DNA of 38,447 bases from the NCBI GenBank assembly GCA_003170315.1, contig PNAH01000017.1, forward strand, positions 57,076 through 95,522. Reading direction: 5' to 3'. The position numbers were made by a program, and so were the translations under genes. The notes below the pieces were generated by a model. The model saw only the letters and a list, made by a program, of their open reading frames with translations. It was not told the DNA's origin and searched no databases. The DNA comes from Acidimicrobiaceae bacterium. Lineage in GTDB: Bacteria > Actinomycetota > Acidimicrobiia > Acidimicrobiales > RAAP-2. Shown here piece after piece: positions 1 through 38,447 of this stretch (its first letter is position 1; each line of letters starts with the position of its first letter).

Positions 1-336
1 ACCCAGGAGTGGGAAGAGCGCGTCAGCTTCTTCGAAGTCGTGGGCTACGGCGCCATGGCCGAGAACGCCGCGAACTCACTCACCAAGGGCGCTCGCGTCA
101 TCGTGAGCGGCCGACTCGAGCAGCGCTCGTGGGAGACCGAGAACGGCGACAAGCGATCGATCGTGGAGATCAACGCCGACGAGATCGGGCCGAGCCTGAA
201 GTGGGCGACCGCCGTGGTCACGCGCACCCCGCGCGCCGAAGGCAGCAACTTCCAGTCCAGCGACCGTCCGGCGCCGGCGTCGGCACCCCGCACGAACGAA
301 CCCAGCGGTTACGCCTTTGATGAGGAGCCCTTCTAA
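1..336 (+). CDS. ssb: Single-stranded DNA-binding protein, 5'-truncated by window edge
   Basis: The frame is open from base 1 and ends at a TAA that overlaps the next start codon. The visible part, about 111 residues, is the second half of the OB-fold (a stretch reading roughly [13 protein letters not shown], then a strand-rich segment to about base 210) followed by a Ser/Pro/Ala-rich linker. The last residues are DEEPF, the acidic tip that SSB family members use to recruit replication and repair proteins. SSB coats single-stranded DNA at replication forks. The order ssb-rpsR-rplI-dnaB is a classic bacterial neighbourhood and supports the call. The start codon and first strands lie upstream of the window. 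Confidence 0.93.
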
Positions 337-800
337 TGCCCCGTATTAACAATCCCAAGCCGCCGAAGCGAGCCCCGAAGATCGACACTCGTCGAGGCGC
401 GAAGAAGAAGCCGTGCTCCTTCTGTCAGCACGGTGTCCACACCGTCGACTACAAGGACTTAGCGCAGCTGCGCAAGTACATCTCGGACCGCGGCAAGATT
501 CGCGGACGCAAGGTCTCGGGCAACTGCCAGCAGCACCAGCGTGACGTTACCGACGCCATCAAGACCGCGCGGGAGTTGGCGCTGCTGCCCTACACCCAGC
601 GCACCGTGACCGAGCGACGCGGAGGTCGCGGCAATCGCGACGAGCGCGGGCCGCGCGCCCCGCGACCGGACGGTGACCGGCCGGCCGCGGCCGAGAGAGT
701 CAACGTGGAAGCCCCGGATGTCGAAGCCGAAGAGGTCCTTGAGTACGTCGAGGCCACTCCCGTGGCCGACGCCGTGCTCGTCGAGGAGGTCGCCGAATGA
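336..800 (+). CDS. rpsR: 30S ribosomal protein S18 with long acidic C-terminal tail
   Basis: The start ATG shares one base with the ssb stop (TAATG), so the two are probably translationally coupled. Residues 1-88 are a canonical bS18 domain, with the zinc-type residues C27, C30, C64 and H67 retained. bS18 binds the platform of the small subunit next to bS6. The protein is 154 residues, while the family is usually 70-95. The extra residues from about 89 to 154 start Arg/Gly-rich and become Glu/Val/Ala-rich and strongly acidic, which looks disordered. The tail runs to the four-base overlap with rplI, so it belongs to this gene as read. A frameshift is unlikely because the domain is complete before it. 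Confidence 0.95.
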
Positions 801-1243
801 AGGTCCTCCTACGAAGTGATATCCACGGCATCGGCCGTCGCGGCGACATCGTCGAAGTGAAGTCCGGCTACGCCCGCAATTTCCTGTTGCCCTCGGGTGC
901 GGCGATGAAGGCGAGCACGAGCACCGAAGCCCAGGCCTCGTCGATGCGCAAGTCTCGGGACGTGCGCGACGCCGCGAGTCGTGAAGCGGCCCAAGCCCAG
1001 CGCGCGATCATTGAAGCGCAGACCTTGAGCATCGCCGCCCGCGCCAGTGCGAACGGCCGTCTCTTCGGCTCGGTCACCGAGGCCGACGTCGTTAACGCGC
1101 TGCGAACCGCGACCGGCATCTCACTCGATCGTCACGCCATTCACATGAGCGAGCACGCGAAGGAAGTTGGCTCATCGACCGTTACGGCGGTATTGTTCGA
1201 CGGCGTCGAGGCGACCATCAACGTGGAGATCACCGCCAAGTAA
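797..1243 (+). CDS. rplI: 50S ribosomal protein L9
   Basis: A 148-residue protein whose start overlaps the rpsR stop by four bases (ATGA). The N-terminal domain carries the bL9 signature ([22 protein letters not shown], residues about 11-32). A charged helix linker follows to about residue 75, then the C-terminal domain. Length and architecture are normal for bL9, which bridges the L1 stalk base and influences frame maintenance. It is the last gene of the ssb-rpsR-rplI unit. A strong hairpin follows 21 bases after the stop, and dnaB then has its own ribosome binding site. Confidence 0.96.
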
Positions 1244-1264
1244 TCCTCGACCAACATCTGCAGA

Positions 1265-1290
1265 CACGCCGAGACTTCTGTCTCGGCGTG
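1265..1290 (+). terminator. Hairpin after rplI, probable terminator
   Basis: Bases 1265-1275 (CACGCCGAGAC) pair perfectly with 1280-1290, giving an 11-bp stem and a TTCT loop. It lies 21 bases past the rplI stop. The following bases are not a clean T-run, so termination could be inefficient or Rho-assisted. The stem is too perfect and too well placed to be ignored. Confidence 0.7.
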
Positions 1291-1415
1291 CGTTGCGTTA
1301 GGGGCCGATGTCACATCGAAATGTAATCATCAAGTTGGTGACAATTAGACACAGGTATTTCCCCACGTTGGGCATCTTGTTACAAACACACCAAACAAGC
1401 GACCATTGAGGTCTT

Positions 1416-2786
1416 ATGACGCAGATTGAATCGGAACCACGTACGCGACAGGCGCCGAACGGTGGCCGCATACCTCCGAGTGCAATCGAAGCCGAAGAGA
1501 GTTTGATCGGCGCCATGCTGCTCTCGCAAGAGGCCGTGAGTATCGCCTACGAAACCGTTCAAGCCGAAGACTTCTATCGACCGTTGCACGGACAGATCTT
1601 CAGTTCCATCATCGCGCTGGCGAACGCCGGCGAGCCAGTCGACTACGTGACGGTGCAGGCGAAGCTTCAAGAGCGCGGCGCGATCGCCGTCGAATTGGCG
1701 CTGCTCTCCTCGCTCCAGATGAACACGCCGTCGGCCGCGAACGCCCAGCACTACGCCGAACTGGTTCGCGAGAAGGCCCAGCAGCGCCGGCTCATCGCGG
1801 TCGCCGGCGAGATCGTCGACGAGGCCTACGTCGCCACCGAAGACGTGGTGGGACTGATCGACGAGGCCGAACGCAAGATCAACGCCATCGGCGACGCCGG
1901 GCGCACCGACACGGTCTCGCCCCTGCAGCGCCTGTTGCTGAGCGAAGCCGACATCCTCGAGGAGCGGGGGGAGACCCGTGGTCGAATCAACGGTCTCGAG
2001 ACGGGCTACAAGTCGCTCGACCAGATTCTCCAAGGACTGCAGCCGAGCAGCATGACCATCGTGGGTGCGCGCCCGGGCACCGGCAAGACGGCCTTCGCTC
2101 TCGGCATATTGATCCACGTCGGCGCGGTGGTGAAGCGCCCGGCGCTCTTCTTCTCCTTGGAGATGAGCCGTCAGGAACTGGCCGAGAGGATCCTCGCCTC
2201 CACGGCGCGTATCGACTCTTCGAAACTGCGAACCGGTGACCTCAGCGACGCCGACTGGAACCGCGCCCACGAGGCCTTTGGGTATCTGCAGTCGGCCAAG
2301 GTCTTCATTGACGACAATCCCGCGCTCACGGTCATGGACGTTCGGGCTCGAGCGCGCCGAATCCGCCAGCAGAACGGCGACCTCGGCGTAGTGATCATCG
2401 ACTATCTGCAGTTGATGAGTTCACGTGGCCGCGCGGAGAACCGTCAGGTCGAGGTGTCGGAGATGAGCCGATCGCTGAAGATCCTGGCGCGCGAACTTCA
2501 ATGCCCGGTCATTGCGCTTTCGCAACTGTCTCGAAAGCTCGAAGAGCGAGCGGACAAGCGTCCCATGATGTCGGACTTGCGTGAATCGGGATCGCTCGAG
2601 CAAGACGCCGACGTCGTGCTCTTCATCTTCCGCCCCGAGCAGTACGGGGAGGTCGCGAATGACAAGAAGGCCGAAGCCGAGATCATCGTCGGCAAGAACC
2701 GAAATGGCCCGACCCGCACGACTCACCTGACCTGGCGGGGTGAGTTCGCCCGATTCGAGAACGTGGCCGAGGCCCGCGAGATCTAA
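1416..2786 (+). CDS. dnaB: Replicative DNA helicase DnaB
   Basis: A 456-residue protein of normal length. The N-terminal primase-interaction domain (about 18-120) begins with the typical IPPSAIEAEESLIGAML segment. The RecA-like helicase domain starts near residue 185, with Walker A GARPGTGKT at 217-225, the IIDYLQLM Walker B-like strand near 329, the SQLSRKLEERADKRP segment and the C-terminal DLRESGSLEQDADVV motif. No intein interrupts these motifs, although dnaB often carries one in actinobacteria. The ATG at 1416 follows a GAGG at 1407-1410. The gene is separated from rplI by a hairpin and 172 bases, so it may have its own promoter. DnaB unwinds DNA at the replication fork as a hexamer. Confidence 0.97.
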   Translation: MTQIESEPRTRQAPNGGRIPPSAIEAEESLIGAMLLSQEAVSIAYETVQAEDFYRPLHGQIFSSIIALANAGEPVDYVTVQAKLQERGAIAVELALLSSLQMNTPSAANAQHYAELVREKAQQRRLIAVAGEIVDEAYVATEDVVGLIDEAERKINAIGDAGRTDTVSPLQRLLLSEADILEERGETRGRINGLETGYKSLDQILQGLQPSSMTIVGARPGTGKTAFALGILIHVGAVVKRPALFFSLEMSRQELAERILASTARIDSSKLRTGDLSDADWNRAHEAFGYLQSAKVFIDDNPALTVMDVRARARRIRQQNGDLGVVIIDYLQLMSSRGRAENRQVEVSEMSRSLKILARELQCPVIALSQLSRKLEERADKRPMMSDLRESGSLEQDADVVLFIFRPEQYGEVANDKKAEAEIIVGKNRNGPTRTTHLTWRGEFARFENVAEAREI

Positions 2787-2861
2787 GGCGCGTCACCAAT
2801 GGCGCGTCGGGTTCCAATTGAAAGACCTTGACGTCAGGTTGTTCTGAAGTCCTTCGCCTTC

Positions 2862-3089
2862 TTACGATTTCGGCGAATGACGCAACTTGGCGCGCAGCAT
2901 GAAGGTACGAATCACGAGGGCCACCATAATCGCGACGTTGGTCACCACCGCTGTATAAAGCAGAACAAGCCATTTCCGGTCTCCGGAGAGATAGACGGCG
3001 AGAACCATCAAGGTGGCGCTCGCGGAAACGAACGAAACGATGCGCAAACCCTTCCAAATCGGGTCTGACCAAAACGATCGAAATCTCAC
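2862..3089 (-). CDS. Small two-helix membrane protein, unknown function
   Basis: A 75-residue protein starting at a GTG preceded by CGGAG eight bases upstream on the minus strand. It has two clear hydrophobic segments at about residues 15-36 and 41-64, joined by a short GDRKW turn. Positively charged residues sit at both ends (MRFR; RAKLRHS), consistent with an N-in, C-in hairpin in the membrane. I do not recognise the family. It is on the opposite strand to dnaB and convergent with it, 75 bases apart. A weak promoter-like pair (TCGACA, 16 bases, TACAAA) lies upstream. Confidence 0.62.
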   Translation of the reverse strand: MRFRSFWSDPIWKGLRIVSFVSASATLMVLAVYLSGDRKWLVLLYTAVVTNVAIMVALVIRTFMLRAKLRHSPKS

Positions 3090-3194
3090 GCGGACTCCGT
3101 TTGTAGGTTCTTCACGGACATTGTCGACCCTAACGTGGCAGTTCTCCTATTGAGCAAGGTTCCGCATCGACCGCTTCGCTCTGTCGGGCCAGAA

Positions 3195-3971
3195 CTATTT
3201 CGGTTGCATACGAATGCCAGCGTCGAGACGGATCGACACGGCATTCATGTAGCTGTTAGCGAGGAGTTCGACGGCGAGCGATGCATATTCCGCCGCGTAA
3301 CCCAGTCGCTTCGGGAAGAGGACTCCCGCGCCGAGTCGAGCCTTGAACTCGTCGGACTGAGGACCCGTGCCGTAGATGGGCGTGTCGATGAGACCGGGCA
3401 GAATGCAGTTCGCCCGAACGCCGACGACGGCTAGGTCGCGGGCCAACGGCAACGTGAGTCCGACGACGCCGCCCTTGGACGAGGAGTAGGCGACCTGACC
3501 TATCTGACCATCTTCGGCAGCGACCGACGCGGTATTGACGATCGCGCCGCGCATGCTGTCAACGTCGGGCGTGTTCGCACTCATCGCGGTAGCGGCGAGT
3601 CGACAGACGTTGAACGTGCCGATCAAGTTGATCTCAATGACCTTGCGATAGAGGTCGAGGTCATGCGCCGAGGCGTACTCGCCGTCTTTGCCAACCGTGC
3701 GCGTCGCCCAACCAATGCCAGCGCAGTTGACGGCGCTCCACAGCGGCGCCATAGCCTTCGAGGCTTCGATCGCTTCGATCACCTGCTCGGTGTTCGTCAC
3801 GTCACAGTGCACGTAACCACCACCAATCTCCTTGGCGAGTGCTGCGCCGCGCTCGTCATTGAGGTCGGCGAGTACGACTTTCACGCCGCGCGCGCTGAGT
3901 GCGCGCGCCGTGGCCTCACCGAGTCCGGACGCGCCGCCGGTGACGATGGCTGAGGTGTTCTTGAGTTCCAT
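3195..3971 (-). CDS. SDR-family NAD-dependent dehydrogenase, type II 3-hydroxyacyl-CoA dehydrogenase-like
   Basis: A classical short-chain dehydrogenase/reductase of 258 residues. The cofactor motif TGGASGLG is at 11-18, an acidic D36 after the second strand favours NAD, NCAG is at 82-85, and the catalytic residues are S149, Y162 and K166 (YSSSK). The best family resemblance is to HSD10-like type II 3-hydroxyacyl-CoA dehydrogenases (RIGYAAEYASL-like C-terminus, DGxxRM ending), which act in beta-oxidation or branched-chain degradation. The frame is open further upstream, but the ATG at 3971 has AGGAG five bases before it and starts at the conserved MELKN end, so it is preferred. Substrate is inferred only from family resemblance. 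Confidence 0.85.
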   Translation of the reverse strand: MELKNTSAIVTGGASGLGEATARALSARGVKVVLADLNDERGAALAKEIGGGYVHCDVTNTEQVIEAIEASKAMAPLWSAVNCAGIGWATRTVGKDGEYASAHDLDLYRKVIEINLIGTFNVCRLAATAMSANTPDVDSMRGAIVNTASVAAEDGQIGQVAYSSSKGGVVGLTLPLARDLAVVGVRANCILPGLIDTPIYGTGPQSDEFKARLGAGVLFPKRLGYAAEYASLAVELLANSYMNAVSIRLDAGIRMQPK

Positions 3972-4092
3972 GGATGCTCCTGATGTAAGGCCGCGCCTGC
4001 GGCTCAACCGTCTACGAGTCAAGCAGAGATTTCGACGGTGCCGCCATGGACGAGATTGACCGGGACACGATGGGAGATACGTGCACCGCGCG

Positions 4093-4098
4093 TAGCGT
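4093..4098 (+). promoter_or_regulatory. -10 hexamer TAGCGT of a probable leaderless rlmN promoter
   Basis: TAGCGT fits TANNNT and is followed by exactly six bases before the rlmN ATG at 4105. An actinobacterial RNA polymerase would then start on, or within a base of, the A of the ATG. The GAGGG before the ATG touches it directly and is too close to act as a ribosome binding site, which also favours a leaderless transcript. Confidence 0.5.
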
Positions 4099-4104
4099 TG
4101 AGGG

Positions 4105-5145
4105 ATGCCGTCGGTCTACGAGTACGCCAAAGATGAGTTGGCCGAGCTCTTGGTGGGCGAACCCCGCTACCGCGTGGATCAGGTCTGGCACGGGCTCTGG
4201 AATGAGGGCCAGGCGCTGGAGGGGATTACGACCATCCCCAAGACCCTGCGGGCCCAACTGGCCGAGCAGTTCCCACCGAGCCTCGAAGCCGTCAACGACG
4301 TGTCGAGCGATCACGGATCGACGCGCAAATGGGTCTTTCGCTTGTTCGACGGCGCGACCATCGAGACCGTCCTCATGGGATACGAGGACCGCGTCACGGT
4401 CTGCGTCTCGTCCCAGGCCGGCTGTGCCATGGGCTGCACGTTCTGCGCAACGGGACAGGCCGGCTTCACCCGGCACCTGAGCGCGGGCGAAGTCCTGGAA
4501 CAGGTGATGTTCGCCGCGCGCGCCGCGGCGCCGCGGCGTTTGTCGAACGTGGTCTTCATGGGTATGGGCGAACCGCTGGCCAACTATCTGGTGACGATGG
4601 ACGTCGTGAAGCGGTTGCACGAGTACCGCGGACTCTCGGCGCGCCACATCACCGTGTCGACCGTGGGAGTGGCGCCGGCGATTGAGCGCATGGCTAAGAC
4701 CGGCCTCCCGCTCACGCTGGCCGTCAGCCTTCACTCGGCGAACAACGAGTCGCGCAGTGCGTTGGTGCCGCTCAATCGCCGGTACCCGCTCGAACGCCTT
4801 CACGACGCCTGTCTCTTCTGGATAAACACGACCGGTCGTCGACTCAGCTTCGAGTGGGCGCTCATCGACGGCGTCAACGACCGCGAGAGCGACCTCGATG
4901 AGTTGGCGCGCTATGCGTCGCCGCTGCGCGCTCACGTGAACCTGATCCCGCTGAACCCGACGCCCGGCTATCTGGTACGCGGTTCCTCGTCGCAGCGAGT
5001 CCACGATTTTCGCGGGGGCCTGATAGCGCGCGGGGTCAACGCTACCGTGCGCAATACGCGCGGTCGATCGATCGACGCGGCCTGCGGACAACTCGCCGCG
5101 GTCACCAACGCGCGTCACAAGTTGATCCCGGTGCGCTCGGGCTAG
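4105..5145 (+). CDS. rlmN: Dual-specificity 23S rRNA/tRNA adenine-C2 methyltransferase RlmN
   Basis: A 346-residue radical SAM protein. C107, C111 and C114 form the CxxxCxxC 4Fe-4S site within AGCAMGCTFCATGQAG. C100 and C327 (the latter in IDAACGQLA) match the two mechanistic cysteines of the RlmN family. The N-terminal helical domain (about 1-70) is present and the length is typical. RlmN methylates A2503 of 23S rRNA, and A37 of some tRNAs, at C2. An in-frame TGA at 4099 blocks any upstream start. The likely leaderless promoter is noted separately. The gene is convergent with an MFS exporter, and their stop codons overlap in the four bases CTAG. Confidence 0.95.
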   Translation: MPSVYEYAKDELAELLVGEPRYRVDQVWHGLWNEGQALEGITTIPKTLRAQLAEQFPPSLEAVNDVSSDHGSTRKWVFRLFDGATIETVLMGYEDRVTVCVSSQAGCAMGCTFCATGQAGFTRHLSAGEVLEQVMFAARAAAPRRLSNVVFMGMGEPLANYLVTMDVVKRLHEYRGLSARHITVSTVGVAPAIERMAKTGLPLTLAVSLHSANNESRSALVPLNRRYPLERLHDACLFWINTTGRRLSFEWALIDGVNDRESDLDELARYASPLRAHVNLIPLNPTPGYLVRGSSSQRVHDFRGGLIARGVNATVRNTRGRSIDAACGQLAAVTNARHKLIPVRSG

Positions 5146-6365
5146 ATTTTCTCTCGATTCCAGAACGTCGGGCGCCAGCGCATCAACACCAGCACGCCGG
5201 CGATGCACGCGATGCCGCCGGAAACAATCGAGAACTCCGTCGAAGTGAAGTTCGCGACGACGCCGGACTCCACGTCGCCCAGGCGCGGCCCTCCAGTGAC
5301 GACGGCCATCTGAATCGACGAGATCCGACTCCGGAATTCGTCGGTGATGGCGGTCTGCAAGATGGTGTTACGCAGTACCGTCGAGATGACGTCCATCGCG
5401 CCGGCGACACCGAGACAGATCAGTCCCACGAAGGCAACGTGGACCAGACCGAAGAGCGCCATGGACGCACCCCAGGCGATGACGACCAGCGCGACGAGTC
5501 GTCCTTGGCGTCGCACGTGCGCAATCCATCCCGTGACCACGGCCATGAGCAGCGCTCCGGCGCCGGGGGCCGCGTACAACAAGCCGAGGGTCCTGGGCCC
5601 GCCGTGGTACAGCGTGAGGGCGACCGCCGGGAAGAGCGCCCGGGGTAGTCCGAAGACCATGGCGTTGAGGTCGACGAGGTAGACGGCTTGGACCACGGCG
5701 TGGGCGCGCACGTAACGAAAACCGTCCCCGATGGCCCGAAACATCGCCGTGCCGGCGTGCTCGAAGGTCGAGGGCATGGGCGACAAAAACGACGTCAGGG
5801 CCGTCGACACGCCAAAGGTGATCGCGTCGATGGCGTAACAGGAGTACAGGCCGACGCTCGCGATCAGCACGCCGGCGACGGCCGGACCGATCACGACCGT
5901 CGAGTTGAACGCCACTTGATTGAGCGAGTACGCCGCGACGAGTTCGTCCGGAGCGACGAGTTTAGGGATCGCCGCGGTGCGAAGGGGACCGGAGAATCCG
6001 GCGAAGCCGGCCGAGAGCGCGGCCAGCAACAAGAGCACCACCAAGTGATGGTCGTGGACGTGCGCGTTGATGGCCAAACCGGCGCTGGTCAGTCCCAAGA
6101 TGAGACCACTGACGATCATGAGCACGCGTTTGTCGACGCGGTCGCCCATCGCGCCGCCCCAGAGTGCACCGGTGATCAGAAAGGGGAGCTGGATGAGACT
6201 CGCCAGGCCGACCCAGAGGCTGGAGTGGGTCTGGGCGTACACCTGATAGGGCACGGCGACGACCGTCAAATTACTGCCGAGTAGTGAGATCAACTGTCCG
6301 GAATAGAGCAATCGGAACTCGCGGTTGGTGCGCAGCGGGCTGATGTCGACGAGCAGCCGGGGCAC
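5142..6365 (-). CDS. MFS transporter, EntS/MFS_3-like exporter
   Basis: A 407-residue polytopic protein with about 12 hydrophobic segments. The N-terminus (NREFRLLYSGQLISLLGSNLTVVAVPYQVY) is characteristic of the MFS_3 group that includes enterobactin exporter EntS and many actinobacterial drug or siderophore efflux proteins. The loop 2-3 motif is GGAMGDRVDKR (about residues 74-84). The substrate cannot be deduced. The start is a GTG with no ribosome binding site but with TACGAT six bases upstream, suggesting a leaderless mRNA. It is divergent from the 2-oxoacid dehydrogenase operon across only 55 bases, and its 3' end overlaps rlmN by four bases. Confidence 0.85.
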   Translation of the reverse strand: MPRLLVDISPLRTNREFRLLYSGQLISLLGSNLTVVAVPYQVYAQTHSSLWVGLASLIQLPFLITGALWGGAMGDRVDKRVLMIVSGLILGLTSAGLAINAHVHDHHLVVLLLLAALSAGFAGFSGPLRTAAIPKLVAPDELVAAYSLNQVAFNSTVVIGPAVAGVLIASVGLYSCYAIDAITFGVSTALTSFLSPMPSTFEHAGTAMFRAIGDGFRYVRAHAVVQAVYLVDLNAMVFGLPRALFPAVALTLYHGGPRTLGLLYAAPGAGALLMAVVTGWIAHVRRQGRLVALVVIAWGASMALFGLVHVAFVGLICLGVAGAMDVISTVLRNTILQTAITDEFRSRISSIQMAVVTGGPRLGDVESGVVANFTSTEFSIVSGGIACIAGVLVLMRWRPTFWNREKI

Positions 6366-6371
6366 CCAATC

Positions 6372-6377
6372 ATCGTA
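6372..6377 (-). promoter_or_regulatory. -10 hexamer TACGAT of a probable leaderless MFS promoter
   Basis: On the minus strand TACGAT is followed by six bases (GATTGG) and then the GTG start of the MFS gene. The spacing matches the other leaderless candidates in the window. It lies in the 55-bp divergent region shared with the pdhA-like gene. Confidence 0.45.
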
Positions 6378-6420
6378 CGGGGTTAGTGTGATTTCGGGGG
6401 TAGTGCCGTAAGGAGTGTCG

Positions 6421-7488
6421 ATGATCGACGAAGAACTAGTTCAATTGTTGACGCCCGAAGGCGAGCGCGTCGAAAACTCCGAGTACGAGTCCACCCTCAA
6501 TGGCGACGAGATCTTCAGCTTCTACCGCGACATGGTGATCATGCGACGTTTGGACAACGAATCGACCTCGCTGCAACGTCAAGGTCAGCTCGCCCTGTGG
6601 GCGCCGATGCAGGGCCAAGAGGCCGCGCAAATCGGCGCCGGACGGGCTCTCGCTCCCATGGACTTCACGTTCCCGACCTACCGCGAACACGGCATCGCTT
6701 GGTGTCGCGGGGTGCCCCCCGAGAACATGCTGCGACTCTTTCGCGCCGTCAGTAACGGCGGCTGGGATCCGCAGAAGTACCGCCACTCAGTGCCGACCGT
6801 CGTGCTCGGGAGCCAGACCCTGCACGCCGTCGGCTACGCCATGGGCATTCAGCGCGACGGCGCCGAAGAGGCCGCCATGGCCTTTTTCGGTGATGGCGCC
6901 TCCAGCCAGGGCGACGTGTTGGAGGCCTTCGTCTGGGCCGCCTCGTTCAACGCCCCGGTCGTTTTCTTCTGTCAGAACAACCAGTGGGGCATCTCGACGC
7001 CGTCCACGGTGCAGTCCAAGATTCCGCTCTATCACCGTTCGCACGGATTCGGCTTTCCCGGCGTGCGCGTTGACGGGAACGACGTGCTCGCGGTCTACGA
7101 AGTCTCCAAGCGTGCCCTGGACTCCGCGCGCGTCGGCGGCGGTCCGACCTTGATCGAGGCCTACACCTACCGCATCGGCGCGCACACCACGTCGGACGAC
7201 CCGACGCGCTACCGGATCGACGCCGAGGTCGAGGTGTGGAAGCACCGCGACCCGGTCGAACGAGTCAAGGCGCTGTTGGTGCGCGAGTACAAGGTGAAGA
7301 ACGCCGACTTCGACGACGTCGCCGCTGAGGCCGACACCATGGCCCTCAAGTTGCGCGAGGACGTCCTCGCCATGAGCCGCCCCGATCCGATCACGATGTT
7401 CGACGACGCCTACGCGGCGCCGCACCCCCTGATTGAAGAAGGTCGTCGCGAAATGATCGACCTCGGCATCTCCGGGGGTGAGCTCTAA
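6421..7488 (+). CDS. pdhA: 2-oxoacid dehydrogenase (pyruvate/branched-chain) E1 component, alpha subunit
   Basis: A 355-residue thiamin diphosphate enzyme subunit. The ThDP/Mg motif begins at G157-D158-G159 (GDGASSQGDVLEAF) and closes with CQNNQWGIS about 28 residues later. Preceding conserved stretches include the LQRQGQLALWAPMQGQEAAQIG region near residue 48. With E1 beta it decarboxylates a 2-oxoacid and passes the acyl group to the E2 lipoyl domain. A GTG at 6415 is also in frame, but AGGAG at 6411-6415 is well spaced for the ATG at 6421, which I chose. It is the first gene of an E1alpha-E1beta-E2 operon. Whether pyruvate or branched-chain 2-oxoacids are the substrate cannot be settled from sequence alone. 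Confidence 0.9.
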   Translation: MIDEELVQLLTPEGERVENSEYESTLNGDEIFSFYRDMVIMRRLDNESTSLQRQGQLALWAPMQGQEAAQIGAGRALAPMDFTFPTYREHGIAWCRGVPPENMLRLFRAVSNGGWDPQKYRHSVPTVVLGSQTLHAVGYAMGIQRDGAEEAAMAFFGDGASSQGDVLEAFVWAASFNAPVVFFCQNNQWGISTPSTVQSKIPLYHRSHGFGFPGVRVDGNDVLAVYEVSKRALDSARVGGGPTLIEAYTYRIGAHTTSDDPTRYRIDAEVEVWKHRDPVERVKALLVREYKVKNADFDDVAAEADTMALKLREDVLAMSRPDPITMFDDAYAAPHPLIEEGRREMIDLGISGGEL

Positions 7489-8474
7489 TGGCCACGACGA
7501 CGATGACCATGGCCAAGGCCCTCAACGAGGGACTTCGTCGCGCGATGGAGAAGAATCCCAAGGTCCTCTTGATGGGCGAGGACATTGGGCGCCTCGGGGG
7601 CGTCTTTCGCATCACCGACGGACTGCAGAAGGACTTCGGCGAAGACCGCGTCGTCGACTCGCCGCTGGCCGAGTCGGCCATCGTGGGCACGGCGGTCGGC
7701 CTGGCGATCCGCGGCTACCGCACGGTCTGCGAGATTCAGTTCGACGGCTTTGTCTACCCGGCCTTCGACCAGATCGTCTCGCAAGTCGCCAAACTGCACA
7801 AGCGCTCCGACGGCGCCTACCTCATGGCGATGGTCATCCGCATCCCGTTCCAGGGCGGTATCGGGGCCATCGAACACCACTCGGAGAGCCCGGAGCCCTA
7901 CTTCGCTCAGACCGCCGGACTGCGCGTCGTGTCCCCTTCCACGCCGAACGACGCCTATTGGATGATCCAGCAGTCGATCGAACACGACGACCCCATCATC
8001 TTCTGTGAGCCCAAGAGCCGGTACTGGGAAAAGGGCGAGGTCGACCTCGAAACTCCACCGGCCGGACTCTTCGATGCGCTGGTGCGCCGAGAGGGAACCG
8101 ACGTGACGCTGGTGGGTTACGGCGCGTCGATGAAGACCGCGCTGCGAGCGGCCGAGACCGCGGCGGTCGAAGGGACGTCGATCGAAGTGATCGACGCGCG
8201 TTCCATCGCTCCGCTCGACATCGAAGTGATGGCGAAGTCGCTCGAGAAGACCGGCCGCGTCGTCGTCGTCCAGGAGTCGCCGCACACCGCCTCGGTCGGC
8301 TCGGAGATCATCTCGGAGTTGACGCAGCGCTGCTTTTACTCCTTGAAGGCCCCGGGACTACGCGTGAGCGGCTATCACGTGCCGTATCCGCCGACGCGAA
8401 TCGAAGAGGACTACCGACCCACGGTCGATCGCATCCTCGACGCCGTTGACCGAGTGATGGGATTTGAAAGTTGA
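7488..8474 (+). CDS. pdhB: 2-oxoacid dehydrogenase E1 component, beta subunit
   Basis: A 328-residue transketolase-like subunit whose ATG shares one base with the E1 alpha stop (TAATG). Diagnostic segments are MGEDIGRLGGVFRIT near residue 27, DSPLAESAIVGTAVGLAIRG near 56, and FQGGIGAIEHHSESPEPYF near 123. The C-terminal half is a transketolase C-type domain (VTLVGYGASMKTAL; IDARSIAPLD). It forms the alpha2beta2 E1 with the preceding gene. The window contains a second E1 beta at its right edge, so this organism has at least two such complexes. Confidence 0.93.
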   Translation: MATTTMTMAKALNEGLRRAMEKNPKVLLMGEDIGRLGGVFRITDGLQKDFGEDRVVDSPLAESAIVGTAVGLAIRGYRTVCEIQFDGFVYPAFDQIVSQVAKLHKRSDGAYLMAMVIRIPFQGGIGAIEHHSESPEPYFAQTAGLRVVSPSTPNDAYWMIQQSIEHDDPIIFCEPKSRYWEKGEVDLETPPAGLFDALVRREGTDVTLVGYGASMKTALRAAETAAVEGTSIEVIDARSIAPLDIEVMAKSLEKTGRVVVVQESPHTASVGSEIISELTQRCFYSLKAPGLRVSGYHVPYPPTRIEEDYRPTVDRILDAVDRVMGFES

Positions 8475-9883
8475 GCGAAGAAATCTTCCTGCTACCCGAC
8501 GTCGGCGAGGGTCTGACCGAGGCCGAGATCGTGACCTGGAAGGTCCAGGTCGGCGACGTGGTGACCCTGAATCAACCACTGGTCGACATCGAGACCGCCA
8601 AGGCCACGGTGGAACTGCCCAGTCCCTACGCCGGTACCGTCGTCGCCCTGCACGGCAATGTCGGCGACGTCCTCGAAGTGCACAAGCCGCTGATCACGTT
8701 CGAAGTCGGTGGCACCGGTGGCGCTCCGGCCCCCGAGGCGCCGAGCACGCCGACTCCGGTCAAAGAAGCCTCGGACAAGCAAGAGGGCTCGGTGGGCGAG
8801 GGTCGCGAAGCGGTTCTGATCGGCTACGGCGTCGCCAACGAAGACGCCGTCGTTACGCGTAAACACCGTCGTCAAGGCGGTACTCCGGGCGCCGCACCGG
8901 CGTCCGCTCCGGTGGCCGCGGCCAGCGAACCGGTCGCGACCTTGCCGTCCGTGGCGCCGCGTTCGACGCCCCCCGTTCGCCTCTACGCCAAACAAAACGG
9001 CGTGGACATCTCGTCACTGACTGGCACGGGACGAGACGGGCTCATCACGCGCGTCGACGTCGAGCAGGCCGTGGGTGGCGCGCCATCCGCGCCCCGCGCT
9101 CCTCGCGTCAGTGCGCCGATCACCGGTCCGAACACCACGTCACGGTTCGTTGGTCGCGAACTCGAATCATGGGCGTCCGGTCCGAAGGAGGAGCGCATTC
9201 CCGTCAAGGGCGTGCTTCGCTCGATGGCCGAAGCCATGGTGCAGAGTGCGTTCACCCAGCCCCGCGCCGCGGTGTGGGTGCGCGTGGACGCCACGCGCAC
9301 GATGGATCTCGTGGCCTCGCTGAAGCAACAGCCCAATCTCGCGGACCTTCGACTTTCGCCGCTCACGATTATCGCCCTCGCCGTGTGCGACGCCGCCCGT
9401 CACTTCCCGGGCGTCAACTCCAGCTTCGACGCCGCGGCCAACGAGGTCATCGTCCGGCGTAGCGTGAATCTCGGAATTGCGGCCAACACACCGCGAGGTC
9501 TGATCGTGCCGAATATCAAGGGCGCCGATCAACTCGACCTCGTGGGCATGGCCTCGGCCTTGCAAGTGCTCGTGGACAAAGCGCGCGAAGGTACGACCAC
9601 GCCGAATGAGATGATCGGCACGACGTTGAGTATTACGAATGTCGGCCCCTTCGGCGTCGACGCCGCGATCCCGATCCTGCCGCCGGGCACCGGTGCGATT
9701 CTGGCCGTGGGTCAGATCGCCAAGGCACCGTGGGTCGTTGACGATCAGGTCGTCGTGCGCCAGGTCGTCGAGTTAGCGATGGCCTTCGATCACCGTCAGG
9801 TCGACGGGGCCATGGCCTCGGCGGTTCTTTCGCACATCGGTCGCTTCTTGCACGACCCGGCCGCGGCCATCATCGCCGGCTAA
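8471..9883 (+). CDS. pdhC: Dihydrolipoamide acyltransferase, E2 component of 2-oxoacid dehydrogenase
   Basis: A 470-residue E2 that starts at a TTG overlapping the E1 beta stop by four bases (TTGA). There is one N-terminal lipoyl domain with the lipoylated lysine K44 in DIETAKATV. An Ala/Pro/Thr linker follows, then a peripheral-subunit-binding domain near 172-205 (RLYAKQNGVDISSLTGTGRDGLI). After a second linker comes the acyltransferase domain from about 235 to the end. The catalytic motif DHRQVDGA begins at D440, so H441 and D445 are the active pair. It transfers the acyl group from lipoamide to CoA. No E3 (lipoamide dehydrogenase) gene follows, so E3 must be encoded elsewhere. The stop overlaps the convergent peroxiredoxin stop by four bases (CTAA). 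Confidence 0.94.
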   Translation: MSEEIFLLPDVGEGLTEAEIVTWKVQVGDVVTLNQPLVDIETAKATVELPSPYAGTVVALHGNVGDVLEVHKPLITFEVGGTGGAPAPEAPSTPTPVKEASDKQEGSVGEGREAVLIGYGVANEDAVVTRKHRRQGGTPGAAPASAPVAAASEPVATLPSVAPRSTPPVRLYAKQNGVDISSLTGTGRDGLITRVDVEQAVGGAPSAPRAPRVSAPITGPNTTSRFVGRELESWASGPKEERIPVKGVLRSMAEAMVQSAFTQPRAAVWVRVDATRTMDLVASLKQQPNLADLRLSPLTIIALAVCDAARHFPGVNSSFDAAANEVIVRRSVNLGIAANTPRGLIVPNIKGADQLDLVGMASALQVLVDKAREGTTTPNEMIGTTLSITNVGPFGVDAAIPILPPGTGAILAVGQIAKAPWVVDDQVVVRQVVELAMAFDHRQVDGAMASAVLSHIGRFLHDPAAAIIAG

Positions 9884-10335
9884 GACTTCAGCAGTCGCAG
9901 TGCGGCGAGTGACTTGTCGGCGTGGGCGGTCATGCTCAACTCACTGTTGATGACCTCGGCGACGCGCCGGTCTTGACCGATGACGAACGTCGTGCGCTTC
10001 ACCTTCAAGAAATCGAGGGAACGCTTCACGCCGTACAGCTGGGCGACGTCGCCCTTGACATCGGCGAGTAGTGGGTAGTCCAAGGCGTTCTTGGTCGTGA
10101 ATTCGGCCTGCTTCGCCACGCTGTCCATTGAGACGCCGAGTCGCTGTCCGCCGAGCGCGGCGAAATCGGCCGCTAGGTCGCGAAAGTGACAGGACTCCTT
10201 CGTGCAGCCCTTGGTCATCGCGGCGGGATAGAAGAAGAGGACCACGGGGCCGTTCAACAACATCGTCGAGAGCGTTCGCTCGTTGCCCTGTTGGTCGTTC
10301 AGTTTGAAGTCGGGGGCCACATCACCTTTTTGCAT
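9880..10335 (-). CDS. bcp: Thioredoxin-dependent peroxiredoxin, Bcp/PrxQ type
   Basis: A 151-residue AhpC/TSA-fold peroxidase. C44 (peroxidatic) and C49 (resolving) occur in GCTKESC, the CxxxxC spacing of the Bcp/PrxQ subgroup, after FFYPAAMTK. It reduces hydrogen and organic peroxides in the cytoplasm using thioredoxin. Eleven bases after the upstream response-regulator gene suffice for its own promoter: the TAA stop of that gene is the first half of the hexamer TAACCT, and six bases later comes this ATG. The two genes may thus be both an operon and separately transcribed. Its 3' end overlaps the E2 gene. Confidence 0.92.
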   Translation of the reverse strand: MQKGDVAPDFKLNDQQGNERTLSTMLLNGPVVLFFYPAAMTKGCTKESCHFRDLAADFAALGGQRLGVSMDSVAKQAEFTTKNALDYPLLADVKGDVAQLYGVKRSLDFLKVKRTTFVIGQDRRVAEVINSELSMTAHADKSLAALRLLKS

Positions 10336-10341
10336 GAAGGC

Positions 10342-10347
10342 AGGTTA
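10342..10347 (-). promoter_or_regulatory. -10 hexamer TAACCT of a probable leaderless peroxiredoxin promoter, overlapping the upstream stop codon
   Basis: On the minus strand TAACCT is followed by GCCTTC and then the ATG, a TANNNT-N6-ATG arrangement. The TAA of this hexamer is also the stop codon of the response regulator gene. No ribosome binding site precedes the ATG. Confidence 0.5.
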
Positions 10348-11037
10348 CGGGTCGAGCCGGAAACCTACTCCACGAATCGTGATGAGGTGACGAGGATTGG
10401 CGGGGTCGTTCTCGATCTTCTGGCGCAAACGCTTTACGTGGGTGTCCAGGGTGCGGGTGTCGGAGAGTTCGAGTCCCCACCACAGCGTGTCGAGACATAC
10501 TTCTCGGGTAACGACTTGACCCAATCGCGACGCGAAGAGCGCGAGGAGGTCGAACTCTTTGCGACTGAGTTCGATCTCGTCGCCACGACGGGTGACGGTG
10601 CGTCGCACGAAGTCGATGCGCAGGTCTCCGAAGGAAACGATCTCGTCTGCGGTGTTGGTCAGTGGTCGGCGCAAGACCGCACGGATGCGAGCGATGAGTT
10701 CGCGCAGACGAAAGGGCTTAGTGACGTAGTCCGCGGCGCCGATCTCGAGACCCAGCACCACGTCCACTTCGCTGGAGCGGGCCGTCACCATGATGACCGG
10801 CGTACGCGTCGAATCGTAGAGCTCGCGGCAGTAGTCGATCCCGGATCCGTCGGGCAACATGATGTCCAACAGCACGAGGTCCGGCTTGGCCGACACCATG
10901 AGTTGACGGGCCTGGGCGATGTTCGTCGCACCGACGACGACGAATCCTTCGATGGTGAGACCGATGTTCAACGCGTCCTGGTAACTCTCCTCATCTTCAA
11001 CGACGAGAATCACGCTGCGGCTATCGACGTCGGTCAC
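10345..11037 (-). CDS. OmpR/PhoB-family response regulator, no adjacent kinase
   Basis: A 230-residue two-domain regulator. The receiver domain (about 8-122) has the acidic pocket E14/D15, phospho-acceptor D58 in LLDIMLPDG, T85 and K107 in YVTKPF. The C-terminal winged helix (about 135-230) has the LSRKEFDLLALFASRLGQVVTRE and RTLDTHVKRLRQKIE elements of PhoB/RegX3-like proteins. It should bind direct-repeat DNA when phosphorylated. The start is a GTG; I see no strong ribosome binding site. No histidine kinase lies on either side, so the partner is elsewhere. The PHO-box-like repeats at 13872 might be read by a regulator of this class, but nothing links them directly. Confidence 0.9.
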   Translation of the reverse strand: MTDVDSRSVILVVEDEESYQDALNIGLTIEGFVVVGATNIAQARQLMVSAKPDLVLLDIMLPDGSGIDYCRELYDSTRTPVIMVTARSSEVDVVLGLEIGAADYVTKPFRLRELIARIRAVLRRPLTNTADEIVSFGDLRIDFVRRTVTRRGDEIELSRKEFDLLALFASRLGQVVTREVCLDTLWWGLELSDTRTLDTHVKRLRQKIENDPANPRHLITIRGVGFRLDP

Positions 11038-11261
11038 AATCGCGCCGGATCCGAGAACAAAAGGTGGCGAGTGGCGGCACGGCTCGATGTCAAAGGGGGA
11101 TTTGGAGATCGCGGTCGTGCCACTTCTTCAACGTAAGTAGGTTGGGTTACCGCAAGGTGAAGCGCGCGCTATCGCGAGGTGTTAATCGGATGAAACCTTA
11201 TCGACGTTGTAACTGGTCGCGCAGTGACTTACTCTACAAATTGACAACGGACGGAGATGAA

Positions 11262-12182
11262 ATGCAGAGCCCCTCAGTGAACATCGGTCGCGACGAGCAC
11301 GTGTGGTCCTTCAACGCCGAGCGTGAGCCCGTCGTCACCGTCGACCCCGGCACCGTCATCGCGATCGAGACGTGGGACTGTTTCACGGGACAGGTGCAGA
11401 GCGAAGAGGACACGTTGGAAAAGCTCGATCTCACTCGAGTGAACAGCGCGACAGGACCGATCGCTGTTCGCGGCGCCGAGCCCGGCGACACGCTCTCGGT
11501 GACGCTGCTCGACATCCGACCGAACGAACAGGGCGCGGCGATGTGCATCCCGGAGTGGGGACAGCTCATCGACACGGTTCATTCACCGACCACGAGAATA
11601 TTCAAAGTCAAAGACGGCACCGTCACGATGAATGACCGAGTGTCGTTTCCCGCTCGTCCGATGTTCGGCGTCATCGGTGTCTCACCGGAGTCGGGCGACG
11701 TCTCGACGTTCTACGCCGACCGACACGGCGGCAACATGGATGACCACGTGAACGCCATCGGCGCGACGATTCACCTGCCCGTCTTCCAGAGCGGCGCACA
11801 GCTGGCCATCGGCGACATGCACGCGTCGATGGGCGACGGCGAGATCTCGGGGACGGGAGTGGAGATCGGCGGCGTCGGCGTCATCCAGGTCGACGTGATC
11901 AAGGGCCAGCGCGCGGGCTGGCCGATCACCGAGACGGCCGATGCGTTTTATACGCACGGCACGTCCTCCGGCGATCTGGACGAAGCACTGCAGCACGCGT
12001 GTGAGGAGGCGTCGAAGTTGCTGGTCGACGAGTGGGGCTTTTCGCGCGAGGACGCCTTCATGTTCCTGTCGGTCGCCGGAGACCTCGGCATCGCGCAGTA
12101 CTGTCACCCGTCTCCAGGCAGCGTGATCGCTCGGATGAGAGTCCCTAAATTGGCGTCCAACCCGAAACCGTTTCGCAGCTAA
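11262..12182 (+). CDS. Acetamidase/formamidase family protein
   Basis: A 306-residue protein of the FmdA/AmdA family, which hydrolyses short-chain amides to ammonium and the acid. Family features include VDPGTVIAIETWDCFTGQ near residue 24, the PIAVRGAEPGDTLSVTLLDI segment, FGVIGVSP, GGNMDDHVNAIGATIHLPV and AIGDMHASMGDGEISGTGVEI near 185. The frame is open 66 codons further upstream, but that part is unlike the family; the ATG at 11262 has GGAG at 11253-11256 and matches the usual N-terminus. A candidate promoter is TTGTAA at 11208 with TACTCT at 11230, 16 bases apart. The stop overlaps that of the convergent repeat-protein gene by CTAA. Confidence 0.88.
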   Translation: MQSPSVNIGRDEHVWSFNAEREPVVTVDPGTVIAIETWDCFTGQVQSEEDTLEKLDLTRVNSATGPIAVRGAEPGDTLSVTLLDIRPNEQGAAMCIPEWGQLIDTVHSPTTRIFKVKDGTVTMNDRVSFPARPMFGVIGVSPESGDVSTFYADRHGGNMDDHVNAIGATIHLPVFQSGAQLAIGDMHASMGDGEISGTGVEIGGVGVIQVDVIKGQRAGWPITETADAFYTHGTSSGDLDEALQHACEEASKLLVDEWGFSREDAFMFLSVAGDLGIAQYCHPSPGSVIARMRVPKLASNPKPFRS

Positions 12183-13633
12183 CTGGTGGTGACGGTGAAT
12201 CCCGCGTAGTTGGTCTGCGTCTTCATGTAACTGCCCGTGGCGGTGCACGGACCCGTGGCGTGACAGATCAATCCGTAAACGCCACCGTCGACACCGACGG
12301 TGTTATGGCCGGTCGGCAGCGTGATCTTCTGACCGGTTCGCCACTGGCCAGCGACTTCGTTCACGACCAACGCCTGGTACGCGCTCGCGCCGTCGACGTA
12401 CGCCGCCCCGGCGCTGCAGTTTCCGGCCGAGCGACACGAGACCGCGACGACGCCACCGTTCCGGCCGGCCATCTGTGAACCCGCGGGCAACGCCAACTCG
12501 GTCGCGGTCTGCCACGTGCCGTTGACTTCGTTGATGAAGAATCCCTCGTAGGTGCTGGTGCCGACGAGGTACTGGCCCCCGGCGCTGCAGTTGCCGACGG
12601 ACGGGCACGTCAGACCGCCGTAGCCGTAGAAGAACGTGTGCGGATTAGGCGCGGCACCGCTGGGCATCGCCATCGTGACGGCCCTCGCCCACGTGGCGTG
12701 CGTTTCACTCACCGTCAGGCCCTCGATGTCACCGGCAACGTTGGTGTAGGTGCCCAGGGCGGTGCAGTTGTTCGTCGACGCGCACGTCACCTCACTGAGT
12801 GCGGCGCTGGGGTAGGCGCTGGCGTTACCGGGAAGTACGGCGGCCTTGGCGCTCTTCCACGCCCCATCGACTTCGGTGATCAAAAGTCCTTCGGTCGCGT
12901 TGTCCCGGCTGATGTACGAGCCCACGGCGACGCAGTTGCCGGCGTGGGTACAGGCCACTTCGTTCAGTACCGTGTACGGGTCGACGTTGGCGCCGGCGGG
13001 AAGTCTCGTCTCGCGCGCACGTCCCCACACCCCTCGAACCTCGTTTACTTCGAGTCCCTGCTCGTAGCCCGTGGGCGGTGTGCCGTCGATGTAGCTACCG
13101 ATGGCGCTGCAGTTGCCCGGCGACCAACAATCGACCGAATGGATCTGGCTGTTCTGGACGGTCGCCGCAGCGCCCGACGGCAGGGCCACCTTTTGGCCCC
13201 GCTTCCACACGCCTCGTACCTCGTTAGCGACGAGGCTCTGGCCGTTGCTGTGCGTGTCCTCGAATCTGCCGACGGCGGCACAGTTTCCGGCCGAGGCGCA
13301 CGAAAGCGAGTTAATGGTGAGCGAGGGGTCCTTGTTCGCGCCCGACGGGGGGAGCAGTCTGATCGGTGCCTCCCACACGCCCTTCACCTCATTTAACACG
13401 AGGCCCTCGACGTTGCCCGCTCCGTCGCTGTAGGCGCCTCCGGCGCTGCAGTTGCCGGCCGAAGAACACGAGAGGGCGGGCAGGAACCCGTTGGGCAGTC
13501 CGGTCGCACCCGTGGGCAGGCTCGCTACCTTCGCGGTGTGCCACTGGGGCGCGGCGTTCGTCGCCGCGGCTGGGAGGGACAGACACAGCAAGCTGAGTGG
13601 TGCCACTAGGAGTGCGGTGCGTCTGAACTTCAC
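12179..13633 (-). CDS. Secreted repeat protein, eight roughly 50-residue repeats, possible beta-propeller
   Basis: A 484-residue protein. The first 27 residues form a Sec signal peptide (KFRR, a hydrophobic core, then PAAATNAA). The rest is eight repeats of about 50-58 residues with the pattern (L/V)xCxSxGNCSAxGxY, then a GLxxNEVxGxW strand and LPxGA. Each of the eight carries a Cys pair seven or so residues apart (C-x5/6-NC), suggesting a disulfide per repeat outside the cell. The chain begins with a W-plus-LPTGA half repeat and ends with a half repeat lacking that part, as expected if the ends close a ring like a beta-propeller. The GTG at 13633 is preferred over longer forms because it starts the signal peptide. 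I do not recognise a named family; function is unknown. Confidence 0.8.
   Translation of the reverse strand: MKFRRTALLVAPLSLLCLSLPAAATNAAPQWHTAKVASLPTGATGLPNGFLPALSCSSAGNCSAGGAYSDGAGNVEGLVLNEVKGVWEAPIRLLPPSGANKDPSLTINSLSCASAGNCAAVGRFEDTHSNGQSLVANEVRGVWKRGQKVALPSGAAATVQNSQIHSVDCWSPGNCSAIGSYIDGTPPTGYEQGLEVNEVRGVWGRARETRLPAGANVDPYTVLNEVACTHAGNCVAVGSYISRDNATEGLLITEVDGAWKSAKAAVLPGNASAYPSAALSEVTCASTNNCTALGTYTNVAGDIEGLTVSETHATWARAVTMAMPSGAAPNPHTFFYGYGGLTCPSVGNCSAGGQYLVGTSTYEGFFINEVNGTWQTATELALPAGSQMAGRNGGVVAVSCRSAGNCSAGAAYVDGASAYQALVVNEVAGQWRTGQKITLPTGHNTVGVDGGVYGLICHATGPCTATGSYMKTQTNYAGFTVTTS
12182..13474 (-). repeat. Eight tandem protein-coding repeats within the secreted protein
   Basis: The repeats begin at residues reading LSCSSAGNC, LSCASAGNC, VDCWSPGNC, VACTHAGNC, VTCASTNNC, LTCPSVGNC, VSCRSAGNC and LICHATGPC. 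The DNA is diverged (different codons), so the array is an old protein-level duplication and not a recent DNA tandem repeat. Confidence 0.8.
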
Positions 13634-13722
13634 GGGCGGGACCCCACTGTCTAGGTCGTGGACGAGGCCCACGGTTCGGAGTCCCACCCGAACTCCGCGG
13701 GGATCAACCACGAGTTGAATTC

Positions 13723-13728
13723 AGTATA
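13723..13728 (-). promoter_or_regulatory. Candidate -10 TATACT for the secreted repeat protein
   Basis: TATACT on the minus strand is a near-consensus -10 in an otherwise GC-rich intergenic region, 89 bases ahead of the GTG start. I see no good -35 at 16-18 bases. The rest of the 339-base gap 13634-13972 holds only the PHO-box-like repeats and the downstream gene's ribosome binding site. Confidence 0.35.
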
Positions 13729-13871
13729 AATAGGCGCTGAACTACGAGATCATCAGGACCGTCCGGACGGCGTGGCTTTAGCGAATTCTTACGGGACCAG
13801 CATCGGAACCTCGAAACCGTGTAGGCCCGCTCATCGTAGAGGCACGTCGGCGACGCGATCAAACTCCAGAC

Positions 13872-13900
13872 GTTCACTGAAACTTCACTTTCGGGTAACC
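13872..13900 (+). promoter_or_regulatory. PHO-box-like triple direct repeat upstream of the phosphate-type permease
   Basis: GTTCACT at 13872, CTTCACT at 13883 and GGTAACC at 13894 are spaced exactly 11 bases apart. Each resembles the seven-base core GTTCACC of actinobacterial PHO boxes bound by PhoP-type regulators (second and third units match five of seven or better). Location 72 bases upstream of a Pho84-type transporter gene is what one expects for phosphate control. Binding is an inference. Confidence 0.5.
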
Positions 13901-13972
13901 ACCGCTTGGTGGCGCGTTCAATCTGGTTTGCAAGGATGGCTAGAGAGATGCGCGACGTCGACGAGGGTTTGA

Positions 13973-15463
13973 ATGACTGATTTAAAGGCAAAGGAGACCT
14001 CAGGCGTGATAACGCGCCTTGACCAAACTGTCGACAACTCCAATTCCCCTTTGACCGAGACCACTTCAACCCCGCGCACGGTGAGTCAGTTGCTCGACGA
14101 GGCACCGACCAGCCGATTCCACCGGCGTGCGGTGCTGATCTCGGGTATGGGCTTCTTCACCGACGCCTATGACCTGTTTGTGATCGGAACCGTCGCTGCC
14201 CTGGTCAAGGTTCAGTGGAACCTCTCAACGACCCAGACCAGTTGGGTCACGGGCTCAGCAATCCTCGGAGCCTTCATCGGAGCTTTCATCTTTGGACGGA
14301 TCGCCGATATTTTCGGTCGCAAAGTGATTTACACCACGGTCGCCGCCATCATGATCTTCGGGGCCGTGGCGTCAGCACTCGCACCTAATTTTCTCTTACT
14401 GGTGATCGCTCGTTTCATATTGGGTCTCGGCATCGGTGGCGATTATCCGGTATCGGCCGTGTTGATGAGTGAGTACTCCAACCGGGCTGATCGTGGGCGT
14501 CTCGTCGGGTTGGTTTTTTCGATGCAAGCGGTGGGTCTCATCGTGGGTCCCCTTGTGGGCATCATCTTGTTGTCCTCAGGAGTCGGCGACCCGTTGGCCT
14601 GGAGGATCCTGCTCGGTCTTGGCGCACTACCCGCTGCGGCGGTCATCTATTTCCGGACGAAGATGCCAGAGTCGCCGCGTTTCAAGGCGCTCGTTCAGGG
14701 CTGCGCCGATCAGGCCGCGAAAGAGCTCCATTCGTTCGCCGACGGGGCGCTCGATGCTTCGACAGTCACTGACGAGGGCAGGCATCTCATGGGAGTTCGC
14801 CAGTTCCTCTCAAACCCTCGGATGCTTCTCATGCTCGTGGGGACGGCCGGATGTTGGTTCCTCTTTGACTACGCGTACTACGGGAACACCTTGTCGCTGC
14901 CGAGCATCCTCACTGAAGTCTCGCCAAACGCGAGCATCGAGATGAAGCTCCTTTTGACCCTGGCGCTGTTCACCGTCTTCGCTGTGCCGGGTTACGCCCT
15001 GTCGGTTTGGAAGATGGACAAGATCGGTCATCGTCGATTGCAATTCATCGGTTTTGGTGTGATGGCGGCGTGCTTCGTCGTCCTCGGTGCCGTCCCGTCA
15101 CTTACGAACTCGGTGGCACCCTTCATCGCAATCTTCGGAATCAGTTATTTGTTCACGGAATTCGGACCGAATATGACGACGTTCGTCCTCCCCTCAGAGG
15201 TGTTCCCCGTGAACATGCGAACGACGGGACACGGGGTCGCAGCCGGTGTCGGAAAGCTCGGTGCGTTCGTGGGAGTGTTCCTGGTGCCCCAACTCGCCGA
15301 GCACATAGGACTTCGTGGACTGCTGTACGTCGCCGGAGGTGCCGCAGTTCTGGGCTTCTTGCTCACCAATGTCCTTCCTGAAACATCCGGGCGATCTCTC
15401 GAAGAGATCTCCGGCGAAAACGAGGAGCCAACGCTGGAGCCCGCGTCGGCGCAGGTCGCGTAG
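13973..15463 (+). CDS. MFS permease of the phosphate:H+ symporter (Pho84) type
   Basis: A 496-residue protein with about 12 membrane segments and a 50-residue hydrophilic N-terminus. GMGFFTDAYDLFVIGTV near residue 59 and LGLGIGGDYPVSAVLMSEYSNRADRG near 148 are hallmarks of the PHS/Pho84 branch of MFS transporters. RPESPR-like MPESPRF near 229 follows the sixth helix. It would import phosphate, or a related organic anion, with protons. The ATG follows GAGG by seven bases. A PHO-box-like repeat lies upstream. Third positions look less GC-rich than in neighbouring genes, which may indicate transfer. A hairpin follows at 15503. Confidence 0.85.
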   Translation: MTDLKAKETSGVITRLDQTVDNSNSPLTETTSTPRTVSQLLDEAPTSRFHRRAVLISGMGFFTDAYDLFVIGTVAALVKVQWNLSTTQTSWVTGSAILGAFIGAFIFGRIADIFGRKVIYTTVAAIMIFGAVASALAPNFLLLVIARFILGLGIGGDYPVSAVLMSEYSNRADRGRLVGLVFSMQAVGLIVGPLVGIILLSSGVGDPLAWRILLGLGALPAAAVIYFRTKMPESPRFKALVQGCADQAAKELHSFADGALDASTVTDEGRHLMGVRQFLSNPRMLLMLVGTAGCWFLFDYAYYGNTLSLPSILTEVSPNASIEMKLLLTLALFTVFAVPGYALSVWKMDKIGHRRLQFIGFGVMAACFVVLGAVPSLTNSVAPFIAIFGISYLFTEFGPNMTTFVLPSEVFPVNMRTTGHGVAAGVGKLGAFVGVFLVPQLAEHIGLRGLLYVAGGAAVLGFLLTNVLPETSGRSLEEISGENEEPTLEPASAQVA

Positions 15464-15502
15464 GTCGCCGAAGGGCCTAGAGTCCGCGCACCTCGAAGAG
15501 TT

Positions 15503-15537
15503 CGAGACCCGGTATCGCTTCGGGGTGCCGGGTCTCG
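15503..15537 (+). terminator. Hairpin after the phosphate-type permease
   Basis: Bases 15503-15512 (CGAGACCCGG) pair perfectly with 15528-15537, a 10-bp stem with a 15-base loop, 40 bases after the stop. No T-run follows. A second, weaker pair (GACACTG at 15575, CAGTGTC at 15604) lies further on. Confidence 0.5.
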
Positions 15538-15642
15538 CAAGCAACAAGCCAATGGTGCGTGTCAAGCGTCCCCTGACACTGCGCTTGACCGTTAGCCGAA
15601 GGTCAGTGTCGGTTGTCGTTCATGGGGGGCTCGTCGCCACCG

Positions 15643-15840
15643 TCAGAGCGGTCGGTTGGCCTCCCAGCCTTCTTCGATGCTCCGGCACTTCACGCAGAGG
15701 GTACGGAAATAGCCTTGACCCGGAGCAGACGTTCCTTTTTTCTTGATTGCTTGGCCAACGGGACAGTCCGACTCAGTGTGATACACGAGTTCGTCCACGT
15801 CCTCGATACCGGTGGTGTGAAACTCTGAGACTTTGGTCAT
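15643..15840 (-). CDS. Small Cys-containing protein, unknown function
   Basis: A 65-residue acidic-to-neutral protein beginning MTKVSEFHTTGIEDVDELVYH. Its cysteines are C27 in ESDCPVG and a CVKC pair near residue 51, with His at 8 and 22, so a small zinc site is possible. A GGGGGG run six bases before the ATG may be the ribosome binding site; a GTG six bases upstream is an alternative start. I do not recognise a family. Amino-acid composition is protein-like and the ORF sits in an otherwise empty 800-base region, which supports it modestly. Confidence 0.48.
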   Translation of the reverse strand: MTKVSEFHTTGIEDVDELVYHTESDCPVGQAIKKKGTSAPGQGYFRTLCVKCRSIEEGWEANRPL

Positions 15841-16194
15841 CCTCACCCCCCGAAGTCACCAATCCCGGTAACACTCGGAGCGTACTGGACCGCTCGGTCC
15901 ACGGGGGCCTTCACGGACTGAGGTTCATTAGGACGTCCACAGTGTTGGTTCGCGTTGTTAACCGGGCGTTCACGCGCTGTGGTCACGGACCAGGCACTTC
16001 GTAATACCGGTAGGTTGGGTCCGGAAGTCAAACAGGCTGCCAGCTCATCAAGGCGCCGATCTCGAGTTCGACGGTCCTTCGAATCGCCGAATTGATTCGT
16101 CGTCTGCGGCTGCTGATCGCCTCTCGCGATGGGTAGTCCGGCATAGTCGATGAGTTGACGACCGTGCGACGCATGCGTAGATGAAAGGAGACCA
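15841..16194 (+). other. Intergenic region ahead of the glycosyltransferase operon
   Basis: About 350 bases with no convincing gene on either strand. It contains a perfect 10-base palindrome ACGCATGCGT at 16169-16178. A promoter-like pair, TTGACG at 16155 and TAGATG at 16178 with a 17-base spacer, would start transcription near 16190; that would leave out the AAAGGAG at 16184, so the promoter and that ribosome binding site cannot both be used. Confidence 0.4.
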
Positions 16195-16281
16195 ATGACA
16201 CGATTCCGAATTTTGCCAATCATTTCGGATGAGCGACAGGACGTTGACAATCATTCCCTCCGAGGAAGCGCGCATGTTTGA
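16195..16281 (+). CDS. Possible 28-residue leader ORF overlapping the glycosyltransferase start
   Basis: ATG at 16195 is preceded by AAAGGAG at 16184-16190, the best ribosome binding site in this region. The ORF encodes a 28-residue, His- and Arg-containing peptide beginning MTRFRILPII and ends at a TGA at 16279-16281. That TGA lies just inside the next gene, whose favoured ATG is at 16274, so the leader's ribosomes would terminate on top of the next start. This could couple translation or attenuate it. It may equally be non-functional. Confidence 0.35.
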   Translation: MTRFRILPIISDERQDVDNHSLRGSAHV

Positions 16282-17428
16282 AGAGACGCCTATCAACGAC
16301 CACCTGACGCGTACCTACGCGATGGTCTCGACCTATCCACCAACACAATGCGGCATCGCCACGTTCGCCGCGGCGTTATCGGGCGGGCTGTACGAATACG
16401 GTGACGACGTGGGCATCGTGCGCGTCGGCGCTGCCGGTGAACCGGCGGCCAAGATCGTCGTCGCCGAGTTGAACGATGACGACGGCGCCGAGACCGTTGA
16501 CGCCATGGACGCCCTCAATCGGGCCGACGTGGTCATCGTCCAGCACGAATACGGGATTTACGACGGGCCCGACGGCGAGTCGATCGTGGAGGTTCTGGAA
16601 GGAATTGATCGACCGACCATCGTCGTCGCCCACACCGTGCTCGAGCACCCGACGCCGCACCAACGCTCGGTGCTGGAAGCCGTCGTTCGCGCGGCTGACG
16701 CCGTGGTGGTGATGACCGAAGCGGGCCGGGTCCGTCTCTGTTCGAGTTTCGACGTCGACACGAGGAAGATCTCGGTCATTCCTCACGGCGCGGCCGTCTC
16801 GAGTGCTGTACGTCTGGTGGACTCGAAGGAGCGACCGCGACTTCTCACCTGGGGACTCCTCGGCCCGGGCAAGGGTATTGAGTGGGCGATCGACGCCCTC
16901 GCGATGCTCGACGACCTGAGACCCAGGCCGATCTACGTCGTCGCGGGCAATACCCACCCCAAGGTTCACGAGTACGAGGGCGACGTGTACCGCGACATGT
17001 TGATGCAACGCGCCAAGGACCGTCACGTGGACGTGATCTTCGACCCGGAGTACCGATCGTTGGCGTCCCTCGCCCAGTTGATCAGCGAATCGACCATGGT
17101 CATCCTGCCCTACGACTCGCCGGACCAGGTGACCTCGGGCGTTCTGGTCGACGCCATCGCGGCCGGTCGTCCGGTAATCGCTACGGCCTTTCCGCACGCC
17201 GTGGAACTGCTCTCGAGCGGTGCCGGCATCGTGGTGCCGCGCCGCGACCCCGAGGCGCTGGCCGACGCCATTCGAAAGGTCCTCACGACGCCCGGACTGG
17301 TCGGTGCAATGGCGAATGAAGCTCGACGGCTCGCTCCGGAATTGGCGTGGCCCTTCATCGCCTCTCGCTACGCCGCCCTCGGCGAAGAGTTACTCGACAA
17401 TCGAGCCCCACTGTCGGCCAATCGATGA
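16274..17428 (+). CDS. GT4-family (GT-B fold) glycosyltransferase
   Basis: A 384-residue glycosyltransferase. The N-terminal Rossmann half begins near STYPPTQCGIATF and includes VVIVQHEYGIYDGPDG. The C-terminal half has the donor site: LLTWGLLGPGKGIEWAIDAL, and later PYDSPDQVTSGVLVDAIAAGRPVIATAFPHAVELL, where the GT4 EX7E-type region normally lies. It should use a nucleotide-sugar donor; GDP-mannose is plausible given the GH130 partner but unproven. An ATG at 16229 is also in frame, but GAGGAAG at 16262-16268 is correctly spaced for the ATG at 16274. The stop overlaps the next gene by four bases (ATGA), and the third gene overlaps likewise, forming a tight operon. Confidence 0.85.
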   Translation: MFEETPINDHLTRTYAMVSTYPPTQCGIATFAAALSGGLYEYGDDVGIVRVGAAGEPAAKIVVAELNDDDGAETVDAMDALNRADVVIVQHEYGIYDGPDGESIVEVLEGIDRPTIVVAHTVLEHPTPHQRSVLEAVVRAADAVVVMTEAGRVRLCSSFDVDTRKISVIPHGAAVSSAVRLVDSKERPRLLTWGLLGPGKGIEWAIDALAMLDDLRPRPIYVVAGNTHPKVHEYEGDVYRDMLMQRAKDRHVDVIFDPEYRSLASLAQLISESTMVILPYDSPDQVTSGVLVDAIAAGRPVIATAFPHAVELLSSGAGIVVPRRDPEALADAIRKVLTTPGLVGAMANEARRLAPELAWPFIASRYAALGEELLDNRAPLSANR

Positions 17429-18435
17429 CCGACGGCCCACGCTTCGACCACTTGGTCCGGTTGACCGACCGATTCGGCACCTTCGAACACGCCGAGCACG
17501 CCACGCCTCGACGCGAACACGGTTACTGCGTCGACGACGTGGCGCGCGTGCTCGTCGTCAGCGCCCGCGAACCAAGTCCGAACGCCTCGGTCCGGTCCTT
17601 GGCCCAGGGTTCGTTGGCGTTCGTCGGCGACGCGATGGGACCCCACGGTGACTGTCGAAATCGGCGTTCGGCTGACGGAACGTGGACCAGCGAAGGATCG
17701 ACCGAGGACTGTTGGGGACGAAGCCTCTGGGGACTGGGAACGGCCGCGGCCAGCACGCAATTCGCGATCGCCGGACCTGCACTCCCGCTCTTCGAACGCG
17801 GTGCCGAACAACGTTCCCAGTACCCGCGCGCCATGGCCTTTGCCGCGCTCGGTGCCGCGGCCGTTCTCGGGGTCCATCCGGCGAACGCCGCCGCTCATTC
17901 GCTGCTGAGCGACTTCGCCGACGCGTTGTTGGTCGCACGCGACGACCCCGCGTGGCCGTGGCCCGAAGTTCGGCTCTACTACGCCAACGCGTTGTTACCC
18001 GACGCGATGATCGCCGCGGGCGTCGCTCTCGAGCGTCCTGACCTCGTCGCGGGAGGTCTCGACCTTCTCGGCTGGCTGCTGGCGCGAGAGACGCGTGACG
18101 GACACCTTTCGGTAACGCCCGCGGAAGGTTCGGGACCCGGCGATGTCGGCCCTCGCTTTGATCAGCAGCCCATTGAGGTTTCGACGATGGCCGACGCCTG
18201 TGCCCGGGCGCTGAATGTCGACGATTCACCGAAGTGGCTCGAGGCCATTCGGATGGCGAATGCGTGGTTCGACGGGGACAATGACGCGAAAGTCATGATG
18301 TGGGATCCCTTGACGGGTGGGGGCTTCGATGGCCTGCACGCCGAGGTCGCCAATCAGAATCAGGGGGCGGAATCAACTTTAGCGCTGGTATCAACCCGTC
18401 AGCAGGCCTTCGCGCACCAAACTATCTCTACATGA
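17425..18435 (+). CDS. Conserved-type protein with probable alpha/alpha-toroid fold, glycan-related
   Basis: A 336-residue protein rich in Ala/Leu helices and conserved aromatic/acid motifs: REHGYCVDDVARVLVV near residue 31, STEDCWGRSLWGLG near 91, and DGGFDGLH-like GGGFDGLHAEVANQNQGAESTLA near the end. Such spaced GYCxDDxAR and ExTLA motifs are typical of alpha/alpha-barrel sugar-active proteins, but I cannot assign it to a numbered family. The start ATG overlaps the glycosyltransferase stop and its own stop overlaps the GH130 start, so all three products are probably made together. Upstream in-frame codons exist but lie inside the glycosyltransferase gene and lack a ribosome binding site. 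It may process or bind the glycan made by its neighbours. Confidence 0.7.
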   Translation: MTDGPRFDHLVRLTDRFGTFEHAEHATPRREHGYCVDDVARVLVVSAREPSPNASVRSLAQGSLAFVGDAMGPHGDCRNRRSADGTWTSEGSTEDCWGRSLWGLGTAAASTQFAIAGPALPLFERGAEQRSQYPRAMAFAALGAAAVLGVHPANAAAHSLLSDFADALLVARDDPAWPWPEVRLYYANALLPDAMIAAGVALERPDLVAGGLDLLGWLLARETRDGHLSVTPAEGSGPGDVGPRFDQQPIEVSTMADACARALNVDDSPKWLEAIRMANAWFDGDNDAKVMMWDPLTGGGFDGLHAEVANQNQGAESTLALVSTRQQAFAHQTIST

Positions 18436-19967
18436 AAGAAAACCGCCTCGCGTCACGCACCGATGTCCATATCGTCCCCGACTCGTCACGAGTCGTGGCG
18501 CTGCTCTTCGTGGCCGGTCAAGAAATGGGCGGCGCCGAGTCACGCGCGTCGAACGTGGTGAAGCGAATCGTGGCGTTGCCCGAAGCCGACGTGCGCCGAC
18601 GGCTGAAAGACGTCGTCCAGCGATTCGCGCGCCGGCACCGCGACATCGTGGCCATCTTCAGTCAACACGCCGAACGGGTGAGCAACCGGTTGGACCCGCG
18701 AGAGGACCTGAGCGAGGAACGATGGCTTCTGCTCGGCGCGTCGTTCACCCACGAGTATTCGCTCGAGGCCGCCGCGGTGTGCAATCCCAGCATGGTCGTG
18801 CACCCCGATCAGAGCGACGTGCCCGACGGCGCGGTGCGATTCGTGATGAGTTTTCGCGGGGTCGGCGAAGGACATCGATCGAGCATCGGCTTTCGCACCG
18901 GTCTGGTCACGGCCGAGGGCGAGATCACCCTGGACGAACGAGGACCGTATCCCATGATCGGCACGGCGCGCGACGGCATCTTCCACCGCGACGTCTTTCA
19001 CGCGCGACTAAAGGCGATGGGTCAAGACGGTGAGAGTTCGGCGTACGTCCTGGACGAGTTACCGCTGGTGTTCTCCATCGAAGAACTCGAAGCGCGCCTC
19101 GAGATCCTGACTTCGGAGTTCGACAGGCGTCAAGACGCGCACGCCATTGCGCGTCACCACCGATCGATCGCGGCCAGCAGCTATGGCGTCCACTTCGACG
19201 CCGACATCGATATCTCGGAGCGGGTGCTCTGGCCGGTCATGACGGCCGAAGCGCACGGCATGGAAGACGCCCGGTTCGTCCACTTCACCGACACCGACGG
19301 CACGTCGACGTACCTCGCCACCTACACGGCCTTTGACGGCGTGCATATCTCCCAACAGCTTTTGCGAACCGATGACTTCATCTCCTTCGACGCCTCACCG
19401 GTCGTCGGCGCCGCGGCGCCCAACAAGGGGCTGGCGCTCTTCCCGCGTCGTATCAGCGGCCAATACGTCGCGCTGACCCGCTTCGACCGCGAGACGAACG
19501 CAGTTTGCTTCTCGGACACGTTGGGACACTGGGGACGCGCCGTGACCTTCCAAATTCCGGAGTGGGATTGGGAGGTCGTCCAGCTGGGCAACTGCGGATC
19601 GCCCATCGAGACGAGTGCCGGTTGGCTGGTGCTCACCCACGCCGTCGGGCCGATGCGCACCTACAGCATCAGCGCCGTCTTGCTCGATCTCGACGATCCC
19701 ACCAAGATGGTCGCCGCGCTCAAAGAGCCGCTCCTCACCGCCACCTCCGAAGAGCAGGACGGCTACGTCCCCAACGTGGTGTACACCTGCGGGGCCATGG
19801 CCCACGGCGACATCCTGGTCATCCCCTACGGCGTCGCCGATCACCGCATCAACTTCGCGACCGTCAGCATTTCGAAGTTGCTCGAGTCCATGACGACGAG
19901 TGAACATCCGACGATCGTCTCGAAGGTTCGACACCGTCGCCTCGAGGACTTAGCCCTCGAAGTCTGA
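18432..19967 (+). CDS. Glycoside hydrolase family 130 protein (beta-mannoside phosphorylase/hydrolase-like)
   Basis: A 511-residue protein. An N-terminal helical region (about 1-100, with EMGGAESRASNVVKRI and ERVSNR) precedes a five-bladed-propeller-type domain. Family segments include EYSLEAAAVCNPSMVVHPDQS near 113, VLWPVMTAEAHGMEDARFVHFTDTDG near 265, and IPYGVADHRINFATVSI near 470, which corresponds to the YYGAADxxIGxA motif of GH130. GH130 members are mostly inverting phosphorylases acting on beta-mannosides, some are hydrolases. At 511 residues it is longer than the usual 300-400. It is the last of three genes with ATGA overlaps. It is convergent with putA and the two overlap by 18 bases. 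Confidence 0.85.
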   Translation: MKENRLASRTDVHIVPDSSRVVALLFVAGQEMGGAESRASNVVKRIVALPEADVRRRLKDVVQRFARRHRDIVAIFSQHAERVSNRLDPREDLSEERWLLLGASFTHEYSLEAAAVCNPSMVVHPDQSDVPDGAVRFVMSFRGVGEGHRSSIGFRTGLVTAEGEITLDERGPYPMIGTARDGIFHRDVFHARLKAMGQDGESSAYVLDELPLVFSIEELEARLEILTSEFDRRQDAHAIARHHRSIAASSYGVHFDADIDISERVLWPVMTAEAHGMEDARFVHFTDTDGTSTYLATYTAFDGVHISQQLLRTDDFISFDASPVVGAAAPNKGLALFPRRISGQYVALTRFDRETNAVCFSDTLGHWGRAVTFQIPEWDWEVVQLGNCGSPIETSAGWLVLTHAVGPMRTYSISAVLLDLDDPTKMVAALKEPLLTATSEEQDGYVPNVVYTCGAMAHGDILVIPYGVADHRINFATVSISKLLESMTTSEHPTIVSKVRHRRLEDLALEV

Positions 19968-22900
19968 GATCCCCAGGCCTTCGCACGCCGGCTTGGGACC
20001 GGCGTTCACGTTGCCGTAGCGATGGTGCGTGATGGACACGCTTTGCTCGAGCAGCCAGCGGGCCATCTCGACGTCGCCGCGCTGGACGAGCGCACGCGGA
20101 TCGACGCTCACCCCTCGTTCCAACATAGCGACGGTCGCCGGGATCTCCTTCGAGAGCCACCGCACTCGACTTATCGACTCAACTCGTGCCACCAGTTCGG
20201 CCGGCGATTCGACGAGCGCTTCGGGAGCGTGGACCACCGGTTCGTTCGCGCTGTAGGTGACGCTCACGCCCCCTTCGCGCACGATCATGTCGATGAGCGC
20301 GCGTTGTGATTCGTCCAAGGTGTCGTCCACTCGAACGCAAATCGCCTTGAGGTGATGGCGGTATCGCTGGAAGTTCTTCTCCACGCTGAGTCCCGCGTGG
20401 TCAATCGACTGTGCACCCGTCGAACGCCACCACGTCCTCGCCAATTCGGTGGCTGACTCGGAATTCGTGAGAGGCCCCCACCGACGAAGCGAGTTCACGT
20501 AGTGGTGGCCCCCGGCCTTCGCGGTCGGCCCGACGCTGCTGCGGCGCCAGCCACCGAAGGGCTGTCGATTTACGATCGCCCCCGTGACGCCGCGATTGAC
20601 GTAGAGGTTGCCCGCCTGGATCCGGTCCATCCATAGTTCGCACTCGGCCTCGTCGAGCGACTGGAGACCGGCCGTGAGGCCGAAGTCGGTTCGGTTTTGC
20701 CATTTGATCGCGGTGGTGAAGTCCGGAGCGACCATGACGCCCAGCACCGGACCGAACCATTCGTGTTGGTGACTCCACGAGCCGGAGCGCACGCCGAGTT
20801 TCACTCCCGGACGCCACTGCAGCCCGGCTTCGTCGAGTTGACGCGGCTCGATGAGCCAATGCTCACCTGGGTCCAAATGGTGGAGCGCGCGTTCGAGAGC
20901 GGGCTCGGCACTTCGGATGATTGGTCCGACGGACGTGGAGAGTTCCCAACTCGGCCCTACGCGAAGGCTTCGCACGGCGTCGGCCAACTGGCGTAGGAAG
21001 GCGGGATCGTCATAGACGTCACGGACCACGATGGCCAAGCTGGCGGCGCTGCACTTCTGACCGGCGTGACCGAAGGCCGACTGCACGAGGTCCTTCACCG
21101 CGACGTCGATATCGGCACATGCACTGATCAGTATGGCGTTCTTGCCGCTGGTCTCGGCGAGAAGCGTGATGTCGGGTCGCCACGACGTGAACATTTGAGC
21201 GGTCTCGAACGATCCCGTCAAAATCACGGCGTCCACGTCGCGGTGGGTTATGAGATGACGACCGTTGTCGTCGTCACGGGTCGGCACAAATTGCAGGACG
21301 TCGCGAGGGACACCGCCGGACCACAGTTGTTGCACTAGCTGCCACGCCGTGGCCACGGCCTCGGGGGCTGGTTTCAAGATGACGGCATTGCCGGCGGCAA
21401 GCGCGGCACAAACGCCCCCGGCCGGAATCGCGTACGGAAAGTTCCACGGCGGCACGACGACGACCGTGCCGAGTGGGGTGGAGTCGGTGAGGTCGGAGGC
21501 CGACGTCGCGTAGAAACGAGCGAAATCGATCCCTTCGCTTACTTCGGGATCGGCTTCGTCTTCGGTCTTGCCGCCGTCACGCGCCATCACGGCGGTGGTC
21601 GCAATTCGCTGTTCTTCCATCACGAGCGCGCTCGCGAAGAGAATCCGTCGACGGACTTCGATCGAAAGTCTCGACCAACTCTCTTGGGCGTTCAACGCAC
21701 ATCGCACGGCCTCGTCGACGTGCTGGACGTCAGCGACAGAGTATCGGTACCACGGCTCCGCGTTAGCGCTGGGATCGTGGCCGACTTCGAATTCGCTCGT
21801 AATGATGTCTCGATCGCCGATGACCAAAGGAATCTGACGTACCGGCGTGGCCCGTATCGTCGCGAAGGCCGTGGTGATGTCGTCGAAGGCCCGCGTGGAA
21901 GTCGGATCGAAATTGGCCACGTTGGAGAATCCCGTCGAGTTCGATGGATTCGTTGGCGCGTGGCGAAGCGACGACGTTGATAGCGCGTGTCGTTCTCGAA
22001 CGGACGCCGTGAAACGGTCGCTCTGTTCTTCGAATCGGTGAAGGTCAGTGCCGATGTCAAACGCGGCCTTCAGGTAGTTCTCGTCCGACGTGTTCTCGTC
22101 AAGTCGTCGCACGAGGTACGCGACGGCGGAGGCGAAGTCATCACGTCGAGTGACCGGGGCGTAGAGCAAGACGCGCTGACCGGTCTTGGCGATAGCGAGC
22201 GATTCCGAATTGGCCATACCTTCGAGCATCTCCACGTCGACCTGTGACTCGACGCCTCGCGAACGAGCAATTTCGAGCGCCCAGGAAAGATGAAAGAGAT
22301 TGTGGCTCGCGACGCCGATACGAACGGCGTTGGCGTGCTCGGGCCGGAGTGCGGCGTCGATCAGTCTCGCGTAACTGGCGTCGACGTCGGCTTTGGTCCG
22401 ATACGGTGCGGCGCTCCAACCGTGGAGTTCGGCTTCGGTCGTTTCCATTGCTAAGTTGGCGCCCTTCACCAATCGAACTTTGATCGTGCCACCGGATTTC
22501 AGTTGACGGGCTTGGGACCATGCGACGAGATCGGCGAAGACAGCGTGTGATTCGGGCAGGTAGGCCTGGAGCACGATGCCCGCGTCGATGCCGCAGAACT
22601 CCGGTTCGACAAGGACCTTTTTGAAGGCCGCGACCGTCAATTCGAGATCGCGGTAGTCCTCCATATCGAGGTTGACGAAGGCTCCCCATTGTTCGGCCTC
22701 TCGGTAGAGGATTCGCATTTGCTCCGTCACTCGTTCGAGTGATCCCACGCGATCAATCGTGATGATCTGACTCACGACCGACGACAACTTCACTGATACG
22801 TAGTTGGTGTGCGGGCGGCGAATCATTTCGATGACTCGCTGGAGTCGTTCTTCCGCCTCGCGTTCTCCGAGAACGGCCTCGCCTAGCACGTTGATATTCA

Positions 22901-23342
22901 AGGCAATGTCGTCACGTCGCCGTTGTTGGAGATGACGTTGTAACGGTGCGTCTTCGAACGGGAGGATCAGGTCCTTGGAGAGATGACGGATCCGTAGGGC
23001 GACGGCGCGGATGACCGGACCCGGCGCCACACGCGAACTGGCGGCGAGGAACTTGAGTCCGGCGGTATTGAATGCTCCGAAACCTTCGACGGAAGCCTTC
23101 GCCGCCGCGCGGCGAAAGATATTGATCGAGTTCTTGATCGAGTGAATCCGCATCACTTCGTCGGTCAACGTGATCGTGACTTCGATTGCCCGAGGGTCGC
23201 GAAACAGTCGTGAGAACCGTCGACGATTGGCCTTCTCCGAGTGGCCACGCAAACGGTCGGCTTCGTAAATGAGCGTTCGCGCGTTTTCGACTGCCCTATC
23301 GGCGAGCGCGTCGATCGACGGGTCAGTGGGGATTAGCGACAC
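19950..23342 (-). CDS. putA: Bifunctional proline dehydrogenase / delta-1-pyrroline-5-carboxylate dehydrogenase PutA
   Basis: A 1130-residue fusion. The N-terminal FAD-dependent proline dehydrogenase barrel (to about 430) has VRLVKGANLAMETTEAELHGW and YRTKADVDASYARLIDAAL. The aldehyde dehydrogenase domain follows (about 470-960), with VVVPPWNFPYAIPAGGVCAALAAGNAVILKPAPE, LLAETSGKNAI and catalytic C764 in GHAGQKCSA. A C-terminal extension of about 150 residues remains, without a recognisable DNA-binding region. It oxidises proline to glutamate via channelled P5C. A TTG at 23387 gives 15 more residues, but GAGG five bases ahead of the GTG at 23342 supports the shorter form. It lies on the same strand as a downstream-inserted-looking tnpB and an isocitrate/isopropylmalate dehydrogenase homologue. 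Confidence 0.93.
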   Translation of the reverse strand: MSLIPTDPSIDALADRAVENARTLIYEADRLRGHSEKANRRRFSRLFRDPRAIEVTITLTDEVMRIHSIKNSINIFRRAAAKASVEGFGAFNTAGLKFLAASSRVAPGPVIRAVALRIRHLSKDLILPFEDAPLQRHLQQRRRDDIALNINVLGEAVLGEREAEERLQRVIEMIRRPHTNYVSVKLSSVVSQIITIDRVGSLERVTEQMRILYREAEQWGAFVNLDMEDYRDLELTVAAFKKVLVEPEFCGIDAGIVLQAYLPESHAVFADLVAWSQARQLKSGGTIKVRLVKGANLAMETTEAELHGWSAAPYRTKADVDASYARLIDAALRPEHANAVRIGVASHNLFHLSWALEIARSRGVESQVDVEMLEGMANSESLAIAKTGQRVLLYAPVTRRDDFASAVAYLVRRLDENTSDENYLKAAFDIGTDLHRFEEQSDRFTASVRERHALSTSSLRHAPTNPSNSTGFSNVANFDPTSTRAFDDITTAFATIRATPVRQIPLVIGDRDIITSEFEVGHDPSANAEPWYRYSVADVQHVDEAVRCALNAQESWSRLSIEVRRRILFASALVMEEQRIATTAVMARDGGKTEDEADPEVSEGIDFARFYATSASDLTDSTPLGTVVVVPPWNFPYAIPAGGVCAALAAGNAVILKPAPEAVATAWQLVQQLWSGGVPRDVLQFVPTRDDDNGRHLITHRDVDAVILTGSFETAQMFTSWRPDITLLAETSGKNAILISACADIDVAVKDLVQSAFGHAGQKCSAASLAIVVRDVYDDPAFLRQLADAVRSLRVGPSWELSTSVGPIIRSAEPALERALHHLDPGEHWLIEPRQLDEAGLQWRPGVKLGVRSGSWSHQHEWFGPVLGVMVAPDFTTAIKWQNRTDFGLTAGLQSLDEAECELWMDRIQAGNLYVNRGVTGAIVNRQPFGGWRRSSVGPTAKAGGHHYVNSLRRWGPLTNSESATELARTWWRSTGAQSIDHAGLSVEKNFQRYRHHLKAICVRVDDTLDESQRALIDMIVREGGVSVTYSANEPVVHAPEALVESPAELVARVESISRVRWLSKEIPATVAMLERGVSVDPRALVQRGDVEMARWLLEQSVSITHHRYGNVNAGPKPACEGLGISDFEG

Positions 23343-23444
23343 GGACACCTCGAAGTCTCGGAATCGTATTCGCTCACAATTGTCCAAGCCCTGCGCATGA
23401 CAACATTCTCTATTCCTTAACCGTAACCGGGTAGTGGCCCAGAT

Positions 23445-24644
23445 TCAGCCGTCGCAGGCCGAAGCCTGCAGGGCTCTACCGGCCCTAAGGATGTTGCGCG
23501 CGGCATTGATGTCGGCGAAGTCATAGTGACCGCAACTGAGACATCTAAAGTCTTCTTGGCTGATTCGGTTACCGGCGTCGACGTGGAGGCACTCCGCACA
23601 CGTCTGGCTGGTGTAGTAAGGATTCACGCTCACTACTGTCCTACCGGCACTCGCAGCCTTGTAGGAAAGTAGCGAGACGAGCTGTCCCCACCCCGAGTCA
23701 TGAATGGAATGATTCAGTCGTGCCTTTTGATTGGCGCCGTTGGGCAGATATGCTCCCGGTTGCTCCGGGTCGGGTCTTCCTTTTGGTGCACGCACCATGT
23801 TGGTGATCTTGAGGTCTTCGAGGGCGATCAAGTCGTAGTCGTTCACGAGTTGCCGGCTTAGTTTGTGAGCCGCATCGCGCCGCTGATTCTTGATCTTGCA
23901 ATGGAGTCGCGCGACCTCTTCGACCTGCAGACGACGACGGAGCGATCCTCGTTGCTTGGTCGAGAGTTGACGTTGAGCTCGTGCGAGGTTCTTCTGCGTT
24001 TGGGAGCCAAAATGCTGGCCCTTCTTCAATTCCCCGTCACTGGTAGCGATTTGGTTCACCACTCCGAGATCGATGCCAATCTCAGAACAAGCTCGCGCCA
24101 ACGGCATCGCGGGCACGTTCACGCAGCTGACGTACAACCACCACTTGGTGCCCTCGCGCTTCACCGTGATGGCTTTCGCAACGCCCATGAGCGGTCGGTG
24201 ATAGTTGGCCTTGATCTCGCCAATCCCCTTCAGGTAGAGGCGTCGAAGCTGGGTGTTTAGTTTCCAGCCGGGGGTGTCTTCCCATCGCAAGGCGTCAAAT
24301 CGACTCGCCGACTTGAATCGTGGAAAGCCTGGAGACTCTCCACTCTTCACTCGCCGATAGAAAGCGCCGTAGGCACGATCGAGGCGTCTGAACGTGCCTC
24401 GACAAAGTGTGATTCCCGAGGCGACGACCTCTGGTCGGAAGTCCTTCAGCCCCGTGAGCGTTCGACACTGGTCGAAGTAACTCACAGACCGTCGCTCCCA
24501 AGCCCAGGCGCCGATTCGCTCTTCGAGGGCCGCGTTATACAGTTCGCATTGATATCTCTGCTGAAGAAGCAGTGACTGGGTCTGCAGTTTGGTCGGGTGA
24601 AGTCGATAGCGGAAGGTGCGACAGAGTGAACCATGTTGTGCCAT
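23445..24644 (-). CDS. tnpB: RNA-guided endonuclease TnpB of IS200/IS605-type element, without tnpA
   Basis: A 399-residue TnpB of normal length. The RuvC-like site is complete: D192 in GIDLGVV, E276 in ALEDLKI, D378 in FADINAARN. The zinc-finger cysteines C349, C352, C368 and C371 are present (TCAEC; CLSCG). The N-terminus MAQHGSLCRTFRYRLHPTK is typical, so the ATG at 24644 is preferred over a TTG at 24686. TnpB cuts DNA guided by an omegaRNA from the element's 3' end and helps retain the element after transposition. No HUH transposase tnpA is in the window, so this is either a solo element mobilised in trans or a domesticated nuclease. Confidence 0.93.
   Translation of the reverse strand: MAQHGSLCRTFRYRLHPTKLQTQSLLLQQRYQCELYNAALEERIGAWAWERRSVSYFDQCRTLTGLKDFRPEVVASGITLCRGTFRRLDRAYGAFYRRVKSGESPGFPRFKSASRFDALRWEDTPGWKLNTQLRRLYLKGIGEIKANYHRPLMGVAKAITVKREGTKWWLYVSCVNVPAMPLARACSEIGIDLGVVNQIATSDGELKKGQHFGSQTQKNLARAQRQLSTKQRGSLRRRLQVEEVARLHCKIKNQRRDAAHKLSRQLVNDYDLIALEDLKITNMVRAPKGRPDPEQPGAYLPNGANQKARLNHSIHDSGWGQLVSLLSYKAASAGRTVVSVNPYYTSQTCAECLHVDAGNRISQEDFRCLSCGHYDFADINAARNILRAGRALQASACDG
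23454..23469 (-). other. UUCG-tetraloop hairpin at the 3' end of tnpB
   Basis: On the tnpB strand GCAGGC, loop TTCG, GCCTGC: a 6-bp stem with the very stable UUCG tetraloop, within the last ten codons of tnpB. The scaffold of omegaRNA in IS200/IS605-type elements comes from exactly this 3' region, so it may be part of such an RNA or of the element's right end. Confidence 0.45.
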
Positions 24645-24671
24645 TGTCGAACACAAAGGTCGGCCTGGTAC

Positions 24672-24699
24672 TTCTCCAGATGACAAGATTATTGGAGAA
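24672..24699 (-). other. Hairpin between the dehydrogenase stop and tnpB start
   Basis: TTCTCCA at 24672-24678 pairs with TGGAGAA at 24693-24699, with a 14-base loop. It could be the left-end hairpin of the tnpB element or a terminator of the upstream gene, whose stop is 15 bases away. No T-run follows. Confidence 0.4.
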
Positions 24700-24713
24700 T
24701 CGGAACTAGGCCA

Positions 24714-25787
24714 TTACCAACGATTACGCATTCGAGCGACGACCTCATCAACCACTTCGGACGTCGAAGCCGAGCCGCCCAGATCGAAGGAGCGAATGCC
24801 GTCCATGGCCGCAGCGAGTGTCGCGCCGCGCAAGGTTCGCGACGCCTCCGCGGCACGTGCGTCACCTTGGATCCCAGCGTGTTCGAGTATCGCGGCGCAC
24901 GCAAGCAACATCGCCATGGGATTGGCCACGTTCTTCCCTTCGAGGGAAGGAGCCGTGCCGTGAGGTGCTTCGGCCATCGCCGTCGTGGGATGCAGGGTGT
25001 CGTCGAGGGCCAACAGCACCGACTCGGCACCGGCAATTGATCCGAACATGGCGAGCACCAAGTCGCTCATACAGTCGCCGTCACGATTCAACGTAGGAAT
25101 CACGACGCTTTGTTCCCACTGCTCGGTCATCAGACCGGCGTAGGCCGCGTCGATGAGCATCGGATGGTACGTCACGTTGGGATGTCGACTCGCGGCGCGG
25201 TCCATCTCTTCTTTGAGCATTCCCTCGTAGATCGCCGACACGGTCCATTTGGGGCCGCCGTACACGAGACCGTTCATCGACTCCGCGGTCACGAAGGCGA
25301 ATTCAGCGACCGATTGACAGGTACCGCGGTCGATGCGCTCTGTGCGCCAGGCCGACTCACTGCGCATTCCGGGCTCGCCGTCTCGTCCCTCGGCTGCACC
25401 GTAGGCGTCGCCGACGGCCATTCGAACGACCACGACGGGGTGAGAAAGCGAGACGACCGGTGCTACGCCGGGAATCCTGCGACCGGTGCGCACGATGACC
25501 TTGCCGTTGATGCCCTCGCGAAGAATTCGATTCGGCGATCCCACGCCGCCGATCTCGGTCGGAGTGATCGTGGCGGCCTTCAGTCCCAGTCCCGTTTCGA
25601 GCATGGCGGCGGCCGCTTCGTGGATGACCTTGTTGTTCGTGGCGCGACGATTTTCCAACGACAGGTCAAAGCGAACGAGGTCGACATCGAATCCCAACAC
25701 GCTCGGTTCGAGAACGCGTAGTGCCTCGTTGAGTAGTTCCTGACCGGTTTGGTCGCCCTCGCAGACGATGATCGAGTTAGTTTTCAT
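24714..25787 (-). CDS. Isocitrate/isopropylmalate dehydrogenase family protein
   Basis: A 357-residue member of the beta-decarboxylating dehydrogenase family. CEGDQTGQELLNEALRVL at the N-terminus matches the family's GDGIGPEV-type start, and EAPHGTAPSLEGKNVANPMAMLLACA near residue 278 is the cofactor-loop motif. The usual substrate-binding arginine segment is RTGRRIPG near 104, and YHPMLIDAAYAGLMTEQW supplies the metal-binding Asp region. The motif set departs from both IcdA and LeuB, so the substrate is uncertain; an NAD-type isocitrate or related 2-hydroxyacid is possible. The ATG at 25787 lies six bases past TAACGT and has no ribosome binding site, which suggests a leaderless start; a GTG three bases upstream is an alternative. 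Confidence 0.85.
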   Translation of the reverse strand: MKTNSIIVCEGDQTGQELLNEALRVLEPSVLGFDVDLVRFDLSLENRRATNNKVIHEAAAAMLETGLGLKAATITPTEIGGVGSPNRILREGINGKVIVRTGRRIPGVAPVVSLSHPVVVVRMAVGDAYGAAEGRDGEPGMRSESAWRTERIDRGTCQSVAEFAFVTAESMNGLVYGGPKWTVSAIYEGMLKEEMDRAASRHPNVTYHPMLIDAAYAGLMTEQWEQSVVIPTLNRDGDCMSDLVLAMFGSIAGAESVLLALDDTLHPTTAMAEAPHGTAPSLEGKNVANPMAMLLACAAILEHAGIQGDARAAEASRTLRGATLAAAMDGIRSFDLGGSASTSEVVDEVVARMRNRW

Positions 25788-25793
25788 CACTGC

Positions 25794-25799
25794 ACGTTA
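25794..25799 (-). promoter_or_regulatory. -10 hexamer TAACGT of a probable leaderless promoter
   Basis: TAACGT on the minus strand is followed by six bases (GCAGTG) and the ATG at 25787. This spacing favours ATG over the overlapping GTG as the true start. Confidence 0.45.
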
Positions 25800-25904
25800 T
25801 CGAAGCGAGTGAGTTATCGATCTCGGTCGAAGACAGACGTAACGCCTTCATTGCCGAGTGCCGAACCGGTTTTGTGTCACGACACGAGGCGTCCGTATGT
25901 GACG

Positions 25905-26723
25905 TTACGAAGCCTTCGGCGGTATCCAAATGGCGGCCGATTCGTCTCCGTAGGCCGTGCAGTCGCCCTCCAGATACTTGATGCCGACCCACCCACAGAC
26001 GAGGGCGTCGATGGCGTCTTCGAATCGTTTCAGCGACGTCGAGGGATGGTCTTCGAGGTCGGCTTTGCCGGGGAGAGGGATATCAATCTTGTTGATCGTG
26101 AGGGAGAGTTCGTCGAGGATCTTTCGCCAGTTCTTGACGATCCTTCGCCGTCGATCGGCGGGAGTTTTCTCGGGCCAGTACTCACTCGCGCGGCCAATCT
26201 TGTACTTGAAACGGAAGTCCTTGCCCAGCAGATGCAGAAGTGCGGGATGGGGATAGACCTCGGCCAACACAAAAGTGCTGCTCACGGGGGTTGCGATCGT
26301 GGCGACCGAGTAGCCCAGCTCCTTGAAGCGGTCGGTCAACTGACGACCTATCTCGCCGGGCCGGACCTCACTCGGTGAGTGGGTGCTGCAGCCTTTGGAA
26401 CCGAACTTTTGAGAGACCGCGCTATCGGCTTCTCGACGTTTGTGAATCGCCGTACGCGACACGGGCATATCGATGGTCACCAGATCGACCGGTTCGCCGC
26501 CGAGAAGTGTGCGAGCGGCGCCCAACAGCGCGTCGACGTCAGGGCGACCGGCGCTCGGCGTCTTCGCCCAGTCAATGGGCGAACCGTGCGCGAGTTCCAC
26601 GAACTGGCTGTAGCTCGGACTGAGCCCCACGCACTTCCAACGTTCCTTCACCCGATGCAGCAGTGCGACGCCACTTGGTTCAGTCGCGGTCCATGCCGGA
26701 TCGAGGGCCAGGATGCTCGTCAT
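25905..26723 (-). CDS. DUF429 family protein, predicted RNase H-fold nuclease
   Basis: A 272-residue protein. The N-terminal strand SILALDPAWT has D8, and LVTIDMPVSR has D85, the two acidic positions that DUF429 members share with RNase H-like nucleases. EVYPHPALLHLLG near 164 and FEDAIDALVCGWVGIKYLEG near 232 are further family landmarks. Activity of DUF429 proteins is not established, so the nuclease role is an inference from fold. The frame is open 27 codons further upstream, but TAACCT seven bases before the ATG at 26723 and conservation of the N-terminus support this start. It is divergent from a methyltransferase gene, 114 bases apart. Confidence 0.8.
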   Translation of the reverse strand: MTSILALDPAWTATEPSGVALLHRVKERWKCVGLSPSYSQFVELAHGSPIDWAKTPSAGRPDVDALLGAARTLLGGEPVDLVTIDMPVSRTAIHKRREADSAVSQKFGSKGCSTHSPSEVRPGEIGRQLTDRFKELGYSVATIATPVSSTFVLAEVYPHPALLHLLGKDFRFKYKIGRASEYWPEKTPADRRRRIVKNWRKILDELSLTINKIDIPLPGKADLEDHPSTSLKRFEDAIDALVCGWVGIKYLEGDCTAYGDESAAIWIPPKAS

Positions 26724-26730
26724 CTTGGGC

Positions 26731-26736
26731 AGGTTA
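26731..26736 (-). promoter_or_regulatory. -10 hexamer TAACCT of a probable leaderless DUF429 promoter
   Basis: TAACCT on the minus strand lies seven bases before the ATG at 26723. It is part of TATAACCT, so a TATAAC reading nine bases away is also possible. Confidence 0.42.
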
Positions 26737-26823
26737 TACCTTCCGGCGACGACCCGGAAGAGCGAGGTCGATCGATTCGTGGACGGTGACGTGTCGTGGA
26801 ACATGAGATCGAGTGCGTGACGG

Positions 26824-26829
26824 TATCCT
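26824..26829 (+). promoter_or_regulatory. -10 hexamer TATCCT ahead of the methyltransferase
   Basis: TATCCT is followed by eight bases and then the ATG at 26838. No ribosome binding site is visible, so a leader of zero to two bases is likely. Confidence 0.4.
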
Positions 26830-26837
26830 CGACTTCA

Positions 26838-27767
26838 ATGTCGTCTCCGCATAACAGTCCGCTGCGTCGAGCACTCAACACGCCTCGACGTGTGGTTGAC
26901 GAGTTCATCCGAATGCGCCAGCGTCACCTCTGGAAGCAGGTTGCCAACGGTTTCGCTCGACCGTTCCTCGACCGGTGGGGACATTTCCGCGAGCCGCGCG
27001 AAGATGGGATCAATCGATTTCGTTCGATGGCGGAGCTACCGCCCTTGCTCAAGTACCGTCCCGGCACCGTGCCCGACGAGCTCTGGTCGCCTCGCCGCAT
27101 CAATGCGCTCGTTCGCGAACTTCACTTGACGTCGTATCTCGAAATTGGCGTGCTCGAAGGTGAGACGTTCGCCAATGTCGAGGTTCGACGTCGCTACGGT
27201 GTCGACCCCGATCCACTGTTTGACGCAGTGCTCTTGCCCCGAGGTTCAACGTTCGCCGTGATGACCAGTGACGCCTTCTTCGCCACGCTTCGAAAGTCCC
27301 AACGCTTCGACGTCGCCTTCATCGACGGTCTGCACACCGTCGAACAGGCCTACCGTGACCTGATCAACACCTTCGCGCACCTGCGCGGCGGGGTCGTCGT
27401 GATTGACGACACGTTGCCGAGTGACGAATATTCCGCCATCCCCGATCAACAAGAGTCGTATCGGGCACGTGACGAAGCGGGACTCGAAGGACGACCGTGG
27501 CACGGCGACGTGTGGCGAGTCGTGATATTGCTCGATCGACACCATCCCGAGTTGGAGTGGCGGACGATCATCGGCGAAGGCAATCCGCAGACGCTCGTGT
27601 GGCGTCGGCGTCGCGGAGCCAAGGTGACGTCCGCGTCGACCGATGAGATCGCTCTCGCGAAGAAACTCGCGTACGGCGAAGTATTCACGAATGGTGTTCC
27701 GGATTTCTTTCACGCGTCCTCAGAATCACAAGCACTTGGCGAGTGCGTGCAATCCCTTCGGCACTAG
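26838..27767 (+). CDS. Class I SAM-dependent methyltransferase, Methyltransf_24-like
   Basis: A 309-residue protein. A basic N-terminal region precedes the Rossmann core. Motif I is YLEIGVLEGETFANV near residue 100, motif II includes YGVDPDPL, and DVAFIDGLHTVEQAYRDLINTFAHLRGGVVVIDDTLPS near 165-205 is characteristic of Methyltransf_24 proteins often found with glycan or cell-envelope genes. The substrate is unknown. A GTG at 26796 would add 14 residues, but TATCCT eight bases before the ATG at 26838 places the transcript start close to that ATG. No glycosyltransferase lies next to it here. Confidence 0.82.
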   Translation: MSSPHNSPLRRALNTPRRVVDEFIRMRQRHLWKQVANGFARPFLDRWGHFREPREDGINRFRSMAELPPLLKYRPGTVPDELWSPRRINALVRELHLTSYLEIGVLEGETFANVEVRRRYGVDPDPLFDAVLLPRGSTFAVMTSDAFFATLRKSQRFDVAFIDGLHTVEQAYRDLINTFAHLRGGVVVIDDTLPSDEYSAIPDQQESYRARDEAGLEGRPWHGDVWRVVILLDRHHPELEWRTIIGEGNPQTLVWRRRRGAKVTSASTDEIALAKKLAYGEVFTNGVPDFFHASSESQALGECVQSLRH

Positions 27768-27965
27768 ATACGCGTGACCGTCGTTGACATCGGGATATTT
27801 CCCTGCCCGGTCAAACTGAGATTGTGACTTTCGGCCTCGGAATCCTTGTCAATTTCCAAAGCGACCGATCGTAAGTTGAATATGAAGGTCATCAGAGCGG
27901 CCGTCGAGACTGAGAATTCTTAGGTATCTCGGCTCCGAATGAACAGAACGAAGGAAGGTTTTCGG

Positions 27966-28562
27966 ATGAACAATCTCATTAGAATTTTCGGCAATCCCAC
28001 AGAACGCACCTCTCCCGGAGTGCTGGCGTGGCTGCGCGAATCCAAGGTTGCCTCGGTCGCATGGCTGGCGGTGCGCGTCTGGGTCGGGATCATGTGGATA
28101 CAAGCTGGTGTGGCCAAGGTATTCGGGGCCGAAAATCCGGCGTTTCTCCACAACAACGGTGCCGGTGTCGCCGGTTTCGCTGCACACGGTGCCGCCGCGT
28201 ACAGCTGGTGGGCCAGCATCATGCACAGTTTCGTCGTCCCCAATGCCTGGTGGATCGCCGTTCTCGTCGCGTTCGGAGAACTCGCCATCGGTATCGGACT
28301 CGCCTTCGGCTTTCTTACCCGTACCGCCGCGGTAGCGAGCCTTGCGCTCTTGTTCACGTACGTGATGTCGGGCACGGCCAGTGTCTGCGCTTTCTACGCC
28401 CTGTGCGCAATCATCGTCCTCGCCACGTGGCGCACATCGACGTGGATTGGTGTCGACGGACTCATCGCCGGATACCGTCAGCGTCGTCACCCTGTAGCGC
28501 TGGTTGAGTCACAGCCAGTCGTCGAAGCGGTCTCTGCTCGCGAACTCGTCTCGGTTGGCTAA
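27966..28562 (+). CDS. DoxX family membrane protein
   Basis: A 198-residue protein with four hydrophobic helices. The first, VAWLAVRVWVGIMWIQAGVAKVFG (about 34-57), is the DoxX signature, followed by WWIAVLVAFGELAIGIGLAFGFLTRTAAVASLALLFTYVMSG. DoxX/DoxD relatives include thiosulfate:quinone oxidoreductase subunits and redox-linked membrane proteins, but many are uncharacterised. The ATG at 27966 has AAGGAAGG about eight bases upstream; an ATG at 27939 would add nine residues but has no such site. A strong bidirectional hairpin follows at once. The 198 bases upstream contain no other gene. Confidence 0.83.
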   Translation: MNNLIRIFGNPTERTSPGVLAWLRESKVASVAWLAVRVWVGIMWIQAGVAKVFGAENPAFLHNNGAGVAGFAAHGAAAYSWWASIMHSFVVPNAWWIAVLVAFGELAIGIGLAFGFLTRTAAVASLALLFTYVMSGTASVCAFYALCAIIVLATWRTSTWIGVDGLIAGYRQRRHPVALVESQPVVEAVSARELVSVG

Positions 28563-28575
28563 GTCTTTCTGAATC

Positions 28576-28618
28576 AAAAAGCCCACGATGCTCTCTCAAT
28601 GAGTGTCGTGGACTTTTT
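28576..28618 (+). terminator. Bidirectional Rho-independent terminator
   Basis: AAAAAG with CCACGA (28576-28588) pairs with TCGTGG and CTTTTT (28606-28618), with a single mismatch, giving a stem flanked by an A-run and a T-run. It serves doxX on the plus strand and the convergent PLP-enzyme gene, which ends at 28626, on the minus strand. It is the best intrinsic terminator in the window. Confidence 0.9.
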
Positions 28619-28625
28619 GTGTTTA

Positions 28626-29744
28626 CTACGGGTTAGCGAACACGTCATTGAGGGCGTCATCGAGGTCGGCCCAGAGGTCCACCGGGTGTTCCAATCCCAC
28701 GCTGAGTCGCAGTAGTCCCCCCGGTACACTCTCTTCGCCTTTCCATCGGCCTCGTCGGTCGATCGTGGATTCCACACCACCAAGACTCGTGCCGCCAACG
28801 ATCAGTCGTAGCGATTCAACAATCTGGTCCGCGCTCGGCGCATCGTGCACCTCGAAGGACAGCATCGCGCCGAAGCCGCCCATCAGTGAACTCGCTCGTT
28901 CAAATCCCGGATCGGTGACGAGGCCGGGGTAACGAACTCGCCGAACGTGACGATGGTCATCGAGTCGCTCGGCGAGCTCCGCCGCCGTTCGCTGTTGGCG
29001 AGCGAATCGAACGGGCAACGTGCGAAGTCCGCGCAGGGCGAGGTAAGCCTCCATCACCCCAGGGATCGCGCCTTGCGTCGTTCGCCATTCGATGAGTTCG
29101 TCGCGGCGACGCTCGTCGGCGACAATGACCGCTCCCATGAGCAGGTCGGAATGGCCGCCGATGTACTTGGTCGCGGAGTGCACGACCGCACTGGCGCCCA
29201 GGGCCAGCGGCTGTTGCAACATCGGCGTGGCAAAGGTGTTGTCGACGACGGCGACCACGCCAGTGTCGCGGGCGGTTCGCAGTATCGTCGGCAGGTCCGC
29301 GACGCCGAGCATCGGGTTGGTCGGGGACTCGAGCCAGAGCATGTCGGCGCCGTCGATCGCTTCGAGTACCTCGGGCGTATTGACGACGTCGACGGCGCGT
29401 GTGTGGAGTCGGCCTTCTTTTTCCAATCGTTCGAGGAGACCGCGCGTGCCGTTGTACCCGTCGCCGGGAAAGACGACGGTCGTCCCGAGCGGCAGCGAGG
29501 CGAGGAGCGCGGACACGGCGGCCAGTCCCGAGGCGAAAGAGACGCAGTACCCACCTTCGAGTTCACCGAGCGCCTCTTCGAAGGCGCTCCAGGTCGGATT
29601 GCCCCAACGGCCGTAGCCGATGTCGCCGCCGTCGCGATAGGTCGAAGCGAAGGTCGGGGGAACGTTGAAGGGACCTCCCGGTGTCGGTGCTCGGCCGGCC
29701 ACGACAGCGAGCGTCTCGGCGTGCCACTTCGAATCGGTCACCAC
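28626..29744 (-). CDS. Cys/Met metabolism PLP-dependent enzyme, cystathionine gamma-synthase/lyase type
   Basis: A 372-residue fold-type I PLP enzyme. The Schiff-base lysine is K193 in HSATKYIGGHSDLLMG. YGRWGNPTWSAFEEALGELEGG near residue 44, SFASGLAAVSALL near 69, WLESPTNPMLGVADLP near 137 and VVDNTFATPMLQQPLALGA are typical. The C-terminal LRLIVGGTSLGGVESTID and LRLSVGLEHPVDLWADL also match. The family comprises cystathionine gamma-synthase, gamma-lyase and methionine gamma-lyase; sequence alone does not decide which. The start is a GTG (a second GTG follows directly). It shares a bidirectional terminator with doxX. Confidence 0.92.
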   Translation of the reverse strand: MVTDSKWHAETLAVVAGRAPTPGGPFNVPPTFASTYRDGGDIGYGRWGNPTWSAFEEALGELEGGYCVSFASGLAAVSALLASLPLGTTVVFPGDGYNGTRGLLERLEKEGRLHTRAVDVVNTPEVLEAIDGADMLWLESPTNPMLGVADLPTILRTARDTGVVAVVDNTFATPMLQQPLALGASAVVHSATKYIGGHSDLLMGAVIVADERRRDELIEWRTTQGAIPGVMEAYLALRGLRTLPVRFARQQRTAAELAERLDDHRHVRRVRYPGLVTDPGFERASSLMGGFGAMLSFEVHDAPSADQIVESLRLIVGGTSLGGVESTIDRRGRWKGEESVPGGLLRLSVGLEHPVDLWADLDDALNDVFANP

Positions 29745-29810
29745 ATCAGTATGGCGGATGACCTAGTTGATTCCGACGTGTCGACAGAGCGAGAGCCCGG
29801 GAATGACGAA

Positions 29811-29847
29811 GCCCGCGCCCTCGAGCGTGAATCTCGAGGGCACGGGC
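29811..29847 (-). terminator. Hairpin after the PadR gene
   Basis: GCCCG-GCCCTCGAG pairs with CTCGAGGG-CGGGC (29811-29825 with 29833-29847, one mismatch), loop of seven bases, nine bases past the padR-type stop. Very stable stem, but no T-run on the minus strand. Confidence 0.65.
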
Positions 29848-29855
29848 CGAGTGGT

Positions 29856-30473
29856 TTACGACTCGTCTTCGGCCAGTAAGCGGTAGATCGACCGTCGAGC
29901 GTCGGCCAGGATGGTCGTCGCCTTCTCGGTCTGCGCGTCGGAACCGGCCATCGCCACTTGGCGAACGGAGAGGATTACCTGTCGAAGGGTTCCGAACAGG
30001 TCCGACGTGGCGTCATTGACGTCCGCGGCCGCGGTCTCCCACGGCTTGCCGAGCGTGGCGCGATCCTTCTCCACCAGGGCCTTGCCCGTGGCGGTCAAGT
30101 TGTAGGTCTTACCGGACTGCGATGAGGAGATCTCGACGAGACCTTCGTCCTCGAGCTGTTGAAGAATCGGATAGACCGATCCCGGGCTCGGACGCCACGC
30201 TCCGTTGGAACGCTCGCTCAACTCTTGGATGATCTGGTAGCCGTTGCGCGGTGCCTCTTCGAGCAGGACCAACACGGCCGCTCGAACGTCGCCGCGGCGA
30301 AGCCGCTGACGTCCCCGGGGTTGGAAGCCACCGAGAAACATCTCGCCGCCGCGACCAAACGGTCCACCACGGTGTCCGCCGGGGCTTCGACCGCGACTGC
30401 GACCGCTCCCTCGGGGACCACGGTCGCGCTCGGTGCGCTCACCGTGTTTGTGTTCATGAAATTCGTGATTCAT
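29856..30473 (-). CDS. PadR-family transcriptional regulator with His/Arg-Gly-rich N-terminal extension
   Basis: A 205-residue regulator. Residues 1-55 are a flexible extension: a His-rich start (NHEFHEHKHGE) then Arg/Gly-rich, ending at GGFQPRGRQRLRRG. The winged helix follows (about 60-130): VRAAVLVLLEEAPRNGYQIIQEL, then WRPSPGSVYPILQQLEDEGLVE. The C-terminal helices (about 150-205) would dimerise. The architecture resembles E. coli YqjI, a PadR-like regulator whose His-rich N-terminus senses nickel; metal sensing here is an inference. The ATG has AAAGGAGA upstream. The promoter has a 22-bp palindrome, so autorepression is likely. Confidence 0.9.
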   Translation of the reverse strand: MNHEFHEHKHGERTERDRGPRGSGRSRGRSPGGHRGGPFGRGGEMFLGGFQPRGRQRLRRGDVRAAVLVLLEEAPRNGYQIIQELSERSNGAWRPSPGSVYPILQQLEDEGLVEISSSQSGKTYNLTATGKALVEKDRATLGKPWETAAADVNDATSDLFGTLRQVILSVRQVAMAGSDAQTEKATTILADARRSIYRLLAEDES

Positions 30474-30498
30474 TATTTCTCCTTTGTTGTAAATCTGA

Positions 30499-30532
30499 CT
30501 ATAACGATATATCGTTATAGGACGTTTGTCAA
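30499..30532 (-). promoter_or_regulatory. padR promoter with overlapping 22-bp palindromic operator
   Basis: On the minus strand TTGACA (30532-30527), a 17-base spacer and TATCGT (30509-30504) form a near-consensus promoter. A perfect 22-bp palindrome covers 30499-30520, with half-site CTATAACGATA, and spans the -10 and the end of the spacer. A dimer bound there would block RNA polymerase. Transcription would start near 30497, giving a leader of about 24 bases with the ribosome binding site. Confidence 0.8.
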
Positions 30533-30645
30533 GGGGTAATGTTCGGGACTTCGGTGTCTATCAGGAACGTTGGTGAGTCATCGACCAACCAAGGTGGGCC
30601 ACGTTTCCATGAACTCGGCCTAGCGCGGCCGCGAACCCCTTCGTA

Positions 30646-30670
30646 ATCGGGCGCCTCGGCGACGCCCGAT
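30646..30670 (-). terminator. Hairpin at the end of the epoxide-hydrolase-like gene
   Basis: ATCGGGCG (30646-30653) pairs with CGCCCGAT (30663-30670), loop of nine bases. It begins inside the stop codon of the gene at 30670. The bases that follow on the minus strand are not T-rich. Confidence 0.5.
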
Positions 30671-31533
30671 CAGACCGCGAGGAATTCAACCAGCAGCGAA
30701 TTAAATTGCCCACTGGCGTACACCGGAATCCAGTGGCTGTCCACTTCGATGCGTTCGTAGCGCCACGGTCCCGAGACGAACTTTTCTGAACCGGTCATCT
30801 GCACCTCGCTGAGTGCCATGTCGCCGCTGCTCCACACGCCCATCGTGGGACAAATGACCGACGGCAGATCCAAGCCTCGACCGTCACCCGCGAAGGTATC
30901 CGGCGAAATGTTGGCTCGGTACCAATTGAATCCGGCGCTCAGTCTCCCGGGGCGCGCTAAGTCGGTGATTTGACGCTCCATGTAGTCGTCACTACCTCGA
31001 GCCGAACCCGCGTGAGCCCAGTTCCGAAATAGCTCCCAGTCGTTCTCGGCCAGTCCCCGTTCGGCGACGCCAGGAAATTGAAACCACAACATGTACCACG
31101 AGAGTTGCTTCTGGATGAATCCCGCGCCGACGAAGGCGCGGGGATGGCCCACGGACACGGCGACCAAGCGCTCGACGCGCTCGGGCATGAACGTCGCGAC
31201 GAGCCACGCCACCGCAGCTCCCCAGTCGTGACCGACGACGGCGGCTCGCTCGATCTTGAATTCGTCCATCACCGCCGCGACGTCGCCGATCAGATGGCGG
31301 AGTCCGTACGCGTTGACGTCGTCGGGACAATCGCTCTGTCCGAACCCTCGAAGATCCGGGGCAATGACGCGATGACCGCTTCGCGCCAGGGCGTCCATCT
31401 GCGAGCGCCAAAGGTGCCACGAGTCGGGCCATCCGTGGAGCAAGATCACCGGGGGACCGGAGCCGACCTCGGCCACGTTGAACGTCAGTTCGCCCAACTT
31501 GAGACGGTGTTCGATAATTTCGTCGTCGGCCAT
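30670..31533 (-). CDS. Alpha/beta hydrolase, soluble epoxide hydrolase-like
   Basis: A 287-residue protein. HGWPDSW at 33-39 supplies the oxyanion hole, GHDWGAAVAW with nucleophile D103 is the epoxide hydrolase nucleophile elbow, and a catalytic His lies in DSHWIPV near residue 267. A cap domain falls between about 128 and 220. Epoxide hydrolases and some haloalkane dehalogenases share this Asp-based mechanism; the substrate is not known. The ATG at 31533 is preceded by TATCGT with six bases between, a leaderless arrangement, so it can be expressed apart from the upstream exporter genes, whose last stop is 24 bases away. Confidence 0.87.
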   Translation of the reverse strand: MADDEIIEHRLKLGELTFNVAEVGSGPPVILLHGWPDSWHLWRSQMDALARSGHRVIAPDLRGFGQSDCPDDVNAYGLRHLIGDVAAVMDEFKIERAAVVGHDWGAAVAWLVATFMPERVERLVAVSVGHPRAFVGAGFIQKQLSWYMLWFQFPGVAERGLAENDWELFRNWAHAGSARGSDDYMERQITDLARPGRLSAGFNWYRANISPDTFAGDGRGLDLPSVICPTMGVWSSGDMALSEVQMTGSEKFVSGPWRYERIEVDSHWIPVYASGQFNSLLVEFLAV

Positions 31534-31539
31534 GGGCGG

Positions 31540-31545
31540 ACGATA
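31540..31545 (-). promoter_or_regulatory. -10 hexamer TATCGT of a probable leaderless promoter
   Basis: TATCGT on the minus strand is followed by six bases (CCGCCC) and the ATG at 31533. It lies in the 23-base gap after the exporter permease gene and gives this gene independent expression. Confidence 0.5.
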
Positions 31546-31556
31546 GCAAGCGACGA

Positions 31557-32345
31557 TTAAGGCGCGAGAATCCTCTTGAAGCGACGGGCGGCGACGTACA
31601 GACCCAGGAGGGCGACAGCGAGCAGATAGCCGGCCCGCATGATCATGATCCAGTCGAACTGACCGAGCGAAAGACCACGCAAGAGAGCGGCCGACTGGTA
31701 CAGGGGGGAGAAGGAGACAATCGCGCCGAGCCACTGCGGGTACAGCGTGATGGGAAAGAACGTCGCGGAGAACAAGAAGAGCGGTAGTTGGACCAACGTC
31801 ACGAGGTCGAAGTCCTGCCAGGTACGCATGTACGTGCAGGCCGCGAGGCCCATGCAGCTGAAGGTGAGACTGGTGAGGATGGCACCGGGCCAACAGAGGA
31901 CGACCCACGCGCTCCCGGCGTCGCCGAGCGCCGCCATGCAGATGATGAACGACGCCGAGTAAATGGTGGCGCGCGCCAACGCCCACCAGACTTCGCCGAG
32001 CGCGATGTCGGTCACGTCGAGTGGGGTGGCGAGGATGGCGTCGTACACGTGGGAGATCTTCAGTTTGAAGAAGGTGTTGAAGATGGAATCGATCATCGCG
32101 CCGTTCATCGCCGAAGTGGCCAGCATTCCCGGTGCGACGAACGTGGCGTAGCTGATGACCTGACCGTGCACGTGCAGGTCGCCCACCAGTTTGTTGAGTC
32201 CGATGCCGATCGAGAGCAAGTAGAATAGTGGCTCGAAGAAGCCCGAGATCAGCATCACCCACTGCGCGCGGTACACCAGGGCGTTGCGTTCGAGCACCCG
32301 CAGCGACCGGCGCGAGCCGATCATCGGTAAGGAGCGCGCCAGCAT
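31557..32345 (-). CDS. ABC-2 type transporter permease (second permease)
   Basis: A 262-residue polytopic protein of the DrrB/NodJ-like ABC-2 family with about six hydrophobic segments. It carries YRAQWVMLISGFFEPLFYLLSIGIGLNKLVG at the N-terminus and QLPLFLFSATFFPITLYPQWLGAIVSFSPLYQSAALLRGL near residue 190, the typical family core. The start ATG shares one base with the stop of the first permease (TGATG). With the partner permease and ATPase it forms an export complex of ATPase plus two different permeases. The substrate is not predictable. Confidence 0.88.
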   Translation of the reverse strand: MLARSLPMIGSRRSLRVLERNALVYRAQWVMLISGFFEPLFYLLSIGIGLNKLVGDLHVHGQVISYATFVAPGMLATSAMNGAMIDSIFNTFFKLKISHVYDAILATPLDVTDIALGEVWWALARATIYSASFIICMAALGDAGSAWVVLCWPGAILTSLTFSCMGLAACTYMRTWQDFDLVTLVQLPLFLFSATFFPITLYPQWLGAIVSFSPLYQSAALLRGLSLGQFDWIMIMRAGYLLAVALLGLYVAARRFKRILAP

Positions 32346-33148
32346 CAGTCGGTCAACCGGCGCCGCATCGTGCGCCGTCCCCAGGCAATCCCGACGGTGG
32401 CCATTGCCATCAACACCGCTACGTGTCCCAACTGCGCCGCGATGGCACCCTGGCCGAAGGCGGCCGCTCGGGCCAGCGCCACTCCGTGGTACAGCGGGAA
32501 GAATTGAACCACCGGGCGCAGGTAGCCCGGATACGTCGAAAGTGGGTAGAAGGTGGCCGAAAAGAGAAACATCGGCACGAACGCGAAACGGTAAAGGGTG
32601 GAGAACGACGCATCGGACTGCGAACGAGCGGCGTAGGCCACCAGAGGGGCGGAGAAGGCCACTGTGACGAGGGTCCCGATGAAGGGAAGGGTGAGGCACC
32701 ACCAGGACTGCAGGGCACCGAAACAGCCGATGATGATCGTGTAGAGCACGGCGGTGACGAACGCTCTCGTGGCAACCCACGCGAGTTTGCCCATGAGAAT
32801 GTCGTCCGGTTCCAGCGGCGTCGTCGCCGCGGCGTGATAAGTGCGAACCCATTTGACGGCGGCGAGGACCGGCCACAGTGACTCTCCTTCGCCCAACTGC
32901 ATTGTCGTCGTGGCCAGCAGGCTTGGCGCGATGTAGTGCAGGTAAGTCTGGCCGTCCACGAGGCCGGTGTGGTGGGAAACCAAGTGACCGACGCCGATGC
33001 CGAGAGAGGCGAGATAGAGAATCGGAAAGAGGACTGAACTGGCGACCGATCCTCGCCACGTCTGGGCGTAGAACTCCGCGTGGTACCCCCAACTTCGAAA
33101 CCACCTCGAGCGACTGACGTCGGTATTGGTTGTCGGCAGAACCTTCAC
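32345..33148 (-). CDS. ABC-2 type transporter permease (first permease)
   Basis: A 267-residue permease whose start, a GTG, overlaps the ATPase stop by four bases (GTGA). The N-terminal YAQTWRGSVASSVLFPILYLASLGIGVG and the C-terminal VPMFLFSATFYPLSTYPGYLRPVVQFFPLYHGVALARAAAFGQ match the ABC-2 family. It is similar in plan to the following permease, so the pair probably assembles as a heterodimer. About six hydrophobic segments are visible. Confidence 0.88.
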   Translation of the reverse strand: MKVLPTTNTDVSRSRWFRSWGYHAEFYAQTWRGSVASSVLFPILYLASLGIGVGHLVSHHTGLVDGQTYLHYIAPSLLATTTMQLGEGESLWPVLAAVKWVRTYHAAATTPLEPDDILMGKLAWVATRAFVTAVLYTIIIGCFGALQSWWCLTLPFIGTLVTVAFSAPLVAYAARSQSDASFSTLYRFAFVPMFLFSATFYPLSTYPGYLRPVVQFFPLYHGVALARAAAFGQGAIAAQLGHVAVLMAMATVGIAWGRRTMRRRLTD

Positions 33149-34074
33149 TCCGTCAACGACCGTCCCGTGAGGTTCAAGAAGACGTCCTCGAGCGAGCTTC
33201 GTCGAACCAGAGCGCTCGATGGCGTGATGTTCGCCGCGTGAACGTCGCGCAATGTGTCGTCACCATTGTTCACGTAGAGCAGTATCCGATCGGGCAACAC
33301 CTCGACCCTCTCGGCGAATGGAGAGAGACGATCGAAGTACTCCTCGTGGTCGTCGGTCATGAAGCGCAGCTCCACCACCTCGCGTGTGGAGAATCGCTCG
33401 ATGAGTGTTCTCGGGGCACCCTCGGCCACGATCGAACCCTGGTCCATGACGACGAGGCGATCACAGAGTTGTTCGGCTTCGTCCATGTAGTGCGTCGTGA
33501 TGATCAGAGTGACGCCCTCGCGCTTGAGCCGGTAGAGACGATCCCAGAGCAAGTGTCGGGCCTGCGGGTCCAGGCCCGTCGTCGGTTCGTCGAGGATGAG
33601 GATCTCGGGCCGATTGATTAGTCCACGGGCAATGGTGAGGCGTCGCTTCATCCCGCCGGATAGGTTGTCGACTTTGTCGTTCGCTCGTTCGGTGAGTTGC
33701 GTGAACTCGAGCAGCTCCGTGGCCCGTTCGCGAACGATTCGACGGGGCAGGTCGAAGTAACGACCGAACATCTCGAGGTTGTGCCGAACCGAGAGTTCCA
33801 GTTCGAGCGAGTCCTCCTGCGGCACGACGCCGAGTCGGCTGCGGATCTCCGGTCCGTCAGTTCGCGGGTCGAGACCGAAAATGGAAATCGTTCCGCCGGT
33901 GGGTTGGGACACCGCTGAGATCATTCGCATCGTGCTGGTCTTGCCGGCGCCGTTGGGTCCCAGGAAACCGAAGCTCTCGCCTCGGTCGATCGTCACGTCG
34001 ATACCCCGCACGGCTTCGAAGTCGCCGAATCGCTTCACCAATTGATGGGCTTCGAGAATGTGAGAATCGCTCAC
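33145..34074 (-). CDS. ABC transporter ATP-binding protein, DrrA-like
   Basis: A 309-residue ATPase. Walker A is GPNGAGKT at 39-46, with the LSGGMKRRL signature, Walker B ILILDEPTTGLD and the switch histidine in IITTHYMDEAEQL. The C-terminal region after about 220 is the usual DrrA-type extension (ALVRRSSLEDVFLNLTGRSL). The GTG at 34074 has GGGGAG about seven bases upstream and starts at the conserved end; the frame stays open upstream with non-family sequence, so longer forms are not chosen. It powers the two overlapping permeases as an exporter, for example of lipids, antibiotics or similar hydrophobic compounds. Confidence 0.92.
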   Translation of the reverse strand: MSDSHILEAHQLVKRFGDFEAVRGIDVTIDRGESFGFLGPNGAGKTSTMRMISAVSQPTGGTISIFGLDPRTDGPEIRSRLGVVPQEDSLELELSVRHNLEMFGRYFDLPRRIVRERATELLEFTQLTERANDKVDNLSGGMKRRLTIARGLINRPEILILDEPTTGLDPQARHLLWDRLYRLKREGVTLIITTHYMDEAEQLCDRLVVMDQGSIVAEGAPRTLIERFSTREVVELRFMTDDHEEYFDRLSPFAERVEVLPDRILLYVNNGDDTLRDVHAANITPSSALVRRSSLEDVFLNLTGRSLTE

Positions 34075-34471
34075 AATGCTCCCCGGTTGACACGCGCGAC
34101 GTTCTCGACCGTCTTCGATGTCGTCTTCATCGTGAACACGTGAGCCCGTCCCCCTTGACTGTGTACTCATGACGGAGCCTTCGGTCCACCCCGCGCAGAG
34201 GAGAACACTGCGTTGCATCCGAAGTGCCAAGTTACTAGGCCTTTGCGACGTGGCGAAGTCAGTCCACCACGGCGATGAGTCCGAAGATCCCTTCGGGGCG
34301 AATTACGAGGGCGGCGGCTCGACGTCGGGAGACTTGCCCAACGTGAGCTGAAGGCTTGGCCGGAGGGACTCGAAATCAATCTCGACGTAGCCATTGGTCG
34401 AGGCGAGACCGGCTCGGGTTCGCACCAATTAATCTCGAAGCTTGCCGCCGGAGATTCGTAGGCTACGAGCC
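34075..34471 (+). other. Intergenic region between ABC exporter and chromate transporter loci
   Basis: About 400 bases between divergent loci. I see no convincing gene. ATG 34170 on the minus strand opens the ABC frame further but lacks a ribosome binding site. A TAGGCT at 34459 precedes a micro-ORF by seven bases. No clear terminator or repeat was found. Confidence 0.4.
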
Positions 34472-34606
34472 GTGAGACTGTCACGTCGAAGAACCATGGA
34501 GACCGTGCCGAGCGAGATCAAATCTGAAGGTCGACGAATCGTCACGAAGAGCGAACGGATTGATCGAGCGACGTTGACAGCGGTCGAAGCAGCTCTTGGA
34601 AGGTGA
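34472..34606 (+). CDS. Possible 44-residue protein ahead of the chromate transporter
   Basis: A GTG-started ORF of 44 codons, rich in Arg, Glu, Thr and Ser, ending four bases before the chrA ATG. TAGGCT seven bases before the GTG gives the leaderless pattern seen elsewhere in the window. The peptide ends with a helix-like RATLTAVEAALGR. There is no homology claim; it could be a short regulatory or leader peptide coupled to chrA, or chance. Confidence 0.38.
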   Translation: MRLSRRRTMETVPSEIKSEGRRIVTKSERIDRATLTAVEAALGR

Positions 34607-34610
34607 TCCG

Positions 34611-35786
34611 ATGACTGATCGAGGTGTCGTGGCGCCTCGAGTATCACTGGTCACCATTGCGCGAGAGTGGACGCGGATTGGCTGCATCGGATTCGGAGGC
34701 CCGCCGGCGCACATCATCTTGCTCCGACGACTGTGCGTAGAAAAGCAGCGATGGATCGAAAGTAAGGATTTTGACGATGGCATCGCCGCCACCAATCTCC
34801 TTCCCGGTCCCGCGTCAACGCAACTCGCAATTCTCTGCGCGTGGCGATTGCGAGGGATCGTCGGCGCACTAATCGGCGGAATTTGTTTCATCGTTCCGGG
34901 TCTCATTCTGATACTCGCACTTTCGGTGGTGTTTCTTGACCGAAACGCACCGGCCTGGGTGCTGGGGACCGCCGCCGGCGCGGGCGCGGCCATACCCGCC
35001 GTCGCGCTGAAGGCGGCGTGGACCCTCGTCCCGGCGAGTCGCCGTGGCATGGGCGCCCGACGAGTGGAGCACGTGCGCTGGCTCGCCTACGTCGTCGTTG
35101 GGGGAGTGACGGCGGCCGTGGCCGGCTCGTATCTGGTACTGGCGTTGGTGGCGTGTGGATTAGTGGAGATTCTGGCGCGAAATTGGGTGATCGGGAAGCC
35201 ATCGGGTCCGGCTCGCGCCGTGTCCCCCGCCGTGATTGGTCATTTCGGTATGGTCGGTGGTCTCGGTGCCCTCGCGTGGGTGGCTTTCAAGGTTGGCGCA
35301 CTCTCCTACGGCGGGGGATTCGTCATCGTGCCTTTGATGCAACACGACGTCGTGAGCACGTATCACTGGATGAGCAGCACGCAGTTCCTCAGCGCAGTGG
35401 CCCTGGGGCAACTGACGCCCGGTCCGGTGGTGCAAACGGTCGCGGCCGTTGGTTACGCGACGAGGGGCATCGGCGGCGGACTACTCGCCGCGTTGATCGT
35501 GTTCAGTCCGTCGTTCCTCTTCGTATTCGTGGGAGCGCCTCATTTCGATCGAGTCCGGGCCAATACGTCGGTCCAGTCGTTTCTTCGCGGCGCGGGACCG
35601 GCGGTCATTGGGGCCATCGCCGGTTCGGCCATTCCATTGGGGCGCGGACTTACGCACCTGTGGCAAATTCCGATTCTTGTCGGTGCGCTACTTCTGCTCC
35701 TCGTACTTCGACGCAGCGTGGTGACGTGCCTCATACTGGCCGGCGTGGTCGGCCTCGTGCTGGCTCTGTCGGGCGTACCCGTCTAA
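34611..35786 (+). CDS. chrA: Chromate transporter, two-domain CHR family
   Basis: A 391-residue protein with two homologous CHR halves. The N-terminal half has CIGFGGPPAHIILLRR at 25-40 and NLLPGPASTQL. The C-terminal half has FKVGALSYGGGFVIVPLMQHDVV and LTPGPVVQTVAAVGY. Both halves carry the PGP motif and about five to six membrane segments. CHR proteins export chromate, but many members have other or unknown roles. The ATG follows GGAAGGTGAT at 34598-34607. A short ORF ends four bases upstream. It is convergent with the cytochrome genes, 57 bases apart. Confidence 0.9.
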   Translation: MTDRGVVAPRVSLVTIAREWTRIGCIGFGGPPAHIILLRRLCVEKQRWIESKDFDDGIAATNLLPGPASTQLAILCAWRLRGIVGALIGGICFIVPGLILILALSVVFLDRNAPAWVLGTAAGAGAAIPAVALKAAWTLVPASRRGMGARRVEHVRWLAYVVVGGVTAAVAGSYLVLALVACGLVEILARNWVIGKPSGPARAVSPAVIGHFGMVGGLGALAWVAFKVGALSYGGGFVIVPLMQHDVVSTYHWMSSTQFLSAVALGQLTPGPVVQTVAAVGYATRGIGGGLLAALIVFSPSFLFVFVGAPHFDRVRANTSVQSFLRGAGPAVIGAIAGSAIPLGRGLTHLWQIPILVGALLLLLVLRRSVVTCLILAGVVGLVLALSGVPV

Positions 35787-35843
35787 AGGCCTGGCGAGAC
35801 GTCGCGACGCAGAACGTCATGCCGCGCTGTTGTTCGATGGTGA

Positions 35844-36791
35844 TTAGGGGAGTGAGCGGTAGTGCTCGCGCCAGATCAGTCGATAGACCCGCGTCTTTCG
35901 AGGAATGCTGCGCAGTCCCGGTATGAAAGGGGTGAGCAAGAGCCCCGCGGAGAGGACCATCATGAGGCCCCAGACGAGCACGTCGCCGTTGCCGCTCGCG
36001 TTAAAGGGCTTGATCTGGTACCAGAAGGTGTACAGCCAGAGCCACGCCTGACCCGGGTAGTTGCCCGTTTCGTTCATCATGCCCCACTGGTCACCGGTGA
36101 GGTGTTGCTTTTGGGCGATGCCGGACAGGTAGGTGCCGTCGGCCAGGAACAGTAACGGCAGCGTGTAGTCACTGGTGTAGAAGCCGTTCTGCGTCACCAG
36201 GGCCTGGTCGAGGGCTCCGGTTCGGGCCATTTGAAAAAGGTCCGCCATCATCACCGGCAGTGGTCCGGCGTTCGTCGCATTGACGACCAGCTGGCCATTC
36301 ACGATCTGCATTTGGTTCGCCGCTTGCGAATAGTCCTTCACCCAGCCGGCTCGCGTGGATCCCGACGCAGAGGACCACTGCGATAGATCCGCCGTCAACG
36401 CCGGTTGCTTGGGAAGCGACCTCAAGGGATCGATGATGTAGTCATTCACCGAATTCACGGGGACCCGCACGCCGATCCACTTGGCCAGGGTGAGTGGTCC
36501 CAGCTGCTGACCGGTGGAGGCGTGGTTGTACGGCGCGCCGTACTGTGCCGAGCCCGACGTAGCGTTCAGTTCACTGAGCGCCGTCGTGGCGAAATCCATC
36601 GGGGCGTTGGTTGACCAGGCCTTGATAGTGATTGACGGATCGTCGGGCGAACCGAAGGCCACGGAGAGCAACACCGTCAAGATCGAGACGACCACCAAAG
36701 CGATGGTGCCCTCTTTGATGATGTCGTAGGGGCTGTGGCCGCCTTTCCATTCGGGAGCGTCCACGTCGGGACGAAACGCCTTTGACCTCAT
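35844..36791 (-). CDS. Cytochrome b6f subunit-IV-like membrane protein with large extracytoplasmic loop
   Basis: A 315-residue protein. Hydrophobic segments are at about 27-47 (EGTIALVVVSILTVLLSVAFG) and 262-287 (GDVLVWGLMMVLSAGLLLTPFIPGL), with a weaker one around 205-225. Between them lies a soluble region of about 200 residues beginning with PDDPSITIKAWSTNAPMDFATTAL and containing GQQLGPLTLAKWIGVRVPVNSVNDYIIDPLRS. That PD(D)PxTIKxW-like pattern and its position after a cytochrome b6-type protein suggest the second half of a split cytochrome b, greatly enlarged. The start overlaps the cytochrome gene stop (ATGA). It probably anchors the quinol site. I do not recognise a named family. Confidence 0.6.
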   Translation of the reverse strand: MRSKAFRPDVDAPEWKGGHSPYDIIKEGTIALVVVSILTVLLSVAFGSPDDPSITIKAWSTNAPMDFATTALSELNATSGSAQYGAPYNHASTGQQLGPLTLAKWIGVRVPVNSVNDYIIDPLRSLPKQPALTADLSQWSSASGSTRAGWVKDYSQAANQMQIVNGQLVVNATNAGPLPVMMADLFQMARTGALDQALVTQNGFYTSDYTLPLLFLADGTYLSGIAQKQHLTGDQWGMMNETGNYPGQAWLWLYTFWYQIKPFNASGNGDVLVWGLMMVLSAGLLLTPFIPGLRSIPRKTRVYRLIWREHYRSLP

Positions 36792-37414
36792 TGTGTCACC
36801 TCGGTTGTCTTCTCAAAGGGAGGCACGACACCCTTGATGCGAACGAGGAGGACGTGGAGTGCCGTCAATGCGACGGCCGCGATAGGTAACAACACGATGT
36901 GCCACATCAACATCTGGCCCGAATTCAAGACATTCCAGAACGCACCCGCGCCGGTGGAGTTGATGCCATCCTTCGCCTGGGTGGAGATCCACTGGGAGTC
37001 GAAGTTCGATTGGCTCACGTAGCCGGTGAACGCCGTGGCGATGGAGGTGAGGAACGTAACGACGCCGGTCATCCACGTGAGGGCTCGACCCCCGCGCCAG
37101 GCGGCCATGAAGTACTTGCCCCATAGGTGTATGACCATGGCGAAGAAGAAGATCTCGACGCTCCAAAGGTGCAGCGAATTAACGAAGTGACCGACAGAGG
37201 AGGTGTGCCACCACTGCGGTCCGCGAAGCGCCAGGAGGCAGCCGGAGGCAATGACGACTCCGAGGGCGGCCATCGTCGTGACGCCAAAGACGTAGATCCA
37301 CGATGACACATACGTCGGTTGGGTATCCGGTAGCAGTTTTTCGGGTGGGAGTTTGCCGGCGACGCGCTTGCGAAGTCGGGTCGTCCACTGGCGATCGATC
37401 TCGGTGGTGCTCAC
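36788..37414 (-). CDS. Cytochrome b6-type protein (N-terminal half of split cytochrome b)
   Basis: A 208-residue membrane protein. Bis-histidine pairs for two b haems are H82/H96 (13 residues between) and H172/H187 (14 between). The 14-residue spacing in the second pair is the cytochrome b6 pattern, not the 13 of mitochondrial-type cytochrome b. PTYVSSWIYVFGVTTMAAL and SSVGHFVNSLHLWSVEIFFFAMVIHLWGKYFMAAWRGGRALTW are strongly conserved b6-type segments. The GTG at 37414 has GGAG five bases upstream and overlaps the previous stop (GTGA). It would transfer electrons from quinol in a bc-type complex. No Rieske protein or cytochrome c is encoded in the window. Confidence 0.85.
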   Translation of the reverse strand: MSTTEIDRQWTTRLRKRVAGKLPPEKLLPDTQPTYVSSWIYVFGVTTMAALGVVIASGCLLALRGPQWWHTSSVGHFVNSLHLWSVEIFFFAMVIHLWGKYFMAAWRGGRALTWMTGVVTFLTSIATAFTGYVSQSNFDSQWISTQAKDGINSTGAGAFWNVLNSGQMLMWHIVLLPIAAVALTALHVLLVRIKGVVPPFEKTTEVTQ

Positions 37415-37593
37415 GGGTTCTCCTTGCGGCGGCGTCGACCTGGAAACGGTGCGAAAAGCGCCACGATGAACGTGACGACCATCAAAATGATGACTATTAA
37501 GTTGGCCACGCTGATCTGAATAACGTGCCAGCTCACGTAATGACCAAGCGTGGTTAACGGCCATATGGCGGCTAACAGTCCGAAACTTGACAT
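37411..37593 (-). CDS. Small membrane protein at the head of the cytochrome b operon
   Basis: A 60-residue protein with two hydrophobic segments (about 4-28 and 27-50) and a basic tail (GRRRRKENP), the last bases of which overlap the cytochrome b start (GTGA). GHYVSWHVIQISVANLI has two histidines at positions 17 and 22. The ATG at 37593 has GGAGGG five bases upstream. I do not recognise the family. Tight coupling to the cytochrome gene suggests an accessory subunit of the same complex or an assembly factor. Confidence 0.72.
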   Translation of the reverse strand: MSSFGLLAAIWPLTTLGHYVSWHVIQISVANLIVIILMVVTFIVALFAPFPGRRRRKENP

Positions 37594-37681
37594 CAACCCT
37601 CCGCACTCGTGTTGAAAGAAGTCTCCCTCGGATGAACGATGGCCGAATAGGGACTAAGGGCCTATTTCGATCTCGGGGTGC

Positions 37682-37804
37682 GTGAGACGGCAATTCTTGT
37701 ACACCGTGATCGGTGGAGCATGCATCACGTTGATGTGCGCGGCCCTAGTCCCGCGGGTCAGCATTTGGTCCAGAAAACCTACGGTGACTAGCAACAGCGA
37801 ATGA
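37682..37804 (+). CDS. Possible 40-residue single-helix membrane peptide
   Basis: A GTG-started ORF encoding MRRQFLYTVIGGACITLMC followed by a short hydrophilic tail, with one hydrophobic helix after two arginines. A GGGG lies close before the GTG. It is divergent from the cytochrome b operon and has no neighbours on its strand. It may be a small membrane protein or a chance ORF in a gap of about 250 bases. No other feature is seen there. Confidence 0.33.
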   Translation: MRRQFLYTVIGGACITLMCAALVPRVSIWSRKPTVTSNSE

Positions 37805-37841
37805 CGGATTCAAACCTTGCGAATGGTCCCGTAACGAATCG

Positions 37842-38447
37842 TCAGGAGTTCATTGATTTGTGAATCGTGCTCACGATGCGTTCGACCGAGGGAATGGCGA
37901 GGTCCTCGAGTGCGTCGGCCGCCGGTAGGGGGATGTGAGGGGTGGTGATGCGAACGATCGGTCCGTCGAGGTCGTAGAACACCTCGTCGGCGATGATCGA
38001 GGCCAGTTCTGCTCCCCAACCGCACAGACGCGGGTTCTCTTCGACGGTGAACACCCGTCCGGTGGCCGAGACCTCCCGAAGGATGGTGGTCGTGTCGAGG
38101 GGAACCAGGGATCGCACGTCGATCACCGTGCACTCGATGCCATCGGTCGCCAGTTCCGCCGCCGCCTGGAGCGCTTTCGGCACCATGGAACCCAGGGCGA
38201 CGATCGTCGCGTTCGAGCCCTGACGAAGCACCTTGGCGGAACCGAGCGTGTCGACGATCTCCCCCTCGGGCACGTCCATCTTGGACGCGTAGAGCGCCTT
38301 CGCCTCTAAGAAGATGACGGGGTCGGGATCGCGTACGGAAGCGGCCATGAGTCCGATGACGTCGGTCGCGTTCGACGGCACGACGACTTTTAGACCCGGG
38401 ATCATCATGGCCCAGTTCTCGACGCTCTGGGAGTGTTGCGCACCGAA
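37842..38447 (-). CDS. 2-oxoacid dehydrogenase E1 beta subunit, N-terminus beyond the window
   Basis: The frame is open to the right edge, beginning FGAQHSQSVENWAMMIPGLKVVVPSN and ending at a TGA at 37842, giving about 201 residues of the C-terminal part. DPDPVIFLEAKALYASK, VALGSMVPKALQAA, IDVRSLVPLDTTTILREVSATGRVFTVEENPRLCGWGAELAS and HIPLPAADALEDLAIPSVERI are typical of PDH/BCDH E1 beta. GAQHSQS is the substrate-pocket segment of pyruvate and acetoin dehydrogenases. It is a second E1 beta, diverged from the one at 7488 and on the other strand. The missing part and E1 alpha should lie to the right of the window. Confidence 0.9.
   Translation of the reverse strand, partial: FGAQHSQSVENWAMMIPGLKVVVPSNATDVIGLMAASVRDPDPVIFLEAKALYASKMDVPEGEIVDTLGSAKVLRQGSNATIVALGSMVPKALQAAAELATDGIECTVIDVRSLVPLDTTTILREVSATGRVFTVEENPRLCGWGAELASIIADEVFYDLDGPIVRITTPHIPLPAADALEDLAIPSVERIVSTIHKSMNS

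Follow-up and report, generated by a model that had tools for sequence, protein, structure and literature searches.

A GT4-type glycosyltransferase, a predicted alpha/alpha-toroid protein and a GH130 protein encoded as a widespread gene unit with a putative role in mannoside synthesis and recycling

What could be accomplished by three genes so closely joined that each junction shares four bases, and whose products combine a glycosyltransferase fold, a helical toroid and a putative phosphorylase? The window (the whole 38,447-nucleotide stretch analysed, from an Acidimicrobiaceae bacterium) carries such a set at 16229-19967 on the forward strand, comprising a GT4-type glycosyltransferase, a toroid protein and a GH130 protein with two ATGA overlaps, both of which, as described in the initial annotation, were confirmed in the sequence.

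16229..17428, + strand: GT4-type glycosyltransferase (399 aa; Pfam Glycos_transf_1 4.5e-15, Glyco_trans_1_4 4e-15)
17425..17428, + strand: ATGA overlap of GT4 and toroid genes, read from the sequence
17425..18435, + strand: toroid protein (336 aa; unmatched above cut-off in Pfam and NCBIfam)
18432..18435, + strand: ATGA overlap of toroid and GH130 genes, read from the sequence
18432..19967, + strand: GH130 protein, long type (511 aa)
16195..16281, + strand: 28-codon ORF, preceded by AAGGAG and overlapping the ATG at 16274

The first gene had been taken to start at 16195, a position that is out of frame with it and opens the 28-codon ORF instead. Similarity of the GT4 to its relatives begins near residue 27, so that the start is likely to be either 16274, an alternative in-frame ATG preceded by GAGGAAG, or 16229. 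No long hydrophobic segment was found in the GT4, toroid or GH130 protein. It had also been stated that no transporter lies beside the operon; an MFS gene does adjoin it on the same strand (13973-15463, 765 bp upstream), whose product most resembles phosphate:H+ symporters (1.4e-94, under the TIGR00887 cut-off). Searches by blastp revealed no homologue of this protein among ORFs of the loci compared (L033-L151), and for that reason the gene was rejected as part of the unit. Mannose-phosphate genes are absent from the window, and the genome encodes elsewhere a mannose-1-phosphate guanylyltransferase-like protein, whose 279 bits (4.4e-83) fall short of the NF052502 cut-off, 440.

The proposal that the three families should co-occur in related genomes was borne out. 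Toroid and GH130 are found together in 30 of the 296 genomes of the phylum against 6.1 expected, in a two-by-two table whose 42 toroid genomes include 11 with weak or C-terminal toroid matches. When the table is restricted to full-length toroids, GH130 is present in 22 of 31 genomes (Fisher 1e-14, a value that overstates independence because the genomes are related), and among 26 listed genomes of the same class, the same six hold both families and 20 hold neither. Around the full-length toroids of the phylum (31, of which 30 were counted after exclusion of the genome under study, the 11 of 42 weak or C-terminal matches being left out), a GT4 is fused or adjacent in 29/30, and 28/30 have an inverting phosphorylase no more than 3 kb away, GH130 in 19 and GH94 in nine. 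Named genomes contributed 80 best-matching loci, from which L101, whose toroid match is in two pieces, was excluded to leave 79; in these, GT4 is fused to the toroid in 74/79, a share biased to one branch because the loci are the best-matching ones, and GH130 is near in 68/79. Neither GH130 nor GH94 occurs within 3 kb in 2/30 phylum and 11/79 best-matching loci; the contig ends within that distance in seven of the 13, but not in L059, L081, L091, L104, L116 and L138. Beside one distant toroid (L051), GT4 and GH130 form a single 841-aa chain, and the existence of both GT4-toroid and GT4-GH130 fusions argues that the parts are tied pairwise. The three genes constitute a real and widespread unit, side by side or fused across many phyla; in open-licence papers, preprints excluded, we found no account of it.

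Structure prediction gives the middle protein an (alpha/alpha)6 toroid fold, in agreement with the class first suggested for it, and the GYCVDDVAR and ESTLA motifs were both located. Candidate catalytic acids are invariant in the toroid alignment.

17533..17538, + strand: toroid D37-D38, candidate catalytic acids (54/54 in toroid alignment)
18370..18372, + strand: toroid E316 of NxNxGAES, candidate catalytic acid (54/54 in toroid alignment)

7tem and the distant L048, L051 and L123 toroids keep these residues too. Members of the family are numerous (7,844 protein clusters at E up to 0.001 among 7,997 candidates scored, and 577 matched stretches in named genomes, where one gene can give two), yet no model in Pfam or NCBIfam names it, and the plasmid copies examined are annotated as 'glycosyltransferase family 4'. 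We know of no activity for any member. Comparisons by hhalign gave probabilities of 8.9 against GH76, 2.3 against GH9 and 13 against AGE epimerases, each with a shallow profile (5, 8 and 5 sequences, respectively). Cellobiose/mannobiose 2-epimerase works with GH130_1 mannosylglucose phosphorylase in one pathway, but on the AGE comparison just given it bears no clear sequence relation to the toroid. Identity of the toroid with an AGE epimerase was set aside, being without sequence support, and in two relatives an AGE gene stands separately beside the unit.

The third gene product passes the Pfam cut-off for Glyco_hydro_130 (6e-30; 104.7 bits against 26), and its model displays the five-bladed propeller of that family. 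An unusual N-terminal helical region had been described; the helices are present in the model, but they occupy two insertions inside the propeller (approximately residues 34-104 and 186-248), preceded by the first propeller strands, and both stretches are present in all 27 aligned 'long' GH130 sequences.

18531..18743, + strand: first helical insertion of the GH130 propeller (model helices H36-47, H51-65, H72-82, H95-103)
18987..19175, + strand: second helical insertion of the GH130 propeller (model helices H186-195, H201-207, H216-229, H234-248)
19266..19268, + strand: GH130 D279 of the GMED motif (27/27 long; placed by alignment)
19425..19427, + strand: GH130 K332 (27/27 long, 49/66 short GH130, R in the other 17)
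19479..19481, + strand: GH130 R350, candidate phosphate-site base (27/27 long, 65/66 short)
19638..19640, + strand: GH130 H403, candidate phosphate-site base (27/27 long, 65/66 short)

One structural study assigns a family role to the invariant Asp, and distinguishes phosphorylases, with three basic phosphate-binding residues, from beta-1,2-mannosidases, with a Glu pair (PMC4599007). R350 and H403 align with the Arg and His of four different GH130 enzymes, and the window protein has the Arg and His common to GH130 phosphorylases of known structure. K332 aligns with the PNKD Lys of Teth514_1788 and may be the specificity-setting residue of beta-1,2 enzymes, for which a Lys is described. Among solved structures, the window GH130 comes nearest to beta-1,2-mannoside phosphorylases and to a mannoside synthase, the closest homologue being from the Thermoanaerobacter Teth514 cluster. 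Judged by these alignments, the window GH130 appears to retain the residues of beta-1,2-mannoside phosphorylases, and is a putative phosphorylase.

That the first gene encodes a GT4 glycosyltransferase holds for its domain (56.0 bits against a Pfam Glycos_transf_1 cut-off of 26.4) but not for the canonical motifs. The Arg-x4-Lys pair and EX7E, which we take to be the usual GT4 donor-site motifs and against which the residues below were placed, are both altered.

16856..16858, + strand: GT4 L210 codon, place of Arg in the Arg-x4-Lys pair (L in 104/104 toroid-linked GT4)
17126..17128, + strand: GT4 Q300 codon, place of the first Glu in EX7E (Q in 104/104)

The Lys of the pair is kept (K215; K in 104/104), and at the second Glu place the same 104 sequences show Y in 88, D in 6 (including D308 of the window), E in 5, F in 3 and C in 2. 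With L210 and Q300/D308 instead of the Arg and the Glu pair, the product is, on motif grounds, GT4-type and not a canonical GT4. As a control, second GT4s of the same loci (29 sequences) keep R and K in 28/28 aligned, and E-x7-E in 28/29 (a stricter initial pattern gave 13/29). Loss of the Arg is not unique to toroid-linked members, since a third GT4 type (15 sequences) has L in 10, M in 4 and a gap in 1 at that place of a gapped alignment. The absence of the usual Arg and first Glu nevertheless leaves donor use by the domain uncertain. It could be an alpha-phosphorylase, or inactive toward donors, in a unit that converts alpha- and beta-glycosides into one another by way of hexose-1-phosphate, with no sugar nucleotide taking part. 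This we consider quite unlikely: the losses in 104/104 and the existence of a GT4-GH130 fusion favour it, and GH94 phosphorylases also release alpha-hexose-1-phosphate, but ManC neighbours (below) point to GDP-mannose, and Tyr at the second Glu place occurs in glycogen synthases too. GH130 phosphorolysis likewise yields alpha-hexose-1-phosphate, according to the Thermoanaerobacter report (PMC4264767), and would suit such interconversion.

Mobile copies bear on the question of substrate. The unit is patchily distributed and plasmid-borne, with 24 plasmid records covering at least 80% of the query; in all 13 regions examined, GH130 adjoins GT4-toroid or sits one gene away. Some records outside the 13 look near-identical to examined ones by their match rows. 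A 'hypothetical protein' of Deinococcus KNUC1210 scores as GH130 (5.9e-94), with a GT4 gene between, and GH130 precedes GT4-toroid in the Ilyobacter region. In S. yanoikuyae pSES220 the order is ManC-ManA-[GT4-toroid]-GH130-phosphomannomutase. Mannose-phosphate genes adjoin the unit in 7/13 plasmid regions, four of these representing largely one island shared among sphingomonads, and an AGE epimerase gene follows GH130 in two further regions. Such genes are near only a minority of genome loci: among 109 (30 phylum plus 79 best-matching), ManC lies within 145 bp in five, and a mannose-6-phosphate-isomerase domain is fused to the second GT4 in seven, as well as in L101 outside the count. As genes for ManC, ManA and phosphomannomutase flank the unit in several lineages, GDP-mannose would be the likely donor.

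The same neighbours could serve salvage, wherein imported beta-1,2-oligomannan is converted to mannose-1-phosphate and GDP-mannose, which the GT4 uses for another glycan. The Thermoanaerobacter cluster, home of the solved protein most similar to the window GH130, offers a precedent with two GH130s, ManC and GT4, but has in addition an ABC importer and GH5, as described (PMC4264767). Here L123 has a sugar-type ABC binding protein 4.1 kb away from its toroid, but that family recurs near a full-length toroid in a single locus; an ABC ATPase occurs in 7/109 loci (79 best-matching) at 1.9-7.4 kb, the window MFS gene is not conserved, and the gene table of the 13 plasmid regions, itself incomplete, shows no sugar importer next to the unit. 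Salvage also leaves the toroid and the GT4-GH130 fusion unexplained, and we regard it as unlikely.

We think it similarly improbable that GT4-toroid mannosylates a small acceptor as a stress solute, with GH130 recycling the mannose and no polymer formed. Besides the patchy, plasmid-borne distribution, this would account for the sphingomonad plasmid copies lying among chaperone genes (GroES/GroEL; Hsp20, GrpE, DnaK; GrpE, DnaK) and the Devosia copy near CsbD, but DnaK, GroEL and Hsp20 are each near only 1/109 genome loci (79 best-matching). At least two GH130s are present in 19/109 loci (30 phylum plus 79 best-matching), with a long and short pair in 12, recalling the Thermoanaerobacter chain-length pair and thus suiting a chain. 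GT4 enzymes are common in surface polysaccharide and glycolipid pathways, and the second and third GT4 genes of some loci, together with the ABC ATPase in 7/109 (79 best-matching), would be expected were GH130 and toroid to act there in quality control; the unit often consists of just two or three genes, though, and no flippase or polymerase was seen among the more frequent neighbour families scanned, making this very unlikely.

We lean, with moderate confidence, toward cytosolic synthesis of a mannose chain and its recycling to mannose-1-phosphate. GT4 and toroid, joined in one chain in most relatives seen, would take activated mannose and start or build a mannoside; GH130 would phosphorolyse beta-mannosyl units, probably beta-1,2, to alpha-mannose-1-phosphate, and might, at high mannose-1-phosphate, add such units instead. 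The toroid, with its Asp-Asp and Glu kept in the distant relatives compared, might cut or rearrange the chain, which could act as a reserve or under stress. Retaining GT4 enzymes form alpha links, and GH130 cleaves beta ones, so that the GT4 product is not obviously a GH130 substrate. The initial interpretation as a mannoside system is sustained in part, by the unit itself and the phosphorylase residues, and weakened by the replacement of GH130 by GH94 in 9/30 phylum loci, which argues against a general link between the GT4-toroid pair and mannose.

By analogy, the unit is perhaps best read as operating in the manner of Leishmania mannogen, though through another synthase. Mannogen is a soluble intracellular beta-1,2-mannan reserve, made there by GT108 mannosyltransferase/phosphorylases (PMC8950772), whereas here a GT4-type domain and toroid are tied to GH130 and GT108 is not the family involved. 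The Teth514_1785-1796 cluster of 1,2-beta-oligomannan phosphorylases shares with the unit a beta-1,2-type GH130, GT4 and ManC, but its importer and GH5 were read as salvage, and the report on it leaves open the source of beta-1,2-oligomannan (PMC4264767). If the proposed synthesis were true, that source would become testable for bacterial GH130 through deletion of a single gene pair, and bacteria would commonly possess a soluble mannose reserve of the kind known from Leishmania.

More tentatively, a mannogen-like cycle might extend over many phyla, in which an unorthodox GT4-toroid makes or primes mannan that GH130 lengthens and shortens by way of mannose-1-phosphate, with the core re-used in a glucose version having GH94. 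The exchange of GH130 for GH94 represents a natural experiment on the role of GT4-toroid. One known system likewise combines a glycosyltransferase, a helical-toroid domain and a GH94 inverting phosphorylase, the same three-part composition as the unit, but its glycosyltransferase is of another family, inverting and membrane-bound. The one scanned GH94 (L035) matches the GH94 part of that system, more weakly than it does cellobiose phosphorylases, to which it is closest.

The GT4-toroid-GH130 unit of this window is a real one. The initial annotation, which described a GT4 gene, a toroid-like gene and a GH130 gene joined by ATGA overlaps, was borne out, and the unit and its immediate neighbors are as follows.

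13973-15463, upstream of the unit: MFS transporter gene, nearest to phosphate:H+ symporters, under the family cut-off
16229-19967 (+): the gene trio as a whole
Gene 1 (+): GT4-type glycosyltransferase
17425: ATGA overlap, GT4/toroid
Gene 2 (+): predicted toroid, with no Pfam or NCBIfam family above cut-off
18432: ATGA overlap, toroid/GH130
Gene 3 (+): GH130
Downstream, opposite strand: proline dehydrogenase/aldehyde dehydrogenase gene

Since homology of the GT4 protein to its relatives begins near residue 27, its start is probably 16274 or 16229; the originally proposed start, 16195, instead begins a 28-codon ORF in a different frame. This small ORF (16195-16281) has an AAGGAG resembling a ribosome site and overlaps the GT4 ATG at 16274.

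Co-occurrence among actinobacteria, a check proposed in the initial annotation, is pronounced. The toroid is present in 42 and GH130 in 43 of 296 phylum genomes, and the two occur together in 30, versus 6.1 expected (Fisher 2e-21, kinship of genomes being ignored); among 26 listed genomes of the same class, six have both and 20 neither. GT4 is fused to the toroid or lies within 300 bp of it at 29 of the 30 full-length toroid loci of other phylum genomes. The arrangement extends to Desulfobacterales, Planctomycetota, Verrucomicrobia, Anaerolineae, Acidobacteria, Spirochaetales, Bacteroidetes, Bacillota and others, by record titles: among the 79 named-genome loci that were full-length within the best 80 matches of the scan, 74 have a GT4-toroid fusion and 68 have GH130 nearby. 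One region (L051) encodes a single 841-aa GT4-GH130 chain followed by a distant toroid, and another (L048) resembles it, with the GH130 part split across two frames; together with the GT4-toroid fusions, these indicate that GT4 occurs fused to either partner. In a Melioribacter genome, a 7tem-like toroid of 437 aa (L123:7352-8662) lies between GH130 and a GT4-toroid fusion.

The phosphorylase differs between loci. Within 3 kb of the toroid, 19 of the 30 phylum loci have GH130, nine GH94, and 28 either; in L033-L037 and L068-L071, GH94 replaces GH130 next to GT4-toroid, and, on strict toroid matches, nine genomes lack GH130, of which eight carry GH94 and the ninth (L059) has neither. Taking the phylum and named-genome loci together, 13 have no phosphorylase in 3 kb; of these, seven have a contig end that close and six do not. 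That GH94 stands in for GH130 at some loci points to a core made up of GT4-toroid and an inverting phosphorylase, in which the phosphorylase perhaps sets the sugar; the GH94 of L035 is nearest to cellobiose phosphorylase.

Links to mannose recur. ManC lies within 145 bp in five of 109 genome loci, and in seven the adjoining second GT4 carries a fused mannose-6-phosphate-isomerase domain (truncated at a contig end in one of them), as also in L101, outside the 109. The source genome has a ManC-like gene scoring under the family cut-off, and a second GH130 (396 aa; 8722-9912 of L052, C2:47000-65000) that adjoins phosphoglucose isomerase, near genes for 6-phosphogluconate dehydrogenase, a glucosamine isomerase/6-phosphogluconolactonase-type protein, ribose-5-phosphate isomerase and glucose-6-phosphate dehydrogenase, and is thus tied to central sugar-phosphate metabolism. 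The toroid is also encoded on 27 of 72,556 plasmid records (24 covering >80% of its length). All 13 plasmid regions examined carry the GT4-toroid fusion with GH130 adjacent or one gene off (L197:8167-9138, annotated 'hypothetical protein', is GH130), and mannose-phosphate genes adjoin the unit in seven:

S. yanoikuyae plasmid: ManC, ManA and phosphomannomutase
Devosia and Sinorhizobium plasmids: ManA
Four Sphingomonas or Sphingobium plasmids: ManC, in nearly the same island

In two copies from Rhizobium an AGE epimerase takes their place, and four regions have neither. Five sphingomonad units (L190, L192, L196, L198, L201) sit amid chaperone genes (GroES/GroEL or Hsp20, GrpE, DnaK, DnaJ-type), four adjoined by an integrase gene, a setting resembling a mobile stress island; the product may possibly be a small stress solute.

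Cytosolic mannoside synthesis and recycling fits best: several lineages have genes that supply GDP-mannose and mannose-1-phosphate, the unit pairs a synthase-like fusion with a phosphorylase, and no importer is conserved beside it. All three proteins lack a long hydrophobic stretch; service to a surface glycan is a possible alternative. The MFS gene corrects the earlier statement that no transporter lies beside the unit, and has no homologue among ORFs of L033-L151. Salvage is likewise possible, and is the interpretation given to an already published Thermoanaerobacter cluster that contains GT4, GH130 and ManC together (PMC4264767). A make-and-recycle unit would operate similarly to mannogen of Leishmania, but it lacks GT108 and is therefore not a member of that system. 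No description of the three-part unit was found in the open-licence literature searched, preprints excluded.

In 104 aligned toroid-linked GT4 domains, Leu occupies the usual Arg place, Gln the first Glu of EX7E and mostly Tyr the second; Lys215 is kept; a second GT4 of the same loci carries the usual residues and a third type does not. These substitutions would suggest either unusual donor binding or a domain other than a plain nucleotide-sugar transferase; a nucleotide-free alpha/beta exchange is a further possibility.

In the remainder of the window, a 510-aa protein (12179-13711, -), for which no Pfam family was found, has a repeated GNC-type motif and, judged by eye, a possible export signal. 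The proline dehydrogenase/aldehyde dehydrogenase gene has a single partial match (31% identity, in L058) among ORFs of L033-L151, and is adjoined by an IS605-type OrfB/TnpB-like protein (23445-24686, -).
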